From NCBI GenBank assembly GCA_945902805.1, contig CAMDMZ010000014.1, positions 1-64,000 on the forward strand: 64,000 bases of DNA, written 5' to 3'. Of the stretch, positions 1 to 64,000 are shown piece by piece. The notes under the pieces are model-generated. The model saw only the letters and a list, made by a program, of their open reading frames with translations. It did not search any database and had not been told where the DNA came from. A program made the translations under genes and the position numbers. Every line of letters starts with the position of its first letter. Positions within the stretch are counted from its first letter, which is position 1. The stretch is from Propionivibrio dicarboxylicus (GTDB lineage Bacteria > Pseudomonadota > Gammaproteobacteria > Burkholderiales > Rhodocyclaceae).

Positions 1-206
1 ACCTGCCGCTTGAATTCCGGATCGTGCCGCCGCCGCGCTCTCCTCACTCCCGCATTCACCACCGTTGTGTCCATGTGTCCACCTCAAAAACCGTGGACAC
101 TATCTCTCCCCTTCCTCCGCTTTCAATGTGGGGCGGTTGGACGCTTACATCTGGTGTGCATCCCCACCTAATTTTCTCCAACCAACCCTAACCATGGAGT
201 TTTTTT
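1..206. other. left-edge gene-free stretch
   Basis: No convincing reading frame is visible here. The ORF called from 65 mostly overlaps the next gene in another frame. The stretch has pyrimidine-rich tracts and ends in a GGAG ribosome-binding site at 196-199 that serves the gene at 207. I found no copy of the tRNA-Val 3' end, so the left attachment site of the island is not here. Confidence 0.5.
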
Positions 207-974
207 ATGAAAACTATTTCAGATTTTTTCACCGTACTCAGCAATTCTTCAACGACCGATCGCAGGTCAATTATTCTCGATGCTTTGGAGCACCCTGATC
301 GGTATCCGGTCATCAATTATGTCGGGTGGGAAGCGATCGTATCAAAAGCCCTGTGTCTTAACGACGATCTCGATACGCTGATCGCAATGGCGACACATCG
401 GCAAGACTATTACGGATTCAACGGAGGCGACACAACAGGATCCGCCGCACGGATTCATGCCCGAAATGCACTCGACCGAGCAAACGAGGAGTCCGTTCAG
501 ATTTACATCGCCGAACGCGTATATCGGGTGGACTTCATGCTCGCGACCGCCGCCTCCGTTGCACGAGTACGGAATGCCGTTACATGCGTGTACGAACTAA
601 GGGGCTATGTATCACGATTGGATCATAAGTTACGGATGGCCAAACCGGATGAATACGACAACCCGTGCCATTATTGCCCTGCGATTGAGGATCCCAATCC
701 GTGCACGTCCTGCCAGCACACATCAAGCAACTTTTTGGTTGATCCTATCGTGGAAGCCTACTCCTGTTTGGCTTATACGAAGATGCTGCTCGAGCTGACA
801 GATTTCTGCATACCGACATACAAGCATGTGCTTCGCGATGTTGATGCACACTTTGCCAAATTTGGTCACCCATTGAATCCCGCGACACCCGTGCAGCAAG
901 CAGTTATCCTGGAAACAGAGATGACCCCCGCGATCATGAATGAACTCCAGAATGCGATCAATGATATTTTCTGA
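207..974 (+). CDS. hypothetical protein with a four-cysteine cluster
   Basis: This is a 255-residue protein of unknown function. The ATG is preceded by GGAG with seven bases of spacing, which supports the start. Around residues 152-168 there is a compact cysteine group (CHYCP, then CTSC), the usual look of a small zinc-binding knuckle. The rest looks helical and soluble, with no signal peptide or membrane segment. It is the only plus-strand gene in the left part of the island and points toward the PIN-domain gene on the other strand, with about 190 bases between the two stop codons. It could be a cargo gene unrelated to the defence operon. I do not recognise the family. Confidence 0.6.
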   Translation: MKTISDFFTVLSNSSTTDRRSIILDALEHPDRYPVINYVGWEAIVSKALCLNDDLDTLIAMATHRQDYYGFNGGDTTGSAARIHARNALDRANEESVQIYIAERVYRVDFMLATAASVARVRNAVTCVYELRGYVSRLDHKLRMAKPDEYDNPCHYCPAIEDPNPCTSCQHTSSNFLVDPIVEAYSCLAYTKMLLELTDFCIPTYKHVLRDVDAHFAKFGHPLNPATPVQQAVILETEMTPAIMNELQNAINDIF

Positions 975-1161
975 TGGTCGGCTTGCTGCTTGTTTGCAAG
1001 TCCAGCGTCGCAATATTTACTCTACGTGCACTGCCGTATGGACATCAAATTGGTATCGAACGTTCAGGCCTGGAGCAAGAGTATCGTTAGAGACCCGCGT
1101 GATTGGTGCACAGTTTTTTTCATCGCCTGGCAAATGCCGAACCGGACGGACAACAAGTCGC

Positions 1162-1764
1162 TTAGGCAACTGTTAGCGGTGTTGACGAACCAACTGGAAT
1201 CGCAGCAGAAGCAGGCTGAATGTCATCGGCCGTTACGTCATCAGGCAAATGCTTCAAATCCAGCTTACCCTGACGATCCTCAGGATCAAGCTCCAACTCA
1301 AACGAACGCGTCACATCAATTCCAGCCCGCCTTGCGAGTGTATGAATGTGGCCATCGTCGGAATAAATCGTATCAACCTTTTCCACCTTTGCAATGGCAG
1401 CGATCTGATGGTCAAACTTAACCTTGGCCCGGGTGTTTTCCTTTCCCTTGCTCTTCAAACCGTGCTTTGCAATCGCATCGGCACATTCAATCGCAGACCT
1501 CGTGTCAAAATGGGCGACTCGAAATGGACTCTGCTGAAGAATCTGTATGTAGTCACTGGCAGCCTCGCCCGCATGGACAAGCACTTCAGAGAGCACCGGA
1601 GCCGGAATGATTACCTTTGTCTTGGTTTTACTCAACATTTTGATTAGGTATTCAACGCGCTGCTTTGCATGCTCAAGCGGCAAGTCGGTTTCAGGATCTA
1701 TCGGCGGCTTAGCGCCTGGCTGAAGAGCCAACAAGAGAATGCTGGTATCGAACAGGACCGTCAC
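1162..1764 (-). CDS. PIN-domain ribonuclease-like protein
   Basis: This 200-residue protein has the acidic residues of a PIN domain in order: an N-terminal LFDTS with the first Asp, a Glu in LSEVLVH, an Asp in KFDHQIAAIA and an Asp pair in YSDDGH. PIN domains cut RNA using metal ions and are common as VapC toxins and as effectors in defence loci. The start is GTG at 1764, two bases after the TGA of the upstream gene, with GGAG nine bases before it, so the two genes are probably co-translated. VapC toxins are usually about 130 residues. This one is longer, with a C-terminal extension rich in Asp and Glu. It is the last gene of the minus-strand group. Confidence 0.8.
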   Translation of the reverse strand: MTVLFDTSILLLALQPGAKPPIDPETDLPLEHAKQRVEYLIKMLSKTKTKVIIPAPVLSEVLVHAGEAASDYIQILQQSPFRVAHFDTRSAIECADAIAKHGLKSKGKENTRAKVKFDHQIAAIAKVEKVDTIYSDDGHIHTLARRAGIDVTRSFELELDPEDRQGKLDLKHLPDDVTADDIQPASAAIPVGSSTPLTVA

Positions 1765-1766
1765 GT

Positions 1767-2498
1767 TCAGTTACTCCGGAGTTCTTGCCAAGTGGCAAGT
1801 GGATCTTCCATCTGCTTCCAATGACTACCCTCAACCGCCTGCAATGCTGCGAAGGCCTCAATCAAACTGCGGTCATCGATCGCATCAAATCCCTGTACCG
1901 AGAAACTATCTAGCTCCCAATCTCCGTCCTCGTTTCTGCTCCACGTTCCGGTGCCGGTAACTCTCACGGGGGTATAGAGATGGTTTGCCATGCTCTTTGC
2001 CACGTCACGACTCGTGGTTACCAGCTTGTATTCCTGACCATCAGGGCCTACCAGCAAAATGTGAATAGTCTTGTCCTTACCTCCGACGCGAACAATCTCA
2101 CCATCCAGCACGCCAGCTTCTTTGATCGGGCCAATGCGCTTCGGAAGCTGCTCGTCAGCGCCGGGGAATTTGAAGACTTGGGCATTACCCTGCTTGATAA
2201 ACCCACGGGCGCCATCTTCGCGAAGTAGCGAATTAATGTTGCGGACTGCCTTCGAAACATCAGCGGGAGCGTCAGCACGGTTAGCCACAGCGATACGCTG
2301 GCTGACTTTGGGGACATCCTCCTGCTCGACACGCACGCAGAGGCGGGTACTACCCTTCTTAAGCTTCCCAAAGTGCACATGGGCGGTGTTGCCCATCATG
2401 GCTGCGAGTTCCGCCATGTACTTCGCCAGACGTTCCATGGGGATCGTCTCCGGCGAATACGCGGTGATGCGGAAGTCGAATTCGGCGCTATCGTCCAT
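1767..2498 (-). CDS. unrecognised protein paired with the PIN gene
   Basis: The product is about 243 residues from the ATG at 2498; two in-frame GTG codons at 2504 and 2507 are alternatives. The N-terminal half (FDFRITAYSPETIPMERLAKYM) looks like a small alpha/beta unit. The middle and C-terminal part has a beta-rich run (GEIVRVGGKDKTIHILLVGP, then VRVTGTGTW) that could be a small barrel. It has no signal peptide. The stop sits two bases before the GTG of the PIN gene, which suggests partnership, for example as antitoxin or targeting subunit. That role is inference from position only. A TATAAT lies just upstream, so this pair may have its own promoter. Confidence 0.6.
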   Translation of the reverse strand: MDDSAEFDFRITAYSPETIPMERLAKYMAELAAMMGNTAHVHFGKLKKGSTRLCVRVEQEDVPKVSQRIAVANRADAPADVSKAVRNINSLLREDGARGFIKQGNAQVFKFPGADEQLPKRIGPIKEAGVLDGEIVRVGGKDKTIHILLVGPDGQEYKLVTTSRDVAKSMANHLYTPVRVTGTGTWSRNEDGDWELDSFSVQGFDAIDDRSLIEAFAALQAVEGSHWKQMEDPLATWQELRSN

Positions 2499-2507
2499 GG
2501 TCACCAC

Positions 2508-2513
2508 ATTATA
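2508..2513 (-). promoter_or_regulatory. candidate -10 box for the PIN pair
   Basis: On the minus strand this reads TATAAT, ten bases before the ATG at 2498. I could not find a good -35 at the right distance, and the position so near the start would give a nearly leaderless transcript. The support is the perfect hexamer and the 165-bp gap after the DUF499 gene. Confidence 0.3.
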
Positions 2514-2671
2514 ACTAGAGAGGTTTGTATGCAGAACGAAATCCCCCTAAACGGGTATCCCACCAATCTACTTTCGTTAGCTCACACCACCACCCATTCA
2601 GGCAGCAAACTCAATTCCATTTGCATCGGAATATTACGGAAATTTGGTGCTCCACAAGGCCTATCAATCCT

Positions 2672-5524
2672 TTAATCCTCAAATCCACCACCCGGCTTGA
2701 ACTTTAATTGATTGCAGTTCTCCCGTACGGCGCGCTGCACGCCATCATCAAAGCCTTTCTCGGATTCAGCCTGAATCTCCACCGTAATCTTCAAGCGGAC
2801 ATCGGGACGATTCAGCAACATGATGATCTCATCGACGACATCACCGAACTGCGGCTTCGGTTGCAAGGGATTAAGCTCCACCGTCCCAAAAAACAGAGTC
2901 TTCTTCGCGCCCTTCGCTGGTCCCGATGTGGCGCCGCCTGGTAGCGGTTCAGCGACACCAGGGGGCGGGGCACCCGTGCCCGTGGTTAGCCCGGTACCTG
3001 TTCCACCAGTCGGCGGTGCGATCGCCGCCTTGCGTGCGGCTTCCTCGGCCTGCAATACGCCGTCGAACTGATCGGCAGCCTTGGGTTCGACCAGCAGCAG
3101 TGACTCATCGAGAATCGGCGAAGTGGCCTTGCCAAAGTGAAATCCAACATAGCGAGCACCCTCTTGGCCGTAGGCAAAGCCAAAGAAGTCGCGGGAACCG
3201 GCACCGGCTCCCAACGTCTGCCGCAGAACATCCGCATCGCGCAGTCGCGGCATGTAAAGATAGGAACAACTCTTCTGCCAGATATTTAGGGCACCAACGG
3301 CGGGTGTGTCGTCCTTCCAGAACCACGTTTTGAGGAGATTGGCGAGATGGATTGGCGCCCAATCGGTAATCAGCAGTTCGTTTTCCTTCAGGATGTTTTC
3401 GATCTCCTGCATGCGGTTGAGCGCTGCCGGATTGATCGGAAAGTGTTCCCAAGAAATCTCGGAAATTCCCTTGCCAGGTTTAGCCTCCTGCATGGGCGTC
3501 AGCAGCCACTTGTAGGATTCCTTGATCATCCGTTCCAAGGCATCCTTGGCATCTTCCAGACTCTTGCTGGCTTGCTTGCCTTGGTGCATGTCGAGGTTGA
3601 GCCGGCTTTCCTTTACGTCAGAGACAATGGATTGCCATGCCAGCACGGAACGCACCTGATCCTTCAAACGACCCACGCTGTCCACATCGGCTGCCATGAA
3701 AATGAGCCGATTCTGCTTCTGCCGTGGCTGGTCGCCACGCTGTTTCAGGATCTCGGTGGCCCGCTCGATGGCCGTCCCGCTCGTGCCGGTTGAACGGGTG
3801 AATGCCGCATCCGGCGGCAGGATCACCAGCCGCAGCGACCAATCATCGGGAACATCGGCACTGGCCGTAAAAATGTGGATGCCGCCGAACACGCCTTGCG
3901 CAAAACGCAGCTTGTCGCGGATCAGTGGGAAAACATCTTCCTTGTCGTTGTAACGCCGCTTGCGCTCCTCCATCTCGCGCCGCAGGTTCGGCCGGGTGTC
4001 GAACCAATAGCGGTTGTTGGCGCTGTTCAGATATTGCAGCTTATCGACGATCGCACGGATGCCGTCCTTGTAGTGGCCGAGCACTTGGCCCGGTTGGGCA
4101 CACCCCAAAAGAAGGTGCTCCAGTTCCATGCCGCGATGATGCTTGGAGCCACCGACGGCACCCGCATCCGGCGCGCTACCGAGAAATATGGTGCGAGCCA
4201 GCCGCCGGCATACCTGCGTTGCACCAAACAACGGCTTGGTGCTGTCCAGTTCGGTGGTCGCTGCACGCTCGCCATCGATGTCGCGTTCCAACACCGGGTC
4301 CCAACCTTGCGACAGATAATTGACGGGCTCTTTCCGCGCATCAGAGTCATACAGCGGGAAACTGCCCGGCATGATCATCAAGTCGTTGTTGCCATCCTTC
4401 CATAGGCGATGGATGACTTGGGCCATCAACTTCAACACCCCGCGCGTGCGCTGAAAATTAGGCAGGGATGACCAGTCTTCATAGAGCCGGTCGAAGACCT
4501 CGGGGTGAATCGGGTAAGCATGCTTCAAGCGCTCGAAGTAATGACTGTTCTGCGTGTCGGGAGGGAAATCACCGCTGTTGGCCGTGTAGAAATCCGCATA
4601 GGCTCGACATACCTCCTCGGCCGCCAACTTGTCGTTGATGTCGGAAAACAGGCGGCGGCGCACAATCTCGAATGCCTCCTCGGTCGCCACCGGCTTCCAG
4701 AGCGCCTGCACCCGCCCGAAGTAATGAGATAGTGTTGCCAGCGCGTTGATGCCTTTTTGGCTTCCGGCTTCCCTGTCGGATTCTGGCAATGAGGCCAGCA
4801 GGACGGCAGTCGGCACCGCCTTCATGGACTCGGTGAGCGCCTGAACAAACGAGAGATTGGAATCGTAGGTGCCACCGGCAACGGCCTTCCCATCCTCGAA
4901 CTGGCGTATGTAGGCCACCAACTCGTCGATCAAGATCACACACGGGGCATGGTCAGCAATCAGTTGGGTCAGGACTTCCTTGCCGGGTGATGTGCCGGAC
5001 AGGTCGGCATCCTTGACTTGCGCATACGCAGCATCGCCGCCCAACTGCCACGCCAGCTCACCCCAAATGGTTCGGATACTGGTGCCGCCACGCTTCTGCG
5101 GCTGATTGGGGGAAAGGTTAATGCCGTCCAGCACCGCTATGCGGGCGCTTGGCAACTCGGCGACCCCGGCTGCGTCGAGAATCGGCGAGATGCCCTGCAT
5201 CTGACTGGCGGGCTGCTCGCCCTTGGCAAGGTGATACACGGCCAGCATGGTGTGCGTCTTGCCGCCGCCGAAGGCCGTCTGCAACTGTATGACAGGATCG
5301 CCACCGCGTCCTGCCAGTCGCTTGACGACTGAGTCCAGCAGCAGCCGCATACCTTCGGTAATGAAGGTGCGTTGGAAGAAGAGCGCCGGATTCTGGTATT
5401 CCTCGGTTGCCGTGCCTTCATGCACACGCGAAATGTCCGCCGCGAATTCCGCCTGCTGGAATGTGCCGCGCAGGACATCTTCGTGCGGGATGGCAATTTC
5501 ACGCCATGGTTTTAGCGCCATCAT
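2672..5524 (-). CDS. DUF499-family AAA+ ATPase, defence-associated
   Basis: This large ATPase of about 950 residues begins at one of two adjacent ATG codons (5524, 5521) behind a GGGAG. The Walker A is GGGKTHTM at about residues 86-93 and the Walker B is [11 protein letters not shown] near 196-206. The N-terminus ([18 protein letters not shown]) and the [12 protein letters not shown] context are typical of the DUF499 (COG1483) family. That family recurs beside DUF1156 methylases and SNF2 helicases in predicted defence islands. The C-terminus has a Pro/Gly/Thr-rich linker (about 830-880), then a small alpha/beta domain. The gene follows the DUF262 gene with about nine bases between stop and start. 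Its likely role is a motor or switch of the restriction machinery. The exact mechanism is not known to me. Confidence 0.9.
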
Positions 5525-5533
5525 ATCTCCCAC

Positions 5534-7234
5534 CTATTCAAAGTCCGAGCGCCACAAGTGTGCTGCGCGCATCGCCATTTGCCCTTGGCGAGCATCTAGC
5601 GCAGCTGGCGTCCATTCATCTGGCGCAGCTGCCGCAAATGTTGTCGTGAGTCCGTAGCTGCTGTTCCTATAGATCGGCAACTTCTCACTCAGAAGTGTGT
5701 TTCCGATCTGCCTATTGAGGGTTGACTCAAGCAAAGTGAGATTCCCGAGACGATAGATGAAGTCTTTTTGACGTTCTGACGGGAACGACACTCCCCAATC
5801 GGCCGAAGAATTCTCAGGCAGGATATGCTCGATCGTACCAGGATCAGCTTCATAGTCGCGACTCACTCCACTTACATCAGTGTCAAGGCGGCAGAGAATG
5901 AACTTAGCAAGTTTCTTACGCTGGCCGGTTGTGTCAATTTCCTTGACTTCAAAATCACGTATAAATTTGTCATCCGAAACATAGATGTCCCGCAATTGCC
6001 CAAAAACATCCGCCGGCGTAGTCGCCTGCTCTGACAATAGCGCCTTGGCTGCCTTGTGATAAACAGGTTCCAGTTCGTTGGTATTCAACCCACAGATCAC
6101 TGTGTAGCGGAACGAAATCACGCTTACAAGTTTAAGTACCCGAACGAAATCGGCCGGACTCAACTTTTCCCATGCCGAAAACAACAGCGGTGTCATCTGC
6201 CGAACTTTGAACAGTTGCAGCTCGCGTATATAAGGCTTGGCTTCTTTTACTTCCAACCAGTATTCGTGTTCAGCATCATTCAATGCCGCGAACAGTTCGG
6301 CACGCTTGTCCAAAGCATCCATCAGGGTAAACACATCCTGTGGCGTATGCACCTGATCTCGCACCTGTTTGAACAAACGCTGCTTGCGAATTTGTGGAAA
6401 GTCGCACAGCAAGTGATACCGAAGGAAATCCGGAAATCGCTCCTGCTTGATGATGGACATCATCGTCTTCCAACGTCGTTGTAGTGCCGACAAGTCCGCT
6501 GCCACATTGACACGAGAAAATAGGTAGTTCTTCAATAAGTCGGTAGAAGAAAGCTCTAAGCCTCGGGCATTCAGCGTCTCGAAGACCACATAAGCGCTCA
6601 ACTCATCCTCAACCGTGATCAAAATGAACAATAGCTGCCGCGCCACGGTCTCGGACAGCAGGGAAGCCAAGGTCACTCCATCGGTGGCCTTTGGGGCCAA
6701 GCGCTTCTTGAACCATTGGAAGCAATCCCACAGTAGCCGGTTTGACTTCGGCAAGCCCCGCGGATTGTTGGGTGTCCGCAACTGCACGAGGTAGTCTTGA
6801 TAAAAGGCGTCGTCGGTTTCGTTGAGGAATAACTTGCTGGTTTCTACCAGTGAGGCAGGGTCTTTTTCCCCAATAAATTTCCCACGCAAACGCAATGCTC
6901 GATCATTGTTTGCCGCCTTTTCTTCATCGGTACCGCCCAAGGCTTTCAAGGCAGCGATGATGGCAAGCGCCAAAATACTTAGGGTAGCAATTCGCTGCTG
7001 GCCGTCGATGATCAGAAATTCACGATCTGAACTGGCCTCGACCACCAAAGCACCCATGTAATGACGCTTATCGAGTGAAATAGTCAGCTCTTCAATATCG
7101 TTCCAGAGATCTTCCCACTGCTCTTCTTCCCATGAGTAGTCACGCTGAAAGGCTGGAACGCGATAGGTTTTCCCGTTGCCAATGAGATCGAGAAAAGTAG
7201 AATCTTGTGTTTTTAGGAGATTGCTTCTGCTCAT
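5534..7234 (-). CDS. DUF262/DUF1524 (GmrSD-like) protein
   Basis: This 566-residue protein has an N-terminal DUF262 domain: a YRVPAFQRDYSWEEEQW segment near residues 24-40 and FLIIDGQQRIATLSIL near 72-87. The DGQQR motif of this family binds or hydrolyses nucleotide. The C-terminal DUF1524 region has IEHILPE (about 477), the His-containing nuclease motif, followed by LGNLTLLESTLNR. GmrSD proteins of this architecture are type IV restriction enzymes that attack modified phage DNA. I chose ATG 7234 because AGGAGG lies six bases before it; the longer track start at 7249 lacks such a site. That AGGAGG covers the stop of the methyltransferase gene, so translation is probably coupled. In this operon the protein may be an effector that acts on DNA lacking or carrying a given mark. 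Confidence 0.9.
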   Translation of the reverse strand: MSRSNLLKTQDSTFLDLIGNGKTYRVPAFQRDYSWEEEQWEDLWNDIEELTISLDKRHYMGALVVEASSDREFLIIDGQQRIATLSILALAIIAALKALGGTDEEKAANNDRALRLRGKFIGEKDPASLVETSKLFLNETDDAFYQDYLVQLRTPNNPRGLPKSNRLLWDCFQWFKKRLAPKATDGVTLASLLSETVARQLLFILITVEDELSAYVVFETLNARGLELSSTDLLKNYLFSRVNVAADLSALQRRWKTMMSIIKQERFPDFLRYHLLCDFPQIRKQRLFKQVRDQVHTPQDVFTLMDALDKRAELFAALNDAEHEYWLEVKEAKPYIRELQLFKVRQMTPLLFSAWEKLSPADFVRVLKLVSVISFRYTVICGLNTNELEPVYHKAAKALLSEQATTPADVFGQLRDIYVSDDKFIRDFEVKEIDTTGQRKKLAKFILCRLDTDVSGVSRDYEADPGTIEHILPENSSADWGVSFPSERQKDFIYRLGNLTLLESTLNRQIGNTLLSEKLPIYRNSSYGLTTTFAAAAPDEWTPAALDARQGQMAMRAAHLWRSDFE

Positions 7235-7245
7235 AAATGACCTCC

Positions 7246-10140
7246 TCAAATATCCAGGTTAGATTGAGAACCGATATGGCCGACTTCATGGGAAGCAGCC
7301 TCGATTCCTATCCACGATGTAATCAACTCGTTGTAGCCGCGCGCCTCATCAGCCCACCCCTTGCGTTCGCACAAGGTATAGAGCCGATAAGCCAAGCTCC
7401 GGATTGGCTCCGCTCTCTCTGGCATGTGCGCCAGTAACTCACCGGCAGCCGCCTCGCCTTGTGCTTGCAAAGCACGGCTCATTTGATGCAACGCTTCCCA
7501 AACAGGGGTGCGGTTGTCTTCTTCCGGGTTCCAGTCGGCCGGGTATTCAGCGGGCTTTAAGAGTCGAACCTTGCCGCTACCAGCCTCTACAACCCCCGCA
7601 TCTCGGACACCTTCAACACTGGTGCCCTTAGCTCGGGCGAGAACATCCGCCATGCCAAATTCGCCGGCCATCCAACCCATTTCGTCAAACCACGCTAAAC
7701 AGAATTGGGTATCAGAATCGAAGTCATCTCCACCCTCGGTCAGCATTTTATTGATAGCCATCAGCGCCGAATGAACCGTCATCGGACTGCCATCAGCCTC
7801 GAGCACAGCCGAATACTTGGAAAATATTGCCATGCCGGGGCCGATAACTGCTTGGGCCAAGTCGACAGGAGCAACTGGCGAAACCCCCTCGGCTCCGCCG
7901 ATCATGACTTCCACGGCCTCAGCCAGTTCTTCCTTCAGTTCGCGCAGAAACTCGCGTCGAGAAATGGCTGCTGCGTCGATTGATCTCCGGCGACAAACAA
8001 GGACAATACTTGATGCCAGAGCATTGGCTCCAGATCCAACCATGCGATTGGACAACTCAGTACGCATTGGCCAAGTGCCATTAATAGCAAATCCAGCTCT
8101 TAGAACGGCCTCAAGGAAGGTTTCCCATCCAGTATTTCCGGTTCCGACATCGGTGGTATCTGATTGTTTGAAGGCATAATAAATCGTAGTTGGAAATGCT
8201 GGATGGGCTTGCTCGGCAAGCCGGTGCATTGCGTCTGTCATGCCTGCTAGAAAAAACTTCTCGGCGGCTTCAACACTGCCATGCCTATTTTGCGTTGCTA
8301 CCAACTCTTCTGATTTGGGAACTGAAATGGTTTGAAATAAGGCCGGGAAAATATTACGAACAGTGCGTCTCAACCAAACATAAAAGAAATCAGATAGATC
8401 GGCATAACATATATTGTCGTAGTATGGGGGGTCTGTGGAAATTAGCTTGTTCTTGCTAGTCAATTGCGATTGCGCGTCCGCCTGCTCCGCGTAGCCGTGA
8501 CCAGTTGGAGTTAGTCGATCAAGAACTTTGCATACCCAATTTATCGAATCAATAAAATTTGTCGCAGACTCACTAAATGGGTTTCCTTCTGCGTAATCCC
8601 ACGTCATTGGTAGCGCTTGTCGTGAAAATGCATTTCTGACGGAAGCACTTCTGGATGGCGATCCAGTAGATGACTTTGTTCCTGCTGGCCCGCTGTCCCA
8701 AGAGCAAATCGAACAATGTCGATCTGATGACCGGCTAACTGCAATTCCCAAGTAAGTAGCAACGGCATCAGCATAAACATCTGGCCCGAAAACATTAGGT
8801 AACCGACCTTCCTGCTCCTTTAACAAGTCGTTAGCCTGTGCATCACTCTTGACTAAATCACGTACCTTCTGGACCAGATCTGACAATGTATTTAAGGCCA
8901 CAAGCTGCCGTGGGGTGAATAGATCCCCAAAAGTGCTCATGCCATAGCCTGGCGGTTGGAAGTTACGATGCTTCGTTGGCATCTCCACATCGGGCCGCCA
9001 AGTAGTCGGAACGTTCTTGGCAATAGCTTCCATTTCCTCAGACGCATCAAGATAAATTCGACCTCTGTCACCCTCGGCAACAATTGCCATTAGGCGCGTT
9101 CCCATCCTCCCTGCTTTGCCCTCGGCTCGGATATAGTTGTAGTCAATTGGCGTACCTGATAGTAAGCAAATGAACCCTTTCCTCTTTCCTGCTGAAGTCC
9201 CATCCTTTGCTTCAACAGGAGGAGTCCCGTGCTTCACGACAAAGTGATAACCATCCTTCGAAATAACTGGCTTGATATAAGCCTGAGTTCCCTCTTTGTT
9301 TGATAACACAAATGAGGACGCGAGAGGAACTTCGACATTAGAAAAAGCAGGGTTAGGACTTTTGACTGTGCGAGCCCACAGCCATGCAATCACAGTAGCT
9401 TTCCCCCCACCAAGATCCTTAGGCAAATCAACTAGTGGATACAAATGCCCGATACTCTTAAAAGCTTCCTCTCTCATCCATGCGCCGTAGCGTCGAATGT
9501 CCTCAGCTAAACCTTTTGCTCCCGACCAGTCCTGCACCATTTTTGTCTGCTTTTCATTTGCAGGTATGGGACCAATGGGTACATGACTGGCAAACAAAGG
9601 CGGGATTTCGATCATCGCCTTATTAATAAGAACCGCCACTGGATTTAGGTCTGAAGCATGACTTTCAAGCCCTAGTCGTTGCGCCTCGAGCGGAATCGCT
9701 CCTCCACCCGCAAATGGGTCGTGGAAAGCAGGTAGTTTGTCCGGGTTAAAAAGCTCAGAAGCCTGCGGATGATTGCGATTCAGATCGCAGGTCTCACGCC
9801 AACTCTTCCAAATTTCCGCGCGCGCTTCCGACAGCACGGCTTCATTATTAGTGTTCTCCCATAGCACCAGCCTGCGAATGATCCGAAAGAGCCTATCTCT
9901 CTCCAACTGAGCTTGGGCCTTTGTCATTCCTGGTCCATATCCTCGATGTCCGCCTGGATCATTAACCATCTGCGCAAATATCACCGCTCTTGCAGCAGCA
10001 AGCGGCCTACGAGCCCACCAAATATGAAGAGTTGATGGATGCCCATGACGGATAGACTTTTCCTTAATGCAGGCAATATTGATGTCGTCCAGCGGCAGGG
10101 CAACTTCAATTAGCTTCTTGGGGGTCTTAATTGGCTGCAT
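7246..10140 (-). CDS. DUF1156 DNA methyltransferase (COG1743-like)
   Basis: This is a 964-residue adenine-type DNA methyltransferase. The start of the protein ([15 protein letters not shown], then [18 protein letters not shown]) is characteristic of DUF1156. The SAM-binding motif [17 protein letters not shown] is at about 141-157 and the catalytic DPPYYDN is at about 569-575, followed by [14 protein letters not shown]. The ATG at 10140 fits the family start; the track frame extends 36 codons further without homology. Only a weak GGAA precedes it. It probably marks host DNA so that the helicase, ATPase and nuclease genes around it spare the host. The middle of the gene (about 8.3-9.5 kb) looks more AT-rich than its neighbours, which suggests mosaic ancestry. 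Confidence 0.93.
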
Positions 10141-10153
10141 TGTGCTATTCCGT

Positions 10154-10818
10154 TTATGTTGCCTTGACGGCCTTTGTTCGTTTCGGAGTGGATGAGCGAA
10201 GTGATTCCGCTTCATTAGACAAGATCTCGTTGTGGATAAGATTCTCAACGATGTCGATCACAAGATTCACATTGTCGATGCTTGGTCTATAACCTCGATG
10301 TGCGGATGCATGCCCTACATCAACGGCAGCCTCAATGATTTCGCGGTTTCGCTGACTGATAAGCTGCGTGTCAACGAGATGTTGAAGACCTTTGCCAAAA
10401 TTGCCTTGGTCACCAATAGTGCTCCTGATTATCTCGTCGATTAGCGCGCGCACCCCCATCATCGCCAGCCTACGACTATCCGCATGGAGTGCGATGTAGA
10501 TTTCCTCCAGAAGACCCTTGTATTCCGTTGGAACTTCTAACCGGCCAGCCCAATCCGGCTTCCTTCGGGACACTCGCGGAGGGAAATAAGTGCCGCAGTC
10601 GGGAGCGTCCATAGGATCGTCTTCGGAGCACCAGTCCCGCCGATGTAAGGAAACCTCATCGCAGCCTTTGCAACGCAATGTCTTCCAGACAGATCCGACC
10701 TCGATCGTGTTTTGCCCATCTTGAAACTCTCGGCGTCGATCCACTCGACTCATGATTTCATGCTTTGTCTCTTGGGCACATGAGTTGCAATGCGCGTAAA
10801 TGAATTTTGGCGCCTCGG

Positions 10819-10822
<4 letters not shown>
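10154..10822 (-). CDS. DUF4145-like protein with zinc knuckles
   Basis: This 222-residue protein has cysteine pairs near the N-terminus (HCNSC and RCKGC, about residues 13-50), which suggest a zinc ribbon. A helical C-terminal half follows ([25 protein letters not shown]) that matches DUF4145. DUF4145 domains occur alone and fused to restriction endonucleases or defence ATPases, and their biochemical role is not settled. The ATG at 10822 overlaps the helicase TGA in an ATGA, so it is translated by coupling to the helicase. The longer track start at 10897 lies inside the helicase gene. Its likely role is an accessory or sensing subunit; that is inference. Confidence 0.8.
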
Positions 10823-14346
<3,524 letters not shown>

Positions 14347-14380
14347 CTTTGTCTTGTTTTTCTTTTTTGCGAACCTCCGG

Positions 14381-14409
14381 ATTATCGCCCTAGCGGTGAA
14401 AACTAACCA
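14381..14409 (-). promoter_or_regulatory. candidate promoter of the defence operon
   Basis: On the minus strand GATAAT (14381-14386) lies 34 bases before the helicase ATG, with a weak TGGTTA at a 17-base spacing upstream. The -10 is good and the -35 is poor, which would fit a promoter needing an activator. Confidence 0.3.
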
Positions 14410-14957
14410 GCGCGAACATGACAAATGATGCCATCCTCGCTGACCATGCCCGTAACTGAAATGCCGCCGTTGTAAGCGTTCCAAGCGACGAACGTGGGCC
14501 ACGCTGCACTTCGGACCTCCCTGGCGACACCGCAGGAACCTTATCGAAATCGCAAACGACGATACCTCCGGGGGGTGGGTCTTCGGGCTTTGAGTTCCCC
14601 GGGATTCCTGACGAACATAGAATGATTTTCGTCAGAGGAATCAGCCTAAAACCCTTGCCAATCCTGGCGGTTTCAAACTCTCTATATGAATGTCGCCGTT
14701 GCCACCTTTTGTTCGCGCAATTGAAACCGGTGGTTTTCGATGCGAAAGCGACCAAGATTTGTCATCGGGCGTCATCGCACCGCTGTACGAGCAACTTAAA
14801 AAACACACATAAAATCAATGCGGTAGTTGCGGGAAGCTGCGGTAAGATGTCATTTACCGCGCTTTTATTTCGCAACCCATTGAAACCATTGAGTATTATT
14901 TGTGTGTGGTAATGCGGTAAAGAAAAACAATAAGACTCCTGTGCACGCATGCCCGCC

Positions 14958-14991
14958 CGTGCGTACGCGCACACGTGTACACGTGCACATG
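14958..14991. other. 34-bp alternating purine/pyrimidine tract
   Basis: Every base from 14958 to 14991 alternates pyrimidine and purine, mostly CG, GT, AC and TA steps. The part at 14972-14985 (CACGTGTACACGTG) is a perfect 14-bp palindrome. Such tracts can flip to Z-DNA or form a cruciform under negative supercoiling. It sits inside the TGCGGTAA cluster. Confidence 0.85.
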
Positions 14992-15091
14992 AAGCTTTAA
15001 TCAAAAAAAACGTTACCGCACGACCGCAAGTCGCACGACATTCAATAACCACTTGTTTATTAACATATTTTCCTATCAGTAAGAATGGCTT

Positions 15092-15115
15092 TGCGGTAAA
15101 TCTGCTTTTACCGCA
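15092..15115. repeat. perfect 9-bp inverted repeat, 6-nt loop
   Basis: TGCGGTAAA and TTTACCGCA flank the loop TCTGCT. This is the strongest dyad in the cluster and could be a dimer-binding operator or a hairpin. Confidence 0.8.
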
Positions 15116-15367
15116 GCATGTATCGCTGCTTACCGCAGCAATTTCCAGCATTCCGCCAGACGCCTCTGGAATCGCTTTTGAATGCCGTCAGGTACCCCAT
15201 GACCAATGACCCGACGAAACTCGATCAGAAGCGCCAAAAACGGCAATTTTGATAGTGGTACCGCGAGGAGATGGGGTCGGGGGTTCTCCAGAGTTGCCGG
15301 AATGGCTTGGGAACCCCAATGTAAAGCGGATGAGCCAAACCAAATGGCTCTTCCATTCCCAATAGCC

Positions 15368-15664
15368 TTACTTCTTCTTGGCAGCCTTCTTGCCGGCGAC
15401 GGCGGTCTTGAAGGTGGCGCCGGCAGTGAACTTCGGCGACGTCGATGCTGCTATTTTTAGTGCCGCGCCGGTGGTGGGATTGCGGCCGGTGCGGGCGGCA
15501 CGCTTGACCGACTTGAAGGAGCCGAAGCCAACCAGGGTCACGGTGTCGCCCTTGGCCACGGCCTTGACGATGGCTTCGATGGTGGCGCTCAAGGCGCGTT
15601 CGGCATCGGCTTTTGTGAGTTCGGCGGCCTTCGCAACGGCTTCGATGAGTTCCGATTTATTCAT
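15368..15664 (-). CDS. HU-family DNA-binding protein
   Basis: This 98-residue protein is a typical HU: it starts MNKSELIEAVAKAAELTKAD, has GFGSFKSVKRAARTGRNP (the RxGRNP arm that enters the DNA minor groove) and ends in a Lys/Ala tail (KKAAKKK). The start is the ATG at 15664, behind AAAGGAG; the track frame begins 13 codons earlier. HU bends DNA and assists recombinases, origins and repressors. Its place in the island, beside an HTH gene and near a repeat cluster, suggests an island-specific copy used for excision, replication or control. It could also simply be an extra hup paralogue. Confidence 0.95.
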   Translation of the reverse strand: MNKSELIEAVAKAAELTKADAERALSATIEAIVKAVAKGDTVTLVGFGSFKSVKRAARTGRNPTTGAALKIAASTSPKFTAGATFKTAVAGKKAAKKK

Positions 15665-15699
15665 GGGTGTTGCTCCTTTGCTTGGTGTGGTAAGTCTGA

Positions 15700-15936
15700 T
15701 CAACCGGCCGCTTTGACGACCTTCAAGGCATCCGCCAGATCCTGGTCGGTGAGCCGCCCGTTTTCGAGCAGCCAGATCAACATGGACGTCGGTGTCGGGA
15801 TGTCTCGACCGGACTCATAGCGCGATCCGCCGGATTGGGTTACACCGAAACGTGACCAATAAGCTTGCTGGTTCATTCCGGTTTTTTTGCGGGAATCGGG
15901 GATGCTATCGGGCTTAAATGCTTTCAAACGGGCCAT
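15700..15936 (-). CDS. small HTH protein (XRE-like)
   Basis: The protein has 78 residues. The segment GMNQQAYWSRFGVTQSGGSRYESGRDIP has the helix-turn-helix pattern of XRE/Cro regulators, where SRYESG matches the usual end of the recognition helix. The remaining C-terminal helix (TSMLIWLLENGRLTDQDLADAL) is probably for dimerisation. It is followed after 35 bases by the HU gene on the same strand, so the two are likely one transcript. It is a candidate regulator of the island, possibly acting on the inverted repeats nearby. Confidence 0.75.
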   Translation of the reverse strand: MARLKAFKPDSIPDSRKKTGMNQQAYWSRFGVTQSGGSRYESGRDIPTPTSMLIWLLENGRLTDQDLADALKVVKAAG

Positions 15937-16937
15937 GGCGGTCTTTCAGTTCATTGGGATTGATGATTTTGCCATGACCATCGCATTTTGCGCTCATTGC
16001 GCCTGCCGCTGAACGCTGTTTCCAGTGCTAAACGATCATTCACGGCGGCAAAGAAGACATACGTGAATTTCCCCGAAAAAGGGAATTCCCTGGAAAGGGG
16101 CAACCAGGAAGGAGTGTGACGGGGTTGCTATCGCTGATCGGGAGCGTCGGCCGATTTGTCCACAAGCGGATGGATGGCACCGAGGTCAAGGTAGTGGTTG
16201 ATTTATCGGTCGACTTCACGGGGCACAGCATATTCATGCTCTGTAAAACCCCACAAGAATCGCTTGAGAGCCATATCCAGCAAGGAACTCACCATAATTT
16301 CAAGTCACACAGCACGAACCAAAATATAGGGCTACTAACAAAAACGCCAAAGGACTCGAAGTGAAGTGGCCCTATCAAGAATAGGTCGCATACTTAGCGG
16401 GAGGGTAATAGGATGGCGTATCGACCGCCGATGCACTAGTAAGTCATAACTCAATGTTATTGCAATTAATTTATACGCCAAGCCCACAACAATCCATATC
16501 AGAGCAATGTGCAGACCTACTGTATATAGTAGGTCGACTGCCGATCATCACTAGATAAATTAGTAACCCAATGATTTCATTATCGGAAAGGTTTTTATGT
16601 TTCAACGGAAGGCTATTGCTGATTGAATTGCTCAACGTCACTTTTTTTTAACGGAGCAAATAATGCAGTCAGCCAAGCCCGCCCAACGCATCAGGAAACA
16701 CCCCCATGAATCTTGCTATCAGGCGTATGGCAGTCTTGACTGAATATCTTGCGCACTATCGTGTTCAAGGTTCATCCGATAAGCAATACTTCGCAGCCAT
16801 GGGGTTTCCCAAGAGGCGCAATTCATAACAGGTGACTTAAAGGGGGAATTGATCGCTAGTTCAAAGGTAGCCTGACGATAAAGTGCTCGACATTGTTTCG
16901 TTGGAGCGCAGCAGTGCAGCAAAGCAAAAAAACAGAG
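15937..16937. other. intergenic region upstream of the integrase
   Basis: About one kilobase without a supported gene. It is AT-rich, unlike the core genes. It contains the perfect palindrome GGGAATTCCC (about 16.08 kb), the GACCTACT/AGTAGGTC inverted repeat at 16514-16535, and a T-run near 16.64 kb. A 26-codon ORF at 16663-16743 has a GGAG, but is too short and featureless to call. The region may hold the promoter and operators for integrase and for the divergent HTH-HU pair. Confidence 0.5.
16514..16535. repeat. inverted repeat GACCTACT-N6-AGTAGGTC
   Basis: Two perfect 8-bp arms flank the AT-rich centre GTATAT. Size and symmetry fit a binding site for a dimeric regulator. There is no T-run after it, so a terminator is unlikely. 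It lies 403 bases upstream of the integrase start. Confidence 0.7.
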
Positions 16938-18434
16938 ATGTCAGGGACCCTAGTGGCGCCAGCCTCATATGTCACGATCCCGCTCGCAGCAGCTATAACT
17001 GGTTTGAGCGAAAAGGCGATCCGCCGAAAGATCGAGGATGGCAAATGGATCGAAGGGCGAGAGTTTCGGCGCTCTCCTGACGGTGGGATTTTTATCAGCG
17101 TAAAAAGGATTTATCAAATGGGTCGAAGCGGCAGCGGCGTAGATGTGCGCGAAAGCAGCATCAGGATCAAATTTGTCCTGAATGGGGAAACCATCCGCGA
17201 GCGCCTAACAATAAACGGTAAATCTCTCGATCCAACACCTGCCAATCGAAAGTACGCTGAACGCATGGCAGCAGAGATCAAGCGCCGTATCGAGTTAGGT
17301 AATTTCAGTTTTGCTGAATTCTTTCCTGATTCGGCCAGAGCCAGAACCGAGAAGGATGAAGCCACAACGTTCGGGAAGTTGGCCGACCTATGGCTGGAAT
17401 CCTGCGGTCGTCTAGCCGAAGCATCACGCAGTCAGTACGCGTCCGCCGTCAGGTTGTGGAAAGGTCTGCTCGGTGAGGACACTTTAATTCGTGACATCAC
17501 ACACAAAACGCTAGCATCCAAAATTGGTGCTCACAAATGGTCATCAGAAAAGAAACACAATAACTATTTGATTGCACTGCGCGGCATTTTCAAACTTGAA
17601 TATCCTGGTCCCGCCACCGTTCATAACCCCATGAATGGCATCAAGGACATGAAAGTAGTGAAAACCCTGCCAGATCCACTGTCGACCTCAGAGCGGGATG
17701 CAATTTTGGGCGATATGAAGACTCAATACGACGAACGGGTGCATGCCTACTTCCAATGGATGTTCTACACAGGCATGCGCCCCGAGGAAGCCATTGCCCT
17801 ACGTTGGTCCGACATCGATTGGAATCGCATGACGGTGCGAATCCAGCGGGTAAGAACATTCAAGGGGACAGAGCGGGATGGATCAAAAACCCATTCCGAA
17901 CGGGAAGTGGATCTGTTACCCCAAGCAGTCGATGCACTTTTGACAATGAAGCCCTACACCTACATGTTGAAGATCGAGCGCGAGGACGATAGCGATTCAG
18001 CAGCAGATATTTTTCAAAATCCAGTCACCGGGCGTGCATGGCATGACGAACGCTCGCAGCGGGACACCTTCTGGCGCCCTTCGCTAAAGCGACTGGAAAT
18101 CCGCTGGCGCACTGCTTATAACACACGGCATACCTTTGCCACGGTTGCCCTGATGGCCGCCGTCGCCCCCGCTTATATTGCTAACCAACTTGGTCACTCG
18201 GTGAAGATGCTCCTCGAGAAGTACGCGCGCTGGCTTTCGGAAAACGATGATGGATCGGCCCGTGCCAAGTTGGCTGCGGCCATGGCAGTTTCCAAACCGG
18301 AAACCGCGAATTCGTCCCAAATTCGTCCCAAAAAACGAATGGGGCAGCCTAAGTTGCTGCCCCATAAGGATAATTTTGGTAGGCGGTATTGGAATCGAAC
18401 CAACGACCTCCACGATGTCAACGTGGCGCTCTAA
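16938..18434 (+). CDS. tyrosine recombinase with excisionase-like N-terminus
   Basis: This 498-residue protein counts from the ATG at 16938; the track uses a TTG at 16893. Residues about 9-60 (YVTIPLAAAITGLSEKAIRR, then DGGIFISVKRIYQ) look like a small excisionase/AlpA-type DNA-binding protein. From about 62 on it resembles an arm-binding domain (SSIRIKFVLNGETIRERL). The catalytic domain has Arg in TGMRPEEAIALRW, then TRHTFAT, QLGHS and Tyr in LLEKYARW. The usual first His of the HxxR box is replaced, giving YNTR, as in related integrases. An internal ATG at 17118, with AAGGA eight bases before it, could start a shorter integrase-only product. The last residues are encoded by the antisense of tRNA-Val. 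It probably mediates integration and excision of the island at that tRNA. Confidence 0.92.
   Translation: MSGTLVAPASYVTIPLAAAITGLSEKAIRRKIEDGKWIEGREFRRSPDGGIFISVKRIYQMGRSGSGVDVRESSIRIKFVLNGETIRERLTINGKSLDPTPANRKYAERMAAEIKRRIELGNFSFAEFFPDSARARTEKDEATTFGKLADLWLESCGRLAEASRSQYASAVRLWKGLLGEDTLIRDITHKTLASKIGAHKWSSEKKHNNYLIALRGIFKLEYPGPATVHNPMNGIKDMKVVKTLPDPLSTSERDAILGDMKTQYDERVHAYFQWMFYTGMRPEEAIALRWSDIDWNRMTVRIQRVRTFKGTERDGSKTHSEREVDLLPQAVDALLTMKPYTYMLKIEREDDSDSAADIFQNPVTGRAWHDERSQRDTFWRPSLKRLEIRWRTAYNTRHTFATVALMAAVAPAYIANQLGHSVKMLLEKYARWLSENDDGSARAKLAAAMAVSKPETANSSQIRPKKRMGQPKLLPHKDNFGRRYWNRTNDLHDVNVAL
18331..18364 (-). terminator. intrinsic terminator of tRNA-Val
   Basis: On the minus strand GGGGCAGC, a 7-base loop and GCTGCCCC form an 8-bp GC-rich stem, followed after four bases by six T. 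It starts 13 bases after the CCA end of the tRNA. It lies within the 3' end of the integrase reading frame. Confidence 0.75.
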
Positions 18435-18453
18435 CCAGCTGAGCTAACCGCCT
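18377..18453 (-). tRNA. tRNA-Val (anticodon GAC)
   Basis: The 77-base gene folds into a full cloverleaf: acceptor AGGCGGT/ACCGCCT, D-stem GCTC/GAGC, anticodon stem CCACG/CGTGG with loop TTGACAT, T-arm GTTGG/CCAAT, discriminator A and encoded CCA. The anticodon GAC reads the Val codon GUC. Its 3' half is the likely attachment site of the island, because the integrase gene runs into it from the left. Confidence 0.95.
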
Positions 18454-18467
18454 AAGTAAGGCGCCGA

Positions 18468-18495
18468 ATTATACGGATCAGCGTTGCTTAGTCAA
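18468..18495 (-). promoter_or_regulatory. promoter of tRNA-Val
   Basis: On the minus strand TTGACT (18490-18495), a 16-base spacer and TATAAT (18468-18473) make a strong sigma-70 promoter. A GC-rich discriminator (TCGGCGCC) follows, as expected for a stable-RNA gene. Confidence 0.8.
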
Positions 18496-18650
18496 TACGC
18501 AAATCGATTGAATTCTTCGGAAAATTGATTTCGTTAAAACTTGCGAAGCGAGAACCCCATTCTTGGAATGTTGCCGCCGTGCCGCCAGAACCGACTTTCC
18601 AAGCAAAAACGGCGCCACAGCACCGCTGTTACTCGGAAAGAGATCAGACC

Positions 18651-19235
18651 TTAAGCGAAATTCTGAGCCACAAAGTCCCAATTGACCAAGCTGCCCAGGA
18701 ATGTCTCGACAAATTTCGGTCGCAGGTTGCGGTAATCAACGTAATAGGCGTGTTCCCATACATCGACGCAAAGCAGCGCCTTGTCAGCCGTGGTCAGCGG
18801 CGTACCAGCGGCGCCCATGTTGACGATGTCGAGTGAGCCGTCGGACTTCTTCACCAGCCAGGTCCAGCCCGAGCCGAAGTTACCGACCGCCGAGGTCTGG
18901 AAGGCTTTCTTGAATTCGTCGAGCGAGCCCCACTTAGCGTTGATGGCATCGGCCAGCGCGCCGGTCGGGGCACCACCACCGGCAGGCTTCATGCAGTTCC
19001 AGAAGAAGGTGTGATTCCAGACTTGGGCGGAGTTGTTGTAGATGCCACCGGCTGGCGCTTTTTTGATAATGGCTTCGAGATCAAGAGATTCGTAGTCCGT
19101 GCCCTTGATCAAATTGTTCAGGTTGGTGACGTAGGCCTGATGATGCTTGGAGTAGTGATAGTCGAAAGTCTCTTCGGACATGTGCGGAACCAAGGCGTTC
19201 TTGGCATACGGCAGGGCGGGCAGGGTGTGTTCCAT
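18651..19235 (-). CDS. sodB: iron superoxide dismutase
   Basis: This 194-residue protein is an Fe/Mn-type superoxide dismutase, which turns superoxide into peroxide and oxygen in the cytoplasm. Metal ligands are visible: His in YHYSKHHQAYV, His in QVWNHTFFW, and Asp and His in DVWEHAYYVDY. The AGGAG in front of the ATG confirms the start. QVWNHTFFW with GSGWTWLV favours the iron form, the SodB family. It is the first core gene after the tRNA. The 5' region has an AAGTA/TACTT inverted repeat that may bind a regulator. Confidence 0.96.
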   Translation of the reverse strand: MEHTLPALPYAKNALVPHMSEETFDYHYSKHHQAYVTNLNNLIKGTDYESLDLEAIIKKAPAGGIYNNSAQVWNHTFFWNCMKPAGGGAPTGALADAINAKWGSLDEFKKAFQTSAVGNFGSGWTWLVKKSDGSLDIVNMGAAGTPLTTADKALLCVDVWEHAYYVDYRNLRPKFVETFLGSLVNWDFVAQNFA

Positions 19236-19326
19236 GAGTTTCTCCTAGGGATACAAAGTGACAAGAATCGAGACAAAACGGATACGAAAAGACGATTTTT
19301 AAAGTATTTACTTAATGTTGACTATT

Positions 19327-20727
19327 TTAGTATGGTTTCTCTTCGGAAGCAATGCCAGATACAGGAGTGGGGGCAATTTCGGTGTTTTCAATACGGGCGT
19401 CGGCGCGGCCCATGGCAAGCTGAAGCGAAACAGTTGAGCCGATAGCTAACTGGTCGGCTCGACTGACGATGGCACCGTCGCTGTCGCGCACGATGGCATA
19501 GCCACGGGCGACGGTCGCCTCCGGATTCAAGTGGGCAAGCGCGGAGGTGGCCTGCCGCAGTCTTTGATTGAAGTGGCTCAGTCTGGAGTCGCCGGCTTGA
19601 CGTAATCGATGACCTAGCAAATCAATTCGGTGGCGCGAATGCTCAAGGCGCGGCGCGGCGCGAATGAGTCGGGACTGAAGGCACAAAAGCTCATGTTTGG
19701 CATCGTGATGACGGTGTTGTATTGCGTTTTTTAGTCGGTTGTCGAGCAATGCGAGATAATCCCGTTGTTGCGCTAGTCGTGTCGCGGGGTGAATTAGACG
19801 GATGGCATAATCGTCGAGTCGTTGCTGTAGCCGCTCAAGCTGGCGGGCCAAGCCTCGCTGCAAGCCAACATCGAGTTTCCTAAGTTCGGCCGCCGCGATG
19901 ACCCAGCCCTGCGTGGCAATTTCGGCCGCTGCCGTGGGCGTGGCGGCACGGATGTCGGCCACCCAGTCGACGATGGTGGTATCCGATTCATGACCAACGC
20001 CGGTGATCGACGGCAGCCGACAGACGGCAAGTGCGCGGGCGACTAGTTCTTCATTGAAGGCCCAGAGGTCTTCGATACTGCCGCCACCACGGACCAGTAA
20101 GAGCAGTTCACCACGGCCATCGCTAGAGGCTTCTGCAATAGCCGCAGCGATTCGTTCTGCGGCGCCGTCGCCCTGCACCGATGTCGGGTAAAGAATCAAC
20201 TGAATTTGCGGTGCACGGCGCCTGAAGGCGGCAATGACATCTTGTAATGCGGCAGCCTGCGGCGAACTGACGATCGCGATAGTGCGCGGAAAGTGGGGCA
20301 GACTGCGCTTGCGTTCAGACGCGAATAGTCCTTCGCCCTCGAGTTTTAGCCGTAGTTGTGCAAAGGCTTCATAAAGCCGACCGAGGCCGGCACGGCGCAG
20401 AGCTTCAATGCCCAGTTGGAAGTCGCCACGTGCTTCGTAAAGTGAAACCAGGGCGCGCGCTTCAACTTGTTGCCCATTGGCGAGTTGCCACGAAACCAGT
20501 TGCGCGCGCGAACGGAACATGACACAGCGGACTTGTGCGTTTTCGTCCTTGAGGCTGAAGTAAATATGGCCAGAGGCAGCGCGAGTCAGGTTGGAGATTT
20601 CACCGGCGACCCATAGCAAAGGGATTTCGCGCTCCAGTAGCGTGCGGGTGAGACGATTAAGCTCAGTAACGGAGACGACGGAGGTGGCCACTTGGCAGCG
20701 AGTCGGTGACTGCGCGAAACGGAACAT
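19327..20727 (-). CDS. xseA: exodeoxyribonuclease VII large subunit
   Basis: This 466-residue protein is XseA, the catalytic subunit of exonuclease VII, which degrades single-stranded DNA in mismatch repair and damage tolerance. The N-terminal OB-fold has the family start (VTELNRLTRTLLEREIPLLWVAGEISNLTRAASGHIYFSLKD). The nuclease domain contains VRGGGSIEDLWAFNEE and GVGHESDTTIVDWVAD. A long helical, Gln/Arg-rich segment precedes the C-terminus (ARGYAIVRDSDGAIV). The exact start is uncertain: neither the ATG used nor a nearby GTG has a clear ribosome-binding site. Confidence 0.95.
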   Translation of the reverse strand: MFRFAQSPTRCQVATSVVSVTELNRLTRTLLEREIPLLWVAGEISNLTRAASGHIYFSLKDENAQVRCVMFRSRAQLVSWQLANGQQVEARALVSLYEARGDFQLGIEALRRAGLGRLYEAFAQLRLKLEGEGLFASERKRSLPHFPRTIAIVSSPQAAALQDVIAAFRRRAPQIQLILYPTSVQGDGAAERIAAAIAEASSDGRGELLLLVRGGGSIEDLWAFNEELVARALAVCRLPSITGVGHESDTTIVDWVADIRAATPTAAAEIATQGWVIAAAELRKLDVGLQRGLARQLERLQQRLDDYAIRLIHPATRLAQQRDYLALLDNRLKNAIQHRHHDAKHELLCLQSRLIRAAPRLEHSRHRIDLLGHRLRQAGDSRLSHFNQRLRQATSALAHLNPEATVARGYAIVRDSDGAIVSRADQLAIGSTVSLQLAMGRADARIENTEIAPTPVSGIASEEKPY

Positions 20728-21004
20728 TTAGCGCAGTGTTTGTCAAGGTAAGGATTCTATATGATCCACATCACCGCCAGAAACCGCGTGAAACCACCCT
20801 GAAACACTGATGGTTGCGTTGTTAGTAATTTAACTTATTGTTTTTAAATGGAATAACTACCGGCTGTTTTTTGCGCAAAGGACAAAAAGTCCTTTCCTGG
20901 CGTCGACTTAGCGCTACTTCATGTGGGCTGTCCACATGGTTATCCACAGATTTTGTGGATAAGCGTGATGAGGCTTTTGCTCTTGGCACAGGTCCGAAAG
21001 CTGC
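20728..21004. other. intergenic region with inverted DnaA boxes
   Basis: This 277-bp stretch upstream of xseA has no gene. It contains TTATCCACA at 20940-20948 and its exact inverse TGTGGATAA at 20954-20962. Just before lies CATGTGG and CCACATG, another dyad with DnaA-box-like halves. Confidence 0.7.
20940..20962. promoter_or_regulatory. two perfect DnaA boxes, inverted
   Basis: TTATCCACA and TGTGGATAA match the DnaA consensus TTATNCACA on both strands, with a 5-base spacer. They could bind DnaA to regulate xseA or titrate it. The dyad could also be a hairpin or another factor's site. Confidence 0.6.
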
Positions 21005-21577
21005 CTATGCCACGAGGGGAACACCGCCGACGATGGTCCATACGCCAGTGATGATAAAAAGTGTGGCGGCAATCCAGCGAATTTTGTCCAGAGGCAGGCG
21101 TTGCGCAAGTTTTTCGCCGATGATCACGGCAGGGACATTGGCCAGCATCATGCCGAAGGTGGTGCCGAGTACCACGGCACCCAGTGCACCCGAAAACTGC
21201 GCGCCGAGCGCGATGGTTGCCAGTTGCGTCTTGTCGCCCATTTCGGCGATGAAGAAGGCGATCGTGGTAGTGACAAAGGCACCCGCACGATGCACCTTTG
21301 GCTCGTCGTCGAGCGAATCCGGATGCAGCGTCCATAGGCCGAAGGCGATGAACACCAGTCCCGTGATCCACGATAGCCAGTTGGGCGGGATCATGCTGGC
21401 CAGCCAAACTCCGACCGAACCGGCCAAGGCGTGATTCAGTACGGTTGCCACAAAAATGCCGGCGATGATGGCGCCGGGCTTGCGCAGGCGAGCAGCGAGA
21501 ACGAAGGACAGCAACTGGGTTTTATCGCCGATTTCGGCGATGGCCACCAATGTCGTGGCCGTCAGAAATGCATCCAT
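21005..21577 (-). CDS. GDT1/UPF0016 family cation (Mn) transporter
   Basis: The protein has 190 residues and about six membrane segments. The two signature ExGDKT motifs are present: AEIGDKTQ in the first half and AEMGDKTQ in the second, as expected for the internal duplication. Relatives include TMEM165/Gdt1 and bacterial manganese exporters such as MneA. It lies ten bases after the fur gene on the same strand, so it may be co-transcribed, which fits metal homeostasis. Mn export is the likely role; Ca is less likely. Confidence 0.85.
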   Translation of the reverse strand: MDAFLTATTLVAIAEIGDKTQLLSFVLAARLRKPGAIIAGIFVATVLNHALAGSVGVWLASMIPPNWLSWITGLVFIAFGLWTLHPDSLDDEPKVHRAGAFVTTTIAFFIAEMGDKTQLATIALGAQFSGALGAVVLGTTFGMMLANVPAVIIGEKLAQRLPLDKIRWIAATLFIITGVWTIVGGVPLVA

Positions 21578-21586
21578 CGTCGCGGT

Positions 21587-22036
21587 TTAGGCGGGATTGC
21601 CGCGATGAGGGCAGGCGGTCTTGGTGCAATCTACGTACAAAGTCAAAGCGTGTTCGTTCAGGGCAAAGCCGCGCTCTTTGGCGATGCGTGCCTGTCGTTT
21701 CTCAATTTCGGGATCATAGAATTCCTCAACGCGGCCACACTGCAAGCAGACCAGATGGTCGTGATGCCGTCCCTCGTTAAGTTCGAAAATGGCTTTGCCA
21801 GATTCGAAGTGATGGCGCTCAAGGAGGCCGGCTTGTTCGAACTGGGTCAGTACGCGGTAGACCGTGGCGAGGCCGATATCCATGTCCTCCTTGAGCAACA
21901 GGCGGTAAATATCTTCCGCCGTCATGTGGCGTTCGGACTCCGTCTCCTGTGCCTTCTTCTGGAACAGTTCGAGGATCTTCATGCGCGGCACAGTGGCTTT
22001 TAGGCCGCTGCTTTTAAGGTCGCTGGAGTTCGGCAT
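21587..22036 (-). CDS. fur: ferric uptake regulator
   Basis: This 149-residue protein is Fur. The winged-helix DNA-binding part has [35 protein letters not shown]. The metal sites include [22 protein letters not shown], where HHDH and the Cys pair are typical. It represses iron-uptake genes when Fe is bound, and it lies head-to-head with bamE, as in many Betaproteobacteria. The 99-bp intergenic stretch would hold both promoters. Confidence 0.96.
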
Positions 22037-22165
22037 GGGATGGACGGGAGAGATCGCCTGGGAAAGTGGGTGACGGGTTGAAAACTGCGGTAACAGGATA
22101 GCGCAGAGCCCTATGATATAGTCCGGCCGAATTGATTGGAACCGGTGTTTGACACCTTGTCGCCC

Positions 22166-22633
22166 ATGCGCATCCCGTTTATGAAACTACCTCTGTTGAT
22201 TGCCGTGCCGTTGCTGGCGGCCTGTTCCAGTACATCGGGGATTACCTCGTACCTGAGTCCCTACCGGGTCGACGTTCGGCAGGGCAATTATGTGTCCCAG
22301 GAAATGGTCGTCCAGCTCAAACCGGGGCAGACGCGAGATCAGGTGCGGTTCATCTTGGGGTCGCCACTGGTCACCGATATTTTCCATGCCGACCGCTGGG
22401 ATTACGTTTACCGCTTCAAGCCGGGTCGGGGTGAGGCTCAGGAACGGCGGCTGACCGTATTCTTCGTCGACAACAAGCTGTCGCGAGTTGCCGGCGATGT
22501 GGTCGCCAATGACACCAAGACGGGTGCCGATGCGATGCGTCCGACTGCGCGCGTCATCGAAATCGAGCGTCCGGTTGAAGAGCCAACGATTACTCGCGTT
22601 ATCCGCGACATCGTTGATGAGAAGACCCAATGA
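22166..22633 (+). CDS. bamE: outer membrane assembly lipoprotein BamE
   Basis: This is about 155 residues. The start ATG 22166 gives a lipoprotein signal peptide ([12 protein letters not shown]) with lipobox LLAAC; ATG 22181 is an alternative. The SmpA/OmlA domain is seen in [20 protein letters not shown], then [20 protein letters not shown]. BamE is part of the outer-membrane beta-barrel assembly complex and stabilises BamD. The gene overlaps dapB by ATGA at 22630, so dapB may be translated by coupling. Confidence 0.93.
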
Positions 22634-23439
22634 GCGAACGAATCCGCTACGCGATCGCCGGGTGCACCGGCCGCATGGGCCGCACCTTGATCGAAGCCGT
22701 GCTGAACGATGAGCAGTCTGAACTGGTTGCCGCATTGGAGCATCCCGCGAGCCCGGAATTGGGCAAGGATGCCGCACAGTTTCTTGGCGCTCCGTGTAGT
22801 GTATTGATCGAATCAGATATCGATGCCGCGCTGGCCAAGGCCGATTGCCTGATTGATTTCACGCGCCCCGAAGGTACCTTGGCGCATCTGGAGGTTTGTC
22901 GTCGTCATGGCGTGCATATTGCTGTCGGCACCACGGGCTTTTCGGTTGAAGGCAAACGCGCCATCGCCGATGCGGCGCAGGAGATCCCGGTGGTGTTCGC
23001 ACCGAACATGGCGGTGGGCGTGAATGCCGTATTCAAGTTGCTCGACGTGGCCGCACGTATCCTCAACCAGGGTTACGACATTGAAGTGATCGAGGCGCAC
23101 CATCGGCACAAGGTTGATGCGCCGTCTGGTACCGCGCTGCGCATGGGCGAAGTAGTTGCGGCGGCGCTTGGCCGTGACCTGGCCGACTGCGCCGTTTATG
23201 GCCGTGAAGGTCATACCGGCGAACGTCCGGAGACCCAGATCGGTTTTTCGACCATACGCGGTGGCGATATTGTCGGTGATCACACCGTCTTATTTGCCGG
23301 AACCGGTGAGCGCATCGAAATCACCCACAAATCAGCCAGTCGCATGTCCTACGCGCTGGGTGCCTTGCGTGCCGGACGCTTCATGCGTGAGCGCAAGAAT
23401 GGTCTTTACGACATGCAGGACGTTCTCGGGCTGCGCTGA
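22630..23439 (+). CDS. dapB: 4-hydroxy-tetrahydrodipicolinate reductase
   Basis: This 269-residue enzyme reduces 4-hydroxy-tetrahydrodipicolinate with NAD(P)H in the lysine and diaminopimelate pathway. The nucleotide-binding loop [16 protein letters not shown] is at the N-terminus. The substrate motif [19 protein letters not shown] carries the catalytic His pair and Lys. Gene length is normal. The start overlaps the end of bamE. Confidence 0.97.
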
Positions 23440-23444
23440 TCGGC

Positions 23445-23450
23445 TATAAT
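23445..23450 (+). promoter_or_regulatory. candidate -10 box before carA
   Basis: TATAAT lies in the 70-bp gap between dapB and carA, preceded by GGC. No clear -35 is seen at the expected spacing, so this is tentative. It would make carAB independent of dapB. Confidence 0.35.
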
Positions 23451-23509
23451 TACGCGGTTTGCCCGTAGCCGTAGCAATCCGCTGCAAATTTGCCCTTCAG
23501 GAGCCCGCC

Positions 23510-24655
23510 GTGTCCCCCGCGATTACCCCCCCGCCCGCCCTTCTTGCACTTGCCGACGGGACGGTTTTTCGAGGCAAGAGCATAGGGTCTGCTGGCAGCA
23601 GTGTCGGCGAAGTCGTGTTCAACACGGCCATGTCCGGCTATCAGGAGATCCTGACCGATCCGTCCTACACCCGGCAGATCGTCACCTTGACCTACCCCCA
23701 TATCGGCAATTACGGTATCAATCAGGAAGATCGTGAAGCCGGCCGCATCTATGCCGCCGGTCTGGTGATCCGCGATCTTCCCCTGCTGGCCTCGAACTTC
23801 CGCAGCGAGATGACGCTTGATGCGTATCTCAAGAGCGAGAACATCCTCGGTATCGCCGATATCGATACCCGCAAGCTGACCCGCGTCCTGCGCGAAAAGG
23901 GTGCCCAGGCCGGTTGCCTGATGGCTGGCGAAAACATCGATGTCGACGCGGCCATCACCCAGGCCCGCGCCTTCCCCGGTTTGGCTGGCATGGACTTGGC
24001 CAAGGTGGTGACGGCCGACAAGGCCTACGACTGGACCGAGAGTGAATGGAAACTCGGTGCTGGCTATACGGCGGCGGCGAACGCCAGGTTTCATGTCGTG
24101 GCTTACGACTTTGGCGTCAAGCGCAACATCCTGCGCATGTTGGCCTCGCGTGGGTGCAAGATTACTGTCGTTCCGGCGCAAACTCCTGCAGCCGACGTGC
24201 TGGCTATGAATCCCGATGGTGTGTTTTTGTCCAACGGCCCCGGTGATCCGGAACCGTGCGATTACGCAGTTGCCGCGATCCGTGAATTCCTCGACAAGAA
24301 ATTGCCGACTTTCGGTATCTGCCTCGGTCATCAACTGATGGCCTTGGCGGCCGGTGGCAAGACGCTGAAGATGAAGTTCGGCCACCATGGTGCCAACCAT
24401 CCGGTCAAGGATCTCGACTCCGACCAGGTCTTGATCACGAGCCAGAACCACGGCTTCGCCGCAGATCCGGCGACACTGCCAGCCAACGTCAAGGTGACGC
24501 ATGTGTCGCTGTTCGACGGCAGCCTGCAAGGCATGGCCTGGACCGACCGACCGGCCCTGTGTTTCCAGGGGCACCCGGAAGCCAGCCCCGGCCCGCATGA
24601 CGTTTCCTACCTTTTTGATCGCTTCATCAAGCTGATGGAGCAAAAAAATGCCTAA
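23510..24655 (+). CDS. carA: carbamoyl-phosphate synthase small subunit
   Basis: CarA is the glutaminase subunit; it delivers ammonia to CarB for arginine and pyrimidine synthesis. I prefer the GTG at 23510 (381 residues) behind AGGAG; the track frame starts earlier without homology. The glutaminase triad is visible in [13 protein letters not shown] (Cys) and, near the C-terminus, [11 protein letters not shown] (His and Glu). The N-terminal domain includes [20 protein letters not shown]. The end of the gene overlaps the start of carB by eight bases. Around 24048-24072 there is a weak match to the dispersed 25-bp repeat (see findings). Confidence 0.97.
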
Positions 24656-27600
24656 GCGTACAGATATAAACAGCATTCTCATCATTGGCGCCGGCCCGAT
24701 CATCATCGGCCAGGCCTGCGAGTTCGACTATTCCGGCGCCCAGGCCTGCAAGGCTCTGCGTGAAGAGGGTTACAAGGTCATCCTGGTGAATTCCAACCCG
24801 GCGACGATCATGACCGATCCGAACATGGCGGACGTGACCTACATCGAGCCGATCACCTGGCAAGTGCTGGAAAACATCATCGCCAAGGAACGCCCGGATG
24901 CGGTGCTGCCGACCATGGGTGGCCAGACGGCGCTGAATTGTGCCCTTGATCTTGCGCGCCATGGGGTGCTGGAAAAGTACGGCGTCGAGATGATCGGCGC
25001 CAGCAAGGAAGCCATCGACAAGGCCGAGGACCGCGAGAAGTTCAAGCAGGCGATGACCAAGATCGGCCTCGGTTCGGCGCGTTCCGGTATCGCCCACAGC
25101 ATGGAAGAAGCGCAGCAGGTGCAAGGCGCGATGGGTTTCCCCACCATCATTCGGCCATCCTTCACCATGGGCGGTTCGGGCGGCGGAATCGCTTACAACC
25201 AGGAAGAATTCGTCGAGATTTGCAAACGCGGTCTCGAAGCCAGCCCGACCAAGGAGTTGTTGATCGAAGAGTCGCTCTTGGGCTGGAAAGAGTACGAGAT
25301 GGAGGTGGTGCGTGACCGTAAGGACAACTGCATCATCATCTGCTCGATTGAAAACCTTGATCCGATGGGCGTGCACACCGGTGATTCGATCACCGTCGCG
25401 CCGGCGCAGACGCTGACGGACAAGGAATACCAGATCATGCGCAACGCCAGCATCGCTGTGCTGCGCGAGATCGGGGTGGACACCGGCGGTTCCAACGTGC
25501 AGTTCGCCATCAACCCGAAGAACGGTGTGATGGTGGTTATCGAGATGAATCCGCGCGTGTCACGCTCCTCGGCCCTGGCCTCGAAGGCGACCGGCTTCCC
25601 CATCGCCAAGGTGGCAGCCAAGCTGGCCGTTGGTTACACGCTGGACGAACTCAAGAACGATATCACTGGCGGTGCTACACCGGCTTCATTTGAACCGTCG
25701 ATCGACTACGTGGTGACCAAGGTGCCGCGCTTCGCCTTCGAGAAATTCCCCACCGCCAATGATCGCCTGACGACGCAGATGAAGTCGGTGGGTGAGGTGA
25801 TGGCGATTGGTCGCACGCTGCAGGAATCGCTGCAGAAAGCCTTGCGCGGGCTCGAAGTCAGCGTTTACGGCTTCGACGAAATCGATGCCGATGAAGAAGA
25901 AATCAACCGTGAGTTGGCCAACCCCGGTCCGCAGCGCATCTGGTATGTCGGTCAGGCTTTCCGCGATGGCTACACGATGGATCAGGTGTTCAACCTGACC
26001 AAGATTGACCCCTGGTTCCTGGTTCAGATCGAGGAAATCATCGCCCTTGAAGGCTGGATGGCGTCGCAAAATCTCACTGACATCGATGCCGCGACCATGC
26101 GCAATTTGAAGCGCAAGGGGTTCTCGGATCGTCGCATCGGCGCAAAAGTCGGTGCTGGCGAGACGGCGGTGCGCGAGCATCGTCATGGCTTGGGCGTGCG
26201 TCCTGTGTACAAGCGCGTCGATACCTGTGCGGCCGAGTTTGCGACGTCGACCGCTTACATGTACTCGACCTACGAGGACGAGTGCGAGTCGCGGCCGACG
26301 ACCAATAAGAAAATCATGGTGCTTGGCGGCGGTCCGAACCGCATCGGTCAGGGCATCGAATTCGACTATTGTTGCGTGCATGCGGCATTGGCGATGCGCG
26401 AGGATGGTTACGAGACCATCATGGTCAACTGCAATCCGGAAACCGTCTCCACCGACTACGACACCTCGGATCGCCTCTATTTCGAGCCACTGACGCTGGA
26501 AGACATCCTCGAAATCGTCCATGTCGAGAATCCCGATGGGGTTATCGTCCAGTTCGGTGGTCAGACGCCGCTGAAGCGGGCGCGCGATCTGGAGGCCAAC
26601 GGTGTGAAGATCATCGGCACCACGCCAGACATGATCGACGCGGCCGAAGACCGCGAGCGGTTCCAGAAGCTGTTGCATGACCTCAAGCTCAAACAACCGC
26701 CCAACCGCACGGCACGGACCGAGCCGGATGCGATTCGCCTTGCCGCCGAAATTGGTTATCCGCTGGTGGTGCGGCCGAGCTATGTGCTGGGTGGCCGCGC
26801 CATGGAAATCGTGCATGAGCAAAAAGATCTCGAGCGCTATATGCGCGATGCGATCAAGGTCTCCAACGACTCGCCGGTACTGCTTGACCGCTTCCTCAAT
26901 GATGCGACCGAAGTCGACGTCGACGCCCTGTCGGATGGCACGCAAGTGATGATCGGCGGCATCATGGAACACATTGAGCAAGCCGGTGTGCATTCGGGCG
27001 ATTCGGCCTGCTCGTTGCCACCATTTTCCTTGTGTGAGGAGGTGCAGGATGAACTGCGCCGCCAGACCGAGTTGATGGCCAAAGGGCTGAATGTCGTTGG
27101 CCTGATGAACGTCCAGTTCGCCATCCAGGGCCGTGGTGCTGAAAGCGTGGTGTATGTGCTGGAAGTCAATCCGCGCGCTTCACGTACCGTGCCTTTCGTT
27201 TCCAAGGCCACCAATCGTCCGCTGGCCAAGATTGCCGCGCGTTGCATGGCGGGTCGCAGCCTGGCCGATCAGGGCATTACCGGTGAGGTGATCCCGCCTT
27301 ACTTCTCGGTCAAGGAAGCCGTGTTCCCGTTCAACAAGTTCCCGGGCGTCGACACCATTCTTGGCCCGGAGATGAAATCCACCGGCGAGGTGATGGGCGT
27401 TGGCCGCAGCTTTGGTGAAGCCTTCGTCAAGTCGCAGTTAGCCGCCGGAACCAAGCTGCCAAAATCCGGTAAAGCCTTCATCAGCGTCAAACCCGCCGAT
27501 AAGCCCAAGGCCGTCGAGGTGGCGAAGGAGTTGCACGAGCTGGGCTTCATTCTGGTGGCCACGCGCGGCACGGCCGCCGCGATTGCAGACGTGGGGCTGC

Positions 27601-27869
27601 CGGTGACGACAGTCAATAAATTTACAGAAGGTCGGCCGCACATCGTCGACATGATCAAGAACGGCGAAATCAGCCTGATCGTCAATACCGTCGAAGAAAA
27701 GCGCTCGGCCATCAACGATTCACGGTCAATCAGAACGTCGGCGCTGGCGTCCAAGGTGACCTTATTTACTACCATCGAAGGTGCGCGTGCGGCCTGTGCC
27801 GGCATGCGTCACGCAGGTCTCGAAACCTATTCACTCCAGGCCTTGCACGCCGAACTGAACACACATTGA
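24648..27869 (+). CDS. carB: carbamoyl-phosphate synthase large subunit
   Basis: CarB (1073 residues) makes carbamoyl phosphate from bicarbonate, ammonia and two ATP. Both ATP-grasp halves are present: the first begins [20 protein letters not shown], the second [16 protein letters not shown]. The C-terminal MGS-like allosteric domain ([20 protein letters not shown]) follows. Length is normal. At about residues 499-507 the linker contains KVGAGETA, encoded by one copy of a 25-bp repeat found elsewhere in the window; family members I recall have an unrelated sequence there. The frame is intact, so the enzyme is probably functional. Confidence 0.98.
26144..26168 (+). repeat. dispersed 25-bp repeat, copy A (in carB)
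   Basis: Core is AAAAGTCGGTGCTGGC followed by GAGACGGCG. In frame it encodes KVGAGETA. Confidence 0.9.
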
Positions 27870-27873
27870 ACGT

Positions 27874-28353
27874 ATGAGCGGAAAATTCCCAATTACCCTG
27901 CGCGGGGCCGAGTTGTTGCGCGAAGAACTGCACCGTTTGAAAACGGTGGATCGCCCCGCCGTCATCGCGGCAATCGCCGAAGCACGTTCGCATGGCGATC
28001 TTTCGGAAAATGCCGAATACGATGCAGCAAAGGAACGCCAAGGCTTCATCGAGGGGCGCCTGAAGGACGTTGAAGGCAAGCTGGGCAATGCGCAGATCAT
28101 CGATCCGGCATCGCTGGATGCCGATGGGCGTGTGGTTTTTGGCGCTACCGTCGAGCTTGAGGATATGGAAAGCGCAAAAGCCGTGACCTATCAGATCGTT
28201 GGCGATGATGAGGCAGATATCAAAGCCGGTAAGATTTCGCTCAATTCACCCGTGGCACGCGCCCTGATCGGCAAGTTCGAGGGTGACGTGGTTGAAGTCC
28301 AAACACCGGGCGGCTTGCGCGAATACGAAATCCTTGACGTCAAGTACGTCTGA
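27874..28353 (+). CDS. greA: transcription elongation factor GreA
   Basis: The 159-residue protein has the N-terminal coiled coil with the acidic tip ([21 protein letters not shown]) that enters the RNA polymerase secondary channel, and the C-terminal FKBP-like domain ending in [14 protein letters not shown]. It rescues backtracked polymerase by stimulating transcript cleavage. It starts four bases after carB and is probably in the same transcript. Confidence 0.96.
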
Positions 28354-28405
28354 CGCCCGGGTGTCGGTCTCCCGGTCGGCAATCCAGGCGCTAAACCGTC
28401 AGGGC

Positions 28406-28789
28406 TCAGGCGCGACGCTTGCGTTCCAGCGCTTCAGCCGCCTGCTTCTTGGTTTTTGGCACGCCACGGGCGCCGCTGCGCCGTCTCACCAGCACCGACT
28501 TTTCAGCCCCGGCAGTTTCCGGCTGCTCACGCCACAACACCAAGAGGTTGCCGATATGTTGAACTTCGGCACATTGCATCGCGGTGCAGATTTCGGTAAT
28601 CAACTCCGGGCGGGCTTCTCGGTCAATACCGTAAAGCCGGACCTTGATCAGCGCGTGAGCCTTGAGGCAGCGGTCGATTTCAGTCAGTACGGTCGGCGTC
28701 AGACCCTTCTGGCTGATGGAAACCACCGGATTCAGGTGGTGGGCGTCGGCGCGCAGGGCGCGGCGTTGGAGTGGTGTCAATTCGATCAT
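28406..28789 (-). CDS. yhbY: YhbY family RNA-binding protein (CRM domain)
   Basis: This 127-residue CRM-domain protein has the family start ([20 protein letters not shown]) and the conserved [19 protein letters not shown] and KVRLYG segments. YhbY associates with pre-50S ribosomal particles. The C-terminal 40 residues are a basic extension that includes [14 protein letters not shown], encoded by a copy of the dispersed repeat with one mismatch. It is divergent from rlmE, with only 14 bases between the start codons. Confidence 0.93.
28479..28503 (-). repeat. dispersed 25-bp repeat, copy F (in yhbY)
   Basis: Minus-strand copy with one mismatch (GGTGAG where the others have GGCGAG). It encodes EKSVLVRRR in the basic C-terminal tail. 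Confidence 0.85.
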
Positions 28790-28803
28790 GGCGAGATTGT
28801 AAC

Positions 28804-29436
28804 GTGACCATCAAGAGCAAGCGGCACAAGAAGAGCAAGGTATGGATGAATGATCACGTTCGTGATCCTTATGTGCAACGTGCCCAGGCCGAAGGTTGGC
28901 GTTCTCGTGCGGTGTTCAAACTCATCGAAATTGATGAAAAGGATCATCTGCTCAAGCCTGGGATGACGGTCGTGGATCTGGGTTCGACGCCCGGCAGTTG
29001 GTCGCAATATGCCGTGCGGCGCATCCAGCCCGGCGGGCGCTTGATCGGACTTGACCTGTTGCCGATGGTCGGCATCGCCGGGGTTGAGTTCATTCAAGGC
29101 GATTTTCGCGAGGACTCGGTACTGGAAGCCTTGCTGGCGAGCCTGGCTGGGCGTACGGTTGACCTTGTCTTATCTGACATGGCCCCCAATATGACTGGAA
29201 TTGCGGTATCGGATCAAGCGCGGGGCATGCACCTGGCAGAGTTGACGCTCGACTTCTGTGATCGCCAGCTTAAAGTCGGGGGCAATTTGGTCGTCAAGGT
29301 GTTCCAAGGGTCTGGCTACGCGGAGCTACATAAAGCCGTTGCAGCGGTGTTTGACTCGGTGACTGTGCGTAAACCTAGCGCATCGCGAGATCGTAGTGCA
29401 GAAGTCTACTTGTTGGCGCGAGGCAAACGCGGCTGA
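28804..29436 (+). CDS. rlmE: 23S rRNA 2'-O-ribose U2552 methyltransferase
   Basis: This 210-residue protein (also called RrmJ or FtsJ) methylates U2552 of 23S rRNA in the 50S subunit. The GTG at 28804 matches the family start ([18 protein letters not shown]); the track frame begins 11 codons earlier. The SAM site is [15 protein letters not shown], and the catalytic K-D-K-E tetrad is represented by Asp in [11 protein letters not shown] and Lys in NLVVKVFQG. It is followed by ftsH, the usual order. Confidence 0.96.
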
Positions 29437-29505
29437 GCGAATCGGCTAGAATCAAGGTTCGACCCAATAATTGTGTGCTTAGAGTGTAAAAAGTGAGGCA
29501 AGACC

Positions 29506-31386
29506 TTGAATAACATGTTCAAAAATATGGCGATCTGGCTGGTCATCGGCATCGTACTGATGACCGTATTCAACCAGTTCAATACGCGTCAGGTGCCGCT
29601 CAACACACTTGAGTATTCACAGTTTCTCGATGAAGTAAAAGAGGGACGCATTGTCAAGGTGGTCATCCAGGGCCGTACCCTGGAAGCGACGACTACTGAC
29701 GGCAAACGCATTACCTCGTATGCGCCGCCGGATCTATGGATGGTGTCCGATCTATTGAAGAACAATGTCAAGGTGGTTGCCAAGCCCGAAGAAGAGCAAT
29801 CCTTCCTGACTAGCATTTTTGTCTCGTGGTTCCCGATGCTGCTCTTGATCGGCGTTTGGGTCTTCTTCATGCGACAAATGCAGGGCGGCGGCAAGGGCGG
29901 TGCCTTCTCGTTTGGCAAGAGCAAGGCGCGCATGCTGGATGAATCGACCAACAGCATTACGTTTGCCGATGTCGCTGGGTGCGACGAGGCCAAGGAAGAA
30001 GTTTCCGAGTTGGTCGAGTTTCTGCGCGATCCCAGCAAGTTCCAGAAGCTCGGCGGCCGTATTCCGCGCGGCGTGTTAATGGTCGGCTCACCGGGTACCG
30101 GCAAGACCTTGCTGGCCAAGGCGATTGCCGGCGAGGCAAAGGTGCCTTTCTTCTCGATTTCGGGTTCTGATTTCGTCGAAATGTTTGTTGGTGTCGGCGC
30201 CGCACGCGTCCGCGACATGTTTGAGCAAGCGAAAAAGTCTTCGCCCTGTATCATCTTCATCGACGAAATCGATGCCGTTGGTCGTCAGCGTGGCGCTGGC
30301 CTCGGTGGTGGCAACGACGAGCGCGAGCAGACACTGAACCAGTTATTGGTTGAGATGGACGGCTTTGAACCCTCGGTCGGCGTTATTGTGATTGCCGCCA
30401 CCAATCGCCCGGACGTGCTCGACCCGGCGCTGCTGCGCCCTGGTCGATTCGACCGCCAAGTGGTCGTGCCGCTGCCGGATATTCGTGGACGCGAGCAAAT
30501 CCTAAAAGTTCACATGCGTAAAGTGCCGGTGGCACCTGATGTCGACGCTTTCGTGCTGGCCCGTGGTTGTCCTGGTTTTGCCGGTGCCGATCTCGCTAAC
30601 TTGGTGAATGAAGCGGCCCTGTTTGCCGCTCGCAGTAACAAGCGTCTGGTCGACATGGAGGATTTTGAACGCGCCAAAGACAAGATCATGATGGGCGCCG
30701 AGCGTCGTTCCATGGTCATGCCCGAAGAAGAGCGCAAGAACACGGCCTATCACGAGTCCGGCCACGCGGTCGTTGCGATGCTCTTGCCGAAGACTGATCC
30801 GGTGCACAAGGTCACCATCATTCCGCGCGGTCGTGCGTTGGGTGTGACCATGCAATTGCCGACCGAAGATCGTTACAGCCAGGATCGCGTGCGTTTGCTG
30901 AGTACCATAACCGTCTTGTTTGGTGGCCGTATTGCCGAAGAACTTTTTATGAACCAGATGACGACCGGCGCTTCCAACGACTTCCAACGCGCCACCGATC
31001 TGGCTCGGCGCATGGTGACCCAATGGGGCATGTCCGATTCGCTTGGTCCGATGGTGTATGGCGAAGAAGAAGGTGAAATCTTTCTTGGTCGCTCGGTCAC
31101 AACGCACAAAAATATGTCGGAAGCCTCCTTGCAAAAAGTGGATGCCGAGATTCGACGTATTCTTGACGAGCAGTACGCTTTGGCGCGTCGCCTGTTGGAC
31201 GAGAACCGTGATAAGGTCGAGGCCATGACCACTGCCTTGCTCGAATGGGAAACCATTGATGCCGAGCAGATTAGCGACATCATGGGTGGAAAGCCGCCAC
31301 GAGCACCAAAGCCGACCACGCCCCCGGCGCCGAAGATCGATATCGGTCCGTCCGGCGATGCCCCTACCGCCGCTGCCCCCGCCTGA
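29506..31386 (+). CDS. ftsH: ATP-dependent zinc metalloprotease FtsH
   Basis: FtsH (626 residues) is a membrane-bound hexameric protease for quality control of membrane proteins and regulators. Two N-terminal membrane segments flank a periplasmic domain. The AAA module has [20 protein letters not shown] (Walker A), [15 protein letters not shown] (Walker B) and the second region of homology. The zinc motif is [10 protein letters not shown]. The start is TTG at 29506 with GAGG seven bases before it, which keeps the MNNMFKNM beginning typical of Betaproteobacteria. The C-terminal tail is rich in Pro and Ala. Confidence 0.97.
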
Positions 31387-31443
31387 TTTTGTAGTATTCA
31401 TTTTCGAGCCGCCGGATTCAAGTTCCTGCGGCTCGTTGCATTC

Positions 31444-32286
31444 ATGAGCCAGTTTTTGCACTGCGGCCGCTTTGTCCTGAACGTATCGCGCCCGCAGATC
31501 ATGGGCATCGTCAATCTGACGGATGATTCGTTCTCCGGTGATGCCTTGCGGGGCGACGCCAGTGCGGCGATTGCACAGGGTTTGCAACAGGTCGCCGACG
31601 GAGCACACATTCTTGATCTCGGCGCCGAATCGACGCGGCCAGGTGCGCCACAAGTGTCAGCCCAGCAGGAGATTGACCGCTTGTTGCCGGTTATCGATGG
31701 CTTGCGCGAATGCGGCGTACCCATTTCGATCGACACGCAGAAGACCGAAGTAATGCGCGAGGTATTGGCGGCCGGCGCCGATATGATCAATGACGTTAAT
31801 GCTCTGCGCGCGCCCGGTGCTCTGGAAGTTGTCGCCAGGACTCGTGCCGCCGTTTGCGTGATGCATATGCAGGGTGAACCTGGAACCATGCAACATGATC
31901 CACACTATGATGACGTGGTTTCCGTGGTGGCCGAGTTTCTGGCTGGTCGCGTGGTTGAGGCGGAGGCGGCAGGCATTGCGTTGAACCGTATCTGCGTTGA
32001 TCCGGGGTTTGGCTTTGGCAAGACGCTGGAGCACAATCTGGAACTGTTGCGCCGATTGCCCGAACTTGTGGTGCCGGGTCTACCCTTGCTGGTTGGGATG
32101 TCAAGAAAGTCGATGCTGGGGCTGCTGACCGGGCAGCCGGTGGCTGGGCGATTGGCGGGCGGATTGGCGGCGCATGTTATCGCGGTGCTGCGGGGTGCGC
32201 GGATCCTTCGCGTGCACGATGTCGCCGCGATGCGCGATTGTTTGGCCGTTGTGAATGCAGTTGAGAATTCAGTGGAGGATAGGTGA
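31444..32286 (+). CDS. folP: dihydropteroate synthase
   Basis: This 280-residue enzyme joins p-aminobenzoate to the pterin pyrophosphate in folate synthesis. The pterin-binding motifs are present: [16 protein letters not shown] near the N-terminus, [12 protein letters not shown], and [18 protein letters not shown]. It overlaps glmM at its stop, so the two are co-translated, and it follows ftsH as in many proteobacteria. Confidence 0.95.
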
Positions 32287-33644
32287 TGGGACGCAAGTAT
32301 TTTGGTACCGATGGTGTTCGCGGGCGGGTCGGCAAGGCGCCGATTACTCCGGAATTTGTAATGCGCCTGGGGCATGCCGCTGGTGCCGTGTTGGTCGCCC
32401 GGGACCGGTTGCCGCATGACGAGCATCCGGCGGTGCTGATCGGCAAGGACACACGCATCTCGGGTTATATGCTTGAGGCCGCATTGCAAGCGGGTTTTGC
32501 TGCTGCCGGCGTCGATGTGTTGCTGTGCGGACCGATGCCGACGCCTGCGGTGGCGTATCTCACTCGCGCGCTGAGGCTGCAGGCAGGTGTCGTGATCTCG
32601 GCTTCCCATAATCCCTACGACGACAACGGCATCAAGTTTTTCTCGGCCCAGGGCCTCAAGTTGCCGGACGCTGTGGAACACGAAATCGAAGCTCGTCTTG
32701 ATCAACCGATGGACTGCATGGAGTCACGCCGGCTCGGTCGTGCGCGGCGTATTGATGATGCCGCCGGGCGCTACATCGAGTTTTGCAAGAGTACGTTCCC
32801 CAACGACCTGGATTTACGCGGCCTGCGTATTGCCGTGGATTGCGCGAACGGCGCGGCGTATCACATCGCGCCCAAGGTGTTTCATGAGCTAGGTGCCGAG
32901 ATTATCGGTGTCGGCGATGCCCCGAACGGCTTCAACATCAACGATGGTGTCGGGGCGACAGCGCCAGATGCCCTGCGGCGCAAGGTGCTCGACAGTCGCG
33001 CTGATATGGGTGTCGCGCTCGATGGCGATGGCGACCGTCTGGTGATGGTCGATGCCGCTGGTACGACCTACGACGGCGACCAGTTGCTCTACATCATTGC
33101 CCGTCATCGCGCGCAAAGCCAGCCTGTGGCGGGTGTAGCCGGCACCCTGATGACCAACCTTGGACTTGAGCATGCATTGCAGCGGCTCGGCATTGATTGT
33201 GGGCGTGCCAAGGTGGGTGATCGTTATGTGCTGGAAATGATGCAGGAGCGTCACTGGATATTGGGCGGCGAGAATTCCGGCCATATCATTTGTCTGGATC
33301 GTCATACCACCGGCGACTCGATCATCGCTGCGCTGCAAGTGCTGGCGGCGCTGCGCAGTCGTGATGAATCGCTGGCCGAAGCTTGCGCCGATCTCACGCT
33401 GTATCCGCAAAAGCTGATCAATATCCGCATGCCGGCCGGCTTTGACTGGAAAGCCGATGGCGAAATTGCTGCCGCCGCGAAGTCGGCCGAGGTGGCCCTG
33501 GCTGACCAGGGCCGCGTGCTGCTGCGACCGTCAGGCACCGAGCCGCTGTTACGTGTCATGGTGGAAGGCCGCGATTCGGCACAGGTGCTTAGTACCGCTG
33601 AATTGCTGGCGGCGGTAGTCCGCCACGCCTGTGGCGTTGAATAG
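32286..33644 (+). CDS. glmM: phosphoglucosamine mutase
   Basis: GlmM (452 residues) interconverts glucosamine 6- and 1-phosphate for cell-wall precursors. The ATG at 32286 lies behind a purine-rich GGAGGATAGG. The N-terminus [10 protein letters not shown], the phosphoserine loop [18 protein letters not shown], the metal loop [11 protein letters not shown] and the phosphate-binding [14 protein letters not shown] are all present. The first base of the ATG is the last base of the folP stop. Confidence 0.97.
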
Positions 33645-33691
33645 CCGTCTAAGCGGCGACTGCATCCCAACTTACTTCACCAGGAGAAATC

Positions 33692-34129
33692 ATGAACACC
33701 ATGGGCGGGCACGATATTGAAGAAATTCAGGTCGGCATGCGCGGCACCTATGCCAAGACGGTTACCGAGACCGACATCATTCTTTTCGCTGGCGTGACGG
33801 GTGACAATAACCCGGTGCACATCGATGCCGAAGCGGCGGCGACAACCATGTTCAAAGAGCGAATCGCCCACGGCATGTTGTCTGCCGGATTTATTTCGGC
33901 CGTGCTGGGCACCCGCATGCCTGGTCCTGGCGCGATCTATATCTCCCAGTCGCTGAAGTTTCTCGCGCCGGTCAAGATCGGCGACACCGTACGCACGGTT
34001 TGCGAAGTGCTTGCCGTAGTGCCGGAAAAAAAGCGCGTTACCCTCAAGACCACTTGTTATGTCAGGGACAAAGCCGTCCTAGATGGCGAGGCGTTGATGA
34101 TGGTCAGTTCGGGAAAGCCTCGCGCCTGA
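33692..34129 (+). CDS. MaoC-like (R)-specific enoyl-CoA hydratase
   Basis: This 145-residue hotdog-fold protein has the hydratase-2 motif: an Asp in GDNNPVHIDAEAA and a His in RIAHGMLSAG. Such small proteins (PhaJ-like) hydrate trans-2-enoyl-CoA to (R)-3-hydroxyacyl-CoA, which can feed polyhydroxyalkanoate synthesis from fatty-acid oxidation. GGAG sits before the ATG. It stands alone after glmM and converges with glgP. Substrate range cannot be read from the sequence. Confidence 0.85.
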   Translation: MNTMGGHDIEEIQVGMRGTYAKTVTETDIILFAGVTGDNNPVHIDAEAAATTMFKERIAHGMLSAGFISAVLGTRMPGPGAIYISQSLKFLAPVKIGDTVRTVCEVLAVVPEKKRVTLKTTCYVRDKAVLDGEALMMVSSGKPRA

Positions 34130-34149
34130 TAACATCCCCAAAAACGCGC

Positions 34150-36672
34150 TCAGGAATGATTCTCGACCGGCACCGGTGATATCCGCCAAATGTCGCGGCA
34201 GTATTCGGCAATGCTGCGGTCGGACGAGAACTTGCCCATTCGGGCGACATTGAGGATAGACATGCGTGTCCACCGCGTCGGGTCGGCATACGCGGTGGCG
34301 ACGGCATCCTGGCAGGCGATGTAGTCAGCGTAGTCGGCTAGCAGCAGGTAGGGATCGCTGTTGAGCAGGTTGTCGACAATCGGCCGAAACAACTCGGCAT
34401 GGCCGTTGGAAAAATGTCCTGAGCCGATCAGGTCGAGCACGGCACGTAGCTCCTCGTTGCTGTCGTAGATATCGCGCGGCCGATATCCGCAACGGAGTCG
34501 TTCGCTGACCTCTTCCGCCGTTAGGCCGAAGAGAAAGAAGTTGTCAGCGCCAACCTCTTCGCGAATCTCCACGTTGGCGCCATCAAGCGTGCCGATGGTC
34601 AGGGCGCCATTCATCGAAAACTTCATATTGCCCGTGCCCGAGGCCTCTTTGCCGGCGGTGGAAATCTGCTGCGACAGGTCGGCAGCCGGATAGACGTGCA
34701 TGCCGAGTTTGACGCTGAAGTTGGGCAGGAAGACCACCTTCAGCCGACCGGCAACATCGCGGTCATCGTTGATCACCTGACCAACCGCGTTGATCAAGCG
34801 GATCATGTGCTTGGCCATGAAATAGCCTGGCGCGGCCTTGCCGCCAAAGATAACGGTGCGCGGGGTCAAGGCGTAGGACGGATCGCGCTTCAGTCGCAGG
34901 TATTGGGTGACGACGTGCAGCACGTTGAGATGCTGGCGCTTATATTCGTGGATGCGCTTGGCTTGGACGTCGAATAGACTGTCCGGATTGACCCCGACAC
35001 CGCAGTTCAGGGCGATCACCCGCCCCAGCTTTTCCTTGGCGGCGCGTTTGACGCTGCGCCATTGCGACTGAAAGTCAGGATCGTCTGCGAATTCCTCAAG
35101 TTTCCGCAGTCGATTCAGGTCCAGCTCCCAGCCGGGGCCGATATGGCGGGTCAACAAGTCGGCCAGGCCAGGATTGGCCAACATCAGGAAGCGACGCGGT
35201 GTTACGCCATTGGTTTTGTTCTGGAACTTGGCCGGCCATAGTGCGTGAAAGTCGGCCAAAACTGTTTCGCGCAAAAGGCGGCTATGCAGTTCGGCGACGC
35301 CGTTGACAGAATGGCTGCCGACGCAGGCGAGGTGTGCCATGCGCACATAGCGCGGCCCCGTTTCGTCAATAATCGACAAGGCACTCAGGCGACTGTTATC
35401 GCCGGGGAAGCGCTGCGCCACTTCAGTGAGGTGGCGGGCATTGATTTCGTAAATGATTTCGAGGTGGCGCGGCAGCACGCTTTCAAACAGTGGGATCGGC
35501 CATTTTTCCAGTGCTTCGGGCAGCAGGGTATGGTTGGTGTAGGCAAAGGTATGGCGCGTCACATGCCACGCCGCATCCCACTCCAGTTGATGCTCATCGA
35601 CCAGCAGACGCATGAGTTCTGCGACGGCAATGGCTGGATGCGTATCGTTCAACTGAACGGCGAATTTCTCGTGGAAGCGATGTGCCGGCTGCCCCGTCGT
35701 ATGATGAATACGCAGCATATCCTGCAAGGAGCAGGTGACGAAAAAGTGCTGTTGCAACAGACGCAGGCGCTTGCCGATTTCGGGTTCGTCATTTGGGTAC
35801 AAAATCTTGCTGATGGTGCCGGAGCGCACCTCGCGCACCACGGCGCCGTAGTAATCGCCTCGGTTAAAGGCATGGAAGTCGAAGGCTTCCGAGGCCTCGG
35901 CGCTCCATAGTCGCAGCAGGTTCACGGTGCTGTTGCCATGGCCGACAATCGGCGTATCGATTGCAACGCCGCGAAAAATCTCATGGGGGATCCAGCGCAC
36001 ACAGGTGCGGCCCGTGGCATCGATATAACGTTCGGTATGGCCACCGATCGGCACGTCATAAGCGACATGGGGCCGCCGCACCTCCCACGGGTTGCCGAAG
36101 CGCAACCAGTTATCGGTCGTCTCCACCTGCTCGCCATCGCGAATCTGTTGCCGGAAGATGCCGAACTCATAACGAATGCCATAGCCGGTGGCTGGAATCT
36201 CCAGTGCGGCGAGTGAATCCATGAAACAGGCGGCGAGCCGACCGAGACCGCCGTTACCCAGTCCGGGCTCCTCTTCATGCTCGATCAACACATCGAGATC
36301 GAGGCCAAGGCCTGCCAGCGCCTTGCGCATGGGTGCCTCGATACCGAGCGTGAGCAGATTGTTGGCCGTATGCGGGCCGGGCAAATATTCAGCGGAGAGG
36401 TAGCAGACAGTACGCGGGTTCTTCTGGCGGTAGGTGCGGACCGTATTCACCCAGCGATGCAGCAGCCGGTCGCGTATGGTGAATGCAAGCGCCCGGTATT
36501 GGTCGTCGACCGACGCGAATTCGGGCAAGCGCCCTTGCACGTAGAACAGATTGTCGAGGAAGGCATGGCGCAAGGCATCAACTGCGCTGCCAGTGCGGAT
36601 CGAATTGTCGGCCAACTCGCTGGCCGAGGCTGCCGAGACCGGCTTTTTGTGGCGGGCATTGTCATGGGACAT
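34150..36672 (-). CDS. glgP: glycogen/starch phosphorylase
   Basis: This 840-residue enzyme releases glucose 1-phosphate from glycogen using pyridoxal phosphate. The PLP lysine is in SGTGNMKFSMNGALTIGTLDG; other family blocks are NGGLGRLAACFMDS, LNDTHPAIAVAELMRLLVDE and FGGKAAPGYFMAKHMI. Length matches the bacterial family (about 800-830). The ATG is preceded by GGAGGAGAA. It sits apart from other glycogen genes. Confidence 0.96.
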   Translation of the reverse strand: MSHDNARHKKPVSAASASELADNSIRTGSAVDALRHAFLDNLFYVQGRLPEFASVDDQYRALAFTIRDRLLHRWVNTVRTYRQKNPRTVCYLSAEYLPGPHTANNLLTLGIEAPMRKALAGLGLDLDVLIEHEEEPGLGNGGLGRLAACFMDSLAALEIPATGYGIRYEFGIFRQQIRDGEQVETTDNWLRFGNPWEVRRPHVAYDVPIGGHTERYIDATGRTCVRWIPHEIFRGVAIDTPIVGHGNSTVNLLRLWSAEASEAFDFHAFNRGDYYGAVVREVRSGTISKILYPNDEPEIGKRLRLLQQHFFVTCSLQDMLRIHHTTGQPAHRFHEKFAVQLNDTHPAIAVAELMRLLVDEHQLEWDAAWHVTRHTFAYTNHTLLPEALEKWPIPLFESVLPRHLEIIYEINARHLTEVAQRFPGDNSRLSALSIIDETGPRYVRMAHLACVGSHSVNGVAELHSRLLRETVLADFHALWPAKFQNKTNGVTPRRFLMLANPGLADLLTRHIGPGWELDLNRLRKLEEFADDPDFQSQWRSVKRAAKEKLGRVIALNCGVGVNPDSLFDVQAKRIHEYKRQHLNVLHVVTQYLRLKRDPSYALTPRTVIFGGKAAPGYFMAKHMIRLINAVGQVINDDRDVAGRLKVVFLPNFSVKLGMHVYPAADLSQQISTAGKEASGTGNMKFSMNGALTIGTLDGANVEIREEVGADNFFLFGLTAEEVSERLRCGYRPRDIYDSNEELRAVLDLIGSGHFSNGHAELFRPIVDNLLNSDPYLLLADYADYIACQDAVATAYADPTRWTRMSILNVARMGKFSSDRSIAEYCRDIWRISPVPVENHS

Positions 36673-36850
36673 TGACGTTCTCCTCCAGAAAGTCCGCGCA
36701 GTCTGTGCCGCGCGAGGGCATAACTTACTTGCTTTGCGTCTCGCAAGCCAGCCCTATGGTTGAAACAGCCCACGGAGTTGGGAAAAGTCGGTGCTGGCGA
36801 GACGGCGAACGAACATCTTTGAGCGTGTTGCCATGGGGAAACGCCTCGAT
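36673..36850. other. intergenic region with one dispersed repeat copy
   Basis: This 178-bp region lies between the glgP start and the end of the next minus-strand gene. It holds a copy of the 25-bp repeat at 36783-36807. I see no convincing small gene in it. Confidence 0.5.
36783..36807 (+). repeat. dispersed 25-bp repeat, copy B (intergenic)
   Basis: Identical to copy A over the full 25 bases. It lies upstream of glgP. Confidence 0.9.
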
Positions 36851-38158
36851 TCAGCCTGGTTCTGCAGCAAGTTGAGCATGCATGTTGTCGGCGATTTGCT
36901 GCGCCAGTGTGGGTGATAAACGCGCCGCGTCGTAGCCGAGATTGAGGATCAGTTGATCGCCGTAGCTGCTGGCGGCATTGAAAATGGCCTGGTAGGGCAT
37001 GGGGCACAGGGCGAACGAGATGCGCTCGACCTGCGGGTCGGCGACGACGGGCTTGATTTTGCCGACGTTGCTGACCATGGTGTTTTGCCAGCTCGACAGC
37101 ACGGTCTTGGTAAAGCGCTTGAGGCGATCCGGCAGAATGGGCTGTTCTTCCAGGCCGTACATGCTGAAGAATAGATGCCCTTCGCCACGATCAAGCTGGC
37201 GCCGCGTATGGTCCATGATGTCGCGTGCCAGTTGCCACAGATCGGTGTCGGCGGCGACGGGAAACGGCGAGGACACGATGCTGACATGGAAGGCGATGGG
37301 CGTCACCGGCGGCACGGGGTGCAGATGCGGCCGCATATCGATCGGGCAGGAGAGGAAGAGATTGGCGGGGCCAGCGCCCAGTCGCTGCTGAGCGATCAAC
37401 TGGGCGGCACACAGTGCGCCGTGCACGCTGGTGCGATGCTCGCGACAACGCAGCGCCAGGCGGCGGGTTTGGTCTGTGCTTAGGCGAAGCTGAATCAGTT
37501 GCGGTTCGCGCGTCTGGGCGGTTGCCGACAGGGTTGGTGTGGGCGCCAACGGGCCGTGGCGCTTGTAGTCGGCCATCGTTGCGTCCATCAATGCTTCAGC
37601 GGCGTCGGGATGCTCGGACCAGCGGAAGCGCGCCGGAAACGACTCGTACAAGGTGCGCTGCGGCCGGGTGTCGCTAGGTGCCGGCGCGGCAGCAGCGAGG
37701 GCGATGAGTTCCAGCAGTCGGCGTAACAGTTCGACCCCGGCACGACCGTCGGCAATCGAATGATGAAAACACAGTGCTAGGACCGAGCGCGTCGCATCGG
37801 CGGACTGTAGATAAAGGCAACGCAGCAGCGGATTGGCGCCATCGGCAAAGGGGCGCGAGAGTTCGGCAGTGATGGCGTTCTGCCAGGAATTCGATTGGAA
37901 CTCGCCGGCTTCAAAGGGAACAGGGGTTCCGGAACCGGCGGCAAAACACAGGCCATGTTCTTCATCCCACAGGATGCGGACGCGCAACAGGTCGTTTTCG
38001 GCTTGAGCCACGGCGAGGGCGGCGATGATTCTTTCCGGCGCGAGCGTGCCCTGGCGTTCGGCGATGACGACAAAGTTCATGCACGACACCTTGTCGGTCA
38101 TGAAGAAGAACGCCTCACCGGGGTCGAGGGGGCGGAGGATCGAAAGGGGCAGAGTCAT
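36851..38158 (-). CDS. condensation-domain/PapA-like acyltransferase
   Basis: The protein has 435 residues and the fold of the NRPS condensation/wax-ester superfamily. The active-site motif HHxxxDG appears as CFHHSIADGRAG (about residue 127). The second half has PNLVSNVGKI-like features (NTMVSNVGKIKPV), resembling mycobacterial PapA and alcohol acetyltransferases. It differs from the WS/DGAT genes later in the window. It would join an acyl-CoA to an unknown acceptor. Its ATG lies four codons into the overlap with the HD-GYP gene, so it is probably translated with it. I cannot name the substrate. Confidence 0.7.
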   Translation of the reverse strand: MTLPLSILRPLDPGEAFFFMTDKVSCMNFVVIAERQGTLAPERIIAALAVAQAENDLLRVRILWDEEHGLCFAAGSGTPVPFEAGEFQSNSWQNAITAELSRPFADGANPLLRCLYLQSADATRSVLALCFHHSIADGRAGVELLRRLLELIALAAAAPAPSDTRPQRTLYESFPARFRWSEHPDAAEALMDATMADYKRHGPLAPTPTLSATAQTREPQLIQLRLSTDQTRRLALRCREHRTSVHGALCAAQLIAQQRLGAGPANLFLSCPIDMRPHLHPVPPVTPIAFHVSIVSSPFPVAADTDLWQLARDIMDHTRRQLDRGEGHLFFSMYGLEEQPILPDRLKRFTKTVLSSWQNTMVSNVGKIKPVVADPQVERISFALCPMPYQAIFNAASSYGDQLILNLGYDAARLSPTLAQQIADNMHAQLAAEPG

Positions 38159-39195
38159 ATGGGTTGCATCGGTGTGTCGGTATGCTGTTGCCGGATCTCT
38201 TCGATTTTTGGCACCAGTTCAAGAAACAGGCGGAGTAGGCGGGGATCGAAACTGGTGCCGGACTCGGCCCGCATGTAGGTGATCGCGTCCGTGGTGCTCC
38301 AGGCCTGTTTGTACGGGCGCTGGCTGGTTAGGGCGTCAAAGACATCGGCGAGGGCAACGATGCGGCCTTCGAGCGGAATCTGCTCGCCGGCGAGACCGTT
38401 CGGATAGCCGCTGCCGTCCCATTTTTCGTGATGCGTCAAGGCTACCGCGTGCGCCATGCGCAGCAGCTCGGAATCGTGATCGCCAATGATTTCAGCACCC
38501 ATGGCGGCGTGGCTCTTCATCACGTCCCATTCCTGCGGATTCAGTTTACCGGGCTTGAGCAGGACGGTATCAGGGATGCCGATCTTGCCGATATCGTGCA
38601 TCGGCGCGGCATTCAGCACCAGCTCGGCCTGATGATCGGGGAGGCCGGCTGCCAGAGCTAGCAGGCGCGATACCTCGCTCATGCGGATGACGTGCGTGCC
38701 GGTTTCGTTATCGCGATACTCGGCGGCGCGACCGAGGCGGCGCACGATCTGGATGCGGGTATCCTCAAGTTCGCGGGTGCGTTCGCGGACTTTTCGTTCC
38801 AGCGCCAGCGCCTGGTTGTGTTTTTCGATGTGGAGCTGGACGCGCAAATTGACCAGGGCGGCATGACAGGGTTTGCGCAGGTAGTCCACGGCGCCGAGGC
38901 TCAGTCCGCGTGTTTCGTCGGTGACTTCGGTCAATGCGGTGACAAAGATCACCGGAATCTCACGTGTGGCGAGATCGGCTTTGAGGCGGCGGCAGACCTC
39001 GTAGCCATCCATGCCCGGCATCATGATGTCGAGCAGGATCAGGTCGACACTCTGCTGGCGCACGATATCGAGTGCTTCCTCGCCCCGCGTGGCAAAGATG
39101 ACGCGGTAGTCGGCACGTAGCATGCCGGCCAGGGCCGTAATATTTTCAGGTAGGTCATCGACGACAAGAATGGTGCCGCGTAGTGTCTGTTCCAC
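38155..39195 (-). CDS. response regulator with HD-GYP domain
   Basis: This 346-residue protein has an N-terminal receiver domain (ILVVDDLPENITALAG; phosphoacceptor Asp in LILLDIMMPGMDGYEV; KP in YLRKPCH). A C-terminal HD-GYP phosphodiesterase domain follows: MHDIGKIGIPD, then THHEKWDGSGYPNGL and ALADVFDALTS. HD-GYP proteins hydrolyse cyclic di-GMP. The gene follows the hybrid kinase by two bases and is the likely output of that kinase. Confidence 0.95.
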   Translation of the reverse strand: MEQTLRGTILVVDDLPENITALAGMLRADYRVIFATRGEEALDIVRQQSVDLILLDIMMPGMDGYEVCRRLKADLATREIPVIFVTALTEVTDETRGLSLGAVDYLRKPCHAALVNLRVQLHIEKHNQALALERKVRERTRELEDTRIQIVRRLGRAAEYRDNETGTHVIRMSEVSRLLALAAGLPDHQAELVLNAAPMHDIGKIGIPDTVLLKPGKLNPQEWDVMKSHAAMGAEIIGDHDSELLRMAHAVALTHHEKWDGSGYPNGLAGEQIPLEGRIVALADVFDALTSQRPYKQAWSTTDAITYMRAESGTSFDPRLLRLFLELVPKIEEIRQQHTDTPMQPI

Positions 39196-39197
39196 GG

Positions 39198-42962
<3,765 letters not shown>

Positions 42963-43159
42963 GAGCTTTCGGTAGTTGCTGGGTTTTGAGTCGTGGGCTT
43001 TGAGTTCTGTTCTAGCCCTTGCTCAGCTTACTGTTTAATTCTGCCCAATCCAACGCAAGGATTCAAATCCTCACACATTCGCATCTTGCGCCTCTGACGA
43101 CGCACAAAAAGTCGGTGCTGGCGGGACGGCGGTGCCGCCAGAAATCCGGTGTGTGGGCC
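42963..43159. other. intergenic region with one dispersed repeat copy
   Basis: The 197-bp gap between two signalling genes on the minus strand contains the repeat at 43107-43131. There the word CTGGCGG and a downstream CCGCCAG form a 7-bp dyad. Confidence 0.5.
43107..43131 (+). repeat. dispersed 25-bp repeat, copy C (intergenic)
   Basis: Same core with GGGACGGCG instead of GAGACGGCG. Confidence 0.9.
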
Positions 43160-45676
43160 TTAATGCGACGCGTTGCAGCGGCGCACAAAGGCCTCGAAGT
43201 CCGCGACGGGTACCGGGCGGCTGAACAGGTAGCCTTGGTAGTGCGGGCAACCGGCGGCGCCGAGGAACACGCGTTGTTCCTCGGTTTCCACGCCTTCGGC
43301 GATCACCGCCAGCCCGAGCGCATCGGCCAGGGCGACAATGGTGCGGGCGATGGCGGCGTCGTTCGGGTCGGTCAATACATCGCGGACAAAGGATTGATCG
43401 ATTTTCAGTTGATCGAGCGGCAGGGCTTTGAGGTAGGACAACGAGGAGTAGCCGGTACCAAAGTCGTCAAGCGAAAAGCGCACGCCATGGCCGCGCAATT
43501 CGTTCATCTTGGCGATGACGTCATCGGTGTTTTTGAGCAGCAGGCTCTCGGTCAGTTCCAGTTTGAGGTGATCCGCTGGGGCCCCGGTGGCCTCGACCAG
43601 CGATAGCACCTCGTCGACCAGGTGGGGCATGTTGAACTGGCGCGCGCTGATATTGACGGCCAGCGTCAGATGGGCGAATTCCGGCACCTTGGCCCAGTCG
43701 GCCAGACGTTGGCAGGATTGGTGCAGGACCCAGAAACCGATCGGCAGAATCAATCCCGTCTCTTCGGCCACGGGGATGAATTCGGCCGGCGAGACCATGC
43801 CGCGCTGCGGATGCTGCCAGCGGACCAGGGCCTCGGCACCAATGACTCGGCCTGCGGCATCGACCTGCGGCTGGAAAAACACCGCAAACTGCTCGGCCAC
43901 AATGGCATGGCGCAATTCGCTCTCGAGGGTCGCTCGCGCCGAAAGGACCGCCTGCATGCCATGATCAAAAAAGCACAAGGTGTCGCGCCCGGCGGACTTG
44001 GCTTCGTACATCGCCGTGTCGGCGCGTTTCAGCAACTCCTCTGCCGCCATTTCCTGACTGTCGAACAAGGCAATGCCAATGCTGGCGGAGCACTGATGAT
44101 GACGTAGGCTTCGGATGCTCTTGCCAGCGAGGACCTCGGTCACGTCAATCTCATACGGCTGGTTCAAGTTGGCGAGGATCTTTACGGCGACATTTTCCGC
44201 CTGCATGGGGGCTACATGACCGTCATCGAGACCTTCGAGAATCACCACGAATTCATCGCCACCAAGTCGGGCCACGGTGTCACCGTCACGCATGCAGCCT
44301 TCCAGTCGCTTGGCGACTTCGACCAACAATTGGTCGCCGGCATCGTGGCCGAGTGTGTCGTTCAGGTTCTTGAAGTTATCGAGATCGAGCAGCATCAATG
44401 CGCCATGATGACCGTGGCGTTCAGCGACGGCGAGGGCGTGGCGCAGACGGTCAATCATCAGGCGCCGGTTGGGCAGGCGCGTCAGTGGATCGTAGAAGGC
44501 GAGGTGCTTGATTTCATCTTCGGCCTGCTTGCGAAAGGTAATGTCGGTCAGTGTGGCGACGAAATTGACCAATTGGCCGGTTTCATCATTGACGGTGGTA
44601 ATCGTCAGCCACTCGGGATAGATATCGCCGTTCTTGCGCCGATTCCAGATTTCGCCCTGCCAGTCGCCACTGTGGAGCAGGCTTTCGGTCATCGCCGCAT
44701 AGAACTCCGGCGGGTGTCGCCCGGACTTTAAAAGTCTCGGTGTCTGGCCAACGGCTTCCTCCGGGGGGTAGCCGGTAATCCGGGTGAAGGCACGATTGAC
44801 GCGCAGGATGATGCGGTTGGCGTCGGTAATCATCATGCCTTCCTGTGTTTCGAAGGCGGTAGCGGCGACGCGCAGTTCGGATTCGGCCTGCTTGCGCTGG
44901 GTGATGTCGTTGAACAGAGTGACATAGCTTGTCGGCTCGCCGGCATCACCCTCGATCCGGGAAATAGTGGCATCCACGACAACGGGCGTGCCGTCCTTGC
45001 GCTGCAGCGGGATTTCGCCCGCCCACTTGCCGTACTCGGTCAAGGCCGGTATGACGTTTTGCACAATGTGTTCGGCGGCCGGTGTGCGGGCAATCAGCAG
45101 CATTGGCGATTGTCCGACCATCTCTTCGCGGGAGTAGCCGGTCAGGGTTTCGCAGGCCGGATTGGTCTCGATGATCCGGTGCTGGTCGTCGGTGACATAG
45201 ACGCCTTCGGCGGTGCCGTCGAGTACGCGGGCCGCGAGGCGTAAACGGCTTTCCGCCGCCGCCAATCGTCGTGCTATGGCCAGGTCGCTCAAGGCACGCT
45301 GGATGGCCGTGGGCAGTACATTGAGGAAGGCGTGATCCTTGATCAGGTAATTCAGCGCGCCGCGGCGCATCAGATCGACCGCGACGTGTTCGTCGCCTGC
45401 CCCGGTGGCGACAATGAACGCCGGGCGAGTGATGCGGCGTTCGTAGATGCGTTCGAGCAGATCGGTGCCATTCATGTCCGGCAGCGAAAAATCCATCAGC
45501 ATCAGCGTTGGTGGTGCTGGGCATGTTGCCAGCCAATCCAGCGCGGCTTTGCCACTGCCGACCGATACCACGTCGCAACCGAGATCCTCGATCAGTTCGG
45601 TTTCAAGCGCAGCCACCCCGGGATCATCCTCGATCACCAGGATCAACGGGCGCACGGCGTTGAAGGGGTTAGCCAT
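43160..45676 (-). CDS. REC-PAS-PAS-GGDEF-EAL protein
   Basis: This 838-residue protein couples phosphotransfer to cyclic-di-GMP turnover. A receiver domain (LILVIEDDPGVAALETEL; Asp in LMLMDFSLPDMNG) is followed by two PAS domains and a GGDEF domain with intact motif (VARLGGDEFVVIL). A C-terminal EAL domain has EALVRWQHPQ, LDDFGTGYSSLSYLK and AEGVETEEQ. Both enzymatic domains look intact, so either or both activities are possible. It is translationally coupled to the response regulator upstream by an ATGA at its start. Confidence 0.94.
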   Translation of the reverse strand: MANPFNAVRPLILVIEDDPGVAALETELIEDLGCDVVSVGSGKAALDWLATCPAPPTLMLMDFSLPDMNGTDLLERIYERRITRPAFIVATGAGDEHVAVDLMRRGALNYLIKDHAFLNVLPTAIQRALSDLAIARRLAAAESRLRLAARVLDGTAEGVYVTDDQHRIIETNPACETLTGYSREEMVGQSPMLLIARTPAAEHIVQNVIPALTEYGKWAGEIPLQRKDGTPVVVDATISRIEGDAGEPTSYVTLFNDITQRKQAESELRVAATAFETQEGMMITDANRIILRVNRAFTRITGYPPEEAVGQTPRLLKSGRHPPEFYAAMTESLLHSGDWQGEIWNRRKNGDIYPEWLTITTVNDETGQLVNFVATLTDITFRKQAEDEIKHLAFYDPLTRLPNRRLMIDRLRHALAVAERHGHHGALMLLDLDNFKNLNDTLGHDAGDQLLVEVAKRLEGCMRDGDTVARLGGDEFVVILEGLDDGHVAPMQAENVAVKILANLNQPYEIDVTEVLAGKSIRSLRHHQCSASIGIALFDSQEMAAEELLKRADTAMYEAKSAGRDTLCFFDHGMQAVLSARATLESELRHAIVAEQFAVFFQPQVDAAGRVIGAEALVRWQHPQRGMVSPAEFIPVAEETGLILPIGFWVLHQSCQRLADWAKVPEFAHLTLAVNISARQFNMPHLVDEVLSLVEATGAPADHLKLELTESLLLKNTDDVIAKMNELRGHGVRFSLDDFGTGYSSLSYLKALPLDQLKIDQSFVRDVLTDPNDAAIARTIVALADALGLAVIAEGVETEEQRVFLGAAGCPHYQGYLFSRPVPVADFEAFVRRCNASH

Positions 45677-46149
45677 CAGCGCTGCAGCGACACCTTGGGC
45701 GGTGTAATGGCGATCACGGAAATGAACATGCCGAGCCGTTTGATCACTTCGCTGAAGTCCTCAAAGACCACCGGCTTGGTGACGTAGGAATTGCAGCCCA
45801 GGGCATAGCATTCCGCCACTTCGCGCGGATCGTCGGTGGTGGTCAGCATGATCACCGGCAGCGCGTGGAGCTCGGGATGGGCCTTGATCCGGCGCAGCAC
45901 TTCGACGCCATCCATGCGCGGCATGCGGATATCGAGGAGCAGCATGTAGGCCTGCTCGGGATCACATTTCGGCTGCCCAGCAGGCAAGCCCTCGCCGGAC
46001 AAAAACGCCCATGCTTCAGCACCATCGCGAAAGCGTGTGATCGGGTTGTGGATACCAGCATCTTCGAGATGTTCCTGAATCAGCATGGCGTGACCGTCGT
46101 CATCATCGGCGATCAGAACATTGATTTCGGTGGCGTGGTTTGCGCTCAT
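45676..46149 (-). CDS. stand-alone response regulator (Rcp1-like)
   Basis: The protein has about 157 residues from the ATG at 46149. It is a single receiver domain: VLIADDDDGHAMLIQEHL, the Asp in YMLLLDIRMPRMDGVEV, Thr in MLTTTDDP and Lys in YVTKPVVFED. It has no output domain. Small regulators of this type work with bacteriophytochrome-like kinases or pass phosphate on. It is flanked by its kinase and by the GGDEF-EAL protein with overlapping ends, so the three form one operon. Confidence 0.92.
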   Translation of the reverse strand: MSANHATEINVLIADDDDGHAMLIQEHLEDAGIHNPITRFRDGAEAWAFLSGEGLPAGQPKCDPEQAYMLLLDIRMPRMDGVEVLRRIKAHPELHALPVIMLTTTDDPREVAECYALGCNSYVTKPVVFEDFSEVIKRLGMFISVIAITPPKVSLQR

Positions 46150-48098
46150 GCTTGGGAATCTCCGGATGATGGGCAGGCAGGTAGCTCGATGGTAAAGCAA
46201 CTGCCTTCGCCGGCTGTCGATGTCAGCGTGATGTGGCCGTGCAGCCGCTCAAGGATGCGACGCACGAGGGTCAGCTCCAGTCCTTCGCCGGCGACCGCGC
46301 CATTGGGATCGAGACGGTGGAACAGTTGCCAGACCTTGGGCTGAAACTCCTCGGCGATGCCCAACCCGGTATCCGCCACGGAATAGCGCACTCGCCCGCC
46401 CTGAACGCTGCCATTGACGGTGATGGTCAGGGCGCGCGCCGGATCGCGATACTTGACAGCGTTGTCGATCAGGTTGGTAAAAACCTGGTTGATTTGCGCC
46501 GAATCCGCCAGGCAGGGTGGCAGATCGCCGATCGTTACCGCTCCACCGGCTTGCTGGATCTGGATGGTCAGCGTGCCGACGATCTCATGCAGCAAGGCAT
46601 TCATGTCCAGCGGCTGTATGGTCAGCTGTGCTCGACCCGCGCGCGACAGGCGCAGCAAGCCGTTGATCAGCGCATCCATCTTGAGGCTGCTGGATTTGAT
46701 GAAGCCGAGCGCGGCCGGTATCCGCTCGCCCAACACCTTGGCCAGCGAGTTTCGCACCGCGTCGGGAACATCGTCTTGCGCCAGGCGGGCATCGATATCG
46801 CCCTTGGCCTTGTCCAGACGCTGGCTGAAGCCTTGAATATTCACCAGCGGCGAGCGCAGGTCGTGCGAAGCGGTGTAGATCATGCTTTCCATTTCTTCAT
46901 TCTTGCGGGCGAGTTCGGCGTTGGTTTCGTCAAGCTCGACCACTTTCTGGTTCAGTTCCTGGGTGCGCTGGGTTACCGTGGCTTCGAGGCCGGCATTGAC
47001 GCGCCGCACTTCCGCTTCGGCCGCCGCCTGAGCGGCCCAGGCCTGCGCCAGTTTCCAGCTACCGAAAGCGAATACGGCCAGCAGGATCGCGCCCACGCCA
47101 GTTAACCGGGTCCAAACCCCACGGCTTACGGCGTCCAGACCAGCGGCCGACAGATGAGCCACCGACTTCCAGACGTATTGCCGGGTCTCGACCTCGCCGC
47201 GACTGGGCACGAAAGCGTCAGCCGCACCGGTGCTCGATTTCTGTCCGGCAACCAGCGGATACACGGTTTGCCAGGTCCACAGGCCATCGGCGAGGCGTAG
47301 CTGGCCGCGATCTTCGGCGCGAATCCGCTGCCAGGCCTCGGGCGCACGCGCGGCCAGTGCAAGTTCGGGGCGCTTGAACATGAAGCCCCATTCTTCGTCC
47401 GGCTTGGGGCTCTTGAGCCAGTAACCCTCGCCATTCACCACCATGATGTGATCGGCGGCACCGGTCGTCGCGGTGGCGAAGGCCTGGAGCATTTCCTTGC
47501 CGTAGTAATTGAGGATGACGATGCCACGTTTCTTGCCTTGATCATCAACCACCGGCGTCGCCACGCGCACCATGGGCTTGTACGGCATCTCGATTTTGTT
47601 TTGCTCGATATTCAGATCAAGCGGCGAGATGAAAACCTCGCCGGGCTGGAGCTTGAACGAGTCGGTGAAAAAGTAGCGGCTGCCCTTGTTTTGCAACTTG
47701 TCCGCCGGGACGACTACCGGTTGGCCCTTGACGTAATCAACGCGGACGATCTCCATGCCGGTTTCGTCGAGCCAGCGCAGTTGGTCGTAGATGCCCTTGC
47801 TGCGCGAAAAGTTGGCGAAATCAGTGGCCAGATGAGCCAGGTTGTCGGGGGTTGGTGCATTGACTGCCTGGCGCATGGCGCTGTGCGATGCAAGAAAAGC
47901 AAGATCGCGGCTGATGCTCTCGATCTGACCGGTGAGCGTACCGGCACCCAGGCCGACGTTGAGGTTTTCCTGGCTTTTCAGACGGGTGATTTCGCTCTCG
48001 ATTTCGGTATTCCCGAACATCACCAAACCGGCCAACAGGAGAACGGCGAGCGGCAGAAAAAACTTAAGGAACAGCGACACACTCTGTTTTTCAGCCAT
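46146..48098 (-). CDS. sensor histidine kinase with periplasmic sensor domain
   Basis: This 650-residue kinase has an N-terminal membrane segment (FLKFFLPLAVLLLAGLVMFG) and a large periplasmic domain (about 40-330) of the double-Cache type by size and pattern. A second membrane segment (near 335-355), a coiled coil, an H-box MIYTASHDLRSPLVNIQGFS and an HATPase domain follow. The kinase is of the type seen with phytochrome-like regulators. It probably senses a small molecule outside the cytoplasm and phosphorylates the adjacent regulators. The gene ends in an ATGA overlap with the response regulator. Confidence 0.92.
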   Translation of the reverse strand: MAEKQSVSLFLKFFLPLAVLLLAGLVMFGNTEIESEITRLKSQENLNVGLGAGTLTGQIESISRDLAFLASHSAMRQAVNAPTPDNLAHLATDFANFSRSKGIYDQLRWLDETGMEIVRVDYVKGQPVVVPADKLQNKGSRYFFTDSFKLQPGEVFISPLDLNIEQNKIEMPYKPMVRVATPVVDDQGKKRGIVILNYYGKEMLQAFATATTGAADHIMVVNGEGYWLKSPKPDEEWGFMFKRPELALAARAPEAWQRIRAEDRGQLRLADGLWTWQTVYPLVAGQKSSTGAADAFVPSRGEVETRQYVWKSVAHLSAAGLDAVSRGVWTRLTGVGAILLAVFAFGSWKLAQAWAAQAAAEAEVRRVNAGLEATVTQRTQELNQKVVELDETNAELARKNEEMESMIYTASHDLRSPLVNIQGFSQRLDKAKGDIDARLAQDDVPDAVRNSLAKVLGERIPAALGFIKSSSLKMDALINGLLRLSRAGRAQLTIQPLDMNALLHEIVGTLTIQIQQAGGAVTIGDLPPCLADSAQINQVFTNLIDNAVKYRDPARALTITVNGSVQGGRVRYSVADTGLGIAEEFQPKVWQLFHRLDPNGAVAGEGLELTLVRRILERLHGHITLTSTAGEGSCFTIELPACPSSGDSQA

Positions 48099-48184
48099 AA
48101 ATATGATCCTTTGAATGTTTTCCGATCATACCCCTTGGCCCTGGCGAAATGTCAGCTCGCAATCGATGCGTTGCCCGGCCGCGT

Positions 48185-49348
48185 TTAGTGCTCGCGGCCG
48201 TCGGCGCGTGGTTGCCACAGCCACGGAACATAGCGCCAGGCGAGTAAGCCGAAAGCGACCAGCCAGACGACAGCCGTAGCGAGGATCCACGTCAGATAGG
48301 CGGCCGGAAACAGTTGCGGTAGCACGATACGGAACAGAAGGCCGCCCAGCATCAGCCACAACACCCATTTGTCGGCAGCCTCGAACACGACCTTGTGCCC
48401 GGTATGGCCACGCGAAATGCGGATCACCATGGCGGGGATGATCAGCCCCATCGCACCGAGGGTAAATAGATGCGTCGAGACGGTGCCGACCCAGGCGACC
48501 GGGTGCCAAACGGCCAGGGACTCAAGCGCCAGTTGCAGAATGATGGCGAGGTGGCCGAGGACCATGATGCCGAGATCGATCCGACGCAGCGCCGGCCACG
48601 GGTGCCAGCTCAGCCAGCGGGCGGCCAGCAGTACCGTCAGTGCTGCTGTGAGCACGGTAGCCACTGGAGGTGGCAAGAACGGCGCGGCGACCAGGCTCAG
48701 CGCGAGCCCCTTGATGCTGTGGTCGACAATCGCGTAGCGCGGTACCGTGAGTTGCAGGGCGCCGCGCAGAAACTGCGCCAGAGTACGCTCCAGCATGATG
48801 AGGAAACTCAGCCGGAACAGGGCGATGCTCATCGCTACCCCGTCGGCAAAGTGCGATTCGGAAAGCAGCAGCCATTTCGCTGGCAACAGCAAGGGCAGGG
48901 CGACGATGAAGTAGAGATTGTCCGGGTAGCTGTCGTTCTTGCGGTGTCGGATTAGCGTGGCGAGCAGCATGGTGACCAGCGCACCGGGGAACAGGCTGCC
49001 AGCGACTAGAAACAGCGGCGTTGGCAATCCCGCACCGAACAGCATCACCGCGCGATCCAGCAGCCAGGCGAGCACCAGCAGCAGGAGCGGCCAGCCGTGG
49101 TAACCGCGTATCGCCACCCAATTCTTGCTCGCGGTGAGCAAGAAGCCGCCGAGCATGGCGAGGCCGAAGCCGAAGAACATTTCGTGCGCGTGCCAGTGCA
49201 GTGCGCTCACTGGAAAAGTCGGTGCTGGCGGGACGGCGCCAGCAAACATCAGCGCCCACGCCAGCGGCAGACTGAGCCCGGCGAGACAGGCGAGAGCGAA
49301 AAACGGGCGAAAGCCGACCAGCCAGAGCGGGTGGGCGAGCAACTTCAC
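48185..49348 (-). CDS. nnrS: NnrS family membrane protein
   Basis: The protein has 387 residues and about twelve membrane segments. The family segment HWHAHEMFFGFGLAMLGGFLLTA near residues 50-70 with conserved His residues supports NnrS, a heme- and copper-containing protein linked to nitric-oxide tolerance and denitrification. It starts with GTG overlapping the ubiT stop (GTGA), so it ends the ubiUVT operon. Its position with anaerobic genes and norCB fits a nitric-oxide context. The first 60 codons include a copy of the dispersed repeat, giving FAGAVPPAPTFPV in the protein. Confidence 0.9.
   Translation of the reverse strand: MKLLAHPLWLVGFRPFFALACLAGLSLPLAWALMFAGAVPPAPTFPVSALHWHAHEMFFGFGLAMLGGFLLTASKNWVAIRGYHGWPLLLLVLAWLLDRAVMLFGAGLPTPLFLVAGSLFPGALVTMLLATLIRHRKNDSYPDNLYFIVALPLLLPAKWLLLSESHFADGVAMSIALFRLSFLIMLERTLAQFLRGALQLTVPRYAIVDHSIKGLALSLVAAPFLPPPVATVLTAALTVLLAARWLSWHPWPALRRIDLGIMVLGHLAIILQLALESLAVWHPVAWVGTVSTHLFTLGAMGLIIPAMVIRISRGHTGHKVVFEAADKWVLWLMLGGLLFRIVLPQLFPAAYLTWILATAVVWLVAFGLLAWRYVPWLWQPRADGREH
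49214..49238 (+). repeat. dispersed 25-bp repeat, copy D (in nnrS, antisense)
   Basis: Same as copy C. Its TGCTGGCG and a following CGCCAGCA form an 8-bp dyad. The gene reads the other strand. Confidence 0.9.
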
Positions 49349-49866
49349 CGAAACAGTGACTGCAGTGGCTTCGGCAGGCGCTCGCGCAGCGCTGAAAAAT
49401 CGATGGCGTCGAACATGTTCTTGACGTGCAGACTGAGTTCGGTGTCGCCTTCGATGCTTAGGCGGCGGGCGAAGAACAGCGTGTCGGGGTCTTCCTGGCG
49501 GGCCAGCAGTTGCAGGTAAGCGGACAGCGAGGCGGCGAAGGTGAGATCGGGTGGGGCTGCGTCAGGACCGCTGCGCAGAGTCGGTACGAAGCTGGCACCA
49601 CGCACGCTGAAGTCGGCGACGGTACCGGCATCGAGGACGCGGATGCGGAAGTGGCGACCTTCCAAGGCGGCCATTTGCTCGGCATCAAAGGCGCCGAAGC
49701 GCCGTAGCGTATTGAGCGCAAGCGTGAGCGGGATCGCATGCGGCCATTGCGGCAGACGTTTGCCAATGGCGGCCAGCGACGGTGGCAAGGCGAAGGCCGG
49801 AACGGTAAAGCTCGGCAGTTTGACGGTGGGAAAGCGGAATCTCGGTGTTGCTACCTGCTCGTCCAT
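49345..49866 (-). CDS. ubiT: SCP2-domain ubiquinone biosynthesis accessory factor UbiT
   Basis: This 173-residue protein has an SCP2-like lipid-binding domain (LTLALNTLRRFGAFDAEQ, then VADFSVRGASFVPTLRSG). UbiT works with UbiU and UbiV in oxygen-independent ubiquinone synthesis, probably holding the hydrophobic intermediates. The ATG at 49866 overlaps the TGA of ubiV in ATGA. Identification rests on domain type and the neighbouring ubiU and ubiV genes. Confidence 0.87.
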   Translation of the reverse strand: MDEQVATPRFRFPTVKLPSFTVPAFALPPSLAAIGKRLPQWPHAIPLTLALNTLRRFGAFDAEQMAALEGRHFRIRVLDAGTVADFSVRGASFVPTLRSGPDAAPPDLTFAASLSAYLQLLARQEDPDTLFFARRLSIEGDTELSLHVKNMFDAIDFSALRERLPKPLQSLFR

Positions 49867-50762
49867 CACGCGACCTCGTTTTCTTGTTTGATGCCGGCGT
49901 GACCAAACCAGTAGCCGTTGGCGTAACCGTCAGGTGCCCAGGCGGATGCTTGGGCAGTTGTTTGTCCATCCAGCGCGGCACGAAAAGCGTCAACCACCGT
50001 CAACGTGTGATGCGGTTGCGGGCTGATGCGCAGTGCCTCGACACCCATCGCGACGAGTTCGTCGACTTGTTCGAGCAGTGAGTAGGTTTGCGCCGATTGC
50101 GTCTGGATGCCATTGAGTGAAAGGAAGGGCTGGCCATCGCGGGTGTCGAGTCGCATGCCTTGCGGATGGTCGAGGCACTTGAACTGGCAGTCGTCCTTGT
50201 TCAGGCCATAGTGCCGCGCCGTGAAGCAGCGCGCCGAGAAGGCCAGCGCTAACTGCCCGAAGGCGAAAACTTCCGTCTCGACGCCGGCCGGGCGTGACGC
50301 ATGCAGGGCGCGGATGGTCGCGGCTGAGGCTTCCAGCGGTGGCACCCAGCGATACATGCCACGGGCGGCGAGAAAGGCCAGCGTGTGTTCGTTGTAGATA
50401 TTCAGATGCGGGCCGGCGACGACGCCGAGATCGTATTCACGGGCGATGGCCAGAGCACCCAGATCATTGGCTTCGATCAGCGTGCCCGGTCCACCGGCTT
50501 CGCGCGCCAGGCGACGCAGGGCTTTCAGGTCGGTTTCTGATTCGAGCAGGGCTTGCGCGGCGAGGACGACTTCCTTGCCCGCATCGCGCAGATCGTGGGC
50601 CAGGCCGATCCAGTCTTCGGTACGCAGTTGCTGGCGACGGGCGCAGACGGTTTCGCCGAGGGTGATGCGGTCAATCGCCGGATGCTCGGCGACGGTGGCG
50701 TAGAACTCCATGACTTCGGCTTTTGGCCAGAAGTAGAGCAAGGGGCCGAGGGAGATTTTCAT
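49866..50762 (-). CDS. ubiV: oxygen-independent ubiquinone hydroxylase subunit UbiV
   Basis: The protein has 298 residues from the ATG at 50762, which gives the family start [16 protein letters not shown]. It belongs to the U32 peptidase-like family, whose members UbiU and UbiV are Fe-S proteins that hydroxylate ubiquinone precursors without oxygen. Cysteines in [21 protein letters not shown] and the Cys in GETVCARR are candidates for cluster ligands. The gene follows ubiU with five bases between them. Confidence 0.9.
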
Positions 50763-50767
50763 GGTCT

Positions 50768-51778
50768 TTAGCGCCACGGCCGGTTGTAAGCACCGAGCGT
50801 GATCTGGCTGCCTTCGGAGACCTTCGCCAGTTCATTCGCCCAGGCCGGAGTCACGGTATAGGGTTTGCCACTTGACGTGGCATAGGCGGCGTCGATCGCC
50901 TGACGCAGGGTGCGGGTGACCTGCGCGACGTACATGGGGCTACGCTGACGGCCTTCGACCTTGATCGCCGAGACGCCGGTGGCGAGGACGTCGGGTAGGA
51001 TTTCGAGCAAATTGAGACTGGCCGGTTCTTCCATGGCGTAGTAGACCTCCCCGCTGACCTCGAAGCGACCTTTGCAGATGGTCGGGTAGCCGGCTTTTTC
51101 GTCCTTGCCGAAGCTGTCGATGAGAATGTCGTTGAGCCGCACGTTCATGGTGTCGCCCTGGTTTTCCCAGCGCACGTACTTTGCTGGCGAGCAGGCGCCG
51201 ACCGTATTTGGCGATTCTCCCGTTGCCCACGAAGACAGCCAGCAACGACCTTCGTTCATCACGCACAGACTGCCGAAGCCGAAGACTTCGATTTCTACTT
51301 CGGTATTGGCGATGACGTTGGCCACCTGCGCCAGGGTCAATACGCGTGGCAACACCGCACGCTGGATACCGAATTCCCGGCGGCAGAAATTGATTGCCTC
51401 ATAACTGGTGGCCGAGCCTTGTACCGAGAGATGGCGGCGCAGATTCGGGTGGGTACGTGCGGCGTAATCGAGCAAGCCAAGATCGGCCAGAATTACCGCA
51501 TCGACACCACTTTGTGCGGCCTGGTCGACGGCTGCCGTCCATTCGCCAAAGCGCCCGACCTGCGGGTAGGTATTGATCGCCGCCAGCACCTTGCGCTTGC
51601 GCTGGTGCGCGTAGCGGATGCCGTCCGCCAAGGCGGCGGCGTCGAAGTTCAAGCCGGCAAAGTTGCGTGCGTTGGTGGCGTTACGAAAGCCGAGATAGAC
51701 CGCATCGGCACCGTTATCCACCGCCGCCTTGAGTGCGGGCAGGCTGCCGGCGGGACAAACAAGATCAGGTTTGTTCAC
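50768..51778 (-). CDS. ubiU: oxygen-independent ubiquinone hydroxylase subunit UbiU
   Basis: UbiU has 336 residues if it begins at the GTG at 51778, which gives [20 protein letters not shown] as expected; the track TTG at 51799 adds seven residues of a tandem repeat and is less likely. The U32 pattern is seen in [21 protein letters not shown], and ligand-like cysteines in [14 protein letters not shown] and [10 protein letters not shown]. It acts with UbiV and UbiT when oxygen is absent. The operon is ubiU-ubiV-ubiT-nnrS. An FNR-like site lies about 70 bases upstream. Confidence 0.9.
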
Positions 51779-51779
51779 G

Positions 51780-51809
51780 GTCAAAGGTGTACAAGTCAAA
51801 AGTGTACAA
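51780..51809. repeat. 15-bp tandem repeat, GTCAAARGTGTACAA twice
   Basis: The units at 51780-51794 and 51795-51809 differ at one base. They sit at the start of ubiU, between the GTG and the FNR-like site. They may be a binding site or a slippage product. Confidence 0.7.
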
Positions 51810-51850
51810 ATGAGAGTGCCAAATTCTACGAGGCAATCACGGCGCGGCCT

Positions 51851-51864
51851 TTGATCAAGGTCAA
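51851..51864. promoter_or_regulatory. FNR-like box upstream of ubiU
   Basis: TTGATCAAGGTCAA matches the FNR consensus TTGATNNNNATCAA except for one base. It is 73 bases before the ubiU GTG and about as far from lemA on the other side. The anaerobic role of ubiUVT makes the match meaningful. Confidence 0.6.
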
Positions 51865-51937
51865 CCGCTGCAGATTGCTTGCTATTTGCCGGCCATCATC
51901 CAATATCATGGTGCATCCTCGCCATGAAAGAGAAATC

Positions 51938-52567
51938 ATGAAACTTCGCTTGCTGTCTTTGCTTATTTTTGCCGCGACCTTGCTTTCTGGTTGTGGTTTC
52001 AACCAGATCCAGACCAACGATGAGGCCGTCAATGCCGCGTGGTCGGAGGTGCTGAACCAGTACAAGCGGCGCGCCGATCTGATCCCCAATCTGGTGTCCA
52101 TCGTGCAAGGCTATGCCGCGCATGAAAAAGAGGTTTTGACGCGCGTGACCGAGGCCCGCGCCAGCGTGGGCGGCATGAAAGTGACGCCGGAATTGCTGAA
52201 TGATGAGGCGGCCTTCGCCAAGTTCCAGAAAGCACAGACCGAAGTCGGCAGCGCCTTGGCGCGACTGATGGTGGTGGCCGAGAACTACCCGCAATTAAAG
52301 GCTGACGCCAACTTCCGTGATCTGCAGGCGCAGGTCGAAGGCACCGAGAACCGAATCGCTGTGGCCCGCAATCGCTATATCAAGGCGGTACAGGACTACA
52401 ACGTTTCGGTGCGGACCTTCCCCAACAACCTGACCGCCATGGCAATGAGTTGGAAGACCAAGGCCAATTTCACCGTAGAGGATGAGAAAGCCGTGTCGAC
52501 GGCGCCGACGATCCGCTTTGACGCACCGGCGCCCGCTCCGGTTCCTGCGCCAACAGGCGGCAAGTAA
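51938..52567 (+). CDS. lemA: LemA family lipoprotein
   Basis: This 209-residue protein begins with the lipoprotein signal LLSLLIFAATLLSGC. The LemA core has NDEAVNAAWSEVLNQYKRRA, then NLVSIVQGYAAHE and VAENYPQLKADANF. LemA proteins are membrane-anchored helical proteins of unknown function that travel with TPM-domain genes, as here. The ATG at 51938 gives the lipoprotein; the track frame starts far upstream. The C-terminus is a Pro/Ala tail. Confidence 0.93.
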   Translation: MKLRLLSLLIFAATLLSGCGFNQIQTNDEAVNAAWSEVLNQYKRRADLIPNLVSIVQGYAAHEKEVLTRVTEARASVGGMKVTPELLNDEAAFAKFQKAQTEVGSALARLMVVAENYPQLKADANFRDLQAQVEGTENRIAVARNRYIKAVQDYNVSVRTFPNNLTAMAMSWKTKANFTVEDEKAVSTAPTIRFDAPAPAPVPAPTGGK

Positions 52568-52573
52568 CACGCT

Positions 52574-53467
52574 ATGACGCGTTGGCTGGCGGCACTGATC
52601 CTGTGCCTCCACGCACTTTTTGTCCTGGCGGCCGATTCCAAGGTGTCGGCGCCGCTGCCCTTGCCAGCGTTGACGGCCAGGGTGACTGATCTCACCGGTA
52701 CCTTGGCGGCCGGTGATTTGACGGAGTTGGAGACCAAGCTCACGAGCTTCGAGTCCCGAAAAGGCAGCCAAGTGACTCTGTTGGTGCTGCCGACGACGCA
52801 GCCGGAGACAATCGAGCAATTTGGCGTCCGCCTGTTCGAGGCCTGGAAAATCGGGCGCAAGGGGGCGGACGATGGTGTCATCCTGATTGTCGCCAAGGAC
52901 GACCGGCGCCTGCGTATCGAAGTGGGTTATGGCTTTGAAGGCGTGCTGAATGACGCTACGGCCAAACGCATCATTGACGAGACCATCACGCCCCACTTCA
53001 AAGTCGGTGACATTCCGGGTGGCATCAAGGCCGGTATCGATGCGATTCTGGTCGTCGTCGATACGGAACAAGTGCCGCCGACGACAGACGGTCCAGTGAG
53101 TGATTCGGGCGGGAGCCAGTCGCTTGGCGACCTGGGTTTTGATGCGTTCAATATCAGCGAAGGCACCTTCATGATCGGCCTCGGTGGCGCGGCCGTGGGG
53201 GGCGCGGCCCTACGCTTTTTCCTCGGCAATCTGATGGGTTCCGCCATTATTGGCGTCCTTGCCGCCATTCTTGGCGGGCTGCTTTCCGGGACGCTGGTCG
53301 GCGCCCTGATCGGCGCTGCTGTCGGGTTTTTTGTCGCTCTGTTTGGCTTGGATCTGCTGCTCAGCGGTGTGCTTGGCGGCGGCAGTGGCGGCGGAAGCTC
53401 GGGTGGCGGTGGTTTCAGTGGCGGTGGCGGGTCGAGTGGTGGCGGTGGTGCCTCCGGGAGTTGGTGA
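52574..53467 (+). CDS. TPM-domain protein (YgcG family)
   Basis: This 297-residue protein has a signal peptide (WLAALILCLHALFVLAAD). A TPM domain follows (LTARVTDLTGTLAAGDLTEL, then IEVGYGFEGVLNDATAKRII). After it come membrane helices (about 195-265) and a Gly/Ser tail. The TPM domain faces the periplasm; such proteins accompany LemA and are linked to membrane integrity or photosystem-type repair in other organisms. The biochemical role is unknown. It ends in a TGATG overlap with the next gene. Confidence 0.88.
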   Translation: MTRWLAALILCLHALFVLAADSKVSAPLPLPALTARVTDLTGTLAAGDLTELETKLTSFESRKGSQVTLLVLPTTQPETIEQFGVRLFEAWKIGRKGADDGVILIVAKDDRRLRIEVGYGFEGVLNDATAKRIIDETITPHFKVGDIPGGIKAGIDAILVVVDTEQVPPTTDGPVSDSGGSQSLGDLGFDAFNISEGTFMIGLGGAAVGGAALRFFLGNLMGSAIIGVLAAILGGLLSGTLVGALIGAAVGFFVALFGLDLLLSGVLGGGSGGGSSGGGGFSGGGGSSGGGGASGSW

Positions 53468-53964
53468 TGAAATTCAGGCAAATTCTCACGCATTGGCGCA
53501 CGTCATCCTGGCAGGTCAGGCAGAAATTCGATCGTCCGACACTGGTTGCCATCGAACAAGCCATCGCGGTGTCCGAAAAGCTGCATCGCGGTGAACTGCG
53601 CTTCGTCATCGAAGGGCGTTTGTCCCTGCGGCAACTGTTCCGTGAAGTGACGTCGCGGCAACGCGCCCTTCAGCTATTCGAAAAAGTCGGTGCTGGCGAG
53701 ACGGCGGAACACAGCGGCATCCTGATCTATGTGCTGCTGGCTGAGCGTAAGGTGGAAATCGTGGCCGATAGCGGCATTACCGCCAAGGTGCCGCAAGCCG
53801 AATGGGATGCGCTGTGCCAGCGAATGACGGGAGCTTTTGCGGCCGGACGCTACCGCGACGGTGCGCTGGATGGGATCAATGGCGCCACGGCCTTGCTGGT
53901 GATGCACTTCCCGGCGACGAAAAACAATCCGAACGAACTGGACGACGCGCCTCTGATTCTTTGA
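53467..53964 (+). CDS. second TPM-domain protein
   Basis: This 165-residue protein starts at the ATG overlapping the previous stop. The TPM segment LIYVLLAERKVEIVADSGI and the acidic residues around DALCQRMTGAFAAGRYRDG support the family. It has no signal peptide. The 25-bp repeat at 53682-53706 encodes [11 protein letters not shown], where relatives I recall have an RLRVWDTE-like stretch. The replacement keeps the reading frame and length. Confidence 0.82.
   Translation: MKFRQILTHWRTSSWQVRQKFDRPTLVAIEQAIAVSEKLHRGELRFVIEGRLSLRQLFREVTSRQRALQLFEKVGAGETAEHSGILIYVLLAERKVEIVADSGITAKVPQAEWDALCQRMTGAFAAGRYRDGALDGINGATALLVMHFPATKNNPNELDDAPLIL
53682..53706 (+). repeat. dispersed 25-bp repeat, copy E (in TPM gene)
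   Basis: Identical to copies A and B. It encodes KVGAGETA in the same frame as in carB. Confidence 0.9.
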
Positions 53965-53966
53965 GC

Positions 53967-54875
53967 TTAGTGCTTGCGTTCGTTTTGCCGGCAATGCGCT
54001 GCAATGGCATTCGCCAGCGGCTCCAAGAGGGCTTGCGGCAAGTCATGTCCCATGCCATCAATTGCCATCAAGCGCGCACCGGGAATGTTGTCGACCGTGT
54101 CCTGGCCAGCGGCGAGCGGGATCAGTGGATCGGCGGCACCATGGATCACCAGGGTCGGTGCCTTGATGGTGTGCAGCAGTGGCCGCCGGTCACCCGAGGC
54201 GATCACCGCCAGGAGTTGCCGGGCAACGCCTGCGGGATAGTAGGCGCGTTTCACTGCGCGACTGAGTTGATCCCTCAGCGCGACTGGATCGGCGACAAAG
54301 CCGGGGCTACCGATGACGCCAAATACCTTGATCAAATGATCAATCACGATGACCGGGTTCTTCGGGTCGGACGGCTTGCTCAACAAGGTTTTCACGGCAT
54401 CGCCACGCGGTCGCGGCAGTTTCGGGTTGCCGCTCGTGGACATGATCGAGGTCAGGCTGGCGACACGTTGCGGGTACTTTGCCGCCATGACTTGCGCAAT
54501 CATGCCGCCCATTGAGGCGCCAACCACATGGGCGCGGACTATGCCCAGCCCGTCGAGCAGGCCAATGATGTCGTCGGCCATATCCGCCAGCGTGTAAGGC
54601 GAACGAACCGGCAGGCGCAGTTTGGCGGCGAGCATGGCCCAGACCAGATTCGGACGCTTGCCACTCGTGATTCGACTGGACAGGCCGACATCGCGGTTGT
54701 CGAAACGGATGACGCGAAAGCCGTGTGCGACCAAGGCCGCACAAAATTCATCGGGCCAGGCGATGAGCTGCATGCCCAGGCCCATGATGAGGATGATGAC
54801 GGGCGCTTGTGAATCGGCCCGGTCACCGAGCAATTCGTACTCAAGCTCGATATCGTTGCTGGTGATGCGTGGCAT
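53967..54875 (-). CDS. alpha/beta hydrolase
   Basis: The 302-residue protein has the nucleophile elbow GASMGGMIAQ, Asp in HGAADPLIPL and His in GMGHDLP, the three residues of an active serine hydrolase. The oxyanion region is MGLGMQLIAWP. No signal peptide is present. It is six bases downstream of a WS/DGAT gene on the same strand, so it may release or load fatty acids for lipid storage. The substrate is unknown. Confidence 0.85.
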   Translation of the reverse strand: MPRITSNDIELEYELLGDRADSQAPVIILIMGLGMQLIAWPDEFCAALVAHGFRVIRFDNRDVGLSSRITSGKRPNLVWAMLAAKLRLPVRSPYTLADMADDIIGLLDGLGIVRAHVVGASMGGMIAQVMAAKYPQRVASLTSIMSTSGNPKLPRPRGDAVKTLLSKPSDPKNPVIVIDHLIKVFGVIGSPGFVADPVALRDQLSRAVKRAYYPAGVARQLLAVIASGDRRPLLHTIKAPTLVIHGAADPLIPLAAGQDTVDNIPGARLMAIDGMGHDLPQALLEPLANAIAAHCRQNERKH

Positions 54876-54881
54876 GGCGAC

Positions 54882-56378
54882 TCAGGCCGCCTTGCGCCGC
54901 TTGGCAGCACGTCGCGCCGTGGCGATGGGTGTCACGTTCTTCGTACCGGCGGCAGCGAGGTATTCCTGGAAGCTGTCGCGCACGCACTGGGCGAAGACTT
55001 CTGGGTCGGGCAGTTGCTCGTAGCAGCCGGTGAACGAGATGACCAGCATTTCGTCGTAACTGGTGACGGAAAACACCAGTCCCATGCCGTCGGCAATCGG
55101 CATAATGGCGGAAAAGTAGGCCAGCCGCGCGCCGCGTAGATAGAGCGGCACGCTTGGCCCAGGTACGTTGGTGATGCTGCAGTTGGCGAGCGGCGCCCAG
55201 CGGCCCATTTGCGCTGTCGCGTAACCGAGCATGCGGCTGGTCACGGCCACCGTGGCACCCGGCGCGTAGCGCGCGATGTCGGTCAGCTCGCGAGCGCTCA
55301 CTGCATCGTTGATAACGGTCGAGGCCGCTGTCTGGGCGCGGATCGCGGTCAGGCGTGCCACCGGGTCGGCGATGTCGGTACCAAGCCGGACCCGGAGCAG
55401 CGTGAAGTCCTGCTTGCCCTTGCCACGGATACCGATCGGCGCGGTGGCGGTGAGACTACCCTCGGGTAGTTCGCCCTGCAGATCGAGGTAACGCCGCAAC
55501 CCACCGCCACACACGGCCAACACAACGTCGTTGACCGTGGCGTCGGGCACCAGGCTGCGGATGGTCTTGCACTCATCGAGGCGGAAACGCCGGGTTTCGA
55601 ACACCCGATGCGGCGAGACGACGGTGTTGAAGCGGGTGATGACGGCTTGTTCCGGATGTTTGACGGCTTCGCGAAGACGCTCAAAGACGGCAGGGACGAC
55701 GCTGGACACGGTACGCGCTAGAGCCGGGATGCGGCGCAGTGGAAAGAGCAGGGTGCGCAGAGCGGCACGCGCCAGCAGCACTGTGTCGCCGGGCGGCGCC
55801 TCGGGGAACCAGGGTTCGGGTACGTCCGGTGCCGGCGGTACCTGATCGATGTCATGCAACAGCGCGGTGATTTCATTGCCGCGCTCGACATCGATGACGG
55901 CGTGATGGATCTTGAACAGCACGGCAAAGCTGCTGGCGGGCAGGTCGAGGAAGGCATCCAGCCCTTCGATGACATACATTTCCCACAGTGGCCGATGGCG
56001 GTCCAGCGGCCGGGCGTGAATGCGTGAGGCCTGGATGCAGAATTGGCGCCAGTCGCCGGGCTTGGGCAGAGCGATGTGGCGGACGTGGTATTCGAGGTTG
56101 AAATCCTCATCATCGACCCAGTAGGGACGGTCCAGCCCGAGTGGGACGCGGCAAAGCTTCTGGCGTAGCAGGGGCAGTCGATCGAGACGGTTTTCGATAT
56201 GCTTGAGAATGCTCTTGAAGCGGACCACGCCACCCGGTGCGGTAGATTGGTCGTAGATGTGCAACAGGGTGATGTTGGCGTTGGCGTGGGTGTTGTCGGA
56301 ATAAAGAAACACCGCATCCTGTTGGCTGAGCTGGCTGAGCTGGCTGAGCTGGCTGAGTTTGCGCGCTTCGTCGCTCAT
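54882..56378 (-). CDS. wax ester synthase/diacylglycerol acyltransferase (WS/DGAT)
   Basis: This 498-residue enzyme belongs to the bifunctional WS/DGAT family that makes wax esters or triacylglycerol. The active-site HHAVIDVE motif lies near residue 150, slightly different from the usual HHAVVDG. The C-terminal NVPGPSVPLYLRGARL matches the conserved second block. The N-terminus contains four SQL units from a 9-bp tandem repeat. It overlaps the hydrolase gene upstream by ATGA. The Asp-to-Val-Glu change after the HHxxxD may weaken activity. Confidence 0.88.
   Translation of the reverse strand: MSDEARKLSQLSQLSQLSQQDAVFLYSDNTHANANITLLHIYDQSTAPGGVVRFKSILKHIENRLDRLPLLRQKLCRVPLGLDRPYWVDDEDFNLEYHVRHIALPKPGDWRQFCIQASRIHARPLDRHRPLWEMYVIEGLDAFLDLPASSFAVLFKIHHAVIDVERGNEITALLHDIDQVPPAPDVPEPWFPEAPPGDTVLLARAALRTLLFPLRRIPALARTVSSVVPAVFERLREAVKHPEQAVITRFNTVVSPHRVFETRRFRLDECKTIRSLVPDATVNDVVLAVCGGGLRRYLDLQGELPEGSLTATAPIGIRGKGKQDFTLLRVRLGTDIADPVARLTAIRAQTAASTVINDAVSARELTDIARYAPGATVAVTSRMLGYATAQMGRWAPLANCSITNVPGPSVPLYLRGARLAYFSAIMPIADGMGLVFSVTSYDEMLVISFTGCYEQLPDPEVFAQCVRDSFQEYLAAAGTKNVTPIATARRAAKRRKAA
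56322..56357 (-). repeat. 9-bp tandem repeat, four units, inside WS/DGAT gene
   Basis: Four units of CTGGCTGAG (first unit with T) encode SQLSQLSQLSQ at the N-terminus. The unit is a multiple of three, so copy-number changes keep frame. Confidence 0.9.
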
Positions 56379-57232
56379 GGCGTCGTCTCTGCGGAATGGA
56401 GGTTATCGCTGCGGATGATGGTGTTATAGACGCGACGCAGCATACCGGTGGGGTGGAAGGGCTGCCAGTTGTCCTCGGGTTGCGCCAGACGGTCGGCAAC
56501 GATGGCCAGTACGAGTCCGTTGAAGCCCAGGCCGAGGTGGCTGCCGGGGACGCGAATGTTCTCGTGTAGTGTCGGATCGCCGTCGATCGTGGCTTCCTGA
56601 GGTGGTACCAAGCCATCGCCCAGCGAATACAGACAACTAACCGGTATCGGCAATGGCTTGCGTTCGCGCAGATGTTTTACCCGTGGCTGCATGACGTGCG
56701 CGGCAGAGCCCAGCGGATGCGCGACCAGGCGGTAGATCGCCTGCATCATCGAGGGCGATTGGCTGCCCTTTTGATCAACGCTGATGGGGCTGCCCAGGGT
56801 GATGACGGAACGCACGCATTCCGTCGCTTCGTGGGCACAGAGCATCGAAAATACGCCGCCGAGACTCCAGCCGATCAGGCTGACCTTGCGCCCGGTCTTA
56901 TGGTGCAGGTGACGAATTTTTTGCGGCAGGGCCTTGACGTATTTGCTCTGGAAGCCGACGTTGCGCCCGAGCCCCCAAGTCTGTACATCGTAGCCTTTGC
57001 GGGTGAGAAAGGTCTTCAGCGCAATCAGTGATTTCTCGTCAGCAAGAAAGCCCGGCAACAGCAGCACCGGATGGCCGTCACCAGCGGGCGCCTGCAGCAA
57101 CAGGGGCAGCGATGCCGGCAGCAAGGCGATTTCAAGGAAAGCCCGTGGTTCGAGGAGTGAATCCAGCAGGCGCGGTGCGCCGACATGGGGATGCCGGGAA
57201 ACCGTCGGGCCAAGAGCGGTCGCAAGCTTCAT
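56375..57232 (-). CDS. alpha/beta hydrolase (lipase-like)
   Basis: The protein has 285 residues from ATG 57232. The Ser motif is IGWSLGGVFSMLCAH (about residue 127), with catalytic Asp and His likely in SLGDGLVPP and GSHLGLG. The PHA-type HPVLLLPGFLADEKSLIAL lies before it. It overlaps both WS/DGAT genes by ATGA, so all three are probably co-translated. The role is inferred as lipid ester hydrolysis or acyl transfer. Confidence 0.85.
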   Translation of the reverse strand: MKLATALGPTVSRHPHVGAPRLLDSLLEPRAFLEIALLPASLPLLLQAPAGDGHPVLLLPGFLADEKSLIALKTFLTRKGYDVQTWGLGRNVGFQSKYVKALPQKIRHLHHKTGRKVSLIGWSLGGVFSMLCAHEATECVRSVITLGSPISVDQKGSQSPSMMQAIYRLVAHPLGSAAHVMQPRVKHLRERKPLPIPVSCLYSLGDGLVPPQEATIDGDPTLHENIRVPGSHLGLGFNGLVLAIVADRLAQPEDNWQPFHPTGMLRRVYNTIIRSDNLHSAETTP

Positions 57233-58695
57233 GGCGCGTTCTCCATCGTTGTCTTTTGTCGGACTTGCTCCAGCGGCAGCGCGTGACGTAGCAACTCGGC
57301 AAGTGCGGCGTAAAAATCGGTGACCAGCTCCTGTGGGTCGGGCACGGCACAACGGGCGACGGTAAAGCCGACACCGAGAATGTCTGCATAGCTCATTAGC
57401 GTGATGTTAAGCCCGACGCCATGCTCGACGATGGACAGCGGCCAATAGCCGACCATTTTGGCGCCGGCAACATAAAGCGGTACCGACGGTCCGTGGACAT
57501 TCGAAATGATCACGTTGGCGATGGGCGGCAGCGCGCTGGCGATGCGTGAGCGGCCGTAGAGCGAGGCCAGGGCGCCGATCACCCATGGGCCACCTATAGT
57601 GGGGAAGTCGGTCGGGATGAAGGATTTGACGCGCTTTGCCACTGATTTGGTAGCGCTGGCCGCCGCGCGCACGGCGTGCAGGCGCTGCAATGGATTGGCG
57701 ATGTGGGTGGCGAGATTGACCAGGCTCAAGGTGGCTTGTGTGGTGAATTCTTTGTTGCCGGGATCACGCAGGGAGATCGGCATAGTGGCGATCAAGGATT
57801 TGCGCGGGATGCCGCCGTGACGTGCCAGGTAGAGCCGCAACATGCCGCTGCATAGTGCCAGCACGACATCATTGATCGTTGCCTGTTGTGCGGCGGCGAT
57901 AGCCCTGATTTCGGCGAAGGGCACGGATGCCGCAGCGAAGCCGCGCTGTGGCGTAATGGTGGTGTTAAAAGCGGTGCGCGGACCCAAGGCGAAGTGTTGC
58001 TTGAGCTCGGCGCTGATGCGAGGTTTGCCTTTTCCGCCGGCGGTGTCGCGGTTGCGGACGAGTTCAGCGAGTGTGCGCAGCACGTTCGGGACCTGCCGGA
58101 TGAGTTTGGCATATTGGCTCGCATCGTGGCGAAGTGCCTTGGTGGCGAGGGAAAGGGCTCCCGGTGTGCGATTTCGGTGTGACACCACGGGTGCGCCGGG
58201 CTTAATCGGCCGCGACTGCGGCGAAGTGTCAAACAACGCACCAGCCAGCGCGGCACCGGCCTGGCCGTCGAGGACCGCGTGGTGGATCTTGACGTAGTAA
58301 GCCTTGAGTCCGTCCTGAAGGCCCTCAAACACATAGATCATCCATAGCGGGCGGCTACGATCCAAAAGCTCGGCATGCAAATCGCCGACGCAGGCCTGCA
58401 ATTGCAACCAACCTCCCGGCGCAGGGACCTCAACGGCGCGAATGTGAATCTCGAGATCGACCACGTCATCAACCCACACGGGGTTGGCGAATTGAAGGGG
58501 CATCTGCACCAGCCGGCGACGAAAGATCGGCGCGATATCGAGGCGACTGCCGATCATCAGGCGCACTTCGGCAAGGAAATTCCGGCGGTAACGCGGTGGT
58601 GGTTTGAATAAGTGCAGCGAACCGACATGCATTGGGGTCGCCGGGGTCTCGAGCCCCAGAAACGCTCCGTCCAGTCCGCTCAGTGGTTTCACCAT
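57229..58695 (-). CDS. wax ester synthase/diacylglycerol acyltransferase (WS/DGAT), second copy
   Basis: This 488-residue enzyme has the canonical motif KIHHAVLDGQAGAALAG (HHxxxDG) and NVHGPSVPLYVAGAKMVGYW, both signatures of WS/DGAT. The N-terminus (PLSGLDGAFLGLETPATPMHVG) is also typical. It is the first gene of the block and has the intact active site, unlike the other copy. It acts at the membrane/lipid interface. Confidence 0.92.
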   Translation of the reverse strand: MVKPLSGLDGAFLGLETPATPMHVGSLHLFKPPPRYRRNFLAEVRLMIGSRLDIAPIFRRRLVQMPLQFANPVWVDDVVDLEIHIRAVEVPAPGGWLQLQACVGDLHAELLDRSRPLWMIYVFEGLQDGLKAYYVKIHHAVLDGQAGAALAGALFDTSPQSRPIKPGAPVVSHRNRTPGALSLATKALRHDASQYAKLIRQVPNVLRTLAELVRNRDTAGGKGKPRISAELKQHFALGPRTAFNTTITPQRGFAAASVPFAEIRAIAAAQQATINDVVLALCSGMLRLYLARHGGIPRKSLIATMPISLRDPGNKEFTTQATLSLVNLATHIANPLQRLHAVRAAASATKSVAKRVKSFIPTDFPTIGGPWVIGALASLYGRSRIASALPPIANVIISNVHGPSVPLYVAGAKMVGYWPLSIVEHGVGLNITLMSYADILGVGFTVARCAVPDPQELVTDFYAALAELLRHALPLEQVRQKTTMENAP

Positions 58696-58770
58696 TTTCC
58701 CCGCCTGATTTTATTTCCCCACGATAGCAGCGTCGCGGGGAGAGTCAAGAAAAGTAATGGTGGACGGACT

Positions 58771-61095
58771 CTAACGCCGGCTCTGGATTTCCTCGATGTA
58801 GCCGAGCATGCCGGTGCGGATATTGGCGGCGTTGCCTTCGTCGGTATCGATGTGCATGGCCAGGCGATAGGCAGGATTCACCCGCACCACGACGTCGCCG
58901 AAGATCAGCTCGCGTTCGCCTTCAATGCGGACGCGCACGATGTACTTGTCGCGGACGCGGAACTTCAGCGCATCGTCGGGTGTCATGTGGATATGGCGCT
59001 GGGCGCAGATAACGCCGTGCGGAATGGCACTGCTTCCTGCCGGCCCTTCCAGAGTGACGCCCGGCGTGTTGGCGAGGTCGCCAGATTCGCGTATCGGTGG
59101 CTGGATGCCGACTTTGAACTGTTCCGTCATGGCAATTTCGACCTGAGTTTCCTTGCGGGTCGGGCCAAGTACGCGCACATTGGCAATGCGGCCCTTGGGA
59201 CCGACCAGATGCACCTTTTCGGCACAGGCAAACTGGCCGGGCTGCGAGAGTTCATGTTCCGGGGTGAGCTGATGGCCGGGGCCGAACAGTTTTTCCACAT
59301 CGGCTTGCGACAGATGCACATGGTGGGCAGAAATCTCGATCGGAATCGGTTCCTCCTTCTGATCTTCCTTCATGGCGGTGATCAGTTGGTTGCGTTCCAG
59401 GGCGCGCAGGGCTTCCCACGCGACCAGGCGCTCATCATCATTGGCGACGACGAGGATGGTCACAGGTGAGTCGGGGGTCGAGATCACGGCGTGCGACGTG
59501 AGCTTGTCAAGATTACGATTTCTTTCCTCGTCAAGCTTTATGCCCATGTAGCCGAGGCCCTGGCAGGCCAGGCTGCGCACAGCAGGGCTGGTTTCGCCGA
59601 TATCGCCGGTAAAGGCCAGCACGTCGACGCCGCCCATAGCAGCGACATAGGCTCCGATATTCTTGCGTACCTGATAGCAGAATGCCTTATGCGCTAGCAA
59701 GGCACGGTGGTGACCTTCGCTGGCGGCGGCTTCGATTTCGTGAATGTTGCTGGAAATGCCGGAAATGCCTTTGAGGCCGCTTTCGCTATTGATTAGGTTC
59801 GACAACTGTGTCGGCGACATGTTGTGCTGTTGCAGCAGATGGATCATCACCGCTGGATCGATGCTGCCGGAGCGACCGGACATGATCAGGCCATCGGTGG
59901 GTGTCATGCCCATCGTGGTGTCGACCGAGCGCCCATGATCGATGGCGCACAAAGACGCGCCGATGCCCAGGTGGCAAGAGATGATCTCGAGCTCCCCGAG
60001 CGGGCGCTTCAACACCTCGGCGGCCTTCAAGGACACGTAACGGTGCGAGGTGCCGTGAAAGCCGTAGCGTCGGATGCCACCTTGCTTGTAGAGCTCGTAA
60101 GGCAGGCCGTACAAATAGGCGTAGGGCGGCAGCGTTTGATGGAAAGCGGTATCGAATACGGCTACATGCGGGACGTGCGGCAGTTGCCGCATCGCCTCGC
60201 GAATTCCGTCGAGATTGACGGGATTGTGAAGCGGAGCAAAGACCGATAAGGAATCGATGTCGGCCATCACCGCCGGTGTGATGACGACTGCGCTGGAGAA
60301 CTTGCTGCCGCCATGGACGACGCGATGGCCTACGGTGATCACGTCCTGGCGATGGAGAACAAATGCATCGCCGAGTAACTGTGTCGCGTCGCGGATTACA
60401 TCGAACAGGTCGGCAAGCGGGAACGGTGCGCGTTCCGTGGTGCGCTTCTGTGTTCCGACGAAGACGCTGATCCGTGAGACTTTGTCATTGGAATTGTCGA
60501 TGATGCCCCGGACATCGGAGCCCAGATCGTGAGTGTCATAGACGCCGAAGTGAATCTGCGTTAGACCGACATTGAGCGCAACCACTTTGCCTGGAGCGTC
60601 AGTGGTGAGCGACAGTGCATAAGGATCATCGACGTTGGCCGTGCCGCGTGCCTGGGTAGCAATCGCATCCACCGACATCGCGCGTGTGTGTTCGGCGAGC
60701 AGGCGTGAAAGATAGACAACGGCCTTCGGGTTGACAAGAATGTGCGTGTTGAAGACCTCTTGCGGGATCATCAGCACGAAGCAACGATTGCCGGCAATGA
60801 CATCGCCAATGATGGGTTCGCCGGTCAGTAGTGACATGACGCCGAAGAGGTCACCTGGGCTAAGCTGGCTGATAACCGAGCGGACACCTGTGTTATCGGT
60901 GATCGAGATCTCGGCGTGGCCGTCGATCATGACCCCGATGAACTTGCCCTCGTCACCCGTGGCGAGAATCGCTTCGTTCCCTTCAAAGGTTGCCAAGCGT
61001 GATGCAGTGACGATTGTTTCCACCTTGTCGGCTGGAAAACTTTCGAACAGTCGAACTTGTTCGAGGAAGAATTTATTCAGGTCAATTTCGCTCAT
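58771..61095 (-). CDS. cyclic-nucleotide-binding / acetate kinase / PduL fusion
   Basis: This 774-residue protein joins three parts. Residues 1-140 look like a cyclic-nucleotide-binding domain (SQLSPGDLFGVMSLLTGEP). Residues about 165-545 are acetate kinase: GHRVVHGGSKF, FDTAFHQTLPPYAYLYG, YGFHGTSHRYVS and SGRSGSIDP. From about 555 to the end is a PduL phosphotransacylase with the metal-His motifs SAHHVHLSQADVEKLFG and ICAQRHIHMTPDDA. It could convert acyl-CoA to acyl-phosphate and then to acid plus ATP in one chain. The first kinase loop is unusual (LNVGLTQIHFG, where LNCGSSS is usual), so some function may be changed. It stands alone; about 400 bases of regulatory DNA lie upstream. Confidence 0.88.
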   Translation of the reverse strand: MSEIDLNKFFLEQVRLFESFPADKVETIVTASRLATFEGNEAILATGDEGKFIGVMIDGHAEISITDNTGVRSVISQLSPGDLFGVMSLLTGEPIIGDVIAGNRCFVLMIPQEVFNTHILVNPKAVVYLSRLLAEHTRAMSVDAIATQARGTANVDDPYALSLTTDAPGKVVALNVGLTQIHFGVYDTHDLGSDVRGIIDNSNDKVSRISVFVGTQKRTTERAPFPLADLFDVIRDATQLLGDAFVLHRQDVITVGHRVVHGGSKFSSAVVITPAVMADIDSLSVFAPLHNPVNLDGIREAMRQLPHVPHVAVFDTAFHQTLPPYAYLYGLPYELYKQGGIRRYGFHGTSHRYVSLKAAEVLKRPLGELEIISCHLGIGASLCAIDHGRSVDTTMGMTPTDGLIMSGRSGSIDPAVMIHLLQQHNMSPTQLSNLINSESGLKGISGISSNIHEIEAAASEGHHRALLAHKAFCYQVRKNIGAYVAAMGGVDVLAFTGDIGETSPAVRSLACQGLGYMGIKLDEERNRNLDKLTSHAVISTPDSPVTILVVANDDERLVAWEALRALERNQLITAMKEDQKEEPIPIEISAHHVHLSQADVEKLFGPGHQLTPEHELSQPGQFACAEKVHLVGPKGRIANVRVLGPTRKETQVEIAMTEQFKVGIQPPIRESGDLANTPGVTLEGPAGSSAIPHGVICAQRHIHMTPDDALKFRVRDKYIVRVRIEGERELIFGDVVVRVNPAYRLAMHIDTDEGNAANIRTGMLGYIEEIQSRR

Positions 61096-61422
61096 TTTTT
61101 TCTCGCTTTATAAACCGAGTCCCGTATAGGTGAGAGACTAGCACTTTGTTGCGACGCAGCAAAGTGGGAAATTGATGTTTTGAATCATGAGGCGTGGTGG
61201 AAACAATCTGTTGCAATTGTCGGTTGAACCTTGAGTCGGCATACCCATCTATGCCTACATGAAGATATTGTGTAACGGTGAAATGAATTTGATACTCACC
61301 CATCTTGAGCATGGAGAGTTGATGGTCTTTTCATCTACGCAGTCTACTCAAGATGATGTTTTCACAGAGTTTATAGATACTAGCCGGTGGTACTTTAACG
61401 GTTAGCATCCGGTGTTCCCTCT
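61096..61422. other. long 5' region of the acetate kinase fusion
   Basis: The stretch of about 330 bases upstream of the fusion gene contains no supported gene. The minus-strand segment just before the start contains TTTATAAA, a weak -10. No FNR-like site is obvious. Promoters for both flanking units probably lie here. Confidence 0.4.
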
Positions 61423-61486
61423 GGCGACTGGTTTCCCTCCCTTCCAGTCGCCCGGAGGCTCCGCTTTGGCGGAGCCTCCGCCTTTT
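61423..61486 (+). ncRNA. possible small RNA 3' end or leader with two hairpins
   Basis: GGCGACTGG/CCAGTCGCC forms a 9-bp stem, and one base later GGAGGCTCCGC/GCGGAGCCTCC forms an 11-bp stem with a 4-base loop. After the second stem comes CCTTTT, like an intrinsic terminator. No gene on the plus strand ends just before it, so it would terminate a short RNA starting about 61.3-61.4 kb or act as a leader of the ORF at 61516. I found no clear promoter. Confidence 0.3.
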
Positions 61487-61515
61487 ATACGGGAGTTTCG
61501 CTGTTGGAGCATCCC

Positions 61516-61722
61516 ATGTTCAAATCCTCCATGAGTCTGATCGACGTTCTTGAACCGCCTATGAACCTGTGGTTGCGGAAGCTTGGACGCCGCAGTGCGG
61601 AACTTCCGGTTGGAGTCCGTATCGTCCGTTTCAGTGAGGGTGACGATGAAACTTTAGCCGACATCGAGGAACCCCGCGAACCCCGTGTTCGGCGTGAGCG
61701 GGAGACCTGTGTCGCAGCCTAA
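61516..61722 (+). CDS. small hypothetical protein
   Basis: This 68-residue ORF starts at ATG 61516 with GGAG six bases before it; the track start is a TTG upstream. The sequence is basic in the middle (LWLRKLGRRSAELPVGVRIV) and acidic near the end (EGDDETLADIEEP). There is no known motif. The codon use looks like the neighbours, and it follows the hairpin pair. It may be real and regulated by that leader, but evidence is limited. Confidence 0.45.
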   Translation: MFKSSMSLIDVLEPPMNLWLRKLGRRSAELPVGVRIVRFSEGDDETLADIEEPREPRVRRERETCVAA

Positions 61723-61778
61723 GTAGATTTCTTCTGACCGCACGTTTGAGTGTGTGACGTTTTTTTTGCTCAAATAAG

Positions 61779-61807
61779 TTGCGTGGTGCCAAAGCCTGTG
61801 GCAGAAT
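61779..61807 (+). promoter_or_regulatory. promoter of tRNA-Asp
   Basis: TTGCGT (61779-61784), a 17-base spacer and CAGAAT (61802-61807) fit a sigma-70 promoter ending 15 bases before the tRNA. Confidence 0.55.
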
Positions 61808-61822
61808 TCGCGCCTCTTTCGG

Positions 61823-61899
61823 GGAGTGGTAGTTCAGTTGGTTAGAATACCGGCCTGTCACGCCGGGGGTCGCGGGTTCGAGTCCCGTCCACTCCGCCA
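61823..61899 (+). tRNA. tRNA-Asp (anticodon GTC)
   Basis: The 77-base gene folds fully: acceptor GGAGTGG/CCACTCC, D-arm GTTC/GAAT, anticodon stem CCGGC/GCCGG with loop CTGTCAC, T-arm GCGGG/CCCGT, discriminator G and encoded CCA. The anticodon GTC reads Asp codons. Confidence 0.96.
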
Positions 61900-61911
61900 C
61901 CGATAAATCGG

Positions 61912-61944
61912 AAACCCGCACAGCCCATGGCTCTGCGGGTTTTT
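61912..61944 (+). terminator. intrinsic terminator after tRNA-Asp
   Basis: AAACCCGCA and TGCGGGTTT pair over nine bases around a 13-base loop and run into a T-tract. It lies 12 bases after the tRNA. Confidence 0.8.
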
Positions 61945-62046
61945 CGTTTTTCGGCTCTCATTGCATTCCAGACTATGGTGCCCTGTGTCCCTGAGTCGGT
62001 ATGGCCGTCAGCTGCAATACTAATGATCGGTCACAGCATTCCTTGC

Positions 62047-62391
62047 TCAGTCGCTCGGCAACACGATGGCCGATAGTAGCCACGAGATAAGGCTATAGAC
62101 AATGGCGCCCCATAGTCCTGCCCAGAATCCGTGGACGACGAACCCATCAATGAACGATCCGACGAACCAAAAAAGGAATCCATTGATGACGAAAATGAAT
62201 AGACCTAGCGTTAGCAAGGTGGCTGGCAGGGTGAGTACGACAAGGATCGGCCGGATGACTGCGTTGACGAGGCCTAGAACAAACGCCGCCACTAATGCCG
62301 TAGTGAAACTACTGATCGCAATTGAGGGCATCAGGTAAGCGACAGCCAGTAGCGAGGCCGCATTGATCAGCCAGATGAGAAGTAGGCGCAT
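62047..62391 (-). CDS. phage-holin-family (YvlD-like) membrane protein
   Basis: This 114-residue protein from ATG 62391 has four membrane segments (for example LLLIWLINAASLLAVAYLMP and LFIFVINGFLFWFVG). The middle VLGLVNAVIRPILVVLTLPAT is the mark of the PF04020 family. These are widespread small membrane proteins of unknown role; despite the name they are not phage lysis proteins in most bacteria. The track frame begins 35 codons upstream in unlike sequence. Confidence 0.88.
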   Translation of the reverse strand: MRLLLIWLINAASLLAVAYLMPSIAISSFTTALVAAFVLGLVNAVIRPILVVLTLPATLLTLGLFIFVINGFLFWFVGSFIDGFVVHGFWAGLWGAIVYSLISWLLSAIVLPSD

Positions 62392-62499
62392 AAGACGTTG
62401 TCGTGACGTGAATGATCGAAGCGTAACGATACCTGATTGTGCGAATTTGCGTGAATCTATGGACGGATCAGAAACGTTTTTCCATCGGTTTGGCAATAA

Positions 62500-62513
62500 T
62501 TGACTGCTATCAA
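62500..62513. promoter_or_regulatory. FNR/DNR-like box upstream of norC
   Basis: TTGACTGCTATCAA matches TTGATNNNNATCAA with one difference and is centred about 102 bases before the norC ATG. Crp/FNR-family regulators (FNR, DNR, NnrR) use such sites to turn on nor genes when oxygen is low and NO is present. Confidence 0.65.
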
Positions 62514-62607
62514 GGAACTTGTGGCCGACATTTCATAGAGTGCGCCCTGTGTCGGATCGGGAGGGGTTCGTTCCGGCCATTTTTTAACTTTCGATAGCGA
62601 GGGCTCC

Positions 62608-64000
<1,393 letters not shown>

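Follow-up and report, generated by a model that had tools for sequence, protein, structure and literature searches.

An array of the octamer TGCGGTAA at positions 14819–15137 of the window, as we call the whole stretch of 64,000 bases that was analysed, is on balance probably an iteron-type replication origin (oriV). It would belong to a family of integrative elements with at least two array-bearing members in this genome. Six exact words and four words with one mismatch lie in both orientations within ~320 bases; the sequence-only reading had counted the six exact words correctly but had listed two near matches, which are actually four. Its two dyads, one of them a perfect 9-bp inverted repeat, could both be located. 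The perfect repeat at 15092–15115 consists of TGCGGTAAA and TTTACCGCA separated by a loop of 6 bases, while the second dyad (14838–14861) is formed by the exact plus-strand word and the minus-strand CGCGGTAA at the right end of the left word cluster. The words and the other parts of the conserved module are as follows.

14785–15282, conserved module present here and on C55, a further contig of the genome, with 84% identity across ~510 bases
14838 (+), 14913 (+), 15013 (−), 15092 (+), 15108 (−) and 15130 (−), exact TGCGGTAA words
14819 (+), 14828 (+), 14854 (−) and 14905 (+), words with one mismatch
14819–14861, left word cluster: TGCGGTAG (+), TGCGGGAA (+), TGCGGTAA (+) at 14838–14845 and CGCGGTAA (−) at 14854–14861
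14905–14920, plus strand, tandem TGTGGTAA and TGCGGTAA within a 42-base stretch identical in the window and C55 copies
14936–14992, GC-rich tract of alternating purines and pyrimidines that separates word clusters and alternates more than any other 57-mer region in the window
15013–15027, minus strand, TGCGGTAA and a partial word (TGCGGT)
15030–15090, moderately AT-rich spacer, the fastest-changing part between the copies (~61% identity) and a candidate unwinding region
15092–15137, right word cluster, with words at 15092 (+), 15108 (−) and 15130 (−)
15181–15259, 79-base stretch to the right of the array, without any difference between the copies

The exact word TGCGGTAA occurs 165 times in the genome (4,864,220 bases in 129 contigs), so that only ~0.01 copies are expected per 300 bases. 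This genome-wide count, which the sequence-only reading had proposed as a check, confirms the clustering, and in a scan of all 8-mers the array was the strongest 8-mer cluster of the 64-kb window. Counted over all 64 kb of the window, exact and one-mismatch words together are at chance level (42 observed vs 41 expected), and the signal of the array therefore lies in local clustering. As in iteron-type origins, a short word is present in multiple copies within a few hundred bases, and words in both orientations are placed around a spacer. The stretch had also been described as gene-free, which was borne out: no conserved reading frame was found between hmaA and the HU gene, and an ORF of 129 aa on the minus strand, overlying the array, is not preserved in the C55 copy.

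A search for DnaA boxes with at most one mismatch found none, and none that was convincing. The array region folds better than shuffled sequences in an RNA structure test (z −3.6), but this was not counted as a sign of an RNA, since the inverted words alone could account for the fold; Rfam and tRNA scans returned tRNAs only. One or another string of the TGCGGTAA octamer occurs in 793 papers, and the titles of those listed looked unrelated. Elsewhere in the window, CTCAGCCA is found four times within 35 bases (56323–56357).

The array on C55 matches that of the window in word order, orientation and spacing. Between the two copies 78 of 80 word bases are identical (97.5%, 2 differing), compared with 87% of the aligned bases outside the words (53 of 410 differing). 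The array, its second copy and this preferential conservation of the words can be read directly from the sequence. The word at 14828 is TGCGGGAA in the window and TGCGGTAA in C55. In the alternating tract all five changes between the copies are transitions, vs 25 of 50 elsewhere. The spacers are ~60–68% AT in the window copy and lower in AT in C55. At 15035–15085 the identity between the copies drops to 61%, with the adjoining words preserved. The 79-base stretch holds a 17-codon reading frame (MTNDPTKLDQKRQKRQF) and is better conserved than the array itself. Another segment of ~150 bases, 73% identical in both elements, is differently placed, lying to the left of the array in the window (14450–14601) and beside HU in C55 (L012:11678–11844).

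C55 carries, in order, a Cch/SaPI-Rep-like primase-helicase, an AbiE pair, the array, a Nudix and a tRNA-editing gene, and an HU gene that is truncated by the contig end. To the left of each array lies a defence operon that reads leftward, Hma in the window and AbiE in C55. Since C55 has AbiE on the left and the same HU on the right, the array goes with the backbone of the element rather than with Hma. Inside this genome, the suggestion to look for the array beside homologous islands was thus rewarded by the second element. Beyond it, no homologs of the module turned up in samples of 100 relatives and of 399 order-level and 399 family-level genomes (partly overlapping, amounting to ~900 related-genome comparisons), or in plasmids and phages; weak matches were short and due to chance.

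The genes and presumed ends of the island in the window are:

2672–14502, minus strand, Hma defence cargo (HmaA, DUF4145, HmaB, GmrSD, HmaC)
2672–5533, minus strand, HmaC
5534–7249, minus strand, GmrSD-type restriction gene between HmaB and HmaC
7246–10248, minus strand, HmaB
10154–10897, minus strand, DUF4145 protein between HmaA and HmaB
10819–14502, minus strand, HmaA
15368–15703, minus strand, HU-family DNA-binding protein to the right of the array, with 94% identical DNA on C55
15700–15939, minus strand, RsaL-like HTH protein of 79 aa, with close copies on contigs C47 and C115
16893–18434, plus strand, tyrosine integrase (Arm-DNA-bind_2 and Phage_integrase)
18309–18330, plus strand, tandem pair of AATTCGTCCCA at the window att end, presumed to be arm sites of the integrase
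18375–18453, minus strand, tRNA-Val(GAC), into which the 3′ end of the integrase gene runs
18375–18403, presumed att core, the 3′ end of tRNA-Val, repeated on contig C29 (1509–1537)
L184:1402–1424, two tandem AATTCGTCCCA beside the att copy on C29

We place the start of hmaA at ~14346, since the match to the HmaA profile does not set in until residue 53 of the longest ORF. The repeat on C29 consists of the last 29 bases of tRNA-Val without the remainder of the tRNA. Tandem AATTCGTCCCA pairs are located on the island side at both presumed att ends, ~45–110 bases from the core. The simplest reading is that the tRNA 3′-end repeats and the AATTCGTCCCA pairs mark the two ends of one island with its own arm sites. 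The interior between C29 and C14 is unassembled, and the gene content is visible for the assembled part only.

The C55 protein encoded upstream of the array has 931 aa with a DUF3854 (TOPRIM-like) domain, a DUF927 helicase and a C-terminal HTH_56 winged helix. It matches the SCCmec Cch1 model (1e-12) with 47 bits, where the equivalog cut-off is 700, and is related to the solved structures 8tch (a pathogenicity island protein) and 5dgk (an active helicase); the match to 5dgk spans the helicase and the C-terminal part. No other DUF927 gene was found in the genome, and no initiator of that kind can be seen in what is assembled of the window island. Scans of genome contigs and viral contigs revealed no close relatives of the C55 helicase. 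C55 also encodes a MobA/MobL relaxase and a Lon-like ATPase. The TGCGGTAA array lies downstream of the helicase gene at a distance of 2.2 kb, with the AbiE genes in between. C55 has a second array as well, with 11 copies of GATGACA in both orientations (L012:2154–2452), which adjoins a 414-aa protein with a C-terminal HTH (L012:2419–3663). This array is stronger than the TGCGGTAA array, and its word more closely resembles those commonly linked to DUF927 genes, which often have ACA at the end. The Cch-like helicase of C55 may in fact use this array as its origin.

Helicases of the DUF927 kind are initiators of SaPI elements and proposed initiators of SCCmec, whose Cch contains DUF927 (PMC7581432). 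We compared the regions around 32 other DUF927-type genes (from class-level relatives, plasmids and one phage-collection record) with 43 control regions, scanning for words of 7–9 bases clustered in both orientations. Such two-orientation arrays were found at 19 of the 32 loci vs none of the 43 controls, with a threshold of −9 that was set after the values were seen (best control −8.4). At 11 of these 19 loci, 3–175 bases separate the helicase stop codon from the start of the array. Four of the remaining arrays start within 1.1 kb after the stop (the distance being unsure for L152, which has a broken frame), another two share bases with the 3′ end of the helicase frame, and the last two are upstream. 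At L146 another predicted gene lies between helicase and array, and an intervening gene thus has precedent. The words are specific to each locus (GGTGACA, GGTAGTAAC, ACCGGAACA, GTTGGTTCA and others), and many of them end in ACA (loci L063–L075, L146–L152 and L174–L180). The staphylococcal element PT1028, one of the 11 loci with an array 3–175 bases past the stop and a positive control, has its array at 7110–7394 behind a helicase gene that ends at 7107. On the same uncorrected scale, the TGCGGTAA array scores ~−14 vs ~−20 to −32 for many DUF927-linked arrays. The general association between arrays and DUF927 genes, observed here at the sequence level, is a useful generalization of the published SaPI and SCCmec cases. 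If it is true, searching for a two-orientation word array behind a DUF927 helicase gene could serve as a rule for finding the origins of uncharacterized integrative elements.

If the TGCGGTAA array is an origin, the element would excise, and the two-orientation word clusters would serve as loading sites for an initiator recognizing TGCGGTAA. The DNA between the clusters would then melt, possibly with the help of HU, and replication would start. Candidates for the initiator are the Cch/SaPI-Rep-like protein of C55 and a relative whose gene would lie where the window island is unassembled. We infer these mechanical steps, the binding of the C55 helicase to the TGCGGTAA array and the firing of the array. 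The origin reading is weakened by the position of the array, which is not directly behind the C55 helicase, and by the modest AT content of the spacer (~60%). The GATGACA array, the lack of a visible DUF927-type initiator in the assembled window island, the negative search for DnaA boxes, the comparatively low score of the array and the lack of a BLASTP alignment between the C55 protein and the prophage helicase described below also count against it. An origin would place the Hma and GmrSD defence island in an element family able to replicate extrachromosomally. That the defence island has an origin but no initiator of its own, and relies in trans on the Cch-like protein of C55 for its replication, seems unlikely to us; if so, it would hitchhike when the C55 element excises, raising its own copy number or transfer.

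Several known systems resemble the array in part. SaPI origins consist of short repeats directly downstream of the rep helicase gene (PMC7581432). The TGCGGTAA array shares with the PT1028/SaPIbov1 type the short words in both orientations, their clusters around a spacer, the integrating element and the DUF927-kind Rep. Unlike in SaPIs, the word is a different one, the nearest DUF927 gene is 2.2 kb off (on C55), and the assembled part of the window island has none. SCCmec is brought in by the matches of the C55 protein to the Cch1 model and 5dgk, but the Cch1 score is far under 700, and the binding site demonstrated for Cch2 is a 23-bp direct-repeat region (PMC7581432). The oriV of the SGI1 island, which includes repeats and AT-rich parts, likewise follows a rep gene (PMC7433901), but it differs in its 17-bp iterons, RepA_C-type initiator and DnaA box.

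A very similar word was found in two prophage contigs (IMGVR_UViG_2522572175 and 2648501565). These carry an independent TGTGCGGT(AA) array with 9–10 TGCGGT-containing words (TGTGCGGT) around an AT-rich stretch (L022:9776–9993 and L023:5684–5890), and a primase-type gene of phrog_1139. The near-identical word, the same TGCGGTAAA-TTTACCGCA dyad, the clusters around an AT-rich stretch (modestly so in the window) and the primase/helicase-type gene are all shared with the TGCGGTAA array, but there is no alignable sequence, and the prophage helicase lies 3.3 kb off and gives no BLASTP alignment with the C55 protein. The prophage array is a probable phage origin. Other matches to the dyad pattern in viral contigs and GTDB genome contigs were mostly single chance dyads, and a match in Brumimicrobium was a different, longer repeat.

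The words could instead be operators for a DNA-binding protein, e.g., the RsaL-like HTH protein or HU, that controls the leftward cargo operons. Both copies have leftward defence genes on the left and HU on the right, and words in both orientations with dyads would suit a dimeric repressor. We nevertheless find this rather unlikely, as the nearest word is ~470 bases from hmaA and ~350 bases from AbiEi with entirely different intervening sequence, no sigma-70-like promoter was found when looked for in the region, and ten words over 320 bases are a large operator. The RsaL-like HTH family is also common (168 of 399 genomes of the order), whereas the array is not. An operator of the Hma operon in particular, as the sequence-only reading had considered, is weakened by the C55 array, which has AbiE and not Hma on its left, and by the different repeated segment that separates the array from hmaA. 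Quite unlikely is an oriT, in which the words would bind a relaxosome accessory protein and 15181–15259 would hold the nick site of a MobQ/MobL relaxase. C55 does encode a MobA/MobL relaxase, and conservation within the module is highest in the 79-base block, but inspection by eye did not recognize a MOBQ nick sequence, the relaxase gene is ~12 kb away on C55, and the number and spread of the words fit origins better.

The window array might also be a functionless remnant of an origin that decays while the island carries it, given that the assembled island shows no initiator gene and that the word at 14828 is degenerate in the window and exact in C55. The conservation of the words beyond their surroundings makes this very unlikely. 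Clustered words in both orientations would be compatible with a centromere-like site that serves partition or incompatibility once the element is excised, a highly improbable alternative, as no ParA/ParB pair was recognized among the genes examined near either copy. The tyrosine integrase with its arm-binding domain is encoded only 1.8 kb away, but it is scarcely credible that the words are arm-type sites at which the integrase or an excisionase of the island binds: the TGCGGTAA array is ~3.2 kb from the att core, and it is the AATTCGTCCCA pairs, not TGCGGTAA, that flank both presumed ends as arm-type sites would. The binding array for a transposase that had been suggested is, as far as the integrase is concerned, unlikely for the same reason. 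Thus, among the three functions proposed by the sequence-only reading, the iteron-type origin is favoured, the operator is weakened and the transposase/relaxase array is unlikely as far as the integrase is concerned, with a small probability left for a relaxase (oriT) role.

Two further contigs may be related to the proposed family of elements. C115 encodes a 34%-identical relative of the HTH protein at L012:2419–3663 near a further array, CGGTCACG. The flanking fragments shared by C55 and C115 point tentatively to a common order of rep module, array, HU and HTH, tentatively because both contigs end in repeats. On C47 (L056), an HU fragment and an RsaL-like HTH gene lie beside a run of conjugation-type genes. 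Judged from the translations alone, this run includes a lytic transglycosylase and Tra-like proteins, which suggests that C47 holds a conjugative member of the family.
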